A stretch of 64,000 nucleotides of DNA. Source: Vreelandella boliviensis LC1 (lineage in GTDB: Bacteria; Pseudomonadota; Gammaproteobacteria; Pseudomonadales; Halomonadaceae). The notes beneath the pieces were generated by a model. It ran no database searches, was not told where the DNA came from, and was given only the letters and a program-made list of their open reading frames with translations. The stretch is taken from contig NZ_JH393257.1 of assembly GCF_000236035.1 (NCBI RefSeq), positions 835,548 to 899,547 on the forward strand, read 5' to 3'. A program made the position numbers and the translations under genes. Of this stretch, positions 1-64,000 are shown piece after piece. How positions within the stretch are numbered: the first letter of the stretch is position 1; each line of letters begins with the position of its first letter.

Positions 1-72
1 GGTTAAGGCGTTTTTTAGGAGAAAAATCTAGCGATTACCGGTTCTACACGAAAAAATCCACTTAGATCTACG

Positions 73-507
73 TCACTCCACAATAACTGCTCCGCCGTAG
101 ATACGCCGATACTCCTCAGGCAGGCGCTTGGGACGACCCGTTGAAAGCGCCACGCAGGCAAAGCGCGTGCGCGCGTTCAATAGCGTTTTAGCGTCTTTGA
201 CGCGCACCAGCTGAAAGCGGCGAGTCAAACTGAAGCGCTCATCACAATCGACAATCCAGGTGGCCAACTGTAGCTCGTCGCCTGCAAAAGCCGGTGCTAA
301 GTAATCCAGCTCGTGGCGATGCACCACCATGGCGCGATCAAGCGCTTGATAACGCCCAAGCGAAAGGCCTAGCGCGACCGAGTGTGCCCAGCTAATCTGC
401 TCAACCCAGCGCAGATACTCGCTGTTGTTAACGTGCTGATAAGCATCAATCGCCTCATCAGCGACGCGGATATCGATAACAAAAGGCTCGGGTAGCGCCC
501 ATACCAT
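73..507 (-). CDS. Hotdog-fold acyl-CoA thioesterase (4HBT/YbgC type)
   Basis: A 144-residue single-domain protein of the 4-hydroxybenzoyl-CoA thioesterase superfamily, which hydrolyses acyl-CoA thioesters in the cytoplasm. The family signature is near the N-terminus (about residues 21-36): an Asp followed by QHVNNSEYLRWVE, where the Asp/His-Val-Asn-Asn patch forms the active site. A second hotdog strand region follows (HRHELDYLAPAF). A good GGAGG ribosome site precedes the ATG. It lies 35 bp downstream of rlmI and reads the same way, so it is probably the last gene of a mutM-rlmI-thioesterase unit. The substrate cannot be told from sequence. The 72 bases beyond its stop hold nothing I recognise. 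Confidence 0.85.
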   Translation of the reverse strand: MVWALPEPFVIDIRVADEAIDAYQHVNNSEYLRWVEQISWAHSVALGLSLGRYQALDRAMVVHRHELDYLAPAFAGDELQLATWIVDCDERFSLTRRFQLVRVKDAKTLLNARTRFACVALSTGRPKRLPEEYRRIYGGAVIVE

Positions 508-542
508 TGCGTTGGCTCCTCCACCGATGGCTGAAAGCTTGA

Positions 543-1733
543 TTAGTCGCGGAATACCCGCACACCCAGCGCCTTCAGGTAAGACGTTTCAGGAATCGCC
601 GGATGTACCGGGTGGTCAGGCCCTTGGTGACCTTGGAAAATCACCTGACCGTGACGATCCTGGTGGCGAACCGCACCACGCACGACATCCATTAAACGCT
701 CGGGCGCTAAGTGCATTGAGCAGGAGGCCGACATTAACAGGCCATCGCGACCCAGCAAACGCATAGCTTCGCGGTTCAAGCGGGCATAGGCGCGCTCGCC
801 GTTGGGAATGTCCTTGCGCTTTTTAATAAACGCCGGCGGGTCAAGAATGATCACGTCGAACTCTTCACCGTCCGCCTTTAGCGCCGCAAGGGCTTCAAAC
901 GCATCACCCTCACTCACCGCTACACTTTCCTGCACGCCGTTCAGCTCGGCGTTGCGGGCGACTTGGTCAAGCGCCGGGCCCGAAGAGTCCAGACACAGCA
1001 CCTGTTTGGCGCCATGAACGGCCGCCTGCACACCCCAACCGCCTACGTAGCTGAATACGTCCAGCACGCGCTTACCTTCCACATGGCGATTGATCCATTC
1101 GCGATTAACGCGATGATCAAAGAACCAGCCTGTTTTCTGACCATTAAGCACTGGCACCACAAAGCGAGCGCCGTTCTCTTCAAGCACCACTTCGTCAGGC
1201 AGTGTGCCTTTGATGACATCAACGTGCGCCTCAAGACCTTCCTGACGACGTCCACCGGTATCGTTACGAAAAACGATCACTTCCGGCTTGATGACTTTTT
1301 CCAGCGCGTCGACAATCTCATCAGCCAGCGCCTGCATACCCGCGGTATTGAGCTGCACGACGAGGACATCGCCAAAACGATCAATTACCAAGCCTGGCAG
1401 CAAATCGCCTTCGCCGTGGATCAAGCGATAGAACGGCTGCGCATAAAGACGCTCGCGCAGTGCCAACGCTTGATTAAAGCGGTGCACAAACAGCGAACGG
1501 TCCAAGCGCATCTCGGGGTCTCGAGACATAACCCGTGCGGCAATCAACGAATGGGGATTCACATACGCAACGGCCATCACTTTGCCATTGGAGGCCTCTA
1601 CCAGGGCGGTTTCGCCTGCGGCAAAGTTTTTCAGCGGCGTCTCCTTAATATCTACCTCATTGGAGTAGATCCAGAGATGGCCCGCTTTCAGGCGGCGGTC
1701 AGCATTTTTATTTAGGCGCAGGCGTTGGGTCAC
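543..1733 (-). CDS. rlmI: 23S rRNA (cytosine-C5)-methyltransferase, RlmI type
   Basis: A SAM-dependent methyltransferase of the RlmI family, which in E. coli makes m5C1962 in 23S rRNA. About 396 residues from the GTG at 1733 (V-TQRLRLNKNADRR). I prefer this start to an ATG at 1790 because a GGAG lies 8 nt upstream of the GTG and the extra residues do not resemble the family. Visible parts: an N-terminal PUA-like RNA-binding domain with HLWIYSNEV, a Rossmann methyltransferase with motif I (DVFSYVGGWG), the DPPAFIKKRK motif, and a Ser-Ala-Ser-Cys segment near the end that supplies the catalytic cysteine expected in this family. It follows mutM on the same strand. The exact target base is inferred from the family. 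Confidence 0.88.
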   Translation of the reverse strand: MTQRLRLNKNADRRLKAGHLWIYSNEVDIKETPLKNFAAGETALVEASNGKVMAVAYVNPHSLIAARVMSRDPEMRLDRSLFVHRFNQALALRERLYAQPFYRLIHGEGDLLPGLVIDRFGDVLVVQLNTAGMQALADEIVDALEKVIKPEVIVFRNDTGGRRQEGLEAHVDVIKGTLPDEVVLEENGARFVVPVLNGQKTGWFFDHRVNREWINRHVEGKRVLDVFSYVGGWGVQAAVHGAKQVLCLDSSGPALDQVARNAELNGVQESVAVSEGDAFEALAALKADGEEFDVIILDPPAFIKKRKDIPNGERAYARLNREAMRLLGRDGLLMSASCSMHLAPERLMDVVRGAVRHQDRHGQVIFQGHQGPDHPVHPAIPETSYLKALGVRVFRD

Positions 1734-1793
1734 AGCAATCTCCAAAAATCGTAAGCAAAACTTAAGTAAAACGTTAACACTTATAGGCAAGCA

Positions 1794-2636
1794 TCAGCGC
1801 TGACAGCCGGGGCAGAACACGCTGGCGCGCTGGCCAAGCGTAATGCGGCGCAGCTCCGTGCCACAACGCAAACACGGCTGCCCGTGGCGACCGTAAACAT
1901 TCAAACGCTGGGCAAAGTAGCCGGGCTCACCCTGGCCGCTGACAAAATCCCGCAGCGTGGTGCCGCCCTGGGTAATGGCCGCCGCCAGCACCTCTTTAAC
2001 AGCAAGGGCCAAGGCGTCGTAGCGCGCACGGGAAACCCTTCCTGCCGCGCGGCGCGGGTCAATACCGGCCATAAACAGCGCTTCCGCCGCATAGATATTG
2101 CCAGCGCCCACTACCACCTGGTTGTCCATCAGAAATGGCTTCACCGCCACGCGCTTGTTGCGCGAAAGCGTGTAGAGCCATTTGCCGTTAAACGCATCAG
2201 ACAGCGGCTCGGGACCCAAGTGCGCAAGCCGCTTATCCTGCGTCTCGTCCTCGGCCTGCCAATCCACAAAGCCAAACCGACGGGGGTCGTGATAGCGCAG
2301 TATATAGCCGCTGGCAGTGACCACATCGACATGATCGTGCTTTTTAGGCAGATCCCCCACCTGGGCAATCCGCAGGCTTCCCGACATGCCCAAATGCCAT
2401 AGCAGCGTCGCGTTAGCGTCGCCTTCTAGCGCACCGGCAAACTGAAGGGGAATCTGCAGGTATTTAGCACGTCGCTTTAATACCCCAATGCGCGCCCCCA
2501 CCAACCGCTCGGCCAGGTCGTCGGGCACGGGGACGCGCAGCCGCGGCTGACGCACCAACACTTCGGTCACTTCCTGACCTTCAATATAGGGAGCAATCCC
2601 GCGGCGGGTGGTTTCAACTTCAGGCAGTTCGGGCAT
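1794..2636 (-). CDS. mutM: Formamidopyrimidine-DNA glycosylase (8-oxoguanine repair)
   Basis: Removes 8-oxoguanine and formamidopyrimidines from DNA and nicks the abasic site (base excision repair). The 280-residue length is typical. The protein begins [10 protein letters not shown]: after Met removal Pro1 is the Schiff-base nucleophile and Glu2 the acid. A KRRAKYL segment near residue 57 supplies the conserved lysine, and the C-terminal four-cysteine zinc finger (CLRCG ... CPGC) is intact. It is the first gene of a minus-strand run with rlmI and the thioesterase. A Rho-independent hairpin lies between it and rpmG. Confidence 0.96.
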
Positions 2637-2728
2637 AGTTGAGCATATCTGGGGGCAGTAACGGCCTGTAATGACAGCCTAGTGAAGGTAAGTTCGCAAA
2701 GCATGCCACGGGTAACAGGCATGCATGC

Positions 2729-2755
2729 AAAAACCCGGCTTGAGGCCGGGTTTTT
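2729..2755 (-). terminator. Terminator downstream of rpmB-rpmG
   Basis: A perfect GC-rich hairpin (ACCCGGC, short loop, GCCGGGT) flanked by A's on one side and T's on the other. It sits between the rpmG stop and the mutM start, so it ends the rpmBG transcript. The symmetric A/T flanks would allow it to work in both directions. Confidence 0.8.
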
Positions 2756-2803
2756 GAACAGGCACTCGCCTGCAGTGGAAGCCGATCATCATCGCAAAAG
2801 CGA

Positions 2804-2959
2804 TTACTTGATCTTGGCTTCCTTGTAGATAACGTGCTTACGGACGACCGGGTCGAATTTCTTAAACTCGAATTTATCCGGGGTGTTCCGCTTGTTCTTA
2901 TCAGTGGTGTAGAAGTGACCTGTACCGGCACTAGACACCAACTTGATTTTATCGCGCAT
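2804..2959 (-). CDS. rpmG: 50S ribosomal protein L33
   Basis: A 51-residue basic protein starting [19 protein letters not shown] and ending KEAKIK, recognisable as bacterial L33, which binds near the E site of the 50S subunit. A good ribosome site (GGAAGGA) precedes the ATG. It lies 53 bp downstream of rpmB in the usual rpmB-rpmG order. The CxxC zinc-binding pairs found in some L33 proteins are absent, so this is the zinc-independent form, which is normal for this group. Confidence 0.95.
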
Positions 2960-3012
2960 GGTTTAATCCTTCCAAAATGCTTGGTCCGAAACGCTTGGCC
3001 CAAAAAGCTGGC

Positions 3013-3249
3013 TTAGATAGCGTCGCCGCGCTTACGAATATCAACCAACACTGCGTCGATACCGTTTTTATCAATAATGCGCATTCCTTTAGTGGAAACG
3101 CGCAGCTTGACGAAGCGGTTTTCAGACTCAACCCAAAAACGATGGGTATGCAGGTTTGGCAAGAAACGACGACGTGTCTTACGCATTGAGTGTGAAACGT
3201 TATTTCCAGTTACCGGACGCTTGCCGGTAACCTGACATACTTTGGACAT
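3013..3249 (-). CDS. rpmB: 50S ribosomal protein L28
   Basis: L28, 78 residues, starting [17 protein letters not shown], a nearly invariant opening for the family, followed by [17 protein letters not shown] 110-residue reading in the same frame begins further upstream, but the family start and the fit to known lengths place the real ATG at 3249. It is the first gene of the rpmBG pair. A single cysteine (Cys5) is present, so this is not a zinc-ribbon form. Confidence 0.96.
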
Positions 3250-3430
3250 TAGAGCCTCCAACTGCTTGGCCAGGATATAATAACCTGAGTGTTCAAAACT
3301 GTCGGGCGGACCGGAAGGGAAGGTGTCGACGCCGTTAACCGCCAAGCTTTATCCAAATCCGTTATTCAACCCAAGTTTAAAGGAGGCACTTTATACCAGA
3401 GCACCCGACTGACAGCAAGAAAAACCCACA

Positions 3431-3458
3431 AAAAAGCCTGAAAAGGCGCTTTTTTGCT
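3431..3458 (-). terminator. Probable terminator downstream of radC
   Basis: An A-run, a short stem (AGCCT / AGGC with a two-base bulge) and a T-run, in the gap between the radC stop and the rpmB promoter region. Weak stem, moderate support. Confidence 0.45.
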
Positions 3459-3505
3459 CATTTAACTTATTTAGCACTGTATCAAGCATGCATCATCGAT
3501 GTTGC

Positions 3506-4180
3506 TTATAGCCAGCCGCGCTCGGCAAAAGAGATCACTTCTCCATCCCCCACCACGAAATGATCCAGCACACGCACATCAAAAAGTGCCAGCGCTTCTT
3601 TTAAACGTTCCGTGATACGTCGATCAGCATCGCTTGGCTCTGCCACACCAGAAGGGTGGTTATGAGCCAGGATAACAGCGCCAGCACTAAGTTCTAACGC
3701 ACGTTTGGCAACTTCGCGGGGGTAAACAGATGCGCTATCCAGGGTACCGCGAAACAGCGATTCATAGCGAATAATTCGGTGCTGGGTATCCAAAAAAAGC
3801 ACCGCAAACTCTTCATGCCCTAAATGGCGTAGCTGCGAACTTAGGTAGTGGCGCACCAAGGCAGGCGATGTCAGCGCATTGCCTCGCGCCAACTGGCTGG
3901 CTAAATGACGCCGCGATAGCTCAAGCGTCGCCTGGAGCTGAGCGTACTTGGCGCTACCTAACCCACGGGCAGTGCAGAAGCTTTCCTGATCGGCCTCTAG
4001 CAGTTGGCGCAAACCTCCGAAACTGCTGAGTAAATCACGCGCTAAATCGACCGCCGAACGCCCCTGCACGCCAACGCGCAAAAAAAACGCTAGCAACTCA
4101 GCGTCTGAGAGCGCCTGGGCGCCGATATTTAATAATTTTTCTCGGGGCCGCTCACTTTCCGGCCAGTGATTGATTCCCAT
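3506..4180 (-). CDS. radC: RadC family JAMM-domain protein
   Basis: A 224-residue RadC/YicR protein. N-terminal helix-hairpin-helix-like region (residues about 10-90) and a C-terminal JAB1/MPN metalloprotease-like domain. The metal-binding JAMM signature is complete: an upstream Glu in the strand, then HNHPSG and the Asp of PSDAD about residues 175-187. Despite its name, its role in DNA repair is not established and the biochemical activity is unknown. It is divergent from coaBC, as in many gammaproteobacteria. A strong AAGGAG sits close to the ATG. Confidence 0.93.
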
Positions 4181-4222
4181 CGCTCCTTACCTACGCTGCC
4201 CATCTTTGTTGATCAACACCAC

Positions 4223-4309
4223 TCTCATTACACTTAGCTTTACAACAACCAGCCTCATTAAACCTAGCTTAACCTTGTTGGCACCCAATATGCCAAATTG
4301 TTGGTGCCA
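4223..4309. repeat. Direct repeat pair and inverted repeat in the radC/coaBC intergenic region
   Basis: Two 20-base direct copies (4223-4242 and 4254-4273) match at 17 positions and are 31 bp apart start to start. Just after them, TGGCACC (4279-4285) and GGTGCCA (4303-4309) form a 7-bp inverted repeat that could fold in the coaBC leader. A regulator-binding site or a leader structure is possible; nothing more can be said from one sequence. Confidence 0.4.
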
Positions 4310-4355
4310 GTGGTATGGTAAACCTCCTTACGAACGTGGATATGGATCATTGACC

Positions 4356-5651
4356 ATGACCTCTGTTGTTAACCCGACAAGCGCTTCGACGCTCGCAGGT
4401 AAACGGATACTACTCGGCGTCAGTGCGGGTATCGCTGCCTACAAAAGCGCGTTGATTGTGCGCCTGCTCAAGCAGGCGGGATGCGAGGTGCGCGTGGTGA
4501 TGACCGACGGGGCCCAGGCCTTTATCACCCCGCTCACGCTGCAGGCGCTCTCCGGCGAACCCGTGCGCACCTCCCTACTCGACCCCGAAGCCGAAGCGGG
4601 CATGGGCCATATTGAATTGGCCCGCTGGGCAGATGTGGTACTGATCGCCCCGGCCACCGCCGACCTTATCGCTCGTTTAGTGCACGGCATGGCCGATGAC
4701 CTGCTCACTACGCTCTGCTTGGCCTCAGAGACCCCCAAACTGATTGCCCCGGCGATGAACCAGGCCATGTGGCGCCACCCCGCCACCCAGCGCAACGTAC
4801 AGCAGTTGGCGGACGACGGCTGGCAGTTGATTGGCCCCGCCGCTGGCGACCAAGCCTGCGGTGATGTAGGGCCAGGCCGCATGAGCGAGCCTGAAGATAT
4901 CTTTAGCGCGGTAACAGCGATGTTTACAGCTCCTTTCACCACTGCGCCGCACAGCAATGCCCCCCATGTGGTGATTACCGCCGGTCCTACCCGGGAACCG
5001 CTGGACCCGGTGCGCTATATCTCCAATCACAGCTCGGGGAAAATGGGTTTTGCCTTGGCCGCCGCGGCAGCAGCACAAGGCGCCAAGGTCACGCTGATCA
5101 GCGGGCCAGTTAACCTACCCACACCCCAGGGTGTAACGCGGGTTGACGTTGAGTCAGCCGAGCAGATGCACGCACAAGCGCAGCGGCTAGCGCCCCTAGC
5201 GTCGCTGTTTATCGGCTGCGCGGCCGTCGCTGACTATCGCGCGGCAGCCCCTGCCGAGCATAAGCTCAAAAAACAGGACGATAGCGACACACTCACCCTG
5301 ACGCTGATTAAAAATCCCGACATTATCGCCAGCGTCGCGGCGCTGCCCGCTAAACAGCGCCCGCTGGTGGTCGGCTTTGCCGCCGAAACTCAAGAGGTTG
5401 AGCGCTACGCCCGGGATAAATTACAGCGCAAAGGGCTGGATATGATTGTCGCCAACGACGTTTCCCAGGCCGGCCTGGGCTTTGGCAGCGACCAGAACGC
5501 CGCCTGGTTACTCTGGCGCACCCCTAAAGGCGTCGAGAGCCGCTCAGAAACAGCGCAGCCGAAGACCCAACTGGCTACCACCATTATCCGTCAGGCGCTC
5601 GCCCTACTACCCACAACAGCCCCTACGAAAACATCTGGAGAATCTCAATGA
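4356..5651 (+). CDS. coaBC: Bifunctional phosphopantothenoylcysteine synthetase/decarboxylase
   Basis: Carries out two consecutive steps of coenzyme A synthesis: CTP-dependent joining of cysteine to 4'-phosphopantothenate (CoaB) and FMN-dependent decarboxylation (CoaC). 431 residues from the ATG at 4356; an in-frame opening upstream lacks family-like sequence. The N-terminal CoaC half shows the [10 protein letters not shown] flavin loop, the catalytic-His strand [19 protein letters not shown], and the clamp cysteine in [13 protein letters not shown]. The C-terminal CoaB half shows [18 protein letters not shown] and AAVADYR...KLKK, which carries the conserved lysine. Its stop overlaps the dut start (ATGA), so coaBC and dut are translationally coupled. 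Confidence 0.96.
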
Positions 5652-6106
5652 GTGCCCGCCCCCGCCTACAGTGCAAAGTATTAGATGACCGTTTGCACGA
5701 CTACCTCCCTGCCTACGCGACGGCTGGCTCGGCGGGAATGGATCTGCGCGCCCTGCTGGATGAGCCGTTAATACTAGCGCCCGGAGATTGTCAGCTCGTA
5801 CGCACCGGCATTGCCATCTATATTGAAGACCCAAGCTTGGCGGGCATGATCCTGCCTCGCTCCGGTCTGGGGCATAAACATGGCATCGTGCTGGGCAATT
5901 TAGTCGGTTTAATCGACTCTGATTACCAGGGCGAACTGATGATTTCGGTCTGGAACCGTGGTCAAAGTACGTTTACGCTAGCTCCTTTCGATCGACTGGC
6001 CCAGTACGTGCTTGTGCCTGTCGTGCAAGCTGAGCTCTCCTTGGTGGACGCTTTTGAAGACTCCTCCCGGGGCAGCGGCGGGTTTGGCAGTACGGGCAGT
6101 CAGTAG
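5648..6106 (+). CDS. dut: dUTP diphosphatase
   Basis: Hydrolyses dUTP to dUMP and pyrophosphate, keeping uracil out of DNA and feeding dTMP synthesis. 152 residues, the normal size for the trimeric enzyme. All five dUTPase motifs are readable in order: [28 protein letters not shown] (with the catalytic Asp), RLAQYV and the C-terminal [10 protein letters not shown] arm. A GGAG ribosome site lies at the end of coaBC, and the start overlaps the coaBC stop. Confidence 0.98.
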
Positions 6107-6168
6107 CGAATAATCACGCCTGCTTAGGAAGCCTTTTTAAGGAAACGTCTGTTTAGCTGAGAAGCCCT

Positions 6169-7566
6169 ATGAACGCAAAGTCTGTACCCGCTTCGATTTT
6201 TCGCGCCTACGATATTCGCGGTATCGTTGACGACACGCTCACTGAAGAGACGGTCGAAATGATCGGGCGTGCTGTCGGCTCTGAAGCCGCCGCCCGTGGC
6301 GAATCCAGCGTGGTAGTTGCTCGTGACGGTCGTCTTTCAGGTGCTCGGCTGCAAGCAGCGCTGATGCGGGGCCTAAACGCTGCAGGTCGCGACGTGATTG
6401 ACATCGGCATGGTACCCACCCCGGTGCTCTACTTCGCCACTCATATACTGGATGGCACCCAATCGGGTGTGATGGTCACCGGTAGCCATAACCCGCCTGA
6501 CTATAATGGCTTTAAAATAGTGCTTAGCGGCGAAACGCTGTCTGGGGATGCGATTACCGCCCTTTTCGAACGTATCCAGTCCGGCAACCTGGCCAGCAAC
6601 CTAGAAAGTGGTCATGGCAATATCACCCAGCAGGATGTTCGTGAACGCTATTTAACGCGCATTTTAGGCGACGTTAAGATCAATCGACCGATAAAAGCCG
6701 TGGTCGACTGCGGCAATGGCGTTGCCGGGGAACTCGGCCCACAGCTACTGGCACGATTAGGTATTGAAACTCTCCCGCTGTTTGCGGAAATTGACGGTAA
6801 TTTTCCCAATCACCATCCTGATCCTGGCAAGCCGGAAAATGTGCAGGACCTGATCCGCAAAGTGCGCGAAACCGGCGCCGACATTGGCCTTGCCTTCGAT
6901 GGTGATGGCGATCGCCTGGGCGTTGTCACCCCTTCAGGTAAACTGATTTATCCCGACCACCTGCTGATGGTGTTTGCCACCGATATGCTCGCGCGCCAGC
7001 CCGGGGCCAAGGTTATTTTTGATATTAAGTGCACCGGCAACTTGGTCAAAGTCATCAGCGAGGCCGGCGGCGAACCGGAAATGTGGCGTACCGGACACTC
7101 GATGATCAAGGCGCGTATGCAGGAGACAGGCGCTCAGCTTGGCGGAGAGATGAGCGGGCACATTTTTTTCAAAGAGCGTTGGTATGGCTTCGACGATGGC
7201 CTCTATGCCGCCGCTCGGCTGGTGGAGATTCTCGCCAACCAAGCCGACGACGCAGATACTTTTTTTGCCAACTTCCCCCAAGACGTTGCTACACCGGAAA
7301 TTAATATTGCGGTTACCGACGATAACAAATTTTCTCTGGTGGATAAGCTTGCTCGCGAGGGCGACTTCGGCGAAGGTATCAAAACAACTTTGGACGGTAT
7401 CCGCGTTGACTACCAGGATGGCTGGGGGCTGTGTCGCGCCTCCAACACCACGCCAGCACTAGTCATGCGCTTTGAAGGTAAAGACGAGGCCGCGCTAGCA
7501 CGCATCAAGGCCGTTTTTAACGATGCGCTTCGGCGCGTCGCGCCAGAGATCGAGCTGCCCCACTGA
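6169..7566 (+). CDS. algC: Phosphomannomutase/phosphoglucomutase
   Basis: An alpha-D-phosphohexomutase that interconverts the 6- and 1-phosphates of mannose and glucose, supplying GDP-mannose and UDP-glucose precursors of polysaccharides and lipopolysaccharide. 465 residues, like AlgC of Pseudomonas. Visible motifs: the phosphoserine loop VTGSHNPPDYNG (about residues 105-116), the metal loop DGDGDRLG, the sugar-binding loop GEMSGHIFF and the phosphate-binding RASNTTPALVMRFE near the C-terminus. The gene lies between dut and argB, which is the Pseudomonas order. Choice of symbol follows that synteny; manB/pgm would describe the same activity. Confidence 0.93.
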   Translation: MNAKSVPASIFRAYDIRGIVDDTLTEETVEMIGRAVGSEAAARGESSVVVARDGRLSGARLQAALMRGLNAAGRDVIDIGMVPTPVLYFATHILDGTQSGVMVTGSHNPPDYNGFKIVLSGETLSGDAITALFERIQSGNLASNLESGHGNITQQDVRERYLTRILGDVKINRPIKAVVDCGNGVAGELGPQLLARLGIETLPLFAEIDGNFPNHHPDPGKPENVQDLIRKVRETGADIGLAFDGDGDRLGVVTPSGKLIYPDHLLMVFATDMLARQPGAKVIFDIKCTGNLVKVISEAGGEPEMWRTGHSMIKARMQETGAQLGGEMSGHIFFKERWYGFDDGLYAAARLVEILANQADDADTFFANFPQDVATPEINIAVTDDNKFSLVDKLAREGDFGEGIKTTLDGIRVDYQDGWGLCRASNTTPALVMRFEGKDEAALARIKAVFNDALRRVAPEIELPH

Positions 7567-7685
7567 CCAGGCAGCTCAGCAGATAGCTCTTCAATCTTCA
7601 AATAGCTCGGCGCTGAAGGGATCACGACCACCTAGAAAGCGTGACCCTCACCACTCAATCAGCATAAACGTTAGCAGCATAATAA

Positions 7686-8606
<921 letters not shown>

Positions 8607-8625
8607 CCGCGACGGAGGCCACATT

Positions 8626-9234
8626 ATGAGCGAAGATCAAAAACCACGCCGCCGCGAGCAGATTCTCCAAGCCCTGGCATTAATGCTTGAGGAAGATAGT
8701 GGCAAGCGCATTACCACAGCCGCCCTCGCCCGCCAGGTCGGCGTTTCAGAAGCGGCACTCTACCGCCACTTCCCCAGCAAAGCGCGTATGTTTGAGGGGC
8801 TCATCGACTTTATTGAAGAGAGTATTTTTGCCCGCATCACACGTATTTTAGAAGACGTTCCTGACGCTACCACTCGCTGCGGCACAATACTCGCACTACT
8901 GCTGGGCTTCGCTGAAAAAAATCCTGGCCTGGCGCGGGTAATGGGCGGCGACGTGCTGACCGGCGAAACCGCCCGGCTACGCCAGCGGGTTAATCAACTG
9001 TTTGAACGCCTGGAAATGCAGCTGAAGCAGATCCTGCGCGAAGCCGAGCTGCGTGAAGGTCTACGCCCCACGATTCCCGCCTCTGCCGCTGCTAACTTAC
9101 TGGCGGCCCAGGCGGAGGGGCGAATTTCACAATATGTGCGTAGCGACTTTAAGCGCCTACCCACCGAGCACTGGGAAGATCAGTGGTCGCTGCTATCAGC
9201 CCACTTATTGCGCGCCACGGCACAGCCCGCTTAG
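8626..9234 (+). CDS. slmA: Nucleoid occlusion factor SlmA (TetR family)
   Basis: A 202-residue TetR-fold DNA-binding protein. In E. coli SlmA binds chromosomal sites and blocks FtsZ assembly over the nucleoid. The helix-turn-helix reads ARQVGVSEAALYRHFPSKARMFEGLI (about residues 32-57), with the family-specific start RRREQILQALALMLEE. It follows argB and the GGAGG ribosome site is strong. It complements MinCDE and ZapB elsewhere in the window. A bidirectional terminator separates it from rpoH. Confidence 0.93.
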   Translation: MSEDQKPRRREQILQALALMLEEDSGKRITTAALARQVGVSEAALYRHFPSKARMFEGLIDFIEESIFARITRILEDVPDATTRCGTILALLLGFAEKNPGLARVMGGDVLTGETARLRQRVNQLFERLEMQLKQILREAELREGLRPTIPASAAANLLAAQAEGRISQYVRSDFKRLPTEHWEDQWSLLSAHLLRATAQPA

Positions 9235-9253
9235 GCTAAAGTGTTGGTTGCAC

Positions 9254-9292
9254 AAAAAAACCGGCTCGCTTTAAGGGGGCCGGTTTTTTTTT
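9254..9292. terminator. Bidirectional terminator between slmA and rpoH
   Basis: A long A-run, a hairpin with AACCGGC / GCCGGTT arms, and a T-run of nine or more. Placed between two convergent genes, it can stop both transcripts. Confidence 0.88.
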
Positions 9293-9345
9293 ATACTAAC
9301 AAAGCGTCAAACGATGCGGTGATACTCGTCTGGATCCCGCAGGCG

Positions 9346-10212
9346 TTAAGCCACCATTGCCTCGCCCATTTTCAGACGTATCTTTTTCATGGCATTTTTT
9401 TCCAGCTGACGGATACGCTCTGCACTGACGCCGTAAACATCGGCCAGATCATGCAGCGTTTCTTTGCTATCGGCCAACCAGCGGCGCTGGAGGATATCTC
9501 GTGAACGCTCATCTAGCCCTTCGAGGGCAAGCTGTAAGCGGCGCGTCGAGTCTTCCTCGAAGTTGCTATCTTCCAACTGCGTAGCAGGGTCAGAAGCGGC
9601 ATCGTCTAAGAAGTGCACCGGTGCCTGATAGGTGCTCTCTTCATCATCGCCTGCCGGAGCGTCATAGCCTGCATCGTAAGAAGACAAGCGTCCTTCCATA
9701 TCGCGCACGATCTCAGGCTTAACGTCGAGATCTTTGGCGATGGCGGCCACTTCGTCGTTGTTCAGCCACGCCAAGCGCTTCTTCGCACTGCGCAGGTTAA
9801 AGAACAGCTTACGCTGGGCTTTGGTCGTGGCGATTTTAACGATCCGCCAGTTGCGCAGCACAAATTCGTGAATTTCCGCTTTGATCCAGTGAACGGCAAA
9901 AGACACCAGACGAACGCCCTGATTTGGATCGAAGCGCTTGACGGCTTTCATCAAGCCCACGTTACCTTCTTGAATTAAATCCGCTTGAGGCAAACCATAG
10001 CCCGAATAGCTACGCGCGATATGCACCACAAAGCGCAAATGCGACATTACCAAACGACGAGCGGCTTCCAGATCGCCCTCATCATAGAGGCGATAAGCGA
10101 GTTCGCGCTCTTCATCGGCAGTTAATACCGAAATTCTATTGACCGCGCGGATATAACCGCCCAGATCGCCGCCGGGCGAAAGCTGCCCCACCGGTAGAAG
10201 ACTAGTGCTCAT
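9346..10212 (-). CDS. rpoH: RNA polymerase heat-shock sigma factor RpoH (sigma-32)
   Basis: Directs RNA polymerase to heat-shock promoters. 288 residues from the ATG at 10212, chosen over an in-frame ATG nine codons upstream because a GGGGAG lies before the former and none before the latter. Region 2 ([20 protein letters not shown], then [19 protein letters not shown]), the RpoH box QRKLFFNLR used for FtsH/DnaK control, and region 4 with the helix-turn-helix [17 protein letters not shown] are all clear. As in other gammaproteobacteria it lies downstream of ftsYEX. The 206-bp gap suggests its own promoter; I see no unambiguous one. Confidence 0.97.
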
Positions 10213-10418
10213 GTGCAGGTGGTCTCCCCTGTAACCCATCGTGGTTGACGTAGCACGTTATCAATAACCTATTACAAAACCGTGATACAAAGTCTGCGGT
10301 ACTAAGACCTTAACGCAAGAATAAAGTTCGCACGTTAAGTATTTCAGCAATATCACACTCGCTGCGCAGAACCGCTTTGATGGGTGAATTCAACGACATA
10401 ATGCTGACACCCCATCAA

Positions 10419-11468
10419 TTATCTGGGCCGAATGCTTGAAAGATGACGTGTAACCGCCAGCCAGGCACCCAACCAGCCTAGTAGTGTACTGCAAGATAGC
10501 AGAATTGTAGAGCCTGTCACATCGAGTTGAGGTAGCGAGAAGCTTGCCCCGTAGCTCGCCGCCAGGGCGGCTACAGGTAGGGAAAGCCAGTGATTGCCCA
10601 CACCTAACAAACCCAGCGCTAACAGCCCACCACCCAAGCCGTACCAAGCGCCGCTATACAGAAAAGGCCGCCTGACAAAGGCATGAGTGGCGCCAATGAG
10701 CATTACCACCTCAATCTCCCGACGGCGACTTTCCACCGAGAGTCGAATGGTGTTACCGACGACCAGTAGCACGCCCAAACCAAACAGCGCACCCAGCGCC
10801 AGCGCCACACGGCGGCCCAATTCCGCCAGGTTTCTCAGTCGCTCCACCCAAGCCAGATCAAGACGCACCTCATCAACGCCAGAGAGCGCTTCAAGGCGTG
10901 CGGCCAACTGTTGCATGGCAACCGGGTCAACGTTTTCCGGACGCACCACCATACTGATAGGCAGCGGGTTACTCTCCAGCCCCGCTAAGGCATCATCTAG
11001 CCCCAGCGCCTGTTGGAACTCCGCCATGCCCTGTTCGGCGCTGATCAACTGGGTTTCGAGCACGTTCGGTTCCGCGTTGACCGCCTCTTCGATACGCAGC
11101 GACTGGGCATCATCGGCGCTCAATTCCAGGTAGACCGTTAGGGTGGCGCTCTCATCAAGCTCCGCATCCAACAGGCGTGCACTGTCCAGGGTTAACCATA
11201 GCGCCGCTGGCAGTACCAGCGCGATAGCAATCGCCAGCATGGTCAGCAGATTACCCAGCGGATAGCGCACCAGGCGCTGAAAGCTATCCCACGCCATGCT
11301 GCGGTGGTGGCGGCCCCATGCTCGCAGGCGGCTGGTAAAGCGCGTCTGCTGCGATCTGGCGCCCCGCTGTGGGGCTTGGGCTTTATCAACCGCTGGCTTA
11401 ACCGCGGCTTTGCGCGGCGTTTTCAATGCCGCACCCTGACGGCGCTTGGGCGTCGCGGATGTCCTCAT
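10419..11468 (-). CDS. ftsX: Cell division protein FtsX
   Basis: The membrane half of the FtsEX complex, which couples ATP hydrolysis in the cytoplasm to activation of peptidoglycan amidases at the division site. 349 residues: a long basic Pro/Lys-rich N-terminal tail (residues 1-55), a first membrane segment (LLTMLAIAIALVLPAALWL), a periplasmic domain of roughly 130 residues and three further membrane helices (VALALGALFGLGVLLVVGN; YGLGGGLLALGLLGVG; ILLSCSTLLGWLGAWLAV). The start overlaps the ftsE stop by 4 bp, implying coupled translation. The basic tail is longer than in E. coli. Confidence 0.94.
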   Translation of the reverse strand: MRTSATPKRRQGAALKTPRKAAVKPAVDKAQAPQRGARSQQTRFTSRLRAWGRHHRSMAWDSFQRLVRYPLGNLLTMLAIAIALVLPAALWLTLDSARLLDAELDESATLTVYLELSADDAQSLRIEEAVNAEPNVLETQLISAEQGMAEFQQALGLDDALAGLESNPLPISMVVRPENVDPVAMQQLAARLEALSGVDEVRLDLAWVERLRNLAELGRRVALALGALFGLGVLLVVGNTIRLSVESRRREIEVVMLIGATHAFVRRPFLYSGAWYGLGGGLLALGLLGVGNHWLSLPVAALAASYGASFSLPQLDVTGSTILLSCSTLLGWLGAWLAVTRHLSSIRPR

Positions 11469-12129
11469 ACCGCCCCCTCATCGGCTACCAGCCGACCGTC
11501 GCTTAAGCGCAGGATGCGATGGCGCAGCCGGGCAATCAAGGCCAAGTCGTGGCTGGCAATCATCACCGTGGTACCAATCCGATTAAAATCCTCAAACAGC
11601 GCCATGATATCCGCCGAGAGCTGGGGATCCAGGTTGCCCGTCGGTTCATCGGCAAGCAGTAACGCAGGCTTATTAACCACCGCCCGGGCAATGCCTACCC
11701 GCTGCTGCTCGCCACCGGAGAGCTCTATCGGCAACGCTTTTTCACGATGCAGCAGCCCTACTTTATCTAACGCTGCACGCACTCGGCGGGCAGCTTCACG
11801 GGGCTCAACCCCTTGTATCTCCAGCGGAAGAGAGACATTTTGAAAAATGCTGCGATCAAAGAGCAGCTGATGATCCTGGAAGACCACGCCAATTTGGCGC
11901 CGATAAAACGGCACTTGGCTGGCGTGCAACTGGGCAATATCGTGGCCCGCCACGACAACACGCCCACGGCTGGGCTTCTCAAGGCGCATCACTAAGCGTA
12001 GTAGCGAGCTTTTCCCCGCCCCAGAGTGGCCGGTAAGAAATACCATCTCGCCCCGGGCAACCCGAAAGTTAAGATGCGCCAGTGCTTCAAAGCGTCCGCC
12101 GTAGCGTTTTCCCACATGCTCAAAAGCGA

Positions 12130-12133
<4 letters not shown>
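11465..12133 (-). CDS. ftsE: Cell division ATP-binding protein FtsE
   Basis: ABC-type ATPase partner of FtsX, 222 residues. Walker A is GHSGAGKSS (about residues 35-43), the ABC signature LSGGEQQR, Walker [13 protein letters not shown] and the switch His in MIASHD. It overlaps both neighbours by 4 bp (ftsY upstream, ftsX downstream), so ftsY-ftsE-ftsX form one tightly coupled operon that joins protein targeting to division. Confidence 0.97.
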
Positions 12134-13893
<1,760 letters not shown>

Positions 13894-13983
13894 GAGTGTT
13901 ACCCGACATAAATAGTGAACATTAAGGTTATGCTAACACCGTAACCCAAGACTTTGGATAAACAGCCCGCTACAATCCGCTTC

Positions 13984-14616
13984 ATGACACGACAACGCCC
14001 CCCTCGATCCCCTACGTCCCGCCGCACACCTGCTCAGCGGGGTGGTAAACAACTTGGCAAACCTCTCGGTAAACTGCGCATTATCGGCGGAGAGTTCCGC
14101 CGCCGTCAGTTGCCGGTGCTGGATAGCCCCGGCTTGCGCCCAACCCCAGACCGCGTGCGTGAAACGCTGTTCAACTGGCTCGGACAGCAGCTTTATGGCC
14201 AGCAGGTACTTGATCTATTCGCAGGTACCGGTGCGCTGGGCATCGAAGCCGTGTCCCGCGGCGCGGCATGGGTCGATTTTATCGAACGCGACCCACGGGT
14301 AGCGGCACAGCTGACGACCAATCTGGCATCACTCAATATTACCGCAAGCGCGGTGCATGTTAACGATGTTCAGGCCTACCTGGCTCGCCCTGCCAAGCCC
14401 TATGCGCTGGTCTTTCTCGACCCACCTTTCCATCAGCAATTGGCCACGCCCTGCTGCTCGGCGCTGGAAAATAGCGGCTGGCTAAGCGAAGGGGCGATGA
14501 TTTACCTCGAAACCGAGACGTCGCTGGCACCCAACGTGCCCGCCAACTGGCAATTGCACCGCGAAACCCAAGCGGGCGAAAGCACCGCGCGACTCTATCT
14601 ACGCCAAGTGCCGTAA
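13984..14616 (+). CDS. rsmD: 16S rRNA (guanine966-N2)-methyltransferase
   Basis: Methylates G966 of 16S rRNA. About 210 residues from the ATG at 13984; a TTG at 13954 would add ten residues, and neither has a clear ribosome site. Motifs: the family start GKLRIIGGEFRRRQLPV, PTPDRVRETLFNWL, the SAM-binding loop DLFAGTGALGIEAVSRGA and the catalytic DPPF (FLDPPF). It is divergent from ftsY, the usual arrangement. A terminator follows at 14672. Confidence 0.95.
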   Translation: MTRQRPPRSPTSRRTPAQRGGKQLGKPLGKLRIIGGEFRRRQLPVLDSPGLRPTPDRVRETLFNWLGQQLYGQQVLDLFAGTGALGIEAVSRGAAWVDFIERDPRVAAQLTTNLASLNITASAVHVNDVQAYLARPAKPYALVFLDPPFHQQLATPCCSALENSGWLSEGAMIYLETETSLAPNVPANWQLHRETQAGESTARLYLRQVP

Positions 14617-14671
14617 ACAGCGCTTGCCGCCACGCGGCAGTGGCGTTACGCTCGCCTCATTCGTGCCTACT

Positions 14672-14694
14672 AACAAGCTGTGCGCTTGTTTTTT
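14672..14694 (+). terminator. Terminator after rsmD
   Basis: A 7-bp perfect stem (AACAAGC / GCTTGTT) with a 5-base loop and a run of T's, between rsmD and zapB. Confidence 0.7.
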
Positions 14695-14749
14695 GGGTGC
14701 CTTTTTATGACCTATTTTGGGTTTTCGTTTTTACACTAGGGAGAGATAC

Positions 14750-14944
14750 ATGAGTCTGGAGCTATTTAATCAGCTTGAACAGAAAGTCACCGATACCGTG
14801 GACGCGCTGGAGATGATGAAGCTGGAAAATGAAGAGCTGCGCGGCGAAAACGCCAAGCTTAAAGAGGAGCGTGAAGAGTGGGAGCGTCGCCTCAATAGCC
14901 TACTCAGCAAATTCGATAGCCTCGACACCTCCAGCACGCTCTAA
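14750..14944 (+). CDS. zapB: Cell division protein ZapB-like coiled coil
   Basis: A 64-residue protein that is one continuous coiled coil: MSLELFNQLEQKVTDTVDAL with heptad-spaced Leu, then alternating Glu/Lys. This matches ZapB, which forms filaments at the Z ring through ZapA. The ATG at 14750 has a GGGAGAG ribosome site. It stands alone between rsmD and the convergent rimI. ZapB-type short coiled coils are easy to confuse with other small coils, but length and N-terminus fit well. Confidence 0.8.
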   Translation: MSLELFNQLEQKVTDTVDALEMMKLENEELRGENAKLKEEREEWERRLNSLLSKFDSLDTSSTL

Positions 14945-14968
14945 CCAACGGCTAAAGGCGCTGCTGCC

Positions 14969-15436
14969 CTAAAGCAATTGGGACATCAGCAGCGCATCCT
15001 CGCGCCCAGCGGCACCCTGACTCCCTGGTCCGCCTTGAGTCGGCAGCGGGGGATAGTAGCTTTTTCGGCGTCCATCTTCACCAAACCCACAGCGCTGATA
15101 GAGCCGGATAGCGTTACGGTTCCCTACCCGCACTTCTAGCAGCAGTCGTTCGCTGGACCAGCCTTGTGCCGTGGTAAACACCGCTTCCATCAACGCCAAA
15201 CCCGCGCCACTTTGGCGACGCTCGGGTAAAACCCCGATTGCTTGCAGCTCCGCTTCAAACGGTAGTCGCGCCACGATGGCGTACCCTAACAGCTGCTCAT
15301 CCTGCCACCAGCCCAACACACAGGTGTCCTGGTTTCCCAATGCTGCGAGCAGTTGCGTCTCTGATGTGCCGCTTTGCGCCTGACGCTCAAGCGCAATCAG
15401 CAGGGCCAGGTGCTCAACGTTAAGTTCAGTAATCAT
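14969..15436 (-). CDS. rimI: Ribosomal-protein-alanine N-acetyltransferase
   Basis: A GNAT acetyltransferase of 155 residues, likely RimI, which acetylates the N-terminal alanine of ribosomal protein S18. The acetyl-CoA binding motif A is RRQSGAGLALM (about residues 75-85), followed by the family segment LLLEVRVGNRNAIRLYQRCGFGEDGRRKSYY. Last gene of a bolA - unknown - rimI run with a 10-bp gap to its upstream neighbour. The C-terminal tail (PLPTQGGPGSQGAAGRE) is Gly/Gln-rich and longer than in E. coli. Confidence 0.9.
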   Translation of the reverse strand: MITELNVEHLALLIALERQAQSGTSETQLLAALGNQDTCVLGWWQDEQLLGYAIVARLPFEAELQAIGVLPERRQSGAGLALMEAVFTTAQGWSSERLLLEVRVGNRNAIRLYQRCGFGEDGRRKSYYPPLPTQGGPGSQGAAGREDALLMSQLL

Positions 15437-15446
15437 CTATTGTCTG

Positions 15447-16343
15447 CTAATCACCTTCTGACTGAGCGTCCTGTAACTGAACGTCGGTTGCCTTTTCGGC
15501 TTCCCATAACTGGCCTAGCGCCTGAAGCGCTGGCCAGAGGTCGCGCTTGCTATGGCTTCCGTCGGGGAGCGACGCAAGCGCGGGCCCCTGCCATAGGGGC
15601 AGCGAAAGCGTTTGGCTTTGACCATCAGTCACGTTCAGTATGCGATCCAGCGGCGCTTGCTCAGCCCCTGAGTTGGTATCGAACTCGGCTGCTAACTCAC
15701 CCCACCAGAGTAATCGCTCTAACCGCCATCCCTGTCGGCTCGCGCTTCCAGCGATAAAGGCCGCCAAGCCCTCACGGGCTTCATCTAGGGGATCCTCCAC
15801 TGCAAAGGCGTTGGCCATTTGCGGCCAGATAAAATGGCTGACTTCTGGCAACGCTTCACGCTGAATGCCCGCGGCCTGTAACAGATTAGCCAGCAGTTGC
15901 TGTTCAAGCACGCTCATTTCTCCCCCCTGCAGTACCAGCCAGCGTCCCTCAAGACACACACAGGAGAGCTCGAACTTTAGCGGCTTGGCTGGCGCCGCTT
16001 CCACGCTAGGAGTCGCCGCTTCCGGACTAGCAATCGCCGGCTTTTTCTGATCCTGCGTTTGCTTGTCTTGGCCCAGAAGAGCCCGCACCGCCGAGGGTGA
16101 GGCAATGGTTTCACCTGAGACCTGGGGTTCGGGCGCTTGAGGTTTGGACGACGTTTGGCGCCTGGGCGCGGGGGCGTCGTCCAGCAACGCCTGCAGCCGC
16201 TCCCGGGGCGGTGTAGGGGCAGGCGTCGGCTCCTCCCACTCGCAGACCTCAGTCGGCAGTGCGTTAGGCAGCTGGTATTTAGCGGCCCAGGCAGTAATGC
16301 CCATGGCGTCCAGGTAGTGGCGCCGAGTAACTTCTTGAGTCAC
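15447..16343 (-). CDS. Conserved protein of unknown function upstream of rimI
   Basis: A 298-residue soluble protein that I do not recognise as a characterised family. It opens with TRRHYLDAMGITAWAAKYQLPNA, a pattern I associate with uncharacterised proteins next to rimI in pseudomonads. A Pro-rich, low-complexity central linker (about residues 35-125, many PAP/TPS segments) separates this N-terminal element from a C-terminal globular half rich in Trp (WRLERLLWWGELAAEF). No signal peptide or membrane segment. Its start overlaps the bolA-like gene stop by 4 bp and rimI follows after 10 bp, so it is surely cotranscribed with both. Confidence 0.8.
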   Translation of the reverse strand: MTQEVTRRHYLDAMGITAWAAKYQLPNALPTEVCEWEEPTPAPTPPRERLQALLDDAPAPRRQTSSKPQAPEPQVSGETIASPSAVRALLGQDKQTQDQKKPAIASPEAATPSVEAAPAKPLKFELSCVCLEGRWLVLQGGEMSVLEQQLLANLLQAAGIQREALPEVSHFIWPQMANAFAVEDPLDEAREGLAAFIAGSASRQGWRLERLLWWGELAAEFDTNSGAEQAPLDRILNVTDGQSQTLSLPLWQGPALASLPDGSHSKRDLWPALQALGQLWEAEKATDVQLQDAQSEGD

Positions 16344-16648
16344 TTGCCGCCGCCGCGACAGTTGGGTGAATTCGGGCGTTCACCGCCCCGCGCCTGCCAC
16401 TCGCTGGGCGTATAAAGATGCAGCGCTAAGGCGTGCACCGGTCCGGAAAGCTCATCGGCCAACAGCGCATAAATTTGCTGGTGACGCTTCACCGGCATCA
16501 TGCCGTCGAAGGTGTCACTCACTAGCGTCACTTTGAAGTGGGTTTCAGAGTTCGCGGGGACGTTGTGCATGTGGCTTTCGTTTTCAACCTGCAGCACGTC
16601 CGGCGCGAGTGCCGTTAACTTCTGCTCAATCTGTGTCTGCAGCGTCAT
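16340..16648 (-). CDS. bolA: BolA family protein
   Basis: A 102-residue BolA-fold protein. Visible are the N-terminal helix MTLQTQIEQKLTALAPDVLQVE, the conserved ESHMHNVPANSETHFKVTLVSDTF strand pair and KRHQQIYALLADEL with the conserved His. BolA proteins partner with monothiol glutaredoxins in iron-sulfur handling and, in E. coli, affect cell shape and stress responses; which holds here is inference. First gene of the bolA-unknown-rimI run. The C-terminal tail (RGGERPNSPNCRGGGK) is extra. Confidence 0.9.
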   Translation of the reverse strand: MTLQTQIEQKLTALAPDVLQVENESHMHNVPANSETHFKVTLVSDTFDGMMPVKRHQQIYALLADELSGPVHALALHLYTPSEWQARGGERPNSPNCRGGGK

Positions 16649-16691
16649 AAGGTTCTCCTTGAGAGATCACAAACCGTTTTATTGTACGCGC

Positions 16692-18095
16692 TTACTGGCC
16701 TGCAGACGATGCCCGCCGAGCGTGTAACGCACGCCTTGCCAGCGGCATACGCGCCACGCTTGCCAAGAGCGCCAGCAGCGTGGTGGTCGCCCCCAGCCAG
16801 AGCGTTACTTGAACCGGCCAGCCTAACGCTAGGGCAGCACCGACTAGGGCTACGCCAAACGACTGCCCCACAGTGCGCGTGGTGCTCATTACGCCAGAGA
16901 CGTTGGAACTGCGCTCCGGCGGTAGGCTGCCCATCATTTCGCGGTTGTTGGGTGGCTGGAACAAGCCAAAGCCAATGCCGCATAGCGCGGTGCGCCATAG
17001 ACTTCCCGCAACACCGGTCAACTCATCGACTAGCGCCAGCGCTATAAGGCCAATGATGAGCAGGCCTAGCCCCGCACTGGAGAGAATACTGGGATTAATA
17101 CGGTCGGCTAAGCGACCCGCTACAGGACCAACAAGCATTATGGCCAGCGGCCAGGGGGTGAACAGCCAAGCGGTTTCCAGTGGCGAAAAGCCCATCTGCT
17201 CCTGGTAGAAAAACGACAGCGCTACAAAGGTAAGCCCTTGGCCAATAAAGGCAAGCCCAGAGGCAGAGACGGCCAGCGTAAAGCGCAACTCGGCAAACAC
17301 GCTAAGCGGCAGCAGTGGATAAGGTGCGCGACGTTGACGCGCAATAAACCCAACGCAAGCCAATACCGCCAACAGCGCCCAGCAACCGCTTTGCCAAATC
17401 GGCGCGGCGTGGCTCACGGCGTCCATGGCAATAAAGAAGCTGGCTAGCATAGCAATCGAGAGCAGCGCCCCTGCTACATCAAAACTGCCTTTGCGTGGCT
17501 CTTCTCGGGGCAACGCACGCTTGGCGAGCCATAGCGAGCAGAGACCCAGCGGCACATTTAGCGCAAACAGCCAGGGCCAGTCGGCAAAGGACAGGATCAC
17601 ACCGCTTAGCGTGGGCCCTGCTGCGTAGCCACCGGCCACTACCAATGCGCTTAAGCCAAGAGCGCTACCCAATAGCCGCGAGGGGAAAATAGCTCGATAA
17701 AGCGATGGGCCAATCGATAGTGTGGCCGCAGCGCCTAGCCCCTGAAAGGCACGAAACACCAGCAGCGTTTCTAAATTGCGCGATAGCGCCGCTCCCAGCG
17801 CTGCAGCGACAAAGGTGGCCAACCCAAACAGGTAAAGCCTGCGCCGTGTGATTAACTCACTAATGCCCGCAAACACCAGCAAAAAAGCAGCACAAACGAC
17901 CTGAAACAGGTTGGTAATCCATACTGCCCGGGAAGCCGAGATATTCAAATCGGCAGCAATGGTGGGCAGCGCCAAGTTGATCATGGTGGTATCGACCACT
18001 GCCATCAAGGTACCGGTCACCAGCGCCAGCACAGCAAGAGCGCGCTCGGGGCCGGGTAAACCATCATCTCCCGGACGGGTTTCAAACAGTCGCAT
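16692..18095 (-). CDS. MFS drug exporter, DHA2 (EmrB/QacA) type
   Basis: A 467-residue major facilitator with about 14 hydrophobic segments, so the 14-TMS DHA2 group is likely. The motif in the first helix region is LMAVVDTTMINLALPTIAADL, the hallmark of EmrB/QacA proteins, and the loop after helix 2 has ELITRRRLYLFG (motif A-like). Expected to export drugs or other amphiphiles using the proton gradient; substrate unknown. It stands between the bolA group and the lysS group, with a terminator immediately upstream. No regulator is adjacent. Confidence 0.88.
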   Translation of the reverse strand: MRLFETRPGDDGLPGPERALAVLALVTGTLMAVVDTTMINLALPTIAADLNISASRAVWITNLFQVVCAAFLLVFAGISELITRRRLYLFGLATFVAAALGAALSRNLETLLVFRAFQGLGAAATLSIGPSLYRAIFPSRLLGSALGLSALVVAGGYAAGPTLSGVILSFADWPWLFALNVPLGLCSLWLAKRALPREEPRKGSFDVAGALLSIAMLASFFIAMDAVSHAAPIWQSGCWALLAVLACVGFIARQRRAPYPLLPLSVFAELRFTLAVSASGLAFIGQGLTFVALSFFYQEQMGFSPLETAWLFTPWPLAIMLVGPVAGRLADRINPSILSSAGLGLLIIGLIALALVDELTGVAGSLWRTALCGIGFGLFQPPNNREMMGSLPPERSSNVSGVMSTTRTVGQSFGVALVGAALALGWPVQVTLWLGATTTLLALLASVARMPLARRALHARRASSAGQ

Positions 18096-18129
18096 GGGTG
18101 GCGTTCCTAAGCGAAACAGCTAAAAGCAG

Positions 18130-18153
18130 AAAACCGGCCTAAGCCGGTTTTTC
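18130..18153. terminator. Terminator downstream of the prfB-lysS group
   Basis: Perfect hairpin AAAACCGGC / GCCGGTTTT with A and T flanks, between the 128-residue unknown gene and the MFS gene. Confidence 0.8.
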
Positions 18154-18197
18154 GATACACTTGCGCTAGGCAGAGCCCAATCTTAGCACGCTAATGG

Positions 18198-18584
18198 CTA
18201 ATCCTGCTCACTGTCGAGCAGCAGTGCATCATCGACTTCTGAAATCTCTAACGCCGTCTCATCATCCAGGTCGATCGCCAGATAGCTGTGCTCGACGCGC
18301 ACAAACTTCTGGAACAGCGCCCAGTCCAGCTTATCCGGCCACTGACGCTCATCTTCTTCCCAAGCGCGCAGCTCAGTCTCAAGAATTTCCACGTAGCGGT
18401 CACGCACAAATGTTTCCAGCGCTTCTGGGGTATCCATCTCTGGAATCAGGTAAATGGTACTTTCACGTTCGACGTCGTCCAGGGTCAGGTCGTCGTCTCC
18501 CATGGTGGGTTCCAGCGCGTTGATCCAGTCCACAAAGGGCTGGGTCGGCCTGACGCTCAGTGCGGAGCGGTTAAGCAGTTTCAT
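18198..18584 (-). CDS. Conserved acidic protein of unknown function downstream of lysS
   Basis: A 128-residue, strongly acidic protein starting MKLLNRSALSVRPTQPFVDWINALEP; a start further upstream exists but this ATG has a GGAG site and family-like sequence. It carries no motif I recognise. The segment STIYLIPEMDTPEALETFV is followed by a Trp-rich region (WPDKLDWALFQKFVRVE). Relatives occur next to lysS/prfB in other gammaproteobacteria. It lies 84 bp after lysS and before a terminator, so it probably ends that transcript. Confidence 0.82.
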   Translation of the reverse strand: MKLLNRSALSVRPTQPFVDWINALEPTMGDDDLTLDDVERESTIYLIPEMDTPEALETFVRDRYVEILETELRAWEEDERQWPDKLDWALFQKFVRVEHSYLAIDLDDETALEISEVDDALLLDSEQD

Positions 18585-18668
18585 GGGATTCTCCTCGCCG
18601 TCGAAACGTTGACCATTATGGGCGCTATAACGCGCCCTTACCAACTTTTCATCCGCTATTTTAGCGTG

Positions 18669-20180
18669 TTAGTCCACTTCAGGGCGCATCGCCGGGAACA
18701 GCAATACATCCCGAATCGAGGCGCTATCGGTGAACAGCATCACCAGGCGGTCGATACCGATGCCTTCGCCAGCGGTGGGCGGCATGCCGTACTCCAAAGC
18801 ACGCACGTAATCCGCGTCATAATACATTGCTTCCAGGTCGCCGGCGTCTTTTTCCGCTGACTGGGCACGGAAGCGCTCAGCCTGGTCTTCGGCGTCGTTG
18901 AGCTCCGAGAAACCGTTGGCGATTTCGCGACCACCCACAAAGAACTCAAAGCGGTCGGTGACAAAGGGATTGGCGTCATTACGCCGGGCAAGCGGACTCA
19001 CTTCAGCCGGATACTCGGTGATAAACGTCGGCTGGTCGAGCTTATGCTCGGCAACCTCTTCAAATATCTCCGTTTGCACCTTACCCAGGCCCCAGCTCTC
19101 TTTGACCTTGATGCCGAGCTTTTCAGCGGTGGCGCGCGCCGCTTCCAGTGAATCCAAATCGCTGTCGGCAATGCCGTCACCGTGATCAAGAATCGCCTGA
19201 CGCAGCGTCAAACGGGTAAACGGCTTACCGAAATCGTAGCTGGCGCCCTGATACTCAATCACCGCGCTACCCAGCACCTCTTCGGCCGCCGTGCGCAGCA
19301 TCGCTTCGGTCATATCCAGCAGGTCGCGGTAATCCGCATAGGCCCAGTAGAACTCCACCATGGTGAATTCTGGGTTATGGCGAGTCGAAAGCCCTTCATT
19401 GCGGAAATTGCGGTTAATCTCGAACACTTTTTCAAAGCCGCCCACCACCAAGCGCTTGAGATAAAGCTCTGGCGCAATACGCAGATACATGTCGATATCC
19501 AGCGCATTGTGGTGAGTAATGAACGGCCGTGCCGCCGCGCCGCCAGGGATCGGCTGGAGCATCGGCGTTTCTACTTCCATAAAACCGCGGGCTTCAAAGA
19601 AGCGGCGCATGGAGCTGATGACCGCTGCGCGGGTTTCAAACACCTTGCGCGACTGCGGGTTCATGATCAGATCCACATAGCGCTGGCGATAGCGGGCTTC
19701 CATATCAGTCAGGCCGTGAAACTTATCCGGCAGCGGGCGCAGGCTCTTGGTGAGCAGTTGCGCCTCTTTCATCATCACGTACAGATCGCCCTTGCCGGAT
19801 TTATGCACCGGCCCGTGGGCGGCGACGATGTCACCGATGTCCCAACTTTTAACGTCTTCCAGCACCTCGGCAGGCAGGCCTTTTTTGTCCACGTAGAGTT
19901 GGATTTGCCCGGCCACATCCTGGATCACGATAAACGGGCCGCGTTGGCGCATCACGCGCCCCGCCACAGAGGCGTGGTGATCCAACGCTTCAAGCTCGGC
20001 CTTGTCTTTTTCGCCGAAGGTATTTTGCAGCTCAACGGTTAAGCTATCGCGACGAAAATCATTGGGAAACGCACTCTTTCCCTGCTCAGCGGCGCGTTCG
20101 CGGCGAGCGGTCAGTTTGGCTCGGCGCTCGGCGATCAGGTGATTTTCGTTGTCTGCAGGAGACGCGTCTTGGTTAGCCAT
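18669..20180 (-). CDS. lysS: Lysyl-tRNA synthetase (class II)
   Basis: Charges tRNA-Lys with lysine. 503 residues, with the N-terminal anticodon-binding OB fold ([18 protein letters not shown]) and the class II catalytic core: motif 2 [20 protein letters not shown] and motif 3 [11 protein letters not shown] near the C-terminus. It lies 34 bp downstream of prfB, as in E. coli and Pseudomonas. Confidence 0.98.
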
Positions 20181-20214
20181 GGGGCACCCTGTTGATGTTC
20201 AAACGCTAAAAAGA

Positions 20215-21313
20215 TTACAAACCTTGCTTCAAACTGGCGACGATAAATTGATCAATATCCCCGTCGAGCACTTTATCGCAGTTGCTGGACTGAACGCTGG
20301 TGCGCAAATCCTTGATGCGCTGATCATCCAGCACGTAAGAGCGAATCTGGCTGCCCCAACCGATATCGGATTTTGAGTCTTCTGCTTCCTGCTTGGCAGC
20401 ATTGCGCTTTTGCATCTCGTGTTCCCACAACCGCGCTTTCAACTGCTTCATAGCAAAATCGCGGTTAGCGTGCTGGCTGCGTTGGCCCTGGCAGGCCACC
20501 ACAATGCCGGACGGCTCGTGGGTAATCCGCACCGCTGAATCGGTAGTGTTAACGTGCTGGCCGCCCGCGCCGCTGGAGCGGTAGGTATCAACACGCAAGT
20601 CCGAGGGATTAATCTCAACCTCGAAGCTGTCGTCAATTTCCGGGGACAGAAACACCGACGCAAAGGAGGTATGCCGACGGCCGCCGGAATCAAACGGGCT
20701 CTTACGTACCAGGCGATGTACGCCGGTTTCGGTACGCAGCCAGCCGAAGGCGTAGTCGCCCTGGATATGCACCGTGGCCGACTTAATGCCCGCCACTTCG
20801 CCAGCAGAGATTTCGGTGATGTCGGCTTTGAAGCCGTGGCTCTCCGCCCAACGCAGGTACATGCGCAGTAAAATATTGGCCCAATCCTGGGCTTCGGTGC
20901 CACCAGAGCCGGACTGAATTTCCAGGTAGGCGTTGTTTTGATCCATTTCACCGGAGAACATGCGCCGAAACTCAAGCTTTTCTAACGCCGCCTGCATGCT
21001 GTCAAGCTCTTTGCACACTTCTTCGACGGTGCCTTCATCCTCTTCCATTTCAGCCAGCTCTAGCAGATCCCGGCTATCGCCAAGGCCCTGTTCAAGCTCG
21101 TCAATGGTCGCCACGATGGCTTCAAGGGAGGCGCGCTCTTTGCCTAACTTCTGCGCGTAGTCTGGATCGTTCCAGACATTGGGGTCTTCCAGTTCGCGGG
21201 TGACCTCTTCTAGCCGATCTTTCTTCTCGGCATAGTCAAAGATACCCCCTAAGAACGTCTGTCCGCTCAGACAGGTCCTTGAGCTGGTTGTGAATCGGAT
21301 TGGTTTCCAACAT
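20215..21313 (-). CDS. prfB: Peptide chain release factor 2, programmed +1 frameshift
   Basis: Recognises UGA and UAA stop codons and releases the finished peptide. The gene is read in two frames: codons 1-25 from the ATG at 21313 ([20 protein letters not shown]...), then an in-frame UGA at 21238-21236, a +1 shift to GAC at 21237, and 340 further codons, totalling about 365 residues, the E. coli length. The SPF stop-codon motif ([10 protein letters not shown]) and the catalytic GGQ ([10 protein letters not shown]) are intact. Low RF2 lets the ribosome pause at UGA and shift, giving autoregulation. This is a genuine gene, not a pseudogene. It is followed by lysS. Confidence 0.97.
21235..21250 (-). 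promoter_or_regulatory. RF2 programmed frameshift site
   Basis: On the minus strand the site reads AGGGGGTATC CTT-type slip codon and UGA C (AGGGGG, TAT, CTT, TGA, C). The Shine-Dalgarno-like AGGGGG three nucleotides before CUU UGA C is the well-known stimulator of +1 shifting in prfB. Confidence 0.96.
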
Positions 21314-21425
21314 GGGATCGCCCTAGCTTGGTCTACTCGGATCGTACAGAGGTGTATCGATCAGAAAAGCGCATAGTGTAACGAAAGCCGACACGCCCCG
21401 CATCCAATGGCCTGCCACTAGGTAA

Positions 21426-21451
21426 TAAAAAACCCGGCGCTGGCCGGGTTT
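21426..21451 (-). terminator. Terminator of the FadL-family gene
   Basis: Hairpin AACCCGGC / GCCGGGTT flanked by A's and T's, 25 bp beyond the stop of the FadL-family gene. It may also insulate prfB. Confidence 0.75.
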
Positions 21452-21475
21452 CATTGGGGTCTGGCTGTCCAAAGC

Positions 21476-22795
21476 TTAGAAGCGGTAGGTTAGCTGCGCG
21501 CCAAAACCGTGGGCTTCGTTTTTGTAGTCGGCTGAGTAGTTTGAAGTGATAGCCCCAGTCCCAAGAAGATCATCAGTTTTGGTTTGATTCACCTGAGTGC
21601 TACGCTCGGTCAAGTAGGAGTATGCCACATCCAATGTTAGATCTGGTGTGGGGCTCCAGCCTGCACCAATGGAGAAAATACGCCGATCATCAGAGGGAAT
21701 GCGCACACTACGAGTAGCATCTTGGGTCGGAGTGAAATCAAGTGCTACCCCCGCTCGCAGAGCTAACTGTGGTGTCAACTGATACTCACCGCCGGTTGAA
21801 AACGCCCATGCATTTTCATAGCTCTGTGGCTCATTGGTAATTACGGGGCGATCGGTGCCAGTGACCAAGATTTGGTCGAAATGGCTCCAACGCGCCCACG
21901 ATGCCCCGAACATTAGTTTCAGGCGATCAGTCATCTGCTGGGTAAGTGAGAAGTTAACAGTTTCAGGGGTAGTTAAGTCCAGTGCGGCGGTATCTGTTAC
22001 CGTACCAATCCCCAACAAGTCTAACTCTGGCGAGCTCGCCGTGAAGCTGCCTTGCAGGTTGAAGTCTACTTTTGAGCGGTAAGTTAGGCCCAGTGTGGTT
22101 TCAGGAACCGGCTGATAAATAACCCCAAGGTTATAACCCCAGGCTTCATCATCACCCTCAACCCGAGAGTCTACTTCTGTCAAACCAATAGGAGTTGCAG
22201 CAGGCACTTGACGGCGTAGCTCGCCTTCTACTCGATTATAAGTAACGCCTGCACCAACCGCCCACTGGTCGTTAAATCGGTAGGAAACAGTAGGCTGGGC
22301 TGTCATCACCTTTACTTCGGTGTAATTGCCCTGGTTACGCCCCTGAAAACCATCTTCGTACTCGGTTTTAGAACCGAAAGGAGCATATACCCCGAAACCA
22401 AATGCCAGCTGATCATTAACGGGTTGAGCATAAAACGCAAAGGGAACCAGTGTACCCGGTACCATATCTCCATCATTGCTTCCCTCCACCGAACCAAGTG
22501 GCTGCGGGCCCGCTTGTGTTTCTAAAGAGCGACTGGAGGTAGTGTTGTCTATATCGGAGTTGACATTCAGATATGTCCCGCCCGCTGTAATCTGCGCACG
22601 ATCTAGAAACGACATACCTGCAGGGTTGCCATAGACAATCGACGCGTCATTAATATTAGAGCTGCGCCCTGCGTGGCCATAACCCTGCCCACTCACGCTC
22701 TGCTCGTTGATTTGATACCCACCCGCGTGGGCTTGGCTGGCGAAGGCGGCCGTAATTGCAGCAGCCAGGGTAAGCTTATTAAATTTATTATTCAT
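21476..22795 (-). CDS. Outer-membrane transporter of the FadL/OmpP1/TodX family
   Basis: A 439-residue beta-barrel precursor with a clear signal peptide (LTLAAAITAAFASQAHA, cleavage about residue 24). The mature protein starts GGYQINEQSVSGQGYGHAG and carries the family NPAGM hatch motif, with a final aromatic residue (LTYRF) required for barrel assembly. FadL proteins let long-chain fatty acids or other hydrophobic compounds cross the outer membrane; the substrate here is unknown. A GAGG ribosome site precedes the ATG. It is divergent from the copper regulator, with a 264-bp intergenic region. Confidence 0.92.
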   Translation of the reverse strand: MNNKFNKLTLAAAITAAFASQAHAGGYQINEQSVSGQGYGHAGRSSNINDASIVYGNPAGMSFLDRAQITAGGTYLNVNSDIDNTTSSRSLETQAGPQPLGSVEGSNDGDMVPGTLVPFAFYAQPVNDQLAFGFGVYAPFGSKTEYEDGFQGRNQGNYTEVKVMTAQPTVSYRFNDQWAVGAGVTYNRVEGELRRQVPAATPIGLTEVDSRVEGDDEAWGYNLGVIYQPVPETTLGLTYRSKVDFNLQGSFTASSPELDLLGIGTVTDTAALDLTTPETVNFSLTQQMTDRLKLMFGASWARWSHFDQILVTGTDRPVITNEPQSYENAWAFSTGGEYQLTPQLALRAGVALDFTPTQDATRSVRIPSDDRRIFSIGAGWSPTPDLTLDVAYSYLTERSTQVNQTKTDDLLGTGAITSNYSADYKNEAHGFGAQLTYRF

Positions 22796-22991
22796 AATGG
22801 GCCTCTATTCCCGATGATCCAGTGGATACCGACGATCCACCCTCGTTATTTTTACATGACTGTTTTCTCGCAACTGAGCCAAAGGTTCAAGGGCAAACGT
22901 TCGTTTTATTTCATTTTTGACTTATACATTAGTCGCACGGTCGTTTTAAATCAGTGTTTTAGTCATTTCGACTTATTGAACAAAGGTGCCC

Positions 22992-23023
22992 TTGACCTAT
23001 GGGTTACCCATAGGTTCTACACT
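22992..23023 (+). promoter_or_regulatory. MerR-type promoter with perfect palindromic operator
   Basis: A -35 box TTGACC (22992-22997) and -10 box TACACT (23018-23023) are separated by 20 bp, the long spacer typical of promoters that MerR-family activators untwist. A perfect 21-bp palindrome, ACCTATGGG-TTA-CCCATAGGT (22995-23015), lies between them. It is 37 bp upstream of the MerR-type gene and so should drive it together with copA. Confidence 0.88.
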
Positions 23024-23059
23024 CAATAGGGACTATTTAACCGGTCGGGAGAACAGGCC

Positions 23060-23488
23060 ATGAAAGTTAACGAGCTTGCCAAACGTGGCGGGGTTACCGC
23101 GGAGACCGTTCGCCACTACGCTCGTGAGCGGCTGCTAGCCCCGCAGCGCCACCCGGATAATGGCTATCAGCTATTTTCGGATAACGACTTAGAGCGGCTG
23201 CGGTTTATTCAGCGGGCACGCAAGCTAGGTTTTAGCGTGGCGGAAATTCGCGACATTCTGACCCATGCCGACCAAGGCGACTCCCCCTGCCCTTTGGTAC
23301 GCGACTTACTTGCCAGCCGCCTGCCGCAAATCCGCGCACGCATTGCCGAGCTGGAAGCCCTAGCCGAGCGTATGGAACAGGCCATGGACAGCTGGCAGCA
23401 AATGCCCGACGGCTCCCCAGACGGCCATAGCGTGTGCCGCCTGATCGAGAGTTTTCCTGACGCAACGTCTACCAAGGAGACCCCATGA
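23060..23488 (+). CDS. MerR-family heavy-metal regulator (copper operon)
   Basis: A 142-residue activator with the winged helix-turn-helix [28 protein letters not shown] and a long dimerisation helix. It overlaps copA by 4 bp and is preceded by a MerR-type operator, so it most likely activates its own operon when it binds metal. The metal site is unusual: a Cys at residue 77 (SPCPLV) aligns with the Cys79 used by divalent-ion sensors such as ZntR, where CueR has a Ser; and the C-terminal loop has one Cys (126, HSVCRL), lacking the first of the usual C-x7-C pair. CueR-like by context, so I give no symbol. Confidence 0.9.
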
Positions 23489-26067
23489 GCGACTCCTCTA
23501 CCGAAGCCCCCTCAAGCGTAAGCCCTACAAATGGAGCTACCACGCGAACCATCCCCGGCATGAATTGCCAGGGCTGCGTCAAGCGTATGCGCGAGGCAGT
23601 GCAAGACGTTGACCCTAGAGCCGATGTGATCGGCACGCCTAGCGAAAAACGCCTTGAGGTTATTTCTTGCCTAACCGACGCCGAGCTTGATCAACGCTTG
23701 ACCGAGGCGGGCTATCCGCCAGGTGAAGCGTCGCTGGAGGAAACAGCCCCAAACGCTGCTGGTAGGCAGCCAGATAACGCGCCACCCGCTGAAGCTGAGA
23801 TAGCCGCAAGTACCCATTGCCATTCTCAAGGGCAAGGCAAGAAGCAGCGCTTGGCGATTAGCGGGATGACCTGCGCCAGCTGCGTTAAGAGCGTGCAGAA
23901 AGCGCTAGAGCGCACAGAGGGAGTCGACACTGCCAGCGTCAATTTTGGCACCCATTCTGCCCAGGTGTTTGGCCGTGCTGATACTCATGCGCTGATTGCC
24001 GCCGTTGAGTCAGCCGGCTATGGCGCCGAACCGATTGTGGATATGCGGGAAGCAGAACGCACTCGTGCAGAGCAGGATGCCAAAACGTACCAAAAACGGC
24101 TGCGTGGCAGTGCCATCTCGTTGGCACTGGCGATTCCGCTCATGTTGAGCATGCTGTTTTTCCATCCTCACCCGATGGGGTTAGGGCGCCTCTACTGGTT
24201 GGTGATTGGTCTATTAACCCTGGGCGTTATGGCATTCCCGGGGCGGCACTTTTTCGTCAATGCCTGGAAGCAGTTTAAGCATCGCCAAGCCAATATGGAT
24301 ACCTTGGTGGCCATGGGCACCGGCACCGCCTGGCTTTACTCCATGGCGGTGGTGCTGTTTGCGCCGTGGCTGCCGGAAGTCGCTCAGGGTATCTATTTTG
24401 AAGCCTCAGCCATGGTGATCGGGCTGATTCTTCTCGGCAATGCCATGGAGCTACGCGCTCGGGGGCGTACCAGCGACGCCTTAAAGCGCCTGCTTGACCT
24501 ACAGAGCCGCACAGCGCGGGTGATTCGCGACGGCCAAGAGCAGGAGATTGAGATTGATGCCGTGCAGACTGGCGACCAGGTACGGGTGCGCCCAGGCGAA
24601 CGCTTACCCGTGGACGGTGACGTTGTTGAGGGCCAAAGCCATATCGATGAGTCGATGCTTACCGGCGAACCGCTACCGGTGGCCAAGCACGTCGGCGATG
24701 AGGTTAGCGCGGGCACGGTGAATGGCCGCGGCGGGCTGATCTACCAAGCGACCCGGGTGGGCACCGATACCCGCCTGGGGCAGATTACCGAACAAGTCGC
24801 CAGCGCCCAAAACTCGCGCCCGCCGATTGGTGAGCTCGCCGACCAGGTATCCAGCATCTTTGTGCCTTCAGTAATGATCATTGCCGTACTGACGGCGCTG
24901 GTGTGGTTCAATCTAGGACCCGCCCCCCAGGTAATCCATATGTTGGTCACGGCGACCACCGTACTAATTATTGCCTGCCCCTGCGCGCTGGGTCTGGCGA
25001 CGCCAATCTCGACCATGATCGGTGTCGGTAAAGCGGCAGAACACGGGGTGCTGGTACGTAGCGGCGAGGCGCTGCAAACCGCCAGCAAGCTGACCACGCT
25101 GGTGGTCGACAAGACCGGCACGCTCACCCAAGGCAAGCCCAGCGTCACCGATGCGCAGATGTTTGGCGTCGAGCAAGCTACCACGTTGGCGCTGGTGCAC
25201 GCGTTGGAGCGCGGCTCCGAACACCCGCTGGCAGCAGCGTTAATGACTTACGCGGATGAGCATCACGCTGCCCCTGCCGAGATCCATGCTTTCGACAGCG
25301 TAACCGGCGGCGGGGTAAAAGCCCAAACGCCTGACGGCAAAGCGCTGCTGCTGGGCAATGCGCGGCTGCTTAAAGAAGCGGGGGTGGATCTTGCGGCAGG
25401 CGAAGAGCAGGCCCGCGCGCTTGAGGAGCAGGCACGCACGCTGGTGTACTTGGCGGTGGATGGCAAGCTGGCCGCGCTATTTGGCATCAGCGACCCGCTT
25501 CGCCACGACACCGTGGCCGCCATCAAGCGCCTGCAAAAAGATGGTTTAACCATTGTCATGCTAACCGGCGATAACGAGCACACCGCCAAGGCCATTGCCC
25601 AGGAAGTGGGTATCGATGAGTACCGCGCGGGCCTACTGCCCGAGGACAAGCACGCCGAGATCGAGCGCCGTCAAAAGGCAGGCGAAATCGTTGGCATGGT
25701 GGGCGATGGCATCAACGACGCCCCCGCGCTGGCCCGGGCGAATGTGGGCTTTGCGATTGGCCAGGGCACCGATGTGGCCATTGAGAGCGCCGGTATCACA
25801 CTGATGCGCGGTTCGCTGCACGGGGTAGCGTCAGCGATAGAGATCAGCCGTGCCACGCTGCGCAACATCAAACAGAACCTGGTAGGCGCGTTTGGCTACA
25901 ACCTACTGTGTATTCCCATCGCTGCGGGGGCGCTCTACCCGCTCACCGGAATGCTGCTGTCACCGATGATAGCGGGCGCTGCCATGTCACTCTCTTCCAT
26001 CACCGTGGTGAGTAACGCCAACCGCTTGCGGCTGTGGATGTCACCCAGCCAGGAGAAGGCCGCATGA
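23485..26067 (+). CDS. copA: Copper-exporting P-type ATPase
   Basis: A P1B-1 ATPase of 860 residues that pumps Cu(I) out of the cytoplasm. Two N-terminal heavy-metal-binding domains are present: a divergent one (GMNCQGC, residues 25-31) and a canonical one (GMTCASC, about 130-136), joined by an acidic linker with THCHS. Eight membrane segments follow, with the CPC ion motif ([13 protein letters not shown]), the phosphorylation motif DKTGTLT, the SEHPLA nucleotide motif and GDGINDAPA. The last helices carry FGYN and MSLSS, the residues diagnostic of Cu(I) specificity. Translationally coupled to the regulator (4-bp overlap) and to the tiny peptide after it. Confidence 0.96.
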
Positions 26068-26135
26068 GTTTATTGATCAATTTGGCGGGGCTAGGGCTTA
26101 TCGCATTGATTATCTGGTGGTTCTGGCTCGCTTAG
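26064..26135 (+). CDS. 23-residue hydrophobic peptide overlapping copA
   Basis: Starts with the ATGA that overlaps the copA stop and encodes [23 protein letters not shown]: one membrane segment of about 20 residues ending in a Trp-Trp-Phe-Trp cluster. The pattern resembles the N-terminal anchor of membrane cupredoxins that sit downstream of copper ATPases in some proteobacteria, but here the reading ends just after the anchor and no cupredoxin domain follows. It may be a truncated remnant or a real small membrane peptide like CcoS. It is too short for strong support. Confidence 0.5.
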
Positions 26136-26140
26136 TCTTT

Positions 26141-26758
26141 CTAACTAACGCCGATATAGCGCCCTGGCTTATGGTTCAGGGCGATAATCAGATTGAGCGT
26201 CAGCGCGCCCAGCACCGAGTAGCCCACGCGATCAAGCGGTAATTGCGTTAACGCAATCAGCAGAATAACGCCATCGATGGCCAGTTGAACGTAGCCTGCG
26301 CGCAGGCCGTGTTTATCCTGCAAATAGAGCGCGAGGATATTGATACCGCCCAGACTGGTGCGGTGGCGAAACAGCATCAGCATACCGATACCCATCAGCG
26401 CGCCGCCCATCAAGGCGGCGTAGAGCGATGGCACGTTGGCAAACTGCACCCAGCCCTGGGTTAGCTCGGAAAATAGCGAGACCAAGCCGATGGCGGCAAA
26501 GGTGCGCAGGGTAAAACTCCAGCCCATCCGCTTTACTGCCAAGTAGTAGAACGGTAGGTTAATCGCGAAGAACCATACCCCAAAACCCCAGCCGGTCACA
26601 TAATTGAGTAACAGTGCCAAGCCTGCCGTGCTGCCGGTGAGCAAAACCGCATGTGTATAAAAGGTCACCCCCAGCGCGACGAAGAATGTCCCCAGCAGCA
26701 TCGCCATCACATCTTCATAGGGGCGATGCTGATCCGTTGGTAAATCTTCCACGCGCAT
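26141..26758 (-). CDS. YitT family membrane protein
   Basis: A 205-residue integral membrane protein of the YitT/YczE family (DUF161). About six hydrophobic segments are visible (for example AMLLGTFFVALGVTFYTHAVL and YVQLAIDGVILLIALTQL), with the family signature TGSTAGLALLLNYVTGWGFGVWFFAINLPFY near residues 42-72. No function is established; some relatives are proposed transporters. It is convergent with copA with only a few bases between. Adjacent to recJ but separated by 44 bp. Confidence 0.88.
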   Translation of the reverse strand: MRVEDLPTDQHRPYEDVMAMLLGTFFVALGVTFYTHAVLLTGSTAGLALLLNYVTGWGFGVWFFAINLPFYYLAVKRMGWSFTLRTFAAIGLVSLFSELTQGWVQFANVPSLYAALMGGALMGIGMLMLFRHRTSLGGINILALYLQDKHGLRAGYVQLAIDGVILLIALTQLPLDRVGYSVLGALTLNLIIALNHKPGRYIGVS

Positions 26759-26802
26759 GGGGGGCGTCCTTACTTGGCTTATTGAGGTTATAAAGTGATT
26801 AA

Positions 26803-28626
26803 TTAAATGGCGCTGGCGTGCTCGACCATCAGTTGGAGTGTTTCACGACCGCGCCAGCGGTTGCGATTAAGCTTATAAGCGCAGTGCAGCGTATCACCGA
26901 CGCTAAACCCAGGCAGCTCACCCGGCGTTAGGGCGCGAAACCAGATCGCTTTGCAGGTCACCGGGCCGGTAGACAGCTCCAGCATCAGGTGTACGCCGTC
27001 GGCACCCACCGGGCGCAACGCCTCGACAATAAAGCGGCCTTCAAACAGCGGCGGGTCGAACTCACGACCGTAGGGGCCGAGCGTTTCGATTTCTTGCAAG
27101 GTGGTTAGCGAAAGCTGTGCCGTGGAAAGTTCGCCATCCGTCCAAAGTCGCGGGTAGAGCGCTCGCCCCTGCAACTGCTCGCCCACTGCTTGCAGGAACG
27201 CGACTTTAAAGGCGTCAAGCTGCTCCCGTGGCACACCCACGCCTGCTGCCCCACTGTGGCCACCAAAGCGCGGCAGCGCCTGGGGAGCGAGCTCAAAGGT
27301 GCGCTGTAGCGCATCGCGCAGGTGCAGCCCGTCAATCGAGCGGCCGGAACCGGTAAGCATGCCCGGTGCCGACGCCTGGGTAAACACCAGCGCTGGGCGA
27401 CCGTAAGCCTGTACCAAACGCGAGGCAACAATGCCCTGCACGCCAGGGTGGCCATCTTCCAGCAGTACCACCACGGCGGGCTCATCGGCGGTTAACGCAC
27501 TCACCGCCAGCGTACGTGCCTCTTCGGCCATATCGGCCTCAATGGCTTTGCGGGACTGGTTATCCTGGTCCAGCACGTCGAGCTGGCGATTGGCGACCCC
27601 ATCGTTCTCAGCAAGCATAAAGTGTAGCGCCGCGTAGGGGTCGTCCAGCCGCGAGCGGGCGTTGATGCGCGGCCCCATCTGAAACGCTAGCGTTTCGGCG
27701 TTAAACGGCATGCTGTCGGCGCCTAAGCGTGTGGCCATCGCCCGCCAGCAGGCTGCATCCATGCGATTGATCAGTTTTAACCCTTGATTGACCACCGCGC
27801 GGTTCGCCGGGCTGCCGCCCAATGAAACACAATCGGCTACCGTGCCCAAGGCCACGTAAGAGAGCCAGGGCGACAGCTTGGGCGTGGATTCTGACAGCGC
27901 CCCCCACTCGATCAGCACACCGCGAGCCAGTGACATCAATAGCCATGCCACCATACAGCCGGCGATGGTTTTGTCGGGATACTCACAGTCATCACGGGTG
28001 GGATTAACGCAGGCATAGGCGGAAGATGGTGGCCCCTCAATTGGCAACGCATGGTGATCGCTGACCACCACATCGATACCCGCCGCTTTTAGACGCGCGA
28101 TACGCGGCTCATCGGAGCTTCCGCAATCGGCGGTAATCACCAAGGTAGGAAACGGTTTTTGCGCCAGGGTGCGTTCCACCAGTGGCAGGCTAATACCGTA
28201 GCCGTCGTGAATACGGTGGCCAATCAGGCTGTGCAGCTTGCCTTCCGGCACCCCAAACAGCTCCACCAGGGTGCGCCGAATCACCACGTGGGAGGTAATA
28301 CCGTCCACATCGTAATCGGTAAGAATGCCGATTGCCTCGCCCTCGGCCACCGCTTGAGCAATACGCTCGGCGGCGCGACGGCCATCGGCGAGTTTTTCCG
28401 GATGGGCCAGATAGCGCAGGCTGGGGGCAATTAACGGCAGCAGTTCACCGCTGTAGCCAGGAAGCCGAGAAGCGAGCAGACGCGCCTGCAGCTCACTCAA
28501 ACCTTCTGCCTGGGCACGGGCATAAAGCGCCTCGTCCACCGGACGAGGCTCTAAACGTGGCTGGACTGTGCTATGGGCAGAGCTATGGGTACTGCTATGG
28601 ATAGCGCTATAGGATAAATCGGTCAT
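26803..28626 (-). CDS. recJ: Single-stranded-DNA-specific exonuclease RecJ
   Basis: A 5'-3' exonuclease acting in RecF-pathway recombination and mismatch repair. 607 residues from the ATG at 28626; a longer reading upstream has no family-like sequence. The DHH phosphoesterase motifs are readable: ILTDYDVDGITS (about residues 75-86), ITADCGSSD and VSDHHALP. The DHHA1 domain with GHSGAAGVG and a C-terminal OB-fold follow. The first 35 residues are Ser/Thr/His-rich and repetitive, a loose extension. Separated from thrC by 7 bp, at the end of the xerD-dsbC-hom-thrC-recJ run. Confidence 0.96.
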   Translation of the reverse strand: MTDLSYSAIHSSTHSSAHSTVQPRLEPRPVDEALYARAQAEGLSELQARLLASRLPGYSGELLPLIAPSLRYLAHPEKLADGRRAAERIAQAVAEGEAIGILTDYDVDGITSHVVIRRTLVELFGVPEGKLHSLIGHRIHDGYGISLPLVERTLAQKPFPTLVITADCGSSDEPRIARLKAAGIDVVVSDHHALPIEGPPSSAYACVNPTRDDCEYPDKTIAGCMVAWLLMSLARGVLIEWGALSESTPKLSPWLSYVALGTVADCVSLGGSPANRAVVNQGLKLINRMDAACWRAMATRLGADSMPFNAETLAFQMGPRINARSRLDDPYAALHFMLAENDGVANRQLDVLDQDNQSRKAIEADMAEEARTLAVSALTADEPAVVVLLEDGHPGVQGIVASRLVQAYGRPALVFTQASAPGMLTGSGRSIDGLHLRDALQRTFELAPQALPRFGGHSGAAGVGVPREQLDAFKVAFLQAVGEQLQGRALYPRLWTDGELSTAQLSLTTLQEIETLGPYGREFDPPLFEGRFIVEALRPVGADGVHLMLELSTGPVTCKAIWFRALTPGELPGFSVGDTLHCAYKLNRNRWRGRETLQLMVEHASAI

Positions 28627-28633
28627 CTGGGTC

Positions 28634-30022
28634 TCAACGGCGATTTTCCACGACGTATTGCTGCACGGCGGCAAGCTCGGCAGGCAGCACGGTGTAGCGC
28701 TCTTCACGCTCAATCAGGTCTTCCATATGCGGCGGCAGTGGCACGCCCAGAAAGCCCGCTTTCACTACGGCTTCGGCAAACTTGGCCGGATGCGCAGTGG
28801 CCAGCGTTATCATCGGCGTTGACTGATCAATGCGAGCACGCTCGGCAGCTCGGTAGCCAGTGGCGGTATGCGGATCAAGCATTTCACCGGTGCGTTTATG
28901 AGCGTCACGAATCACTTCCAGAATCGTTGCATCGTCCACGCTGTAGCTGGAAAACTTCTCGCGCAGCTTGGCCAGCGGCGCATCGGCCAGCGCCGTTGGC
29001 TCCTGCTGGAAGCGCTCAAGCAGCGCCGCCACGGCCAGGCCGTCACGGTCGTAGGCGTCAAACAGCAGGCGCTCAAAGTTAGACGACACGACGATATCCA
29101 TAGAGGGCGCCAGCGTCGCCGCCAGCTCTTTTTTGGAGAAGTCGTTGGCGGCCAGGGTGCGGTGGAGAATATCGTTGGCGTTGGTGGCGATGATGAACTG
29201 CTTCACCGGCAGGCCCATTTTGTAGGCCATATAGCCCGCAAAGACGTTGCCAAAGTTAGCCGACGGCACGCAGAAGCTCACCTCGCGGTGCGGCGCTCCC
29301 AGGGCAACGCCTGAGGCGATGTAGTAAACGATCTGCGCCATAATGCGCGCCCAGTTGATCGAGTTTACCGCCACCAAGCGAGTGCCATTCAAGAACTTTT
29401 GGTCGGCAAAGCTAGCTTTGACCATTGCCTGTGCGTCGTCAAAATTGCCTTCGATGGCAATATTGAAGACGTTATTGGCCAGCACCGTGGTCATCTGGCG
29501 GCGCTGGACTTCCGAAACCCGGTTGTGCGGGTGCAGGATAAAAATATCCAGGTTATCGCAGTGGCGGCAACCTTCGATCGCCGCTGAACCGGTATCGCCA
29601 GAAGTCGCGCCCATAATCACCGCGCGCTCGCCGCGTTTCTTCAGGAAGTGATCCAACAGGCGGCCGAGTAGCTGTAACGCCACATCTTTAAACGCTAACG
29701 TCGGACCGTGGAACTGTTCAAGCAAAAAGTGATTGGCATCCAGCTGCTTGAGCGGCAAAACGGCGTCGTGATTAAAGGTCGCGTAGGCCTCGGTGACGAT
29801 GCTGTGGAACGTTGCATCGTCGATCTCGCCATTCACAAACGGTTTCATCACCCGAAAAGCAATTTCCGCGTAGGAGAGACCGGCCATCTCGGCCAGCTCT
29901 TCCCGGGAGAACTCGGGCAGGGTTTCCGGCACGTAGAGGCCGCCGTCGCTGGCCATACCGGTGAGCACCACCTCTTCAAAGGAGAGCGCGGGCGCCTGCC
30001 CACGCGTGCTGATATAGCGCAT
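28634..30022 (-). CDS. thrC: Threonine synthase
   Basis: A PLP enzyme that converts O-phosphohomoserine to threonine. 462 residues. The PLP lysine is in TLAFKDVALQL (about residues 110-120) and the opening MRYISTRGQAP is typical of the group. The gene is 6 bp downstream of hom, so the two are cotranslated, giving the last and third steps of threonine synthesis from one transcript. Confidence 0.97.
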   Translation of the reverse strand: MRYISTRGQAPALSFEEVVLTGMASDGGLYVPETLPEFSREELAEMAGLSYAEIAFRVMKPFVNGEIDDATFHSIVTEAYATFNHDAVLPLKQLDANHFLLEQFHGPTLAFKDVALQLLGRLLDHFLKKRGERAVIMGATSGDTGSAAIEGCRHCDNLDIFILHPHNRVSEVQRRQMTTVLANNVFNIAIEGNFDDAQAMVKASFADQKFLNGTRLVAVNSINWARIMAQIVYYIASGVALGAPHREVSFCVPSANFGNVFAGYMAYKMGLPVKQFIIATNANDILHRTLAANDFSKKELAATLAPSMDIVVSSNFERLLFDAYDRDGLAVAALLERFQQEPTALADAPLAKLREKFSSYSVDDATILEVIRDAHKRTGEMLDPHTATGYRAAERARIDQSTPMITLATAHPAKFAEAVVKAGFLGVPLPPHMEDLIEREERYTVLPAELAAVQQYVVENRR

Positions 30023-30028
30023 CTGGGT

Positions 30029-31345
30029 TTACTCCCCCTCGTCCAGGCTTTCCACGCGGATGCGTGTAACGGGGCCAGCAATATCGGCCATGGACTCAAT
30101 TTCACGGATTGCTTCGTTCATTTGCTTCTCTTTAGTGCGATGAGTTAACAGAATGATTGGCACCAGCTCGCCTTCGGTGGCCTCTTTCTGAATCAGCGCT
30201 TCGATAGAGATGCCCTGTTCAGCAAGAATCGTCGCCACCCGCGCCAGAACGCCCGGGCGATCCACCGCTAATAGACGCAGGTAGTAAGCGGTAGTGATCT
30301 CTTCCATCGGCATGATGGGCAGTTGGCTAACATCTTCGTCAATGCCGCTAAACGCCAGGTAGGGCACCCGGTAGTGGTGATCGGTGGAGATATCCCGTGC
30401 CACGTCGAGTAAGTCGGCCACTACTGCGGAAGCGGTCGGCTCTGCGCCCGCACCGGCGCCGTAGTAAAGCGTAGGCCCAACGGCATCGCCCATAATCGCA
30501 ATGGCGTTTTTGACGCCGTGCACATTGGCCAGCAGGCGTTCTTTAGGAATCAGCGTGGGGTGAACCCGCAGCTCCAGGCCTTGATCGGTACGCTTGGAGA
30601 TACCCAGGTGCTTGATCACGTAGCCTAGGTTATCGGCCTGCTCAACGTCTTCAGCGGTAATTCGCGAGATACCTTCGGTGAAGGCTTTCTCAAACTGCAG
30701 CGGTACGCCGTAGGCAATCGAGGCCAGGATGGTGAGCTTATGCGCCGCGTCGATGCCTTCCACGTCAAAAGTAGGGTCGGATTCGGCATAGCCTAGCGCC
30801 TGGGCTTCCGCGAGCACGTCTTCAAAGGCCCGGCCTTCATCGCGCATATGGGTAAGAATGTAGTTACCGGTGCCGTTGATAATGCCCGCCACCCATTCGA
30901 TACGGTTGGCACCCAGGCCTTCGCGCAGCGATTTAATCACCGGAATACCGCCAGCAACGGCAGCTTCGAATGCCACGATGACGCCCTTTTCATGCGCGGC
31001 CTTGAAGATTTCGTTACCGTGCACCGCAATCAGCGCTTTGTTGGCGGTGACCACGTGCTTGCCGTTTTCAATGGCAGTAAGTACCAGCTCGCGGGCGATA
31101 TCGTAACCGCCAATTAGCTCCACCAGGACATCCACATTGGGATTGGTCGCGACTTCAAACACATCTGAGGTGGCATTGATGCCGGTAATATCGCAGTCAG
31201 GATGAATACTGCGGTGAGCCACCTGCTCAATCACAATAGGGCGGCCAGCACGACGCGCAATATCATCAGCGTTGCGGGTCAATACGTTAAAGGTGCCGCC
31301 ACCGACAGTGCCTAGACCACAAATACCTACTCTTACCGGTTTCAA
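30029..31345 (-). CDS. hom: Homoserine dehydrogenase
   Basis: Reduces aspartate semialdehyde to homoserine, the branch to threonine and methionine. 438 residues with an N-terminal NAD(P) fold (GICGLGTVGGGTFNVL), the catalytic core TANKALIA and FEAAVAGGIPVIK, and a C-terminal ACT domain (LRLLAVDRPGVLARVATIL) for threonine feedback. It is the stand-alone form, not fused to aspartate kinase. Immediately precedes thrC; dsbC lies 110 bp upstream. No leader peptide or attenuator was seen. Confidence 0.97.
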   Translation of the reverse strand: MKPVRVGICGLGTVGGGTFNVLTRNADDIARRAGRPIVIEQVAHRSIHPDCDITGINATSDVFEVATNPNVDVLVELIGGYDIARELVLTAIENGKHVVTANKALIAVHGNEIFKAAHEKGVIVAFEAAVAGGIPVIKSLREGLGANRIEWVAGIINGTGNYILTHMRDEGRAFEDVLAEAQALGYAESDPTFDVEGIDAAHKLTILASIAYGVPLQFEKAFTEGISRITAEDVEQADNLGYVIKHLGISKRTDQGLELRVHPTLIPKERLLANVHGVKNAIAIMGDAVGPTLYYGAGAGAEPTASAVVADLLDVARDISTDHHYRVPYLAFSGIDEDVSQLPIMPMEEITTAYYLRLLAVDRPGVLARVATILAEQGISIEALIQKEATEGELVPIILLTHRTKEKQMNEAIREIESMADIAGPVTRIRVESLDEGE

Positions 31346-31455
31346 AATACTTCCCCTTTCGTGTTGTGCACCTGGTGGTGCTGGCCTTAATTACGGTTAT
31401 GAATTCGATCTTAAAGACCGTGTCTCAGCGTTTTGTATTATCTTTCAATGTGACG

Positions 31456-32226
31456 TTATTCTTCATCCAAGCCTAACATGGCGGAGAGCCGCTCGGGTGG
31501 CACAAATCCCGGCACTAGCTGCCCATTGGGCAAAATAATCGCAGGGGTGCCCTGTACGCCCAATGCTTTGCCCAGATCATACTGCCCTGCTACGGGATTG
31601 TCGCAGTTCGCAGTGCTGGAAATAGTCTGGCCTTCCTTGGCTTGGGTCATCGCTTCGCTGCGGTTATCCGAGCACCACACCTGCTGCAGCGTTGTAGCGG
31701 CTTGGCTTCCCATACCTGCGCGAGGAAACGCCAAATAGTGAACGGCAATACCGCGTTCGTTCAATTCCGGGATGGTGTCGTGCAAACGAGCGCAGTAAGG
31801 ACAGCTAGGATCGGTAAACACTGTCACTATTGCTTTCGGCTCATCGGCACCGCGGAAGATCACTAGCTCACTGTCAGGCACTGCCGCCAGCGCATCAGCA
31901 CGCTCTTGGTTGTGCTCTTGCTCGGTCAAATTGACTAACCCATCGGGCGCATTTTCATACAGGTCGCCGACCAGGAAGTGGCTGCCGTCTGCATTGGTGT
32001 AAAACGATTCGCCGCTCTCCAACCGTACGTGATAAACGCCATCCATCGGTGTTTCGGTGACCGCTTCCACGGGCATCGACTGGCCATTAACGCTAAGTGA
32101 GTCAGCCAGTCGATCTGCCACGTCGTCAGCCTGGGCAGCGGCAGACAACAGGCTGGCGGTGAACAAACACGCCAGCATCGAGAAAGGTGTTAGTAAAGGG
32201 TGGGTTACAAAACGGCGTTGACGCAT
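31456..32226 (-). CDS. dsbC: Periplasmic disulfide isomerase DsbC
   Basis: A dimeric V-shaped thiol-disulfide isomerase that repairs wrong disulfides in the periplasm. 256 residues from the ATG at 32226 with a signal peptide (LTPFSMLACLFTASLLSAAAQA). The mature N-terminal part is the dimerisation domain; the thioredoxin-fold domain has the active site CPYC (DPSCPYCARLHD) and a second conserved Cys pair near the C-terminus. It follows xerD by 7 bp, the order found in Pseudomonas and E. coli. Confidence 0.93.
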   Translation of the reverse strand: MRQRRFVTHPLLTPFSMLACLFTASLLSAAAQADDVADRLADSLSVNGQSMPVEAVTETPMDGVYHVRLESGESFYTNADGSHFLVGDLYENAPDGLVNLTEQEHNQERADALAAVPDSELVIFRGADEPKAIVTVFTDPSCPYCARLHDTIPELNERGIAVHYLAFPRAGMGSQAATTLQQVWCSDNRSEAMTQAKEGQTISSTANCDNPVAGQYDLGKALGVQGTPAIILPNGQLVPGFVPPERLSAMLGLDEE

Positions 32227-32233
32227 CTTCAAT

Positions 32234-33115
32234 TTAACCTCGTGGGTGATGTTCTGCATGTAGGCTTTCCAAGCGCGCCTGGGCGACATGGGTATAAATT
32301 TGGGTCGTCGACAGATCACTATGACCTAGCAGCAGCTGTACGACCCGCAAATTGGCCCCATGATTCAATAAATGGGTGGCAAATGCATGGCGAAGCGTAT
32401 GTGGCGACAGTGGGCGGGTAATCCCTGCCGTTATTGCATGCACCTTTATCCGGTGCCAAAACGTTTGCCGGGTCATGGCTTTGTCGCCCCGCCCGGGAAA
32501 CAGCGCAGGGCGTGTTGGGTCGCTCATCAGCGCCAGCCGAGCGGTCTGCATATAGTGGGCCAGCCAATCTGCCGCCTCTTCGCCCATGGGTACCAGACGG
32601 TCCTTATCGCCTTTCCCGCGCACCCGCACCACGTTTTGGCGCAGGTTGACCGCATCGCCGGTTAGCCCCACCAGCTCAGATACCCGCAAACCGCAGGCGT
32701 AAAGCAGCTCCAGCATGGCACGGTCACGGACGCCCAGCGGTGTATCGGTATCTGGCGCTAATAGCAGCCGCTCTACCTCATCCTCTTCCAACGTATTAGG
32801 CAAGCCGGGTATGACCCGCGGCAGCTTGATGTCGGTGAGCGGGTCGCTTTCCACTTGTTGGTTTAAACGTCCCCAGCGGTAGAAGCTGCGCAGCGTCGAC
32901 AGCAGTCGGGCATTGCTGCGCAGTTGATAGCCTTCCTCGCGACGGCTTGTCAGCCACTCACTAAGACGCTCCGGCGGAGGCGCCAAGAGGGCTTCACCGT
33001 GGCTCTCCAGGTGACTTTGCCAGGCGGTTAAATCACGCCGATAGGCAGCTAACGTATGATCGCTGGCGCCCTGCTCAAGCCAGAGGGCATCCAAAAAAGC
33101 ATCGATAACGCTCAT
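32234..33115 (-). CDS. xerD: Site-specific tyrosine recombinase XerD
   Basis: Works with XerC at dif to resolve chromosome dimers before division. 293 residues, N-terminal SAM-like domain and C-terminal catalytic domain. Catalytic residues are visible: Arg in ACGLRVSELVGL, Lys in VRGKGDKDRLVP, HxxR in LSPHTLRHAFATHLL, His in LLGHSDLSTTQIY and the nucleophile Tyr in the same segment. Position next to dsbC makes it XerD, not a phage integrase. Confidence 0.95.
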   Translation of the reverse strand: MSVIDAFLDALWLEQGASDHTLAAYRRDLTAWQSHLESHGEALLAPPPERLSEWLTSRREEGYQLRSNARLLSTLRSFYRWGRLNQQVESDPLTDIKLPRVIPGLPNTLEEDEVERLLLAPDTDTPLGVRDRAMLELLYACGLRVSELVGLTGDAVNLRQNVVRVRGKGDKDRLVPMGEEAADWLAHYMQTARLALMSDPTRPALFPGRGDKAMTRQTFWHRIKVHAITAGITRPLSPHTLRHAFATHLLNHGANLRVVQLLLGHSDLSTTQIYTHVAQARLESLHAEHHPRG

Positions 33116-33167
33116 ACGTCAGCAGTCTCCGGCCGTTTTTTAAAGCGGCATAAACATGCATTTAGAT

Positions 33168-33203
33168 AAAAAAACCCCGCCCCGCAAAGCGGTGACGGGG
33201 TCT
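33168..33203 (-). terminator. Terminator of the rpsP-rimM-trmD-rplS operon
   Basis: On the minus strand a GACCCCG / CGGGGTT-type hairpin is followed by a run of seven T's. It lies downstream of rplS and upstream of xerD. Confidence 0.82.
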
Positions 33204-33260
33204 TGGTATCTGGGCGCGACGCCTGTCCGAGAACAGAGTACGCCCGAGAAACAGTGGCGT

Positions 33261-33617
33261 TTACGCCAGCTTTTCCTTGATACGTGCAGAACGACCACTG
33301 CGCTCGCGCAGGTAGTAAAGCTTGGCTTGACGCACGTCACCGCGACGCTTGACTTCAATCGAGTCAACCAGCGGGCTGTAGGTCTGGAATGTACGCTCTA
33401 CGCCAACACCGTGAGAAATTTTACGCACGGTAAAAGCGGAGTTCAGGCCACGGTTACGCTTACCGATGACCACACCTTCAAACGCCTGCAGACGCTCGCG
33501 AGTACCTTCTTTTACTTTTACCTGAACGACAATGGTATCGCCGGGGGCAAAGGCAGGAATTTCCTTACCCATTTGCTCAGATTCGATCGCCTGGATCACT
33601 TTGCTTTTGCTGCTCAT
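33261..33617 (-). CDS. rplS: 50S ribosomal protein L19
   Basis: L19 at the 30S-50S interface. 118 residues. Core: [22 protein letters not shown] then [26 protein letters not shown] and [16 protein letters not shown]. Three consecutive ATG codons stand at the start; the third (33617) is the best spaced from the AGGAG site, so I use it, although either of the others is possible. Last gene of its operon. Confidence 0.95.
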
Positions 33618-33791
33618 CATCATACTCCTGAATAACGTGTTGGCTTGACCGCTCAATCATGGGTGGCGGAAGCCGTGATCCCGGCGCTCGAAACGAGCTA
33701 CGCGGGAGTCGTTATGGGTGACACAGGTGCGCTTTTTCGCCCTGCACCGCCGCTCTGGCCTAAGTAGTTGCACCATCTAGTTGAAAACCAG

Positions 33792-34646
33792 CTACTTAGT
33801 GGACAGAGCGTGTTCCTCGATAAACTCGTTCAACAGCTTGTGCTGTTCAGCGTCTAACGGTCGCCCTTCCAATAAGTCCGGACGACGTTGCCATGTACGA
33901 CCTAGCGACTGCTTTAACCGCCAGCGCTTGATGGCTGCATGATTACCGCTTAACAGCACTTCTGGCACTTGGCGCCCGTCAATGACTTCTGGACGGGTAT
34001 AGTGCGGGCAGTCTAACAGACCGTCATTAAACGAGTCTTCGACAGCGGAGTCCTGATGGCCCAGCACGCCGGGAATCAGCCTTGCCGCTGCATCAATCAG
34101 CACCATTGCTGGCAGCTCACCGCCGCTCAACACATAGTCGCCAATCGACCACTCTTCATCGATATCACTCTCCACCACGCGTTCATCAATGCCTTCATAG
34201 CGTCCTGCCACGACCACTAAAGGCCCGGCGGAAGCCAGTGCTTGAACGCCCTGCTGATCCAGCTTACGCCCCTGGGGCGAGAGGTAGATCACCGTCGGCA
34301 CTAAGCCGGTGGCTTTCAGCGCCCGTTCCCGAGCTGCAAAGATCGCTGCGCGCAGGGTGTCGACTTTCATCAACATACCTGGACCACCGCCATAGGGGCG
34401 GTCATCGACGCTGCGGTGGCGGTCAGTGGCGTAATCCCGCGGATTCCAAAATTCCAGCGCGATACGCTGTTTCTCTACCGCTCTGCCGATCACGCCTTGT
34501 TGCGTTAGCGCGTCGAACATTTCGGGAAACAACGAGACTACTCCAATCCACATTGCAGGCGCTGCTGCTTCGCTCTCCGTTTCCGACGCGTTGCCACTCT
34601 CCGTCTCTGATGAGTCGGTAGATGCATCATTACTCAAACTGTTCAT
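33792..34646 (-). CDS. trmD: tRNA (guanine37-N1)-methyltransferase TrmD
   Basis: Makes m1G37 in tRNAs reading CNN codons, preventing frameshifts. The trefoil-knot core is complete: [55 protein letters not shown] and [16 protein letters not shown] start at the ATG 34646, giving about 284 residues. This includes a roughly 30-residue Ser/Glu/Ala-rich N-terminal extension ahead of the usual first residue MWIGVV; a start at 34553 would remove it but lacks a ribosome site. It is downstream of rimM and its upstream end nearly touches the rimM stop. Confidence 0.94.
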
Positions 34647-34654
34647 AAGTTTGG

Positions 34655-35200
34655 TCAAAACTCAGGATCCCAGTCGACGACCATGCGGCCCTCTTGGGAA
34701 CTGATTTCGATAATGACGTCGTCTGGCAAAAATGGCAGCAGTCGCTCGCGCTTGTCGATTGACTCAGAATCGCCACGAACTACCATGACATCGTTGGCGC
34801 CGGTTTCAAACAAGTAGCTTACCCGTCCTAACCGTTCGCCGGCCTGAGTGAAGACCGCCATGCCTTCAAGCTCATGCCAATAATACTCATCGTCGGAAAG
34901 CGCAGGCAGCGCCCCTTTGGGCATCAAAATGTCCGTTTGGGCTAATGCTTCAGCCGCACTACGGTCATCGACCCCTTCAAGCTGCACCACTAGTCCTTTG
35001 CCCTGCCGACGTCCCTGAACAATGCTAATACGCTTAAGGGTTTCACCTTGGCGCACCCACCATTCCGGGTACTCAAGAATGCTGTCCATTGGGCTAGTGT
35101 AGGAGTACACCTTGAGCCAACCTTTCACCCCATAAGGGCTAGTCAGCTTGCCTAGCACCACATGCGTGTCGTCAGTTTGGCTTATTTCAAAACGCGTCAT
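34655..35200 (-). CDS. rimM: Ribosome maturation factor RimM
   Basis: Assists assembly of the 30S head by binding S19. 181 residues: N-terminal RimM domain ([22 protein letters not shown]) and C-terminal PRC barrel ([20 protein letters not shown] ... DDVIIEI). Usual place between rpsP and trmD. Confidence 0.97.
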
Positions 35201-35275
35201 CGACGACCTCAGCTACCCAGCACTCACTTTCTTTTTCACACAACAAGTCTTAGACAACAAGACTCAAAAGCAGGC

Positions 35276-35524
35276 TTAGGCCTGTTTGCGTGCTTCTTTT
35301 ACCAGCTCAGCAACACGACCAGACAGCTGGGCGCCTTGGCTCTGCCAGTGAACAACGCGGTCTAGGTCAACGCGCAGACGCTCTTCCTGACCACGGGCAA
35401 CCGGGTTGAAGAAGCCGATACGCTCGATGAAACGACCGTCGCGAGCGTTACGCGAGTCGGTAACGGTCAGGTGGTAAAAGGGACGCTTCTTGGCGCCACC
35501 ACGGGCCAAACGAATGGTAACCAT
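35276..35524 (-). CDS. rpsP: 30S ribosomal protein S16
   Basis: S16, 82 residues, starting [20 protein letters not shown], the family signature, and continuing [21 protein letters not shown]. First gene of the operon with rimM, trmD and rplS. The 256-bp gap to ffh holds nothing clear except the likely rpsP promoter region. Confidence 0.98.
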
Positions 35525-35780
35525 ACGATAACTATCCTTCGGTTGAGGTTACGAGAGTGTGTTTATAGCGCTTACCGCTATCGGAACACTCGTCGTGCTA
35601 CATGCTTATAAAGGCCTTCACTGAATAGGCGCTGCCACCGCGATTAACGCGCTTTTACGCAACACCCACGCATGAAGAGGCCGCATTCTACGCAAATGCG
35701 CTCGGCTTGGAAAGCCTGACAGCCAGAAAACTGATAGGCCGTCAACCTCACCAAGCGCACTGCGCTTTATTATTGGTGCC

Positions 35781-37217
35781 TTAGCGCCGGGGCAATCCGC
35801 CTGGGCCACCCATACCGCCCATGCCACCAGGGCCACCCATTCCGCCTGGCCCACCCGGTCCACCCGGTCCACCGCCGCCCATCATGCCTGACATGCCGCG
35901 CATCATTTTCTGCATACCGCCTTTCTGGCCCGCCTTCTTCATCATTTTCTGCATCTGCTTATGCTGCTTGAGCAGGCGATTAAGGTCAGGCACTTGCAGA
36001 CCAGCACCCGAAGCAATGCGGCGTTTACGCGAGCCGTTGATAATATCGGGCTTGCGGCGCTCCTTGGGCGTCATGGAGTTGATCAATGCTTCCAGCTTGC
36101 CCAGTTCTTTCTCGGGGCCGGGGCCTTGGGCCATCTCGGCCATCTGTCCCATACCCGGCAACTTGCCCATCAGACCGCCCATACCGCCCATTTTCTTGAG
36201 CTGCTGGAGCTGGTCGCGAAAATCTTCCAGGTCGAATCCGTCACCCTTTTTGACCTTTTTGGCCAACTTCTCGGCTTTGGACTTATCGACGGTGCGTTCG
36301 GCTTCCTCGATCAGCGACAGCATGTCGCCCATCCCCAAGATGCGTGAAGCGACACGGTCTGGGTGGAAGGGTTCTAGGGCGTCGACCTTTTCACCGACAC
36401 CCATAAACTTGATCGGCTTGCCGGTAATGTGACGTACTGAAAGCGCCGCACCGCCGCGGGCATCACCGTCGGCTTTGGTCAGGATCACACCGGTTAGCGG
36501 TAGCGCTTCGCTGAACGCCTTAGCGGTATTGGCGGCATCCTGACCGGTCATCGCGTCGACAACAAACAGCGTTTCTTGAGGCGAGACCGCTTTATGCAGT
36601 GCCTGGATCTCCGCCATCATGGCTTCATCAATCGCCAGTCGACCGGCGGTATCGATCAGCACCACATCGTGAAACTGGATTTTGGCGTGCTTGATAGCCG
36701 CTTCGGCAATCGCTACCGGCTGCTGGTCAGAGCGCGAGGGGAAGAAATCCACCTCAACCTCTTTGGCCAGGGTTTCAAGCTGGTCAATGGCCGCCGGACG
36801 GTAGACGTCGGCCGACACTACCAGTACTTTCTTCTTCTCACGCTCGCGCAGGTAGCGGGCCAGTTTGGCCACAGAGGTGGTTTTACCCGCCCCCTGTAGA
36901 CCGGCCATCAATACAACGGCGGGAGAGCCCTTAAGCACAAAGCCGTCGTTGGCTTCGCCCATAATCGCTTCCAGCTCCTGCTGGACGATTTTGACGAACT
37001 GCTGACCTGGCGACAGGCTTTTGGATACTTCCTGACCCACCGCCCGCTCGCGCACGCGTTCAATAAATTCCTTGATGACCGGCAGCGCTACATCGGCCTC
37101 AAGCAGTGCGCGGCGTACTTCACGCAGGGTATCTTTAATATTGTCGTCGGTCAGGCGAGCCTGACCCTTGATCGACTTTAACGTCTGGGAAAGACGCTCA
37201 CTTAGATTCTGGAACAT
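35781..37217 (-). CDS. ffh: Signal recognition particle protein Ffh
   Basis: The SRP54 GTPase that binds signal sequences and 4.5S RNA and docks to FtsY. 478 residues: N domain, G domain with P-loop GLQGAGKTT, DTAGRLAIDE, TKADGDARGG, then the Met-rich M domain (KKMGGMGGLMGKLPGMGQ and the RNA-binding RKRRIASGAGLQVPD). The C-terminus ends in a Gly-Pro-Met tail (about residues 449-478) with GGPGG and GGMGG repeats, longer than E. coli Ffh. The 4.5S RNA gene (ffs) is not visible in this window. Confidence 0.97.
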   Translation of the reverse strand: MFQNLSERLSQTLKSIKGQARLTDDNIKDTLREVRRALLEADVALPVIKEFIERVRERAVGQEVSKSLSPGQQFVKIVQQELEAIMGEANDGFVLKGSPAVVLMAGLQGAGKTTSVAKLARYLREREKKKVLVVSADVYRPAAIDQLETLAKEVEVDFFPSRSDQQPVAIAEAAIKHAKIQFHDVVLIDTAGRLAIDEAMMAEIQALHKAVSPQETLFVVDAMTGQDAANTAKAFSEALPLTGVILTKADGDARGGAALSVRHITGKPIKFMGVGEKVDALEPFHPDRVASRILGMGDMLSLIEEAERTVDKSKAEKLAKKVKKGDGFDLEDFRDQLQQLKKMGGMGGLMGKLPGMGQMAEMAQGPGPEKELGKLEALINSMTPKERRKPDIINGSRKRRIASGAGLQVPDLNRLLKQHKQMQKMMKKAGQKGGMQKMMRGMSGMMGGGGPGGPGGPGGMGGPGGMGGMGGPGGLPRR

Positions 37218-37463
37218 GGGGCCTCTCTGCCTCCGTCACTGCCGTTGGCGCGCACGCCCTGGACTGATAGTGAACCGATTATACGCGCTCACGCCTTGAG
37301 TCTCCATGGGGTGCATTCAGCACCCCTGGCTATTTTCGTACGCTTGCCCTGCTGGGCGACGCCGCTTGGATTAGTTATAGTAGTTAGATAGATTTTCGTC
37401 GTAATCACGCTCAATTCGTTTCTTTATTCACAGCAACGCGCTGCAAGGCGCACGGATAGCATC

Positions 37464-38261
37464 ATGCAGGCGCTCCCTTTCGCCACGATTGCTTTTGTTC
37501 TTTATGTTGCCGCTGCCATTTGGCAGGGCATGACGCTGTTCCGGCGTGTGCCGTCCCGCCAAGGCATGGTACGCCTACTCGCCGTGTTAGGCTTACTGCT
37601 GCACATTCCTGTGGTGATTAAATTAGTTGGCCAATCCCCCGGCCTGCTCCCCGGCTTTACCACCAGTGCCACGCTACTGATGGCGGTCGCGGTTAACGTA
37701 GTACTGGTAGCCAGCCTCTTTAAACCGGTGCTTAACGCCGGGATTGCGCTGTTTCCACTGGCGGGCATTGCACTAATCGCCGCCACTTGGCTGCCAAACC
37801 AAGGCGGCCATACCGGCCTGACTGCAGGCATTTTATTGCATGCGGTGAGCTCAGCGTTGGCGTTTGCCGTACTGGCGATTGCCGCCGCTCAAGCCGTGCT
37901 GGTCGGTCTACAAAACCAGGCGCTGCGCCACCACCATATTCGCGGCATTGTGCAGTCGTTACCACCGCTGACCACGATGGAACGGGTGCTTTTTGAATTG
38001 GTGTGGGCGGGCATTATTCTATTGACGCTCTCCATCGCCAGCGGGCTTATTTTTCTGGACCACTTCTTTGCCCAGCATTTGGCGCATAAAACCGTGCTGT
38101 CACTGCTTGCCTGGATAATCTTCACAACGCTTTTGATCGGCCGTTACCGCTTTGGCTGGCGCGGCATGCGTGCCGTACGCTGGACACTGGGCGGCTGCGG
38201 CCTGCTGGTGCTGGCCTACTTTGGCAGTAAGTTCGTACTTGAGATTGTACTCAATCGATAG
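37464..38261 (+). CDS. ypjD: CcsA/YpjD-like inner-membrane protein
   Basis: A 265-residue protein with about eight hydrophobic helices, in the cytochrome c assembly/CcsA superfamily and positioned as YpjD is, divergent from ffh. Segments such as LHAVSSALAFAVLAIAAAQAVLVGLQNQ match that family. YpjD has been linked to membrane haem or ion handling without an assigned reaction. The strict tryptophan-rich haem motif of CcmC/CcsA is not obvious. The CorC-like gene follows 105 bp later on the same strand. Confidence 0.88.
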   Translation: MQALPFATIAFVLYVAAAIWQGMTLFRRVPSRQGMVRLLAVLGLLLHIPVVIKLVGQSPGLLPGFTTSATLLMAVAVNVVLVASLFKPVLNAGIALFPLAGIALIAATWLPNQGGHTGLTAGILLHAVSSALAFAVLAIAAAQAVLVGLQNQALRHHHIRGIVQSLPPLTTMERVLFELVWAGIILLTLSIASGLIFLDHFFAQHLAHKTVLSLLAWIIFTTLLIGRYRFGWRGMRAVRWTLGGCGLLVLAYFGSKFVLEIVLNR

Positions 38262-38365
38262 CTACTCAACCGCTAAAGGGGCGCAACCACGCCTTTGGTT
38301 GTCTTGACACACCACTCGCTACCTTCTACAAATCGAGCCTAATTCGCCACAAAGGACTTTTCGAC

Positions 38366-39640
38366 TTGAGCGACGACTTCCCCCTGGGGTTACTGTTCGG
38401 CCTGCTAGCCTTACTGATAGTGCTTTCTGCGTTTTTCTCCAGTTCTGAAACCGGCATGATGTCGATTAACCGCTACCGTTTGAGCCATCAGGCCAACAGC
38501 GGTGATCGCAGAGCCAAACGGGTGATGCGCCTGCTCACCCGACCTGATCGCCTGATCGGCGTTATCCTGATCGGCAACAACTTCGTCAACAACCTGGCGG
38601 CCTCAATTGCCACCATTATCGCCATTCACTTCTTCGGCGACGTATCTGGGCCTGCGATCTCTACCGCCCTACTGACCATCACGATTCTGATTTTTGCCGA
38701 AGTAACGCCGAAGACCTACGCCGCCATCAAACCTGAACGGATTGCCTACCCTACTTCTTATGCGTTAGAGCCGTTATTGAAGCTGCTTTATCCGCTGGTA
38801 TGGCTGGTCAACGTGGTGTCTAACGGCCTACTCCGGCTGATTGGCGTGAAAAGCGTTGATAACGGCGGCGATAGCCTGACCCGCGACGAGCTGCGCACGG
38901 TGGTTCACGAGGCCGGCACACTGATCCCCTATCGTCACCGGGCGATGCTGCTGTCGATACTTGACCTTGAGAACGTCACCGTGAACGACATTATGGTGCC
39001 ACGCCACGAGGTGCTGGGTATCGACCTGGATGATTCGCTCGAAGATATTTTGACCCAGATTCGCACCAGCCAGCATACCCGGCTACCGGTTTACAAAGGC
39101 GATATCAATAATATTATCGGCATGCTGCATTTGCGCAACGCGGCACGCTTTCTCTCCCGCGACGAAGTCACCAAAGCATCGATTGTGCAGGAGGCTCGCG
39201 AACCCTACTTCATTCCCGAGTCCACGCCGCTACATACCCAACTGCTCAACTTTCAGAAGCAGAAGCGGCGTATCGGCATTGTGGTGGATGAGTACGGCGA
39301 CGTAGAAGGCTTAGTCACACTGGAAGATATTCTGGAAGAGATCGTGGGCGAATTCACCACCGATGTCTCTGAGGATGAAGAGATTCACCAGCAGGACGAC
39401 GGCAGCCATGTGATTGAAGGCACCGCCAATATTCGTGAGATTAACAAGATGCTCGGCTGGCAGTTGCCTACCGATGGCCCCAAAACGCTCAACGGGCTAA
39501 TTCTTGAGCATCTTGAAGCCTTCCCCGAAGGCCCAGCGTGCCTACAGATCGGCAATATGCGCATGGAGATTTTGGAGATTCGCGATAATCTCATCACCTC
39601 GGCACGCTGCTGGCAAAAACTGCGGGCGCCACGCCGCTAG
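38366..39640 (+). CDS. HlyC/CorC family membrane protein with CBS domains
   Basis: A 424-residue CNNM/CorC-type protein (YfjD group): an N-terminal DUF21 membrane domain (LGLLFGLLALLIVLSAFFSSSETGMMSINRYRL), a pair of CBS domains (about residues 205-330, with VPRHEVLGID and RLPVYKGDI) and the C-terminal CorC/HlyC domain (VIEGTANIREINKMLGW). Members affect magnesium or cobalt efflux. The start is TTG at 38366, needed to include the first helix. Next to ypjD, the same order as in E. coli and Pseudomonas. Confidence 0.9.
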   Translation: MSDDFPLGLLFGLLALLIVLSAFFSSSETGMMSINRYRLSHQANSGDRRAKRVMRLLTRPDRLIGVILIGNNFVNNLAASIATIIAIHFFGDVSGPAISTALLTITILIFAEVTPKTYAAIKPERIAYPTSYALEPLLKLLYPLVWLVNVVSNGLLRLIGVKSVDNGGDSLTRDELRTVVHEAGTLIPYRHRAMLLSILDLENVTVNDIMVPRHEVLGIDLDDSLEDILTQIRTSQHTRLPVYKGDINNIIGMLHLRNAARFLSRDEVTKASIVQEAREPYFIPESTPLHTQLLNFQKQKRRIGIVVDEYGDVEGLVTLEDILEEIVGEFTTDVSEDEEIHQQDDGSHVIEGTANIREINKMLGWQLPTDGPKTLNGLILEHLEAFPEGPACLQIGNMRMEILEIRDNLITSARCWQKLRAPRR

Positions 39641-39655
39641 TCAGTGATAAGCGAG

Positions 39656-40318
39656 TTAATGACGGTTGGAAATATCCTGATCTGCCGCCGCCTTTAGTGC
39701 TCTAACCCGCGCTTCGAGAAACCGCCGCAGCGCTATATCATCGGCGTCCAGGCGGTTGAGCGGTGGTCCAAAGTGCAGGCTCACCGGCGCTCGAAAGCGC
39801 TTAGGGCACTTCTTTAGCGCCTTGCCATCATGGTTGGATGTCCACGATCCCCACAAGCCTGCCAGCCCTGCCGGAATCACCGGCACATCGTCGCGAGCGA
39901 GAATAGCCTCTAAGCCGCGCCGAAAGGCGTGAATCTCGCCATCAGGGGTCAATCGTCCTTCAGGAAAGACCATCACAACCTGCCCCTGGCGCAGCGCTGC
40001 GCTCACGTCATCCAGGGCGCGCCTAAGGGCGCCGGGGCTGCGTCGTTCAGACTCAATGGGGATGGCGCCAACCAGTTGAAACCACCACTTAAGCCAGGGC
40101 GAGTCAAAAATCGGCTGGTCCATGACAAAACGCAACGGCCGGGGGCTAGCACCACCGAGCACCAAGGCATCCATAAAACTGACGTGGTTACACACCACCA
40201 GCGCGGCTCCCTGCTTGGGGATATGCTCACGCCCATGCACCTGCAGCCGGTAGCAGAGGCGCATTGAGATAAAAATTATCCAGCGCAGCACCTGGCGCGC
40301 CGCAGTGACTCCAGTCAC
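39656..40318 (-). CDS. 1-acyl-sn-glycerol-3-phosphate acyltransferase (PlsC family)
   Basis: A 220-residue lysophospholipid acyltransferase. The catalytic NHVSFMDAL (HxxxxD, about residues 45-50) and the FPEGRLTPDGE motif are intact, with an N-terminal hydrophobic segment anchoring it to the inner membrane. It acylates lysophosphatidate or a related acceptor; which one is inference. Its start overlaps the TetR gene stop by 4 bp, so a dedicated regulator is likely. Confidence 0.9.
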   Translation of the reverse strand: MTGVTAARQVLRWIIFISMRLCYRLQVHGREHIPKQGAALVVCNHVSFMDALVLGGASPRPLRFVMDQPIFDSPWLKWWFQLVGAIPIESERRSPGALRRALDDVSAALRQGQVVMVFPEGRLTPDGEIHAFRRGLEAILARDDVPVIPAGLAGLWGSWTSNHDGKALKKCPKRFRAPVSLHFGPPLNRLDADDIALRRFLEARVRALKAAADQDISNRH

Positions 40319-40929
40319 GTCGCCGCCTCGCGATGGCGCAAGCCGGCCAGAATGGTGCTCATCAGCTGATCCAGCAGTTCATCCACTTTCAACTGCTGGC
40401 CCTGCCAGTAGCCCAAACGCTCATTCAGCCCAAGCTGGACTAGCCCGTGAACGCTCCCCCACAGCGTGCGCCCCAAACGGCGTGCTTCAAGATCACCCAG
40501 CGCCGGCTGGTAGGATTTAAGCGACGCTTCCACTTGGGTAAACAGCGCTTCGATTAAATCGCTTTGGCGCTGATCAAGCTCACCCTCTTGGGCCAGCGGG
40601 TAATCAAATAGCAGATGCCAGCGGTAACAATCCTGCTCGGCGAACCGCCAGTAGGCAAGCGCCAGAGCGCGCAGCCAGGGCTCGGGGTCATCGTCGCTCA
40701 GGCTGGTAATGGTGTGCTGTAAGCGCGCCAAAGTTTCCACATTGACGTGCTGCAATAAGTTATTGAAGCTGCCATATAGCTTCAGTAGGGTGCTGGGAGC
40801 GCAGCCGACCTCTCTGGCCAGGGCACGCAGTGAGAGCCCATGGACTGGCTGCTCAGCCAACCACTCATCACAAGCGTGCATGACCTGCGCGTGAAGGGCA
40901 TCGGGCGCATGCTGTCTAGGACGGGCCAT
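40315..40929 (-). CDS. TetR/AcrR-family regulator
   Basis: A 204-residue repressor with an N-terminal helix-turn-helix (LSLRALAREVGCAPSTLLKLYGSFNNLL, about residues 33-60) and a C-terminal ligand-binding helix bundle. It overlaps the acyltransferase gene downstream, so it probably controls a lipid-related process. Ligand and operator unknown. Confidence 0.88.
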   Translation of the reverse strand: MARPRQHAPDALHAQVMHACDEWLAEQPVHGLSLRALAREVGCAPSTLLKLYGSFNNLLQHVNVETLARLQHTITSLSDDDPEPWLRALALAYWRFAEQDCYRWHLLFDYPLAQEGELDQRQSDLIEALFTQVEASLKSYQPALGDLEARRLGRTLWGSVHGLVQLGLNERLGYWQGQQLKVDELLDQLMSTILAGLRHREAAT

Positions 40930-41119
40930 GGCGATCTCTTAAGGTCAACGGCAAACAAGGAGGAAGCCTCACTGCGCTTTAGCGGGAGCAAGGGATACGA
41001 TAGGATACCTTACATCGAACACTGTTTTCGACACTAAAACGCTACATTTCGTGCTTTATTACACGAGTCCCCCGCCATCCAGGTACACTTCCACGACGAT
41101 TCTGCTTAAGGAGATAGCT

Positions 41120-41797
41120 ATGACGGGGCGACTGCATGTGCAAAATTTACCGCTGACCCGCTTATTGCCGACGCTAGCCACTCCTGAACCGCTGGTGGAA
41201 TCGCCCAACCTAGCGCCTCGACGGCCAATCTCAGCGATTCGCTTAGAGCAGGGGCAGTACCGGCTCTCATCGCTTTTCTGGGGCCTGACACCGCCCTGGC
41301 TAGAGGTACTGGATCACGCCCCCCACTGCGCTCGGGCGGAAACCCTTGAATCACGTGCGATGTTTCGCGATGCCTTTAGCGCGCGCCGCTGTGTTATTCC
41401 GGTGAGCGGTTTCTATGTATGGAAAACCCAGCCGCGCAGCAAGCAGCCCTATTTAGTGACACAAGTATCTCGAGCGCCGCTGCTGTTAGGCGCACTATGG
41501 TGCCGCTACCACACCACGTTAACGGCGTTCACCGATTCTGCTGCCCTGATCACCGTGCCCGCCAATCTGCTGTTATCGCCGTTAACCGACCGCCTGCCGG
41601 TCACTATACCCAGCCATGCACTATCCGCCTGGCTCAATCCAGATACCGATGCCGAAACGCTTAATTCGCTGTTAGCGCCCGCTCCGTTGGAACTGTTGGG
41701 CGCTTTTCCGGTATCTAAACATGTCAATAATCCCGCCTACCAGTCATCGGCCTGTGCCCACCCCACCGGGTCGATGCTGCGCTGGGCTGTGTCATAG
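41120..41797 (+). CDS. SRAP-fold (YedK/HMCES-like) protein lacking all catalytic residues
   Basis: 225 residues with the SRAP fold that, in YedK and HMCES, crosslinks abasic sites in ssDNA. The start is certain: AAGGAG precedes MTGRLHVQ. The fold-typical segments are in order: NLAPRRP, FWGLTPPW, ARAETL, FSARRCVIPVSGFYVWK, TDRLPVTI and FPVSKHVNNP. Yet Cys2 (MCGR) is Thr2 (MTGR), the Glu of GFYEW is Val100, the His of IHDRRP is Thr156 and the Asn of NARVET is Cys70. Arg72 stays. Crosslinking by the known mechanism is therefore impossible; it may be a DNA-binding pseudoenzyme. Nine bp later the protease gene starts. Confidence 0.88.
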   Translation: MTGRLHVQNLPLTRLLPTLATPEPLVESPNLAPRRPISAIRLEQGQYRLSSLFWGLTPPWLEVLDHAPHCARAETLESRAMFRDAFSARRCVIPVSGFYVWKTQPRSKQPYLVTQVSRAPLLLGALWCRYHTTLTAFTDSAALITVPANLLLSPLTDRLPVTIPSHALSAWLNPDTDAETLNSLLAPAPLELLGAFPVSKHVNNPAYQSSACAHPTGSMLRWAVS

Positions 41798-41805
41798 GAG
41801 CTGTA

Positions 41806-44673
41806 ATGTTGCGATCCTCGTGTTTAACCCGCTGGCGTGTTTTTCCCCAGTGCGTGCTGATTGGCGTTATCGCCAGCATCGCGTTAACGCCGCTGGCCTT
41901 TGCGGCCACCGATGACGCCGTTGCCGATGCCATCGCTGAGACTGTCACCCCGATCATTAGTCCTTATGACAGCCGCGACTACCGCGTTTTGACGCTTGAA
42001 AATGGCCTCAATGTGTTGCTGGTCAGTGACCCGGAAGCTGATAAGGCAGCGGCGTCGATGAATGTGCGGGTAGGCAGCGCCCAAGATCCCGATGACCTTC
42101 AGGGGTTAGCTCACTTTCTCGAGCATATGCTGTTTTTAGGAACCGAACCCTACCCCGAGCCAGATGCCTACCAGCGCTATATTTCCAATAACGCTGGCTC
42201 TCACAATGCCTTCACGGCGCAGCAGGATACCAATTACTTTTTCGATATTGAGCCATCGGCACTGCCGGGTGCGCTTGACCGTTTCAGCGAGTTCTTCCTC
42301 TCGCCGTTGTTCAATGCGGATCACCTGGAGAGCGAGCGCAATATCGTTCACTCGGAGTATATGGCGCGTATTCGTGATGAATCTCGGCGCGAAAACGATG
42401 TGCTCAACCAGCTGCTCAATCTTGACAATCCCACCACCGGCTTTGCCGTGGGTAGCCGGGATACATTAGCCAGCCCGCCGGAAGGCGAAGCAACGCTTCG
42501 CGAGCGGGTCATCGATTTTTATCACCAGCATTACGACGCCAATGTGATGAACTTGGCCATTGTAGCGCCACAGCCGCTCGATACGCTGGAAGAGTGGGTA
42601 GCCGAACGCTTTGCCGACATTCCTGACAACGACCTAAGCGTGCCCACCATTGATGTACCGTTAGTGGAGGGTGGCACTCTACCCCGCTATATCGAACGCC
42701 AATCGCTGCAGGATCGTCGTCAATTACGCTTCTACTTTCCGGTGCCCGACCCCACCGATGACTACCGTAGCAAGCCAACACAGCTTATCGCCCACCTGCT
42801 CGGTGACGAGGGTGATGGCAGCCTGTTAGCGGTGCTGCGCGATGCCGGACTGGCCGACGGGCTTTCCGCCGGAGTGGGGCGCGGCGATGGCAACGAAGCG
42901 CTATTCACTATTTCCATAAGCCTAACGCCCGCTGGCGCCGAGCGTTTGGATGATATTGAAGCGACCCTGTTTGCCGCCATTGAGCAACTGCGCAACGACG
43001 ACCTCGCCGAATGGCGCTATGACGAGCAGGCAAAACTCAATGAGCAGGCCTTCCGCTTCCAGCAGCATGGCGCCCCGCAGCAGGAAGCCACTCGCCTTTC
43101 TATGAACCTATCGCGCTACCCGGTAGAAGACGTGCAGTATGCGGCCTATCGTATGGATGGCCCCGATGCAGCGCGCCAGCAGGCTTATCTTGACGCGTTA
43201 ACGCCGGATAACATGCTGCGCTTCTATTCAGCGCCGGATATCGAAAGCGACACCGCCTCACCGTGGTTCAATACCCAATGGGAAGAGCAAGTGCCCGAAC
43301 AGCCGGGCCAGGCTCTGAGCGGTTTGGCTCTCCCCGAGCCCAACCCCTTTATCGCCAGCGACCTGACGCTGCTGGAAGGCCAAGATGAGCACCCCAGCCT
43401 GCTGGTCGATACGCCATCGTTTACCGCTTGGCACATGCAAGATGAACGCTTTACGACCCCAAGCGTTGAGTGGCGTGTCAGCCTACAGAATCCCACTGCC
43501 AGCTACTCCGCCCAGGAAGCAGTGCTCACTCGGTTGCTCGCCAGTTGGCTCAACGACAGCTTGAATGAGTCTCTCTACCCAGCGTGGCTGGCAGGGCAAT
43601 CGTTTAGCGCCTACCCCCACGCCAGGGGCATGACGCTGTCTTTCTCAGGCTGGCGTGATGGTCAAACCCCGCTGATTGAACAAGCGCTTGAACAATTAGC
43701 GCACGCAGAGATCTCCGGCAGTGCTTTCGAGCGGGTGCGTTATCAGTTGCAGCGCGAGTGGCGCAACGCGCCCCAGGCCTCTCTCTACGGTCAAGCCAGC
43801 CGCACATTAGGCGAAGCCCTCCTCACACCACAGTGGTCTACCGCTGAGCTTCTCGCCGCCAGCGAGCGCTTTGACCGCGGGCACCTGGAAGATTTTCGCC
43901 AACGCTTTCTAGATGACATGTACGTCGATGCTATGGCGGTGGGGAACCTCAACGCCGAGCAGGCGCGACAACAGACACAGCTGATGCGTGCCAAGCTCCA
44001 GCCGAGGCTGACTCGCGACGATATTGCCAACCTAACCCCGCTTGCTGCTAGTGAAGAGCACAGCGTGCTGCATCCTCACAGCTCTCGGGATGAGTCATTG
44101 GTACTGCGCTATCTGCAAGGCCGCGACCAGACGCCAGAGGAGCAAGCCACCACCGCCGTGATCGCCCAGTGGCTGGAAACGCCGTTTTACCAGCAGCTGC
44201 GCACCGAACAGCAGCTCGGCTACATCGTTAACGCGGGCTATTCGCCGCTGCTCGAAGCGCCAGGGATTGCACTCATGGTGCAATCCCCCGACGTAGACAG
44301 CGGCACCATTGCCGAGCGGATGGATGCGTTTCTTGACGAGGCTAACCAGCGTCTTGAACAACTTAACGACGATGACTTAGCGCCCTATCGCCAAGCGGTT
44401 CACGACCAGTTGCGCCAGCGAGACACCAGCCTTGCGGGCATGGCCAACCGCTACTGGCAGGCAACAGCGCTGGAGAAAGTGCACTTTGATCGCCGCGACC
44501 AACTGGCCGAGTTAGTGCTGGACGTTAGCCTTGAGGATATTAAGGCGTTGTGGCCATCGCTGCGCGAGCACACCCTGGACATACGCTTTAATCCTGGCGA
44601 CGAACCCAGTGATGTAAGCGATTATCGTAAAGCGCGCTCGCCCGTGCCCAAAGTGCGTGATGAAAGTGCGTAA
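41806..44673 (+). CDS. Insulinase/pitrilysin-family zinc protease
   Basis: A large M16 metallopeptidase, 955 residues, like pitrilysin (PtrA) of E. coli, cutting peptides in the periplasm. A signal peptide is visible (VFPQCVLIGVIASIALTPLAFA). The inverted zinc motif HFLEH (LAHFLEHMLFLGTEPYPEPDAY) is about residue 105, with the distal Glu in the helix ERNIVHSEYMARI. Four homologous domains of about 230 residues follow, the later ones inactive, as in the family. It is 9 bp after the SRAP-like gene, so the two are cotranscribed. Confidence 0.93.
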   Translation: MLRSSCLTRWRVFPQCVLIGVIASIALTPLAFAATDDAVADAIAETVTPIISPYDSRDYRVLTLENGLNVLLVSDPEADKAAASMNVRVGSAQDPDDLQGLAHFLEHMLFLGTEPYPEPDAYQRYISNNAGSHNAFTAQQDTNYFFDIEPSALPGALDRFSEFFLSPLFNADHLESERNIVHSEYMARIRDESRRENDVLNQLLNLDNPTTGFAVGSRDTLASPPEGEATLRERVIDFYHQHYDANVMNLAIVAPQPLDTLEEWVAERFADIPDNDLSVPTIDVPLVEGGTLPRYIERQSLQDRRQLRFYFPVPDPTDDYRSKPTQLIAHLLGDEGDGSLLAVLRDAGLADGLSAGVGRGDGNEALFTISISLTPAGAERLDDIEATLFAAIEQLRNDDLAEWRYDEQAKLNEQAFRFQQHGAPQQEATRLSMNLSRYPVEDVQYAAYRMDGPDAARQQAYLDALTPDNMLRFYSAPDIESDTASPWFNTQWEEQVPEQPGQALSGLALPEPNPFIASDLTLLEGQDEHPSLLVDTPSFTAWHMQDERFTTPSVEWRVSLQNPTASYSAQEAVLTRLLASWLNDSLNESLYPAWLAGQSFSAYPHARGMTLSFSGWRDGQTPLIEQALEQLAHAEISGSAFERVRYQLQREWRNAPQASLYGQASRTLGEALLTPQWSTAELLAASERFDRGHLEDFRQRFLDDMYVDAMAVGNLNAEQARQQTQLMRAKLQPRLTRDDIANLTPLAASEEHSVLHPHSSRDESLVLRYLQGRDQTPEEQATTAVIAQWLETPFYQQLRTEQQLGYIVNAGYSPLLEAPGIALMVQSPDVDSGTIAERMDAFLDEANQRLEQLNDDDLAPYRQAVHDQLRQRDTSLAGMANRYWQATALEKVHFDRRDQLAELVLDVSLEDIKALWPSLREHTLDIRFNPGDEPSDVSDYRKARSPVPKVRDESA

Positions 44674-44707
44674 AGGGAACTCCCTGCAGGAGTGATCTAA
44701 ACGGGTA

Positions 44708-44736
44708 CCGGCTCAGGCGTCGAATGCCTGAGCCGG
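44708..44736 (-). terminator. Hairpin terminator overlapping the end of sbcB
   Basis: CCGGCTCAGGC (11 bp) and GCCTGAGCCGG form a perfect stem that spans the sbcB stop codon. No strong T-run follows on the minus strand, so it may be a 3' stabiliser as much as a terminator. Confidence 0.5.
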
Positions 44737-46206
44737 CATCATGGCTTCCACGAACATCACCAGCTCTTCGAGAATCTGGCGCTCACGATCAGTGAGTGTT
44801 TGCTGATTGTACTGGGCAATTTCCCGCGCAAACGCCTTAAGCGTAAAGCCCGCCAAGGCCGGATCATTGATGCGCATCCAGCGAAACGCTTCCCACTGCT
44901 CGCGCTCTTCGCCTTCCAACGTGTCGGGGTAACTGCGCGCACGAAAGCGAAACAGCATCTCTTCCAAGCGCGGATCCTGAAACGCGAAGCGCTGCCCTAC
45001 CAAATCCCACGGCTCCATCTCTCGAACCCGCTCCATCTGCTGACGGTCGGCGGCGGAGAAAAAACTGCCCGAGTAGAGCATTAAATCCGGGTCTTGCGGC
45101 GCATCGTCGTAACCTGCACTAAACACCTCTGCGACCTTAGCGGCGACACCGTTGGCATCGCGCAGGGTTTTCCAGTGCTGCCGACAGGCCGCCACATCCA
45201 ATCCTAAGCGCGCAACGATAGTGCCATACTCACCCTGCTGGGGGCCCTCAACATCTTTCAAAGCACTGGCGGGAAACACCACCGGGCAACGGTTGATATG
45301 GATCACCTTCAGCGGAATACGCGCTTCGCCTTCGGTTAAATCCTGCTGGCTGACAAACACACGCTCGCGAATTTGCTCCGCCGACATGCCCAGCATATCG
45401 CTGGGATCAACGCTTAAATCATAAACGATAACCCCGTTGGGGTTTGTCGGATGCTCAGCCAGCGGCATAACTAACGCACTACAGCCCCGGCTGGCGGGGT
45501 AACGGCGGGAGATATGCAGCAGCGGTTTGGCGTTGGGTAAGTCGAGCTGCTTAGCCACCGCGCGCTTACCGCGCAGCCCGAGTAGATAGTCGAACAGCTT
45601 CGCATTGCGCGCCTTGAGCAAGCGGGCCAGCGCGATCGTAGCCCGCACATCGGCTACCGCATCGTGGGCGCCCTCATGGGCAATACCGTTCGCTGCGGTT
45701 AAGTGCTCAAGCTTGAAGCTGGGCGCGCCGTCTTCGCGCAGCGGCCACTCAATACCATCAGGACGCAGCGCATAAAAGGCGCGCACAATATCGATCAAAT
45801 CCCAGCGCGAATTGCCGTTTTGCCACTCGCGGGAATAAGGGTCGAGCAAATTGCGGTAAAACAGGTGACGGGAGACTTCGTCATCAAAGCGCAGGCTGTT
45901 ATAACCCACCACGCAGGTGCCTGGCTCACTCATATGACGCTGAATCTCGCCCGCGAACTCTGCTTCGGGAAGACCATGTCGTTGGGCTTTTTGCGGGGTA
46001 ATGCCGGTGATCAAACAGGCGGCAGGATGAGGCAGGTAATCATCGGCGGGTTTGCAGTAGAGCTCGATCGGCTCGCCAATCTCGTTCAGGTCAGCATCGG
46101 TGCGCAGAGCTGCGAACTGAGCGGGCCGATCGCGGCGCGGGTCCGCCCCAAAGGTTTCATAGTCATGCCAGAGGAAACTGACAGGGGCAGCATTGGGTGG
46201 CGCCAT
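44713..46206 (-). CDS. sbcB: Exodeoxyribonuclease I
   Basis: A 3'-5' ssDNA exonuclease, 497 residues. DEDD-fold motifs: FLWHDYETFGADPRRD (first Asp and Glu, about residues 13-16), then GYNSLRFDDEV and HDAVADVRATIALARLL. The C-terminal part is the SH3-like/helical DNA clamp. Convergent with the protease gene, separated by a hairpin. Confidence 0.96.
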   Translation of the reverse strand: MAPPNAAPVSFLWHDYETFGADPRRDRPAQFAALRTDADLNEIGEPIELYCKPADDYLPHPAACLITGITPQKAQRHGLPEAEFAGEIQRHMSEPGTCVVGYNSLRFDDEVSRHLFYRNLLDPYSREWQNGNSRWDLIDIVRAFYALRPDGIEWPLREDGAPSFKLEHLTAANGIAHEGAHDAVADVRATIALARLLKARNAKLFDYLLGLRGKRAVAKQLDLPNAKPLLHISRRYPASRGCSALVMPLAEHPTNPNGVIVYDLSVDPSDMLGMSAEQIRERVFVSQQDLTEGEARIPLKVIHINRCPVVFPASALKDVEGPQQGEYGTIVARLGLDVAACRQHWKTLRDANGVAAKVAEVFSAGYDDAPQDPDLMLYSGSFFSAADRQQMERVREMEPWDLVGQRFAFQDPRLEEMLFRFRARSYPDTLEGEEREQWEAFRWMRINDPALAGFTLKAFAREIAQYNQQTLTDRERQILEELVMFVEAMMPAQAFDA

Positions 46207-46300
46207 GAATAAACACTCCGCTCGGCAATGAAAAGCCCAAGCCTAGCACACCCGCCGCCCCTTTCGCCCCGTCTGCAGTTCTTGAACTTAGGCGAGAGGC

Positions 46301-46552
46301 TCAGCTCTTGGGAAGCGTAACGTTAAGCTCTAGCACAGAGCAGTTGTCTTCGCTGTCCAAGGAAATTTGAATGGCGTCGTCATCCACGTGTACGTAACGA
46401 CGAATCACCTCAAGCAGTTCGCGCTCAAGCATCGGCATATAGTCAGGCTGGCCGCGCTGGCTACGCTGGTGTGCCACAATGATCTGCAAACGTTCTTTGG
46501 CTACCGAGGCAGATTTCCTGCGCTCACGCTTCAAGAACTCCAGTAATTTCAT
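46301..46552 (-). CDS. minE: Cell division topological specificity factor MinE
   Basis: Activates MinD ATPase and drives pole-to-pole oscillation. 83 residues, the usual size: [23 protein letters not shown] anti-MinCD region with the sequestered membrane helix, then the dimerisation beta-strand. Overlaps the minD stop by 4 bp. Confidence 0.97.
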
Positions 46553-47367
46553 CGGCGCGCCCCCCCAAACATACGGCTAAGCAGGCCTTTACGCTGCAGT
46601 TCGTGAAAACGCAACGGCATGTCCTCACCGAGCAAGCGCGATACTGTATCGCTGTAGGCTTGGCCCGCATCGCTGGAGATATCGTGGGTTACCGGCACAC
46701 CCTGGTTCGATGCACGTAGCACGGCTTCCGACTCAGGAATCAAGCCCAGCAAGTTAATCGCCAAAATTTCGCGTATATCGTCCAACGTCAGCATATCACC
46801 AGAGGTAACTCGCTCGGGGTTATAGCGGGTAACCAACAGGTGTTCTTTGATAGGATCATCGCCCTGCTCTGCACGCCGGGTTTTCGAGGCCAGCAGCCCC
46901 AAAATACGGTCGGAGTCGCGCACTGACGATACTTCAGGGTTGGTGACCACGATCGCCTCGTCGGCAAAGTACATGGCCAACTGCGCCCCGCGCTCAATAC
47001 CGGCGGGTGAATCGCAAAGAATGAAATCGAAATCTTCTTTCAACTTTTCCAGAATCTCTGCGACGCCCTCTTGGGTTAGGGCATCTTTATCGCGGGTCTG
47101 GGAAGCTGGCAAAATAAACAAATTCTCGACACGCTTATCGCGAATCAGTGCTTGGTTAAGCCCCGCCTCACCTTGAATCACGTTGACTAAGTCATACACC
47201 ACACGTCGTTCACAGCCCATGATCAGGTCGAGGTTACGCAGGCCCACATCAAAATCGATTACAACGGTTTTTTTACCGCGTAGCGCAAGTCCTGTGGAGA
47301 TTGCTGCCGCACTGGTGGTTTTACCGACCCCTCCTTTACCAGAGGTCACTACAATTATCTTGGCCAA
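46549..47367 (-). CDS. minD: Septum-site ATPase MinD
   Basis: Membrane-associated ATPase that recruits MinC. 272 residues with the deviant Walker [14 protein letters not shown] (residues 10-22), the [14 protein letters not shown] switch, [11 protein letters not shown] and the C-terminal amphipathic membrane helix (GLLSRMFGG). Coupled to minE. Confidence 0.98.
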
Positions 47368-47524
47368 AAGTCACTTCCTTCTTGAAGTCGTTCGTCGCGA
47401 GCGCGAGTTAGTAGGCGCTCTGCGCATAACGGGAACGTCAATGTCATCAACATGCCATACTGTAACGGATAGCATCTTCGGCGTCGCTAGCCATGAAGCA
47501 CCAACGTAGCCTCATACAAATACC

Positions 47525-48271
47525 TTAGCTCAGTGGCTTAATTTCAAGCTGTTCTTTTGTAAAGTGAACCTCTGCGGGTCGCCCCAAAAGCTGTGCGTCG
47601 ATATCTTCCGAACGTTTGTAATTGCCTGCCACTGAAAGCAGTTCCGCTTCCAATTCACGGCAATAAATACCCGCTTGGGTATTACCATGAATACCCGCCA
47701 GCGCACGGCCACGCAGCGCGCCATAAATATGAATACTGCCAGCTGCCAGCACTTCTGCACCAGCATTCACCGCCCCGATCACCACTAAATCTCCATCAGA
47801 GGCACTTACTTGCTGCCCCGAACGAACGGTACCGCGATAAAGCCGCGTGGTAAGCGATGGCGCTTCCGCCTCGCTTACCGTCTGCTCGCGGGAGACTTCT
47901 TGCACCGGCGAGTTACTCACACTTTCAAGCACCCGGGCACGGCCCTCTGCCACCGGTGGAAACCACCCCAAGCCCAACGCCCATGCTGATTGACGTACCG
48001 GCTCGGTACCACCGCGCACAGCCACCGGCAATAGTTTATGGTCACGACACACGGCACAAATGCGCTCAAGAGCTAAGTGGGGTTCATCGAGTTTTTCCAC
48101 GCTGAGCACAACCGGTGTATGCTGAAAGAAAGCGGGAGACTGGGAGAATTTGCCAGCCAACTGCTGCCGGATTTGCTCCGGTTCAGCACTACTTAGCTCC
48201 ATGACGGTCATCGGCAGCATGCCGCCTTTGAAGGTAAAGGCCACTACGGCACTATCCACGTTAAGGCTCAT
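47525..48271 (-). CDS. minC: Septum-site inhibitor MinC
   Basis: Blocks FtsZ assembly away from midcell. About 248 residues from the ATG at 48271 (MSLNVDSAVVAFTFKGG), with a GGAG 8 nt upstream; a start higher up has no such site. N-terminal domain (FtsZ inhibition), a proline/Ala/Glu linker and a C-terminal beta-helix (RSGQQVSASDGDLVVIGAVNAGAEVLAAGSIHIYG) that binds MinD. minD follows after 157 bp. Confidence 0.96.
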   Translation of the reverse strand: MSLNVDSAVVAFTFKGGMLPMTVMELSSAEPEQIRQQLAGKFSQSPAFFQHTPVVLSVEKLDEPHLALERICAVCRDHKLLPVAVRGGTEPVRQSAWALGLGWFPPVAEGRARVLESVSNSPVQEVSREQTVSEAEAPSLTTRLYRGTVRSGQQVSASDGDLVVIGAVNAGAEVLAAGSIHIYGALRGRALAGIHGNTQAGIYCRELEAELLSVAGNYKRSEDIDAQLLGRPAEVHFTKEQLEIKPLS

Positions 48272-48331
48272 GGCCGAACTCCCCGTCATGTTTAGATAAG
48301 ATAAAGGTAGCGTACTATCACGCATTTCGTC

Positions 48332-48395
48332 GTCTAGAAACACTGTAGTCTAAAAACACTGTGGTCTAGAAGCAGTGTGGCCTAGAAAATAGACG
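48332..48395. repeat. 16-bp tandem repeat between minC and the DUF349 gene
   Basis: Three to four head-to-tail copies of a 16-base unit of the type GTCTAGAAACACTGTG: 48332-48347, 48348-48363 and 48364-48379 match at 12-14 positions, and 48380-48395 is a poorer fourth copy. It sits in the divergent promoter region of minC and the DUF349 gene, so it may be a set of regulator sites or a slippage remnant. Confidence 0.6.
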
Positions 48396-48497
48396 CTTAT
48401 AACACCATAGTAAGGCCAAGCTAAGCGACAGCGCCGGTGACTGCAACCACCGAGCGGTTTTTTTCACGCTACGCATTTCATACTAGCAGGATGATCC

Positions 48498-51314
48498 ATG
48501 CACGGACTGTTAAGACGCCTGTTCGCACCTCGGTGGCAGCACCCTGACCCCGAGGTGCGCCGTCAGGCCCTCCAGCGACTGAACCCCGAGCAAGCAGAAC
48601 AGCGCCAAGCGCTGCGGTCGCTCACTCAAGATAGCGATAGTCAGATTCGCCTTGCCGCTCTGTTGGCCCTGGATGACTGCGTAGGCCTGGTCGACTCTTA
48701 CCCACATCATCAACAGGATGAAGCCTGGTTCAATGCCGTTTGCCAACGGCTCAGCGGACGTGAAGGCCATACCGACCTGCACCAGCGCGAGGCATTGGTC
48801 GAGCAATTGGAAGAGCCGCGGGCGCTGAGCGCGGTAGCCCTACAGGGCGACAACCTTAATCTGCGTTTGGTCGCACTGAGCAAGCTGAGTGATGAGAATG
48901 ATCTGATTCATCAAGCCTGCCATAACGGCGTAGCTGCCGTTCGCCACCAGGCCGCCGAACGCATTGAGGACGAAGAGGGGCTTAAGCGTTTATTAAAAGA
49001 GGCGCGCCGCGACCGCCAGGTGGTTCGCCTGGCGCGGGAACGCCTCAACCGCTTGCGCAGCGACGCCCAGTGGTTGGAAGCTGAAGAGCAGCAACGCGAA
49101 ACGCTCCTGAAACAGCTGGAGCAGCACGCCCGTGCGCCCTGGGAACCGCTTTACGGCGGACGCTTTCGCCACCTTGAACGGCAGTGGGAGCAGTTGACTC
49201 AGCCGCCAAGCGTGGAGCAGGAGCAGCGCTTTCACCAAGCCCTGCTCAATTGCCGCAAAACGCTACACGACCATGAAACCCAAGAACAGGCTCGTCAGCA
49301 GAGCGACGAGCGCCGCAAGGAAGCCGAAAACACTCGCGAGCAGTTGCTTGAAGGCATCGAAGATACCCTCGACGGCCTGCGCCACGCCTCTGCCATGACC
49401 GTGCAGGATATCGACAGCCTGCGCGCCCAGCGCCAACTGCTCGGCCAACGCTGGCAGGCGCTTTCCGATATGCACCCGCCCAGCGAGACCCTGCGCCAGC
49501 GCTACACGTTGGCGATACAGCATTACGACCAGTGCTTAGAGGCATGGCAGCGCTGGTGCGCGGTAAGCGCCTCTATCGAAACCGCTCTGGCCAGTGGCGA
49601 CCACGCTACCCTGGCCACGCTGATTAGCGAATGCCAATGGCCGGATGCCTTAACGCCTCCCGCACTGCTCGGCCGCGCCCAAGCGGGCCTCAACGCTGAC
49701 AACACCGCGCCCTCGCAGCCTACAGAAGATAACGCCACACTGGAGGCCCATGGCGCGGAACTCGACACCTTTGAGCACTTGTTAGAGCGCGGCGCCTTTA
49801 AAAGCGCCAGCCGCCTGCATCAGCGGCTAAAACCACGCATCGAAGCGCTGGAAAGCCCAGCCGCTCAACCGCTTAAAGCGCGCTTAAAGCACTTAGCCGC
49901 CCGGCTTGCGGAATTACGCGACTGGCGGGGGTTTGTCGCCGGGCCCAAGCGTGAGCAGCTATGTGCCAGTATCGAAGCGCTGGCGAACGATCTCCACATG
50001 GCGGAAGAGGCGCTTGACCGCCATCATCGCCAATTGGTCAAAGAGTGGAAATCACTGGGAGATGCGGCTGCCAACCGAGAACAGTCTGTTCGTTTTCGCA
50101 GCACCTCGGATCGCATCCACGAGCGTCTCGCCCCTTGGCGTAATCAGCTCAGCGAAGAGCGTGAGACTAACCTTCAAGCCCGCGAAGCGCTGTGCGATCA
50201 GCTTGAAAGCCTGCTCGCCCAGCCCGCAGAAGACGCCGACCCCGATGTACTGCGGCAAATCCGTGACAAAGCACGCCATCAATGGCGGCACTACAGCCCC
50301 GTTCCCCGTGAACGCTCCGAGGCGGTTGGGCGTCGCTTTGGCACCATTCGCCATCAGTTGCAGGCGCTGATTGATCAGCGCGCTGACACTATTGCCGCGC
50401 AAAAACGGGAACTGATCAGTCAGGTGAGCGCGCTGCGCAGCGACGAAAGCCAACCTCTTGCCCAGCGCATCCACTTGACCAAACAGCTGCAGCAGCAGTG
50501 GCGAGCACTAGGCCGGGCACCCAAAGGCGAAGAGCAAACGCTGTGGAAATCCTTTCGCCACGAGTGTGATCAACTCTTTGCCCAGCGCGACGCACATAAA
50601 AATGAGCAGGCGGCGCGCCAGCAACAGCAGCTGGATGAAATGCAAACCCTGATCGACGAAATGGATAGCTGGCAGCCTATTGAGGCCAGCGAGGCGGCCA
50701 CACTGGATCGCTTTATCGAACGGGCCAGCCAGCTTGAGCCGCTGCCACGCAATCGGCGCAGCGAAGGAATGCAGCGGAGGATGAGCGGGATTGTACGGGC
50801 GCGTCGCGAACGCTTAAACCGCCTGGCGGTTGCCGATACGGTTCAGCAGTGGCAAGCGCTCATGCCATTAGTGAACGCTCACTTAACTGCCGACCAGCGC
50901 TATATCAGCGAGGGAACCCCTAGCGATGTGGACGCGCAAACGGTTCTCAGCAGCTCGCTGCCTACCGCCTTTGATGAGGCGCATAGCGCACGCAATCAAC
51001 AGCGCCATAGTGTAGCGGTACCGCTATCAGACGCTGATCACGCTTGCATAGCCGACTCCCTCGCTAGGCTAAGAGTACACCTCTCGATGCTGGCCGTGGG
51101 TAGCGTGCGGCAAAGCGATGAACCGCTGCGTCTGGCGATTCAGGTAGAGCGTTTGAATGAAGGCTTCAATCAGGAGCGCAGCCGTGATCAAGAAGTGATC
51201 GACATCTTGGTCGCGCTATTGGCGCTAGGGCCAATGCCAGCCACGCTATGGGAGGCTGAAGTAGAAGAGATGGATAACCTGCTTAGCCGTCTAGCGCGAG
51301 TCCCGCTGCCTTAA
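48498..51314 (+). CDS. DUF349-repeat protein of unknown function
   Basis: 938 residues, hydrophilic and mostly helical, with several DUF349 repeats (W.....VPRE.S..V..RF-like segments such as WRHYSPVPRERSEAVGRRFG and WRALGRAPKGEEQTLWKSFRHECDQLF). An N-terminal HEAT-like region (about residues 20-190) resembles armadillo repeats. No signal or membrane segment. The family is known in bacteria and no activity is proven. It faces minC across a repeat-containing promoter region. An isolated gene, followed by a terminator. Confidence 0.88.
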   Translation: MHGLLRRLFAPRWQHPDPEVRRQALQRLNPEQAEQRQALRSLTQDSDSQIRLAALLALDDCVGLVDSYPHHQQDEAWFNAVCQRLSGREGHTDLHQREALVEQLEEPRALSAVALQGDNLNLRLVALSKLSDENDLIHQACHNGVAAVRHQAAERIEDEEGLKRLLKEARRDRQVVRLARERLNRLRSDAQWLEAEEQQRETLLKQLEQHARAPWEPLYGGRFRHLERQWEQLTQPPSVEQEQRFHQALLNCRKTLHDHETQEQARQQSDERRKEAENTREQLLEGIEDTLDGLRHASAMTVQDIDSLRAQRQLLGQRWQALSDMHPPSETLRQRYTLAIQHYDQCLEAWQRWCAVSASIETALASGDHATLATLISECQWPDALTPPALLGRAQAGLNADNTAPSQPTEDNATLEAHGAELDTFEHLLERGAFKSASRLHQRLKPRIEALESPAAQPLKARLKHLAARLAELRDWRGFVAGPKREQLCASIEALANDLHMAEEALDRHHRQLVKEWKSLGDAAANREQSVRFRSTSDRIHERLAPWRNQLSEERETNLQAREALCDQLESLLAQPAEDADPDVLRQIRDKARHQWRHYSPVPRERSEAVGRRFGTIRHQLQALIDQRADTIAAQKRELISQVSALRSDESQPLAQRIHLTKQLQQQWRALGRAPKGEEQTLWKSFRHECDQLFAQRDAHKNEQAARQQQQLDEMQTLIDEMDSWQPIEASEAATLDRFIERASQLEPLPRNRRSEGMQRRMSGIVRARRERLNRLAVADTVQQWQALMPLVNAHLTADQRYISEGTPSDVDAQTVLSSSLPTAFDEAHSARNQQRHSVAVPLSDADHACIADSLARLRVHLSMLAVGSVRQSDEPLRLAIQVERLNEGFNQERSRDQEVIDILVALLALGPMPATLWEAEVEEMDNLLSRLARVPLP

Positions 51315-51325
51315 CGTTAGCATGA

Positions 51326-51350
51326 AAACGGGAGGCTTATAGCCTCCCGT
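51326..51350. terminator. Terminator between the DUF349 gene and phbB
   Basis: Stem AACGGGAGGC / GCCTCCCGTT with a 4-base loop, between convergent genes; short T/A flanks. Confidence 0.75.
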
Positions 51351-51375
51351 TCGCGCGCTCCTCTTGGGCTAACCA

Positions 51376-52122
51376 CTAGCCCATGAACTGACCACCGTTG
51401 ATATCAATATTCGCACCGGTGATAAATCCTGACTCCTTATCGGCTAAGAAGGTGACCAGCCGGCCAATCTCCTCTGGCGTGCCATAGCGCTTCACTGGGA
51501 TTGTTTCCCGGATTGCTTCGCGCACTTTTTCTGGAATATTCATAATCATATCGGTGGCGATATAGCCAGGCGATACGGTATTGACGGTAATCCCTTTGGT
51601 CGCTGTTTCCTGTGCCAGCGACATGGTCAAACCGTGCATACCGGCTTTCGCCGCCGCGTAGTTGACCTGACCAAACTGGCCTTTACGGCCATTGATGGAT
51701 GAAATATTGATAATCCGGCCATAGCCACTCTCAAGCATCATCTCAATAACACTACGACAGGTGTTAAAAACGCTGTTGAGGTTGGTGTCGAGCACTTCGT
51801 ACCACTGCTCGTAAGACATTTTCTTCAAGGTGCCATCACGGGTAATCCCTGCACAGTTCACCAGCACACTAATGGAGCCATACTTGTCGTGGATTTCGCG
51901 AGCACCTTCCAGGCAGGCGTTGTGGTCAGCAAGATCGACACCCGACAACTCGATATTTTTATAGCCGTCAGCGTGCTGAGTTTCTAGCCAGGTTTTGGCC
52001 TTGTTGGGGTTGTGATAACCCGCAACGACCAGATATCCCGCATCTGCTAACGAACGACAAATTGCCGTACCGATACCACCAGTTCCACCAGTTACCCAGG
52101 CGACGGGGGCTTGATTGGCCAT
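51376..52122 (-). CDS. phbB: Acetoacetyl-CoA reductase (PHB synthesis)
   Basis: Reduces acetoacetyl-CoA to (R)-3-hydroxybutyryl-CoA for polyhydroxybutyrate. 248 residues, SDR fold: VTGGTGGIGTAICRSLAD for NADP(H), NCAGITRDGTL, and the catalytic Ser...Tyr-x3-Lys in SSINGRKGQFGQVNYAAAKAG. The synthase and thiolase are not in the window. The sequence fits PhaB/PhbB well; other SDRs of the fatty-acid FabG kind are less likely because of the TGGTGGIG start. Confidence 0.92.
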   Translation of the reverse strand: MANQAPVAWVTGGTGGIGTAICRSLADAGYLVVAGYHNPNKAKTWLETQHADGYKNIELSGVDLADHNACLEGAREIHDKYGSISVLVNCAGITRDGTLKKMSYEQWYEVLDTNLNSVFNTCRSVIEMMLESGYGRIINISSINGRKGQFGQVNYAAAKAGMHGLTMSLAQETATKGITVNTVSPGYIATDMIMNIPEKVREAIRETIPVKRYGTPEEIGRLVTFLADKESGFITGANIDINGGQFMG

Positions 52123-52348
52123 TGACTACCTCCCTGAAATGACAAATGACTTGAGCCTAAAAACACGTACGTTGCGCCACAAGCCATTGTGAATAAGCGC
52201 GACTGCGCCTTTATTACCCTAGTGCATTGCTCGAACAATGCACCAACGTAAGCTTTTTGTTATAGCTACTTAAAGCATAGCTGGACTTTCTCCATGTTGC
52301 AGCAGGATGCGCGCAACCGCTATAAGCCGAATGTGTTAACTCCCCCTA

Positions 52349-52376
52349 TTGACTTCACATAAAACTTCTGTAGAAT
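52349..52376 (+). promoter_or_regulatory. Promoter of the initiator tRNA gene
   Basis: TTGACT (52349-52354), a 16-bp spacer and TAGAAT (52371-52376) give a sigma-70 promoter 14 bp before the tRNA. The GC content downstream of the -10 is compatible with stringent control, but this is inference. Confidence 0.65.
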
Positions 52377-52390
52377 ACGCCTCACGTTGA

Positions 52391-52467
<77 letters not shown>

Positions 52468-52475
52468 ATATTTTT

Positions 52476-52512
52476 AAAGGCAGATCAGTTACTTACTGGT
52501 CTGCCTTTTTTT
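52476..52512 (+). terminator. Terminator of the tRNA-fMet gene
   Basis: AGGCAGATCAG / CTGGTCTGCCT hairpin followed by seven T's, 9 bp after the tRNA. Confidence 0.85.
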
Positions 52513-52543
52513 ATATCTGAAGCTTGGTGAATGCACTTAGAAA

Positions 52544-52588
52544 AGCTGTCGGGTTCAACGCGTTATCACGCCAGAAGGTCATCGGTTC
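52544..52588 (+). pseudogene. Degenerate partial copy of tRNA-fMet
   Basis: After AGCT-GTCGGG-TTCA, which resembles the D-arm/anticodon 5' strand (AGCTCGTCGGGCTCA), about 14 extra bases intervene, then GAAGGTCATCGGTTC repeats 15 bases of the genuine tRNA exactly (variable loop and T arm). It is followed by its own terminator at 52634-52665. Most likely a decayed tandem duplicate of the tRNA unit; an attachment-site remnant is an alternative. Confidence 0.55.
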
Positions 52589-52633
52589 GCTTTTATTTTA
52601 AAGCCAGCGAAGACCTCGCTACCCAATAAAGAG

Positions 52634-52665
52634 AAAGCCGTTACCGAAAGGTAGCGGCTTTTTTT
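52634..52665 (+). terminator. Second terminator, downstream of the tRNA remnant
   Basis: AAAGCCGTTACC / GGTAGCGGCTTT hairpin with a GAAA loop and seven T's. The bases right after it (GTGTCTGAA) resemble those after the first terminator (ATATCTGAA), consistent with duplication of the tRNA-terminator unit. Confidence 0.82.
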
Positions 52666-52684
52666 GTGTCTGAACGCTCGTCAC

Positions 52685-53623
52685 TTACTCTGCCCCCTGC
52701 TCACGCCAGCGATCCCAGTGCGGCGTAGGCCCCACCATCTCAAACAGATGATCCAGAAAAGCACTCACCTTCCTCGTATGTAAACGCCGCTGAGCATAGA
52801 GAACGTGGATATCGCGCCTGCCCGGCATAACTTCACACTCCCACGCTTCAAGTATCGGCACCAATGCGCCGGATGCCAATTCGTCAGCGATCAGCCAGGT
52901 AGGAAACATCACCAGCCCCTGCCCCATTAGCGCGGCACGCACCAGGCTCTCGGCATCGTTGCTGTAGAGGCTTCCGTCGACTTTATAAGTGCAGGCTTGT
53001 GACTGATCGGCAGTATTGAAATACCAGCGCTGGCGGCCCATTTCGCCCTGGTAGAGAAGGCAGTCATGCTGGCTAAGATCATCAGGGCGGATGGGCGTAC
53101 CACAACGTTGCAAATAGTCGGGCGCCGCGGCCACCACATAATTCATTGGCGCTAGGCGGCGCGCGACCAGCGTAGAGTCGGCCAATTCACCGACGCGAAA
53201 GGTGATATCGATGCCCTCGCGCACCGGGTCGATCAATTGATCGGTCAGCATCAGTTCGGCTTTGATCGTCGGGTAGCGGCGCTGAAAATGGTGCAGAATC
53301 GGCACGATCTGCCGCTGGCCGAAGGCCACTGGGGCGTTAAGGCGCAGCACACCGCTGGGCTCGGTATTGGGTGCCATCAGCGCTTCAGTCGCCAGATCGA
53401 GCCGCTCAAGAATCTCGCGAATTTCCTGATAGTAGCGCCAGCCCGCTTCGGTCAGCGTCACGGCGCGGGTATGCCGATAGAACAGCTGCTGCCCTAGCGC
53501 CTCTTCTAAAGCGGCGATCTGACGCGAGACCGACGAAACGGCGCGATGAAAATGACGCGCGGTGGCAGTAAAGCTTCCTGTCGCGGCCACGCGCTCAAAG
53601 ATACGTAGCGCATTGAGATCCAT
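52685..53623 (-). CDS. LysR-family transcriptional regulator
   Basis: 312 residues from MDLNALRIFERVAATGSF, the usual LysR start. N-terminal winged helix-turn-helix (SFTATARHFHRAVSSVSRQIAALEEALGQQLFYRHTR), then a periplasmic-binding-protein-like sensing domain (about 90-300). It is divergent from the SDR gene with 141 bp between, so it probably regulates that gene. The ligand is unknown. Confidence 0.92.
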   Translation of the reverse strand: MDLNALRIFERVAATGSFTATARHFHRAVSSVSRQIAALEEALGQQLFYRHTRAVTLTEAGWRYYQEIREILERLDLATEALMAPNTEPSGVLRLNAPVAFGQRQIVPILHHFQRRYPTIKAELMLTDQLIDPVREGIDITFRVGELADSTLVARRLAPMNYVVAAAPDYLQRCGTPIRPDDLSQHDCLLYQGEMGRQRWYFNTADQSQACTYKVDGSLYSNDAESLVRAALMGQGLVMFPTWLIADELASGALVPILEAWECEVMPGRRDIHVLYAQRRLHTRKVSAFLDHLFEMVGPTPHWDRWREQGAE

Positions 53624-53764
53624 CGAGTTGCTCCTGGCGCAATAAAGATTTGCGATTTTTCCAATTGTAGCAATGATCATCAAAGACCAAGCTGCTTTTC
53701 ATCGGGCACAAGCACAACGTTCGTCGCCCGTTCCGAATATCTTGTCTGCATTAAGGAGTTCACG

Positions 53765-54823
53765 ATGCGCAAAGGCACAGCACTTGTAGTAGGCGCTACT
53801 GGCATTACCGGCGGCAACCTGGCCAGCTATCTCGCCGCTAGCGGATGGACCGTTTATGGTTTATCACGTCGCCCCTCTCAACAAGAGGGCGTCATTCCCG
53901 TCGCCGCAGACCTGCTCGATCGCGAGACCACGGCTAAGGCACTGGCGGGCTTACCCATTACTAACGTTTTCTACTGCACCTGGGTACGCCGTGACAACGA
54001 GAAGGCCAATGTCGAGGCTAACGGCGCGATGATGCACAATCTGCTCGACGCTTTGCAGGGTGCAAGCGTGGCGCATATCTCGTTGGTCACCGGCACCAAG
54101 CAGTACCTGGGTGCCTTCGAGAACTATGGTAGTGGCAAGACCGAGACGCCGTTTCGTGAATCAGCACCCCGCGTACCGGGCGAGAACTTTTACTACACTC
54201 TGGAAGACATCATGTTTGCAGCGGCGGAGCGGGACGGCTTTAGCTGGAACGTGCACCGCCCGCACACCGTGATCGGCTATGCCCGTGGTAACGCCATGAA
54301 CATGGGCGTGACGCTGGCGGTATACGCCTCTATCTGCAAGGCAACGGGCAAGCCATTCACGTTTCCTGGCTCGCAGGTGCAGTGGAACGCCTTGACCGAT
54401 CTAACTGATTCTCTCGTGTTGGCGCGGCAGATGGAGTGGGCGGCGACCACGCCCGGCGCCCACAATGAAGCCTTTAACACGGTCAATGGCGATGTGTTCC
54501 GCTGGCGTCGACTGTGGCATGAAATTGGCGAATTTTTCGAGCTCGAAGTAGCCGATTGCCCAGAAACGCCGCAGCCGCTAGAAACGCAAATGGCCGATAT
54601 TGCGCCTACCTGGGCTGAAATAGTCAAACAAAACGAGCTAGTCGAAGCCGATGTCAGCAAGTTAGCCTCCTGGTGGCACACCGATGCCGACCTTGGCCGC
54701 GAGCTTGAGTGCGTCAACGACGTCACCAAGTCGCGAGACTTCGGCTTTGACCACTTCCGCGAAACCCGCGCGACGTTTTTCGACTTGTTCGCCCGCCTAC
54801 GAGCTGAGCGCATCATTCCTTAA
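53765..54823 (+). CDS. SDR oxidoreductase of the PRISE type
   Basis: 352 residues with the Rossmann motif VVGATGITGGNLASYLA and the extended-SDR/PRISE signature NFYYTLEDIMF (about residues 143-153). PRISE enzymes (progesterone 5-beta-reductase/iridoid synthase-like) reduce enones with NADPH. Bacterial relatives lack proven substrates. A good AAGGAG precedes the ATG. It is controlled, presumably, by the divergent LysR gene. Confidence 0.87.
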   Translation: MRKGTALVVGATGITGGNLASYLAASGWTVYGLSRRPSQQEGVIPVAADLLDRETTAKALAGLPITNVFYCTWVRRDNEKANVEANGAMMHNLLDALQGASVAHISLVTGTKQYLGAFENYGSGKTETPFRESAPRVPGENFYYTLEDIMFAAAERDGFSWNVHRPHTVIGYARGNAMNMGVTLAVYASICKATGKPFTFPGSQVQWNALTDLTDSLVLARQMEWAATTPGAHNEAFNTVNGDVFRWRRLWHEIGEFFELEVADCPETPQPLETQMADIAPTWAEIVKQNELVEADVSKLASWWHTDADLGRELECVNDVTKSRDFGFDHFRETRATFFDLFARLRAERIIP

Positions 54824-54870
54824 GTAATACCAGAAGCAACACCAGCAACAAGGCCAGAAAAATAGTGCTA

Positions 54871-54902
54871 CCAGGGCGCGCATCATCGCGCCTGGGTTTT
54901 AT
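54871..54902 (+). terminator. Terminator of the SDR gene
   Basis: CCAGGGCGCG / CGCGCCTGG hairpin (one bulge) followed by TTTTA, 48 bp after the SDR gene. Confidence 0.7.
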
Positions 54903-54985
54903 TTCCCACCTTTTCCTTGAATCCTCCAGGGTACGCCTGCATATCATGGGGAACTATTGTTCATTTTTTGATGCCGAGTCTACCC

Positions 54986-55930
54986 ATGCAGATTATTGAT
55001 CCCCGCTCTGGTAAGCCGCTTACGGCGGATACCGGAAATGCCGACGCTGCCGCACCTGACGCTAACCAGACAGCGGTGCGTCCTGAAGATGTCATTATCG
55101 AGCTCAATGCAGGCAATATTCAGCAGGTGCTGGAAGCCTCCATGAAGGTGCCAGTACTACTGGGCTGCTACTCGCCCTCCAACGCAAGCAGCAGCACCCT
55201 GCTCGCGGTGCTGGATAAGCTGGTGGTTGAATACGCGGGCGCGTTCCTGCTCGGCAAGCTCGATATTGAAGCGAACCCTGAAATCGGCGGCCAATTGGGC
55301 GTGCAGTCGGTGCCCGATGTGAAGCTGATCAGCCAGGGCGGTTTAGTTGATGGCTTTCAGGGTGCGCTGCCAGAAAAAGAAGTGCGCGAGTGGCTGAACC
55401 GCTACTTCCCTGCCCCAGGTGAGGCGCCGCCCACTCCTGAAGAGCAGGCAGAAGAGGCGCTGAAAGCCGGCGACACCGCCGCTGCCCGTGAAATTTATCA
55501 AACTCTGATGGGCCAGTATCCAGAGCACTACGCCTATCAGGTAGCGTTCGCCCGCGTACTGCTGGCAGAAGGGCAAGGTAATGAGGCACGCGACGTGCTG
55601 GATAACCTGCCCCCGGAAGAGCGCGATGCAGCACCTGCGCGTGGCGTACGCGCCAGCATCGAGTTTAGCGAGCAGGCACTCTCAGCCGAAGAGATTACTG
55701 CCCTGGGTGATCGCACCGATAGCGAAGCGCAGTACCAGCGCGCCCTGCGTCAAGTAGCCGACGGTCATTACGATGAAGGGCTGGAAGCGCTGCTGGCGTT
55801 GATGAAGCAGGATCGCGCCTATAACGATGACGCAGCGCGTAAAACGCTGCTGCAGGTGTTCGACGCCCTGGGCGCCGACCACCCGCTGACCGTTGCTTAC
55901 CGTCGCAAGCTCTTTGCGATGCTTTACTAA
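54986..55930 (+). CDS. CnoX/YbbN-like thioredoxin-TPR co-chaperone without CXXC
   Basis: 314 residues from the ATG at 54986 (MQIIDPRSGKPL). An N-terminal thioredoxin-fold domain (about 35-145) and a C-terminal TPR-like helical repeat domain match CnoX/YbbN, a chaperedoxin that protects proteins from oxidation and hands them to GroEL/DnaK. The usual active-site segment is GCYSPSNASSS, so neither the classical WCxxC nor the SQHC of E. coli CnoX is present; only Cys61 lies nearby. It should therefore be a redox-inactive holdase. Upstream in-frame start is less family-like. Confidence 0.86.
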   Translation: MQIIDPRSGKPLTADTGNADAAAPDANQTAVRPEDVIIELNAGNIQQVLEASMKVPVLLGCYSPSNASSSTLLAVLDKLVVEYAGAFLLGKLDIEANPEIGGQLGVQSVPDVKLISQGGLVDGFQGALPEKEVREWLNRYFPAPGEAPPTPEEQAEEALKAGDTAAAREIYQTLMGQYPEHYAYQVAFARVLLAEGQGNEARDVLDNLPPEERDAAPARGVRASIEFSEQALSAEEITALGDRTDSEAQYQRALRQVADGHYDEGLEALLALMKQDRAYNDDAARKTLLQVFDALGADHPLTVAYRRKLFAMLY

Positions 55931-55950
55931 GGTCTTTTAACTGAAGGCTT

Positions 55951-57117
55951 TCAATTCCGCTTCAGCAGTGAATCCATGCGTAACAGCGCCGCTTCCAGCT
56001 GGGGAGCGGTGGTACCAAAGTTAAGCCGTACAAAGCCGGGGCAGCCAAAGGCAGCCCCGTCCGAAAGCGCTACTCCTGCCTCTTTCAGCAGCGTCTTATA
56101 CGGCGCGTCTCTTAGGCCTGCCTCGCGCATATCCAACCACGCTAGATACGTCGACTCCGGCGCACTTAAGTGTACCCCCGGCCAAGCCTCTACGCGCGCT
56201 TGCAGCGTTGCACGATGCTCACGCAACACGCTTAACAGCTCCTGCCGCCACGGCTCGCCATGACGATACGCCGCTTCCGCCGCGACCAAACCGAGCACGT
56301 TGCTATCAGGAAGTAGCCCTTTGGTCGCTGCCGCAAAGCGCTCGCGAAGCACGGGGTCGGGAATCACCGCGCAGGCGCTGGTTAAGCCCGCTAGGTTAAA
56401 GGTTTTCGACGGTGCCCATAGAGTAATAGTGCGCTTCGTTAACTCAGGAAATGCCGCGGCTAACGGGCGGTGCTGGGCGCCTTCATCTAGTAGTAGGTCG
56501 CAGTGCAGCTCATCGGACACCACCCAAAGATCGTGACGCTCCACTAGCTCAGCCAGTGCAGCAAGCTCGTCATGACGCCATACACGCCCCGTCGGGTTGT
56601 GGGGCTGGCACCACAGCAGCAAGCGGGTACGCGGCGTAATAGCGGCTTCCAGGGCTTTAATATCGAGCTGCCAAGGTTCAGCAGCCCCAGCGGGCGCTGC
56701 AAGCATCGCCTGCTGAGGCAGTCGACCGGTGCGCTTTGCCACCTCTAAAAAAGGTGGATAGATCGGCGTTACCGTCAACACGCCATCGCCTGGCTCGGTT
56801 AGCGCCAGCGCAGCCAAATGCAAGGCCGGCACGACGCCCGGAAGCCACTGCTGCCACTCCGGTTGAATCGGCCAGTCATAGTGGAGGGCGCTCCACTGGC
56901 ACAGGGTTTCTGTTAACGTAGCGGGCACTTCGCCATAGCCATATACACCGTGGGCCACCCGCGCCTGCAGCGCATCAATGACTGCTGGCGGAGAGCGGAA
57001 ATCCATATCGGCGACCCAGAGGGGAAATACGTCTTCGCCGTAGCGGTGCCATTTTTGCGATGCCCAGCCACCTTCTGGGTGGCGTCGCTCCACAGGCGTG
57101 GCAAAATCATAGACCAT
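55951..57117 (-). CDS. PLP-dependent C-S lyase/aminotransferase (PatB/MalY type)
   Basis: 388 residues, a fold-type I enzyme. MalY/PatB-type segments: RHPEGGWASQKWHRYGEDVFPLWVADMDF, the aminotransferase core CQPHNPTGRVW and the PLP lysine in LWAPSKTFNLAGL (about residue 232). Such enzymes cleave cystathionine or cysteine conjugates to ammonia, pyruvate and a thiol. Which substrate is used is not readable. The start is at the ATG 57117; it shares its upstream region with the divergent unknown gene at 57155. Confidence 0.9.
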   Translation of the reverse strand: MVYDFATPVERRHPEGGWASQKWHRYGEDVFPLWVADMDFRSPPAVIDALQARVAHGVYGYGEVPATLTETLCQWSALHYDWPIQPEWQQWLPGVVPALHLAALALTEPGDGVLTVTPIYPPFLEVAKRTGRLPQQAMLAAPAGAAEPWQLDIKALEAAITPRTRLLLWCQPHNPTGRVWRHDELAALAELVERHDLWVVSDELHCDLLLDEGAQHRPLAAAFPELTKRTITLWAPSKTFNLAGLTSACAVIPDPVLRERFAAATKGLLPDSNVLGLVAAEAAYRHGEPWRQELLSVLREHRATLQARVEAWPGVHLSAPESTYLAWLDMREAGLRDAPYKTLLKEAGVALSDGAAFGCPGFVRLNFGTTAPQLEAALLRMDSLLKRN

Positions 57118-57154
57118 GACAAATCTCACTCATTCAATAGGGGTTGTGCCAAGC

Positions 57155-57586
57155 ATGCCGCAAGATGACTTTTATACCAAGATGCGGGCGGGACTACCGG
57201 CGCTGCTGCGCCAGTGGCGCGCACTGGGTCAGGCCGATGCCGACCGCTTGGCGCTAATTCTTGCAGAAACGGCCCGCGTGGCAAAACTGGGTGAACCCGA
57301 TGCCACCCCCAGCGGCGCCACGCTCGATATGTGGAGCACAGCCAGCGCTGATGATATTCCGCTATGGGCGCCGCGTACTGCGGTCTTTCTGCTCAATCAA
57401 ATGCCTGCTCGTCCGACCCCCGATAGCGACGCCGAAGCCTGCGCCTGGGCGTACTGCTGGCTACGCAACCGCTCGTTTGATTCACTGCAAGCGGCTCATG
57501 AGGCGCTCCCCGTGCATCTAAAAGCGCCCCTGCAAGAAGCGCTTGAAGCCGCCTGGCGCGACCAACAAGGCCTGCGCTTGGTGTAA
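57155..57586 (+). CDS. Protein of unknown function divergent from the C-S lyase
   Basis: 143 residues from ATG 57155 (MPQDDFYTKMRAGLPALLRQW); a start at 57116 is possible but would overlap the start of the neighbour. Soluble, mostly helical, with Trp-rich segments (WSTASADDIPLW, WAYCWL). I know no family for it. Its only context is the divergent C-S lyase and the thioesterase gene 105 bp downstream. Confidence 0.7.
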   Translation: MPQDDFYTKMRAGLPALLRQWRALGQADADRLALILAETARVAKLGEPDATPSGATLDMWSTASADDIPLWAPRTAVFLLNQMPARPTPDSDAEACAWAYCWLRNRSFDSLQAAHEALPVHLKAPLQEALEAAWRDQQGLRLV

Positions 57587-57691
57587 CGGTCGCTTGACCA
57601 AGCGCTTGCTTGGGTTAATCCTGAACGTTGCCGTTGCTTATACACGCTTCAAACTATCGTCTCTAATAACATTTCTAAAAAAGGACACGCC

Positions 57692-58099
57692 ATGTTTACC
57701 CGTAGCATTGAGCCCGCTTTTTACGATACCGACGCCTTAGGACACATTAACAACACCCGCCTACCAGCGTGGTTTGAGCTTGCCCGTAATGACTTGTTCA
57801 AACTCTTTACCCCTGACTTAGACCCTAAGCAGTGGCGCTTGATTATGGCGCGCATGGAAGTCGACTACCGGGCTGAACTGTTTTACGGTCACGATATCGA
57901 AATACGTACTTACTTAACGCGGCTAGGCAATAGCTCGTTTACAGTGACCCAAGAGGCGCGGCAGCACGGCAAGCTCACTAACCTGGGGCATACCGTTATG
58001 GTGCAGTATGACCATCAGGCCAAGTGCGCCATGCCCATTGAGGGTGACCTGCGCGAGGCGCTAACGTCGCACCTACAAGACGCACCTGAGCCCGCCTGA
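57692..58099 (+). CDS. Hotdog-fold acyl-CoA thioesterase (YbgC/FcbC type)
   Basis: 135 residues; the Tyr/Asp motif reads FYDTDALGHINNTRLPAWFELAR, the active-site signature of 4-hydroxybenzoyl-CoA thioesterase-like enzymes. A second hotdog thioesterase after the one at 73-507; they are not close copies. AAAAAGGA precedes the ATG. It starts a run of small genes ending with the LOG gene. Confidence 0.88.
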   Translation: MFTRSIEPAFYDTDALGHINNTRLPAWFELARNDLFKLFTPDLDPKQWRLIMARMEVDYRAELFYGHDIEIRTYLTRLGNSSFTVTQEARQHGKLTNLGHTVMVQYDHQAKCAMPIEGDLREALTSHLQDAPEPA

Positions 58100-58140
58100 T
58101 TGACGCTGCCCCGCGCTGCCGGGGCAACAGGAGCCTTATA

Positions 58141-58443
58141 ATGGCAATCCGCTACAATCTCTGGATAGACCCTGACAACGTCGCCCAGCATCGTGCCGTT
58201 GAGGCAGACCTTGAGCGCTATTTTATTGAGCGCTTTGCCGACTATCCGCATATCCGCTTGTTTGGTGCCGACCCCTACGATTATGATGCCCCCTTCAACC
58301 GCCTTTATGATGTGCTAATGGCACGAGCCGCTGAATACTGTGAGCGGACGTGGTGCTATGTCGCGTCGCCTGAACAGCTCAATCGCTGCTTTTTCCGTGC
58401 CGTTGGCCGCTCGACTAAATTTGTTCAAGATGACCGTTCGTGA
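58141..58443 (+). CDS. Small protein of unknown function
   Basis: 100 residues, soluble, aromatic-rich (IRYNLWIDPDN, PYDYDAPFNRLYD, ERTWCYVA). A clean AGGAG site supports it as real. It lies between the thioesterase and the DUF501 gene, 12 bp from the latter. I do not recognise a family or function. Confidence 0.75.
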   Translation: MAIRYNLWIDPDNVAQHRAVEADLERYFIERFADYPHIRLFGADPYDYDAPFNRLYDVLMARAAEYCERTWCYVASPEQLNRCFFRAVGRSTKFVQDDRS

Positions 58444-58455
58444 GAGACCAACCCA

Positions 58456-58977
58456 ATGGTGATACGCACCAACCAAGCGCCTGACGAACGTCAGCTCGCC
58501 ATTATTGCCCAGCAGCTTGGCCGTGCACCGCGAGGTATCGAAGCGGTAGCCGCTACCGACGGTAAAGGTACGCCGCTAGTACTGCGCATGGCACCGATTG
58601 TCGATGGCAAACCCTTCCCCACTCTGTATTGGCTTTGCTCAGATGTGCTTAAAGTCGAGATTTCCCGCATCGAAGCCGTTGGTGTGATCAAAGCGCTCGA
58701 ACAGCGCCTGCAGGAAGAGCCTGAATTTCTTGAGGCTTACCAACAGAGCCATCGCGACTATGTAACCGCCCGCTGGGACTCTATGAGCGCTGCGCAGCGT
58801 GAAGAAGTCGCTAAGCTGGGTTACACCAAGGTGATGACCGAACGCGGCATTGGCGGCATTAGCAACTGGCACCAGATACGCTGCCTGCATACCCAATACG
58901 CCCATCACCTTTGTGGTGATAATGTCATTGGGCAGTGGATGGATGAGCAGTATCAGGTAGACCGCTGCTTACCCTAA
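58456..58977 (+). CDS. DUF501-domain protein
   Basis: 173 residues. The family pattern is visible: QLGRAPRGIEAV, then APIVDGKPFPTLYWL and the C-terminal IGGISNWHQIRCLHTQYAHHL, with Cys and His residues that could bind a metal. No activity is established for DUF501. Cotranscription with the gene before it is likely (12-bp gap). Confidence 0.88.
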   Translation: MVIRTNQAPDERQLAIIAQQLGRAPRGIEAVAATDGKGTPLVLRMAPIVDGKPFPTLYWLCSDVLKVEISRIEAVGVIKALEQRLQEEPEFLEAYQQSHRDYVTARWDSMSAAQREEVAKLGYTKVMTERGIGGISNWHQIRCLHTQYAHHLCGDNVIGQWMDEQYQVDRCLP

Positions 58978-59010
58978 TCGCCTTTTATATAGTGACAAGG
59001 AATTAATCGA

Positions 59011-59553
59011 ATGGCTCGAATTTGCGTTTATCTTGGCTCCCGTGAAGGTAATAGCCCTGCTTTCCGGCAGGCGACCAATAAATTGGGGCGCACGCTCGCT
59101 GAACGTGGCCACACGCTTGTTTATGGTGGCGCACGTCTCGGTTTAATGGGTGAGCTGGCGAATTCAGTGCTGGAGGCTGGCGGCGAAGCCATTGGTGTGA
59201 TGCCTGACCACTTGGTGGAGCGCGAACAGGCACACTTTGGCTTAAGCGAACTGATTCGGGTGCGCAATATGCACGAACGCAAAGCCACCATGGCGGCCAA
59301 CGCCGACGCGTTTATTGCCTTACCCGGCGGGATCGGCACCTTGGAAGAGCTGTTTGAAATATGGACGTGGGGCTATCTGGGCCTGCATGAAAAACCCATG
59401 GGGTTGCTTAATATCGATGAGTTCTATTCGCCGCTGCTGACTTTTTTAGACAGCACGGTCGGCCATGGTTTCTTGGCGGCTCCCACCCGGGAGATGCTGC
59501 TCGACGCACCGTCACCCGGTGAACTGCTTGATGCGCTAGAAGCCCAGCTATAA
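59011..59553 (+). CDS. LOG-family nucleoside 5'-monophosphate phosphoribohydrolase
   Basis: 180 residues with the LOG/TIGR00730 signatures GGARLGLMGELAN (about 31-43) and PGGIGTLEELFEIWTW (about 104-119). Bacterial LOG proteins release bases from nucleotides; in plants they activate cytokinins. AAGGAAT precedes the ATG. Convergent with the exonuclease gene. Confidence 0.93.
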   Translation: MARICVYLGSREGNSPAFRQATNKLGRTLAERGHTLVYGGARLGLMGELANSVLEAGGEAIGVMPDHLVEREQAHFGLSELIRVRNMHERKATMAANADAFIALPGGIGTLEELFEIWTWGYLGLHEKPMGLLNIDEFYSPLLTFLDSTVGHGFLAAPTREMLLDAPSPGELLDALEAQL

Positions 59554-59573
59554 TGCTGGCAAGGGGAGCGTCA

Positions 59574-60098
59574 CTAGTGGCCCGTGTGCTCGGTGAGCTT
59601 GCGGGTATACTGATAGGTAAGCTGCAGTAGGCGGGCATCATCACCTGCCCGGTGGCGGTGAATTCCCTGTTCGGCGATCAACACTTCTTTGCTGTCGCTC
59701 CACACTGCCTGCTGCTCTTCGCTAAGCAGGATTCTTAATGCCTCAAGGCGGAAGCGCGGCAGCATACCCGCGTGATGGAAGAGCAGCGATAGCCAGGTGT
59801 TGTCATATCCCCAGCTATCGCTGTACGCCTTACCCAGCTCGCGTAACTCATCGTTCAGCCAGTGAGCAACTTGACGTACCGGATAGCCCTCCTGAATGAG
59901 GCGATCACGGGAGATCCCATGCAGCAGTTCAGCCTTGGGATCCCAGTGCGTCCACTCTTCAAGCGGTTGAATGAGAAAAGCACAGCAGCTTCCATCGGCA
60001 CGGGCGATGCCTACTTCAATGGGGTAGCTGCCGCGCCCAAATCCGGACGCTTCAATATCTAATACTGTGGGTAGCGTCTCGGACACAACCTTCCTCAC
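59574..60098 (-). CDS. DEDD-type 3'-5' exonuclease-like protein
   Basis: 174 residues, DnaQ/RNase T-like fold: VLDIEASGFGRGSYPIEVGIA supplies the first Asp and Glu, DNTWLSLLFHHAG the middle motif and HRHRAGDDARLLQL the final His and Asp. The family name and substrate are unknown. The start is GTG at 60098; a second GTG at 60086 with AGGAAGG just before it is the better alternative. Confidence 0.82.
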   Translation of the reverse strand: MRKVVSETLPTVLDIEASGFGRGSYPIEVGIARADGSCCAFLIQPLEEWTHWDPKAELLHGISRDRLIQEGYPVRQVAHWLNDELRELGKAYSDSWGYDNTWLSLLFHHAGMLPRFRLEALRILLSEEQQAVWSDSKEVLIAEQGIHRHRAGDDARLLQLTYQYTRKLTEHTGH

Positions 60099-60120
60099 TC
60101 AATCAAAACGCGGTAACGTT

Positions 60121-60615
60121 TCATGCGGCAGCCACGCTATTTAGTGCCGGCTGATCCGCCTGTCGCTGCCAGTAAGCCGCACGCTCGCCATCTACCGCCA
60201 AGCCTAACTCACCCTGGCGATAAGCACGGGCAAGCCGCTCCGCAGCTAGATAATGCCCAGACTGGGCGGCACGCGCGTACCAGGTCACCGCGTAATCTTC
60301 ACGGCGCGGGTACTGAGCACAGCCGTGCTCGTGGATTTGTGCCACCTGGTACTGTGACTTTACATCCCCGGCATGGGCAGCTTCCAGAACGTACCGCGCT
60401 CCGCGCGCCTTGTCCTGGGGCGTCTGACTGCGATGAAACAGCATATGGCCGTAAACGGAGAGCGCGTCTGGGTGACCCGCTTCCGCACAGCGCTTAAATA
60501 AGCGCATTGTTAAACGCTGGGTGCGCGGTGAACGCGGCAACAACCAGTGATTATGAAACAGCCGTTCAGCTAGGCGAAATTCTAGCCGAGTAAACAACGT
60601 TGATGCCTGCAGCAT
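60121..60615 (-). CDS. Sel1-repeat protein
   Basis: 164 residues with about three Sel1-like (TPR-related) repeats: AEAGHPDALSVYGHMLF, ARYVLEAAHAGDVKSQYQVAQIHEHG and ARAAQSGHYLAAERLARAYRQGELG. Such repeats mediate protein contact. No signal peptide. The exonuclease gene is 22 bp downstream and reads the same way, so the two probably share a transcript. Confidence 0.85.
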   Translation of the reverse strand: MLQASTLFTRLEFRLAERLFHNHWLLPRSPRTQRLTMRLFKRCAEAGHPDALSVYGHMLFHRSQTPQDKARGARYVLEAAHAGDVKSQYQVAQIHEHGCAQYPRREDYAVTWYARAAQSGHYLAAERLARAYRQGELGLAVDGERAAYWQRQADQPALNSVAAA

Positions 60616-60861
60616 GGCAAACCACCCTGCCTGTCTGTTGGAACCTTGGGCTAGCAGTCACAAAAATAGCTGCCAACCACACGAGAAACCGGCCTTTAGC
60701 CGGTCGATGGGCTGGCAAGCATACGCCTGCCTTTGCGACGACTCAACCCCATTAATTTGCTGCTTGCAAAGAGCCTCGCTAACATGCCATGCATACGCCG
60801 TTTACCAGCCTGGTAATGGTGGCTTATCTTGTGGCAATTCCACCTTAGTAAGGAGATAAAA

Positions 60862-61893
60862 ATGCAAACGCGCCCACTTGGCAGAACCGGCATGGAGGTA
60901 AGTCGACTCTGCTTAGGTACGATGACGTTTGGCGAGCAAAATAGCGAAGCCGAAGCCCACGAACAGCTCGACCGGGCAGTGGCGTTTGGCATCAATTTTA
61001 TTGATACCGCAGAAATGTACCCCGTACCGCCCATGGCCAAGACCCAGGGCTTAACTGAACGCTATATCGGCAGCTGGCTAAAGCAGCGTGGCGCCAGGGA
61101 CGATCTGATCATAGCTACCAAGGCAGCTGGCCCAGGGCTTGACCATATACGGGGAGGGCCGCGACTTACTCGTGAGCATATTCATCAGGCCATCGACACC
61201 AGCCTGGAACGCTTGAACACCGATTACATTGACCTCTACCAACTGCACTGGCCCGACCGTCAAACCAACTTCTTTGGCAAGCTAGGCTACGTACATAGCG
61301 AAGACGAAGATGCGACGCCGTTAGAAGAGACGCTTGATGCGCTGAAAGAGCTTGTTAATGCAGGCAAGGTGCGGGCTATTGGGCTCTCTAATGAAACACC
61401 CTGGGGAGTGATGCGCTCACTGCAGCTTGCCGATAAGCTGGACTTACCGCGCGTGGCGTCTATTCAAAACCCTTACAACCTTCTCAACCGCTCTTTTGAA
61501 GTCGGTTTGGCTGAAATTGCCCACCGTGAAGATGTCGGCCTACTTGCCTATTCACCGTTAGGTTTTGGCGTACTCTCGGGCAAGTATCTGAATGGTGCGC
61601 AGCCGCCTAAGGGTCGCTTGACGCTGTATGAGCGCTTCAAACGCTACACCTCGCCTGAAGCCGAAGCGGCCACCCAGGCTTACGTTGCGCTTGCTGAAAA
61701 GTATGAGCTAGATCCTGCGCAAATGGCGCTGGCATTTGTTAACTCTCGCAGCTTCTTAACCAGCAATATTATTGGAGCGACCACCATGGAGCAGCTGGAA
61801 AGCAATCTTTCCAGCGAGAGCCTCAAGCTGGACAACGAAGTGCTAGAGGCAATTGAAGATATTCACCGCCGCATGCCGAATCCCTGCCCTTAG
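60862..61893 (+). CDS. NADP(H)-dependent aldo-keto reductase (Tas type)
   Basis: 343 residues from the ATG at 60862, with an AAGGAG site. AKR tetrad in order: Asp and Tyr in IDTAEMYP, Lys in IIATKAAG, His in YQLHWPDRQ. The start QTRPLGRTGMEVSRLCLGTMTFG matches Tas of E. coli. Cofactor motifs SNETPWGV and GATTMEQLESNL are present. Substrate not known. It stands alone. Confidence 0.9.
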   Translation: MQTRPLGRTGMEVSRLCLGTMTFGEQNSEAEAHEQLDRAVAFGINFIDTAEMYPVPPMAKTQGLTERYIGSWLKQRGARDDLIIATKAAGPGLDHIRGGPRLTREHIHQAIDTSLERLNTDYIDLYQLHWPDRQTNFFGKLGYVHSEDEDATPLEETLDALKELVNAGKVRAIGLSNETPWGVMRSLQLADKLDLPRVASIQNPYNLLNRSFEVGLAEIAHREDVGLLAYSPLGFGVLSGKYLNGAQPPKGRLTLYERFKRYTSPEAEAATQAYVALAEKYELDPAQMALAFVNSRSFLTSNIIGATTMEQLESNLSSESLKLDNEVLEAIEDIHRRMPNPCP

Positions 61894-61953
61894 AGCCTCT
61901 GATGAGTAACCACTACAGACCGTAAACGGCTCTGCCAGAACTATCGAAGCTAT

Positions 61954-61976
61954 AGCCTCGACCTTGGTCGAGGCTT
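61954..61976 (+). terminator. Hairpin after the aldo-keto reductase gene
   Basis: AGCCTCGACC / GGTCGAGGCT, a perfect 10-bp stem with a 2-base loop; no clear T-run. Ends 40 bp before yaaA. Confidence 0.6.
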
Positions 61977-61984
61977 GGTATACT
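61975..61984 (+). promoter_or_regulatory. Possible extended -10 promoter of yaaA
   Basis: TTGGTATACT contains an extended -10 (TGnTATACT) 33 bp before the yaaA ATG; no good -35 is seen because the hairpin occupies that place. Low support. Confidence 0.3.
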
Positions 61985-62016
61985 ACATTCACTTATGATG
62001 GCCCTAGGAGCATGCA

Positions 62017-62796
62017 ATGCTGAGCGTTATCTCTCCCGCCAAAACGCTGGATTTTGAAACCCCGCCGACCACAGAGCAGGTGACACAACCCGACTTTCTG
62101 AAACACAGCCAAGCACTGATCACTATTTTGCGCGACTACTCTCCGCAGCAAATCAGTGAACTTATGGGTATCAGCGATAAGCTGGCGGGGCTGAATGCGG
62201 CGCGCTTTGAGGAGTGGCGGCCCCCTTTCACGCTGAGCAATGCCAAACCCGCTGCACAGGCTTTTCAGGGCGACGTCTATACCGGCCTGCAAGCGGAAAA
62301 CTTCAGCGAAGCACAGAATCGTTACGCGCAATCGCATCTGCGCATACTTTCTGGCCTATATGGCCTGCTACGGCCCCTGGATTTGATTCAGCCATATCGG
62401 CTAGAGATGGGCACCAAGCTGCCTAATAGTGCCGGTAAGGATCTGTATGCCTATTGGCAGCCCATCCTGACGCCTGCACTCAATGAGGCCATTGCTGAAA
62501 GCGGCACCGACGTATTGGTTAATCTCGCATCGAATGAATACTTCAAAGCGGTAGATACCAAGCAGCTTAATGCCCGAGTCATTACACCAGTGTTTAAAGA
62601 TGAGAAAAACGGCACCTTTAAAATCATCAGCTTCTACGCCAAAAAGGCGCGAGGGCTTATGAGTGCCTGGCTTATTCAGCAACAGGTCAGCGACCCAGAA
62701 CACCTCAAAGCGTTCGATGTAGCAGGCTATCGTTTTGATGCATCGGTATCCCAGGGTGATACCTTCGTTTTCGCTCGCAAAGAAACCGATCGCTAA
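62017..62796 (+). CDS. yaaA: Peroxide stress protein YaaA
   Basis: 259 residues, starting [16 protein letters not shown], the family signature. YaaA limits free iron and so DNA damage during hydrogen peroxide stress in E. coli; the fold binds DNA. Other conserved parts are [17 protein letters not shown] and [14 protein letters not shown] lies upstream. OxyR control, known in E. coli, is not visible here. Confidence 0.95.
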
Positions 62797-62806
62797 AGCG
62801 AACGGT

Positions 62807-63382
62807 CTAGAAAAAACGCACGGGGCGTGGCGAGCGAGGCTTTAAAAATCGCTGGTGCGCCTCTTTAAACAGCGCAGTGTCGCAGCGGTGAAGCCACTCA
62901 TAAGCCACCATGTCTGCTGTCACCGCCACAGCACCGCTTGCGCAGGCGCGCTCACGGGCAAGCGCAGCCTCTTGCGGGCGGCGGCTGGCAGAGGCGTCAC
63001 TCAGCCAGTACAGCTCGTAGCCTGCCTCTAATAGTCCTAACCCTGTTTGCAGCACGCAGATATGCGCTTCTGTTCCACACAGTACAATCTGTGTTTTCCC
63101 CGTTGCGTGGAGTGCTTCACGAAACTCAGCTTCCGACATGGCGCCAAAATGCTGTTTTTGCCAGAGCTGATAATCATTCAGACAGGCGAGCAGTGATGCG
63201 GAGGATCCTCCCAGTTTTTCTGGAGACTGCTCGGTTAACCATACAGGCACCTCAAGCAAGCAAGCCATTTCGCCTAGCCATGCCGCTTCGTTAACGGCTT
63301 CTTCACCACCATCGATCACAGGCAGTAGCCGCGCCTGAAAATCGACCATTAACAGCAGACTTTTATCCCGTTGTAGCTGCAC
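62807..63382 (-). CDS. Isochorismatase-like hydrolase (cysteine hydrolase)
   Basis: 191 residues starting at a GTG (63382) with a strong GAGGAGG site. Catalytic Asp in LLLMVDFQARLLP, Lys in WLTEQSPEKLGGS and Cys in GTEAHICVLQTGLGL match the family triad. It is close to YcaC. Substrate unknown; family members include nicotinamidases and isochorismatases. Convergent with yaaA (10 bp apart). Confidence 0.88.
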   Translation of the reverse strand: MQLQRDKSLLLMVDFQARLLPVIDGGEEAVNEAAWLGEMACLLEVPVWLTEQSPEKLGGSSASLLACLNDYQLWQKQHFGAMSEAEFREALHATGKTQIVLCGTEAHICVLQTGLGLLEAGYELYWLSDASASRRPQEAALARERACASGAVAVTADMVAYEWLHRCDTALFKEAHQRFLKPRSPRPVRFF

Positions 63383-63442
63383 GTTGCCTCCTCAATTTTT
63401 ATCGTTATTTAGGCTATATATAATAAACGCGATACAAACAAT

Positions 63443-63470
63443 AAAGCAGCCGCTTTTCAGCGACTGCTTT
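63443..63470 (-). terminator. Terminator of the lipoprotein gene
   Basis: AAAGCAGTCGCTG / CGGCTGCTTT-type stem, on the minus strand followed by A/T-rich sequence, 28 bp downstream of the lipoprotein stop. Confidence 0.7.
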
Positions 63471-63497
63471 GGCTAACTCATCAAATAAATACTCGGC

Positions 63498-63686
63498 CTA
63501 GTTTTCAGCAGCCTCTTCCATATCTTCGCCGAGTTCTTCCATACTTTCTCCGGCACTTTCTGCAGCGTCGTCAATGTTTTCACCCGCTTCTTCGGCAGGC
63601 CCTTGGTTATCACAAGCGATAAGTCCGCCTGCCATTAAGGCCATTAATAAAGCGATTGCTAACTTCTTGGCTAATTGCGTCGTCAT
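63498..63686 (-). CDS. Small acidic lipoprotein
   Basis: 62 residues, with a lysine-containing signal and lipobox LIAC (Cys25). The mature 38 residues have at least 15 Asp/Glu, no Lys or Arg, and repeat GEN/GES/GED units, so it is probably an amphipathic acidic helix tethered to a membrane, loosely like entericidins. AGGAGG lies upstream. Function unknown. Confidence 0.8.
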   Translation of the reverse strand: MTTQLAKKLAIALLMALMAGGLIACDNQGPAEEAGENIDDAAESAGESMEELGEDMEEAAEN

Positions 63687-64000
63687 ACCGTTTCTCCTCC
63701 TGAGATTTAACTTCTAAGTACGTGCAACATAATACTAGATGCTGCTTGGCAACAATACCATGTTAAATACGCAAGCTATTGTTTTAAATATATTTAAAAC
63801 ACATGTTCCAATACTTTGAGCGACTATCGCTTCATACTACAGGTTTTAGGAGGCAGCATTAGCACGCGTCGATGCAGCGTCATCGCGCGCTAAGCGACGC
63901 GATCTCGTTTTTGTCATCTGAGGATTCCTTTTGGGTGTCGTTGCGTGCACAGCGCGGCAATCTAAGGGGTTGCTTTTAGGTGTCATTGCGAGCGCAGCGC
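63687..64000. other. Gene-free right edge
   Basis: The first 170 bases upstream of the lipoprotein gene are AT-rich (for example TTTAAATATATTTAAA-like runs near 63782) and probably hold its promoter; no protein or RNA gene is seen. From 63877 to the end there are REP-like palindromes, entered separately. Confidence 0.7.
63877..64000. repeat. Three REP-like palindromic repeats at the window edge
   Basis: Three related units: GTCATCGCGCGCTAAGCGAC... (63879-63906), GTCGTTGCGTGCACAGCGCG... (63937-63962) and GTCATTGCGAGCGCAGCGC (63982-64000, cut by the window). Their centres are inverted repeats (ATCGCG/CGCGAT, TTGC/GCAA, ATTGC/...) with compensating changes. Units 2 and 3 are 45 bp apart, preceded by TTTT(G/A)GGTGTC. 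Typical of intergenic REP elements. Confidence 0.6.

Follow-up and report, generated by a model that had tools for sequence, protein, structure and literature searches.

Background

The described proteins closest to the one considered here are the SRAP proteins, with E. coli YedK as the nearest of known structure. In the founding analysis Cys2 of SRAP is called absolutely conserved, neighbourhoods with SOS polymerases are described for SRAP in general and two conserved arginines, R86 and R180 of 1zn6, are named as possible DNA contacts (PMC3765255). The consequences of losing individual residues have been followed in YedK, where a protein lacking the Cys2 thiol does not form the stable crosslink, and the C2A mutant forms a Schiff base through the amine of Ala2 and cuts AP-DNA with a rate constant of 0.05. 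In the C2A E105Q double mutant the lyase constant falls to 0.002, 25-fold below C2A, and that for the trapped Schiff base falls from 1.7 to 0.2, whilst the effect of N75A is mild and blocked E105Q and H160Q proteins retain DNA binding (PMC9436759).

A SRAP gene without the catalytic residues

The window, by which is meant the whole 64-kb stretch of DNA that was analysed, contains a SRAP pseudoenzyme gene at 41120..41797 on the + strand, encoding a protein of 225 aa that starts MTGR where Cys2-type relatives have MCGR. The frame is intact with exact coordinates, and a ribosome site, AAGGAG, lies 6 nt 5' of the ATG (41108..41113, +). An upstream GTG would give a product of 248 aa, but the start at 41120 is favoured because of the AAGGAG and because relatives begin MxGR. 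The protein matches the Pfam SRAP model (PF02586) at 143.4 bits (E 9e-42) against a curated cut-off of 27.1, the PDB entries that it matches by sequence are SRAP proteins with YedK first, and its structure model carries the SRAP fold, the structural alignment with most YedK/HMCES chains beginning with residue 2 on residue 2.

Residue equivalence was taken from alignment to YedK chains (the chain index of 8d2m is the published number minus one). By this alignment Thr at codon 2 (41123..41125, +) stands for Cys2, Cys70 (41327..41329, +) for Asn75, Val100 (41417..41419, +) for Glu105 and Thr156 (41585..41587, +) for His160, and thus none of the four residues that mark catalytic SRAP crosslinkers is present. 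The protein is a SRAP by fold and family and, by every catalytic feature tested, is not a crosslinker of the YedK/HMCES type, so that the preliminary description of a SRAP-fold pseudoenzyme is borne out. Its statement that only Arg72 stays (41333..41335, +; YedK Arg77 by alignment) was too narrow, for Arg4 (41129..41131, +), Asn30, Trp54, Trp60, Glu74, Arg90, Trp101, Arg158 (41591..41593, +), Pro160 and Trp171 are also retained. Arg4 is kept in every row of the core and Cys2-type sets, Arg72 in 71/71 core rows and 10/11 rows from deep genera, and Arg158 in 71/71 and 11/11 respectively. When 73 Cys2-type rows were compared with 71 core rows (L162, L173, L187, L189 and L085 being omitted), 26 columns were conserved in at least 85% of the former; columns 2, 70, 100 and 156 are lost in the core rows, column 163 has gone from Leu to Ile, and the rest are kept. 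We take Arg4, Arg77, Trp106 and Arg162 of YedK to be DNA contacts.

The host assembly, of 4.2 Mb in 21 contigs and with an estimated completeness of 100%, has no other SRAP match. The gene had been called a paralogue, a label that does not fit, and the suggestion that it regulates a catalytic YedK elsewhere is excluded here because the genome holds a single SRAP match. SOS control was considered and set aside, since no LexA-type box was found directly upstream and there was no excess of such boxes in the window (8 matches at no more than 3 mismatches, against 11.35 expected).

Distribution and origin of the clade

In the protein and its 120 closest homologues (n = 121) residue 2 is Ala in 78, Thr in 43 and Cys in none, an absence that far exceeds chance. 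Gly3 and Arg4 are invariant in this set, residue 100 is V, A, I or L and never Glu, and residue 156 is T, S, G, A or V and never His. When the set was enlarged to 215 proteins (the 120 closest homologues, three more, 90 further search hits, the query and P0123) residue 2 was A in 88, T in 54, S in 31, C in 24, P in nine and R in two, with a gap in seven; four low-scoring rows without Cys (P0184, P0200, P0202 and P0216) were treated as outside the clade. P0200 and P0202, whose first residues are MRGR and whose remaining catalytic residues are retained or conservatively altered, may be real or an artefact. The start pattern of the clade is M[ATSP]GR and Cys2 occurs in no member.

A scan of named loci yielded 54, comprising 53 from the Halomonas-type family and a Cys2-type SRAP from Actinomyces (L085). 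Fifty-two of the 53 are readable (L036, first read from an upstream start, begins MAGR), and the 53rd, that of Vreelandella azerica (L082/L148, G008), is frameshifted in one assembly, through decay or sequencing error. It had been set out beforehand that a normal MCGR at this locus in relatives would speak against the pseudoenzyme; none was found among the 52 readable loci or in the deep genera. Local mutation or sequencing error as the cause of Thr2 is ruled out, as the state is clade-wide. The 86 rows classed as non-Cys include three without a readable N-terminus, namely L162 (MCGR), L173 (a fragment) and L187 (MCTR), as well as L189, an outside row with MTSR. L187 (G391) keeps Cys2, with Gly3 replaced and Gln for Glu105.

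When 250 family genomes were searched with a clade profile, 247 had a match, their best E-values being 1.7e-47 or lower, whereas the top-scoring Cys2-type match read came from outside the family at 4.4e-39. The gene is dispensable, given that two 2.7-Mb family genomes and one draft have no match; in one of the 2.7-Mb genomes (G097, locus L229) the TetR gene directly adjoins the M16 gene, a clean loss of the SRAP gene between them. In the host genus all 82 genomes have a SRAP match and 24 have more than one, some of them fragments. The extra copies that were read (L002-L017) start MCGR, making the Cys2 type an optional form in the genus. Nearly all Halomonas-type bacteria examined carry a SRAP without Cys2 and without most of the helper residues; this form is near-core, and a minority of genomes of the genus have the Cys2 form in addition.

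Cys2 is also absent from the deep genera of the clade, which include Larsenimonas and Kushneria and in which the other positions vary. Oceanospirillum has Thr2 or Pro2 and keeps Glu at residue 100 (GYYEW), Marinospirillum has Ser2 with V, I or L at the acid position, and Terasakiispira has Ser2, Gln at the acid position and Pro in place of Arg72. Balneatrix has Ala2 with Asp, and Pokkaliibacter Thr2 with Asp or Glu. The Balneatrix protein has a match in 23 of the 99 genomes of the family to which Balneatrix belongs; two are of the clade kind (Balneatrix itself and G541, whose protein nearly equals one from Pokkaliibacter) and the other 21 have Cys2. SRAP was read in 39 of 95 matching genomes of the order outside the host family, and one of these, Balneatrix, falls in the clade; other branches lacking Cys2 may exist beyond the 39. 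Two of the same 39 (G348 and G375; loci L224 and L225, order family f21, genus g92) have a separate form in which MTSR replaces MCGR and Glu is kept; outside the clade Cys2 was thus lost a second time and independently.

In a careful 70-row IQ-TREE analysis a single branch with support of 99/97 sets the 35 clade rows apart from the remainder, and this family tree points to a single origin of the clade, with Cys2 replaced in the common ancestor. Parsimony on the same tree, leaving out rows with gaps, gave two changes at Cys2, one for the clade and one for L189 outside it, with four at Asn75, two at the acid of position 105 and one at His160. Among the rows nearest to the clade, L116 and L118 keep Cys2, but their His is replaced by Thr and their Glu by Asp. 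Taken with the parsimony counts, these few rows suggest that His was likely lost first, then Cys2 once, and then Glu and Asn. Cys2-type SRAPs without His160, having Thr there or a shortened segment, are seen in L116, L118, L185 and L119-L121, some of which are nearest the clade; in L116, L118 and L185 Asp replaces Glu105.

Gene neighbourhood

The gene is followed on the same strand by that of a pitrilysin-like M16 metallopeptidase (41806..44673, +; 955 aa, HFLEH, with an N-terminus that appears signal-like by eye), which is nearest to pitrilysin yet scores under the model cut-off (477 versus 765 bits). An AGGAG at 41796..41800 (+) shares bases with the SRAP stop codon and is separated from the M16 ATG by 5 nt, an arrangement that makes coupled translation of the two genes likely. 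Divergent to the SRAP gene are a TetR-type regulator (TetR_C_33; 40315..40929, -), which is a conserved neighbour in the core genera and could control the intergenic region that it shares with the SRAP gene, and a PlsC-like acyltransferase (39656-40318, -); both adjoin in most core loci. Downstream and convergent is an sbcB-type Exonuclease I gene (44713..46206, -), present in 49 of the 53 named loci; where it is missing, contig ends truncate L040, L061 and L068 but not L038.

The M16 gene lies 3' of the SRAP gene on the same strand in all 53 named loci. Both M16 and Exonuclease I are present in 20/20 further loci, three of which overlap the 53 (L146-L148 are repeat assemblies of named loci), and the order SRAP then M16 recurs in two sets with short flanks (14/14 genus and 19/19 family loci), which include places counted more than once. 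It is found again in Balneatrix and, with Exonuclease I next, in the Pokkaliibacter-like G541, so that M16 follows wherever the flanks of a clade locus were searched. The flanks, mostly 1.5-3 kb long, of 60 SRAP loci of other kinds and those of 19 Cys2-type copies from the family (L129 is counted in both groups) gave no M16 hit. M16 also occurs in the order without an adjoining SRAP, 27 of 28 chosen genomes having some M16 match. The proposed link to the protease thus holds as a matter of gene order, but direct cooperation is doubtful because the M16 product, to judge from its N-terminus, is probably periplasmic.

Selection and charge

In 116 close pairs, which were picked by low SRAP dN and are non-independent, some assemblies being repeated, median dN/dS was 0.092 for the SRAP gene, 0.098 for M16, 0.052 for PlsC, 0.041 for TetR and 0.047 for Exonuclease I. 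Across all 752 pairs with dS of 0.05-1 the medians were 0.281 for SRAP, near the 0.309 of M16 and above those of TetR (0.146) and Exonuclease I (0.155). The gene has lost its catalytic residues and yet is under purifying selection, and the low ratios in close pairs, the ribosome site and the clean frame uphold the original argument against decay.

New constraint is also apparent. Arg34, Arg79, Arg118 and His69 are each present in 71/71 core rows and in two, none, none and none of the 11 deep rows respectively, so the three arginines are not clade-wide; Gln208 is found in 71/71 core, 9/11 deep and 0/73 Cys2-type rows. Median pI is 9.01 in core, 8.46 in deep and 6.11 in Cys2-type proteins (5.98 for the 17 of the last from the same family), a shift that alone is only suggestive because 15 of the 61 ORFs of the window are as basic or more so. 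The window also encodes a very acidic FtsY-type SRP receptor (SRP54 domains; 12134-13893, -) with a net charge of -106 (Lys/Arg minus Asp/Glu).

Possible functions

The explanation that we favour, giving it about an even chance or slightly better, is that the clade protein binds ssDNA, perhaps at abasic sites, without forming a covalent thiazolidine crosslink. The comparisons themselves establish the residue losses, the predicted fold, the single origin, the conservation and purifying selection, the retained non-catalytic columns, the basic shift and the order of the SRAP and M16 genes. Since the protein combines losses that have been studied in YedK mutants (PMC9436759), it should not crosslink and should hardly cut. 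Arg4, Arg72, Trp101 and Arg158 would still hold DNA, the invariant basic residues Arg34, Arg79, Arg118 and Arg129 together with the lost acid at 100 would favour non-covalent binding, and the bound protein might protect ssDNA or abasic DNA against lyases, nucleases or bypass. Several observations weigh against such DNA holding: Pro in place of Arg72 in Terasakiispira, the absence of a LexA box just upstream and of an excess in the window, and so of any SOS sign, the two small genomes and one draft without the gene, and a partner in M16 that points to nothing DNA-related. Moreover the low dN/dS comes from selected pairs and rises to 0.281 over the 752, and the basic charge is shared with the 15 window ORFs, Arg34, Arg79 and Arg118 being features of the core.

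It is conceivable, if rather unlikely, that the protein is instead an AP lyase acting through its N-terminal amine, or forms a reversible imine. The amine of Ala, Thr, Ser or Pro at residue 2 would attack the abasic site after removal of Met, and the strand would then be cut or the site held and released. Each of these four residues permits Met removal, they are the only ones found at residue 2 in the clade, and T4 endonuclease V and Fpg use Thr and Pro amines as nucleophiles. An acid also persists beside such a residue 2 in part of the clade (Glu100 with Thr2 or Pro2 in Oceanospirillum, Asp or Glu in Balneatrix and Pokkaliibacter). A precedent exists in YedK C2A, which cuts AP-DNA through an Ala2 Schiff base, and the trapped rate of C2A E105Q is still 0.2, but the lyase of that double mutant is 25-fold below C2A (PMC9436759). 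In the protein of the window the acid is replaced by Val and the His by Thr, leaving no acidic residue beside the amine, and a small residue 2 may reflect no more than packing.

The two ideas can be joined in a speculative scenario, to which we give a low probability, in which loss of Cys2 in the ancestor of the clade turned a suicide crosslinker into an amine AP lyase capable of turnover, after which the Halomonas and Marinospirillum branches lost the acid and became reversible holders that do not cut. The Thr, Pro or Ala at residue 2 with Glu or Asp that Oceanospirillum, Balneatrix and Pokkaliibacter have retained would correspond to the intermediate. If true, three modes of handling abasic sites would be ordered along one tree within one fold.

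A role as partner or regulator of the M16 peptidase, or in its export or folding, with no function on DNA, appears improbable. The constant gene order, from the 53 named and 20 further loci to Balneatrix and the Pokkaliibacter-like genome, and its absence from the 60 other SRAP loci and the 19 Cys2-type family copies speak for such a role, and clade-specific residues such as Gln208 and Leu64 agree with it. Yet the signal-like N-terminus seen by eye on M16 has no counterpart on the SRAP protein, M16 occurs without SRAP in genomes of the order and beside TetR in G097, and the pairing could be due to vertical inheritance of gene order, the whole neighbourhood being conserved. Still less probable is a new active centre with Cys70 as nucleophile, at the old Asn75 site, aided by His69. 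His69 is invariant in the core rows and Cys70 is present in 67/71, but the latter is Asn, Ile or Val in some, both are absent from the 11 deep rows, and residues 70-72 form a beta strand in the model, on which neighbours should face opposite ways. That the gene is a relic drifting slowly to loss, as its absence from two small genomes and a draft, the frameshift in V. azerica and the stepwise loss of residues on the tree might suggest, is the least probable of all, in view of the match in 247/250 genomes, the low dN/dS, the intact start and frame and the new invariant residues.

Comparison with known SRAP proteins

Among the papers listed in searches of the open PMC literature none describes a SRAP clade lacking Cys2, and other work may exist. 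SRAP is known for one chemistry, yet a whole clade does without Cys2 and keeps the gene as near-core. The labels "abasic site processing protein" and "SOS response-associated peptidase", under which many database entries are named, are doubtful for its members, whose natural Ala, Thr, Ser and Pro2 variants offer material for separating DNA binding from crosslinking.

E. coli YedK belongs to the same Pfam family (PF02586) at about 21% identity, with Cys2, Asn75, Glu105 and His160 all replaced in the protein described here. The Cys2-type accessory copies (e.g. L004) are likewise of this family and share genomes with the clade form in a minority of species, but they fall outside the clade and in most the MCGR, NAR, GWYEW and HDR motifs are intact (L017 has HVAR). 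The SRAP domain of human HMCES is the crosslinking eukaryotic form (PMC9436759), whereas the crosslinking residues are missing here, and in place of the SOS polymerase neighbourhoods reported for SRAP in general (PMC3765255) the clade has an M16 neighbour. The closest likeness is to the laboratory mutants YedK C2A and C2A E105Q (PMC9436759), in that the thiol at residue 2 and the acid at 105 are gone; unlike those mutants, the loss in the clade is fixed over many genera and is accompanied by new invariant residues and a shift in charge.
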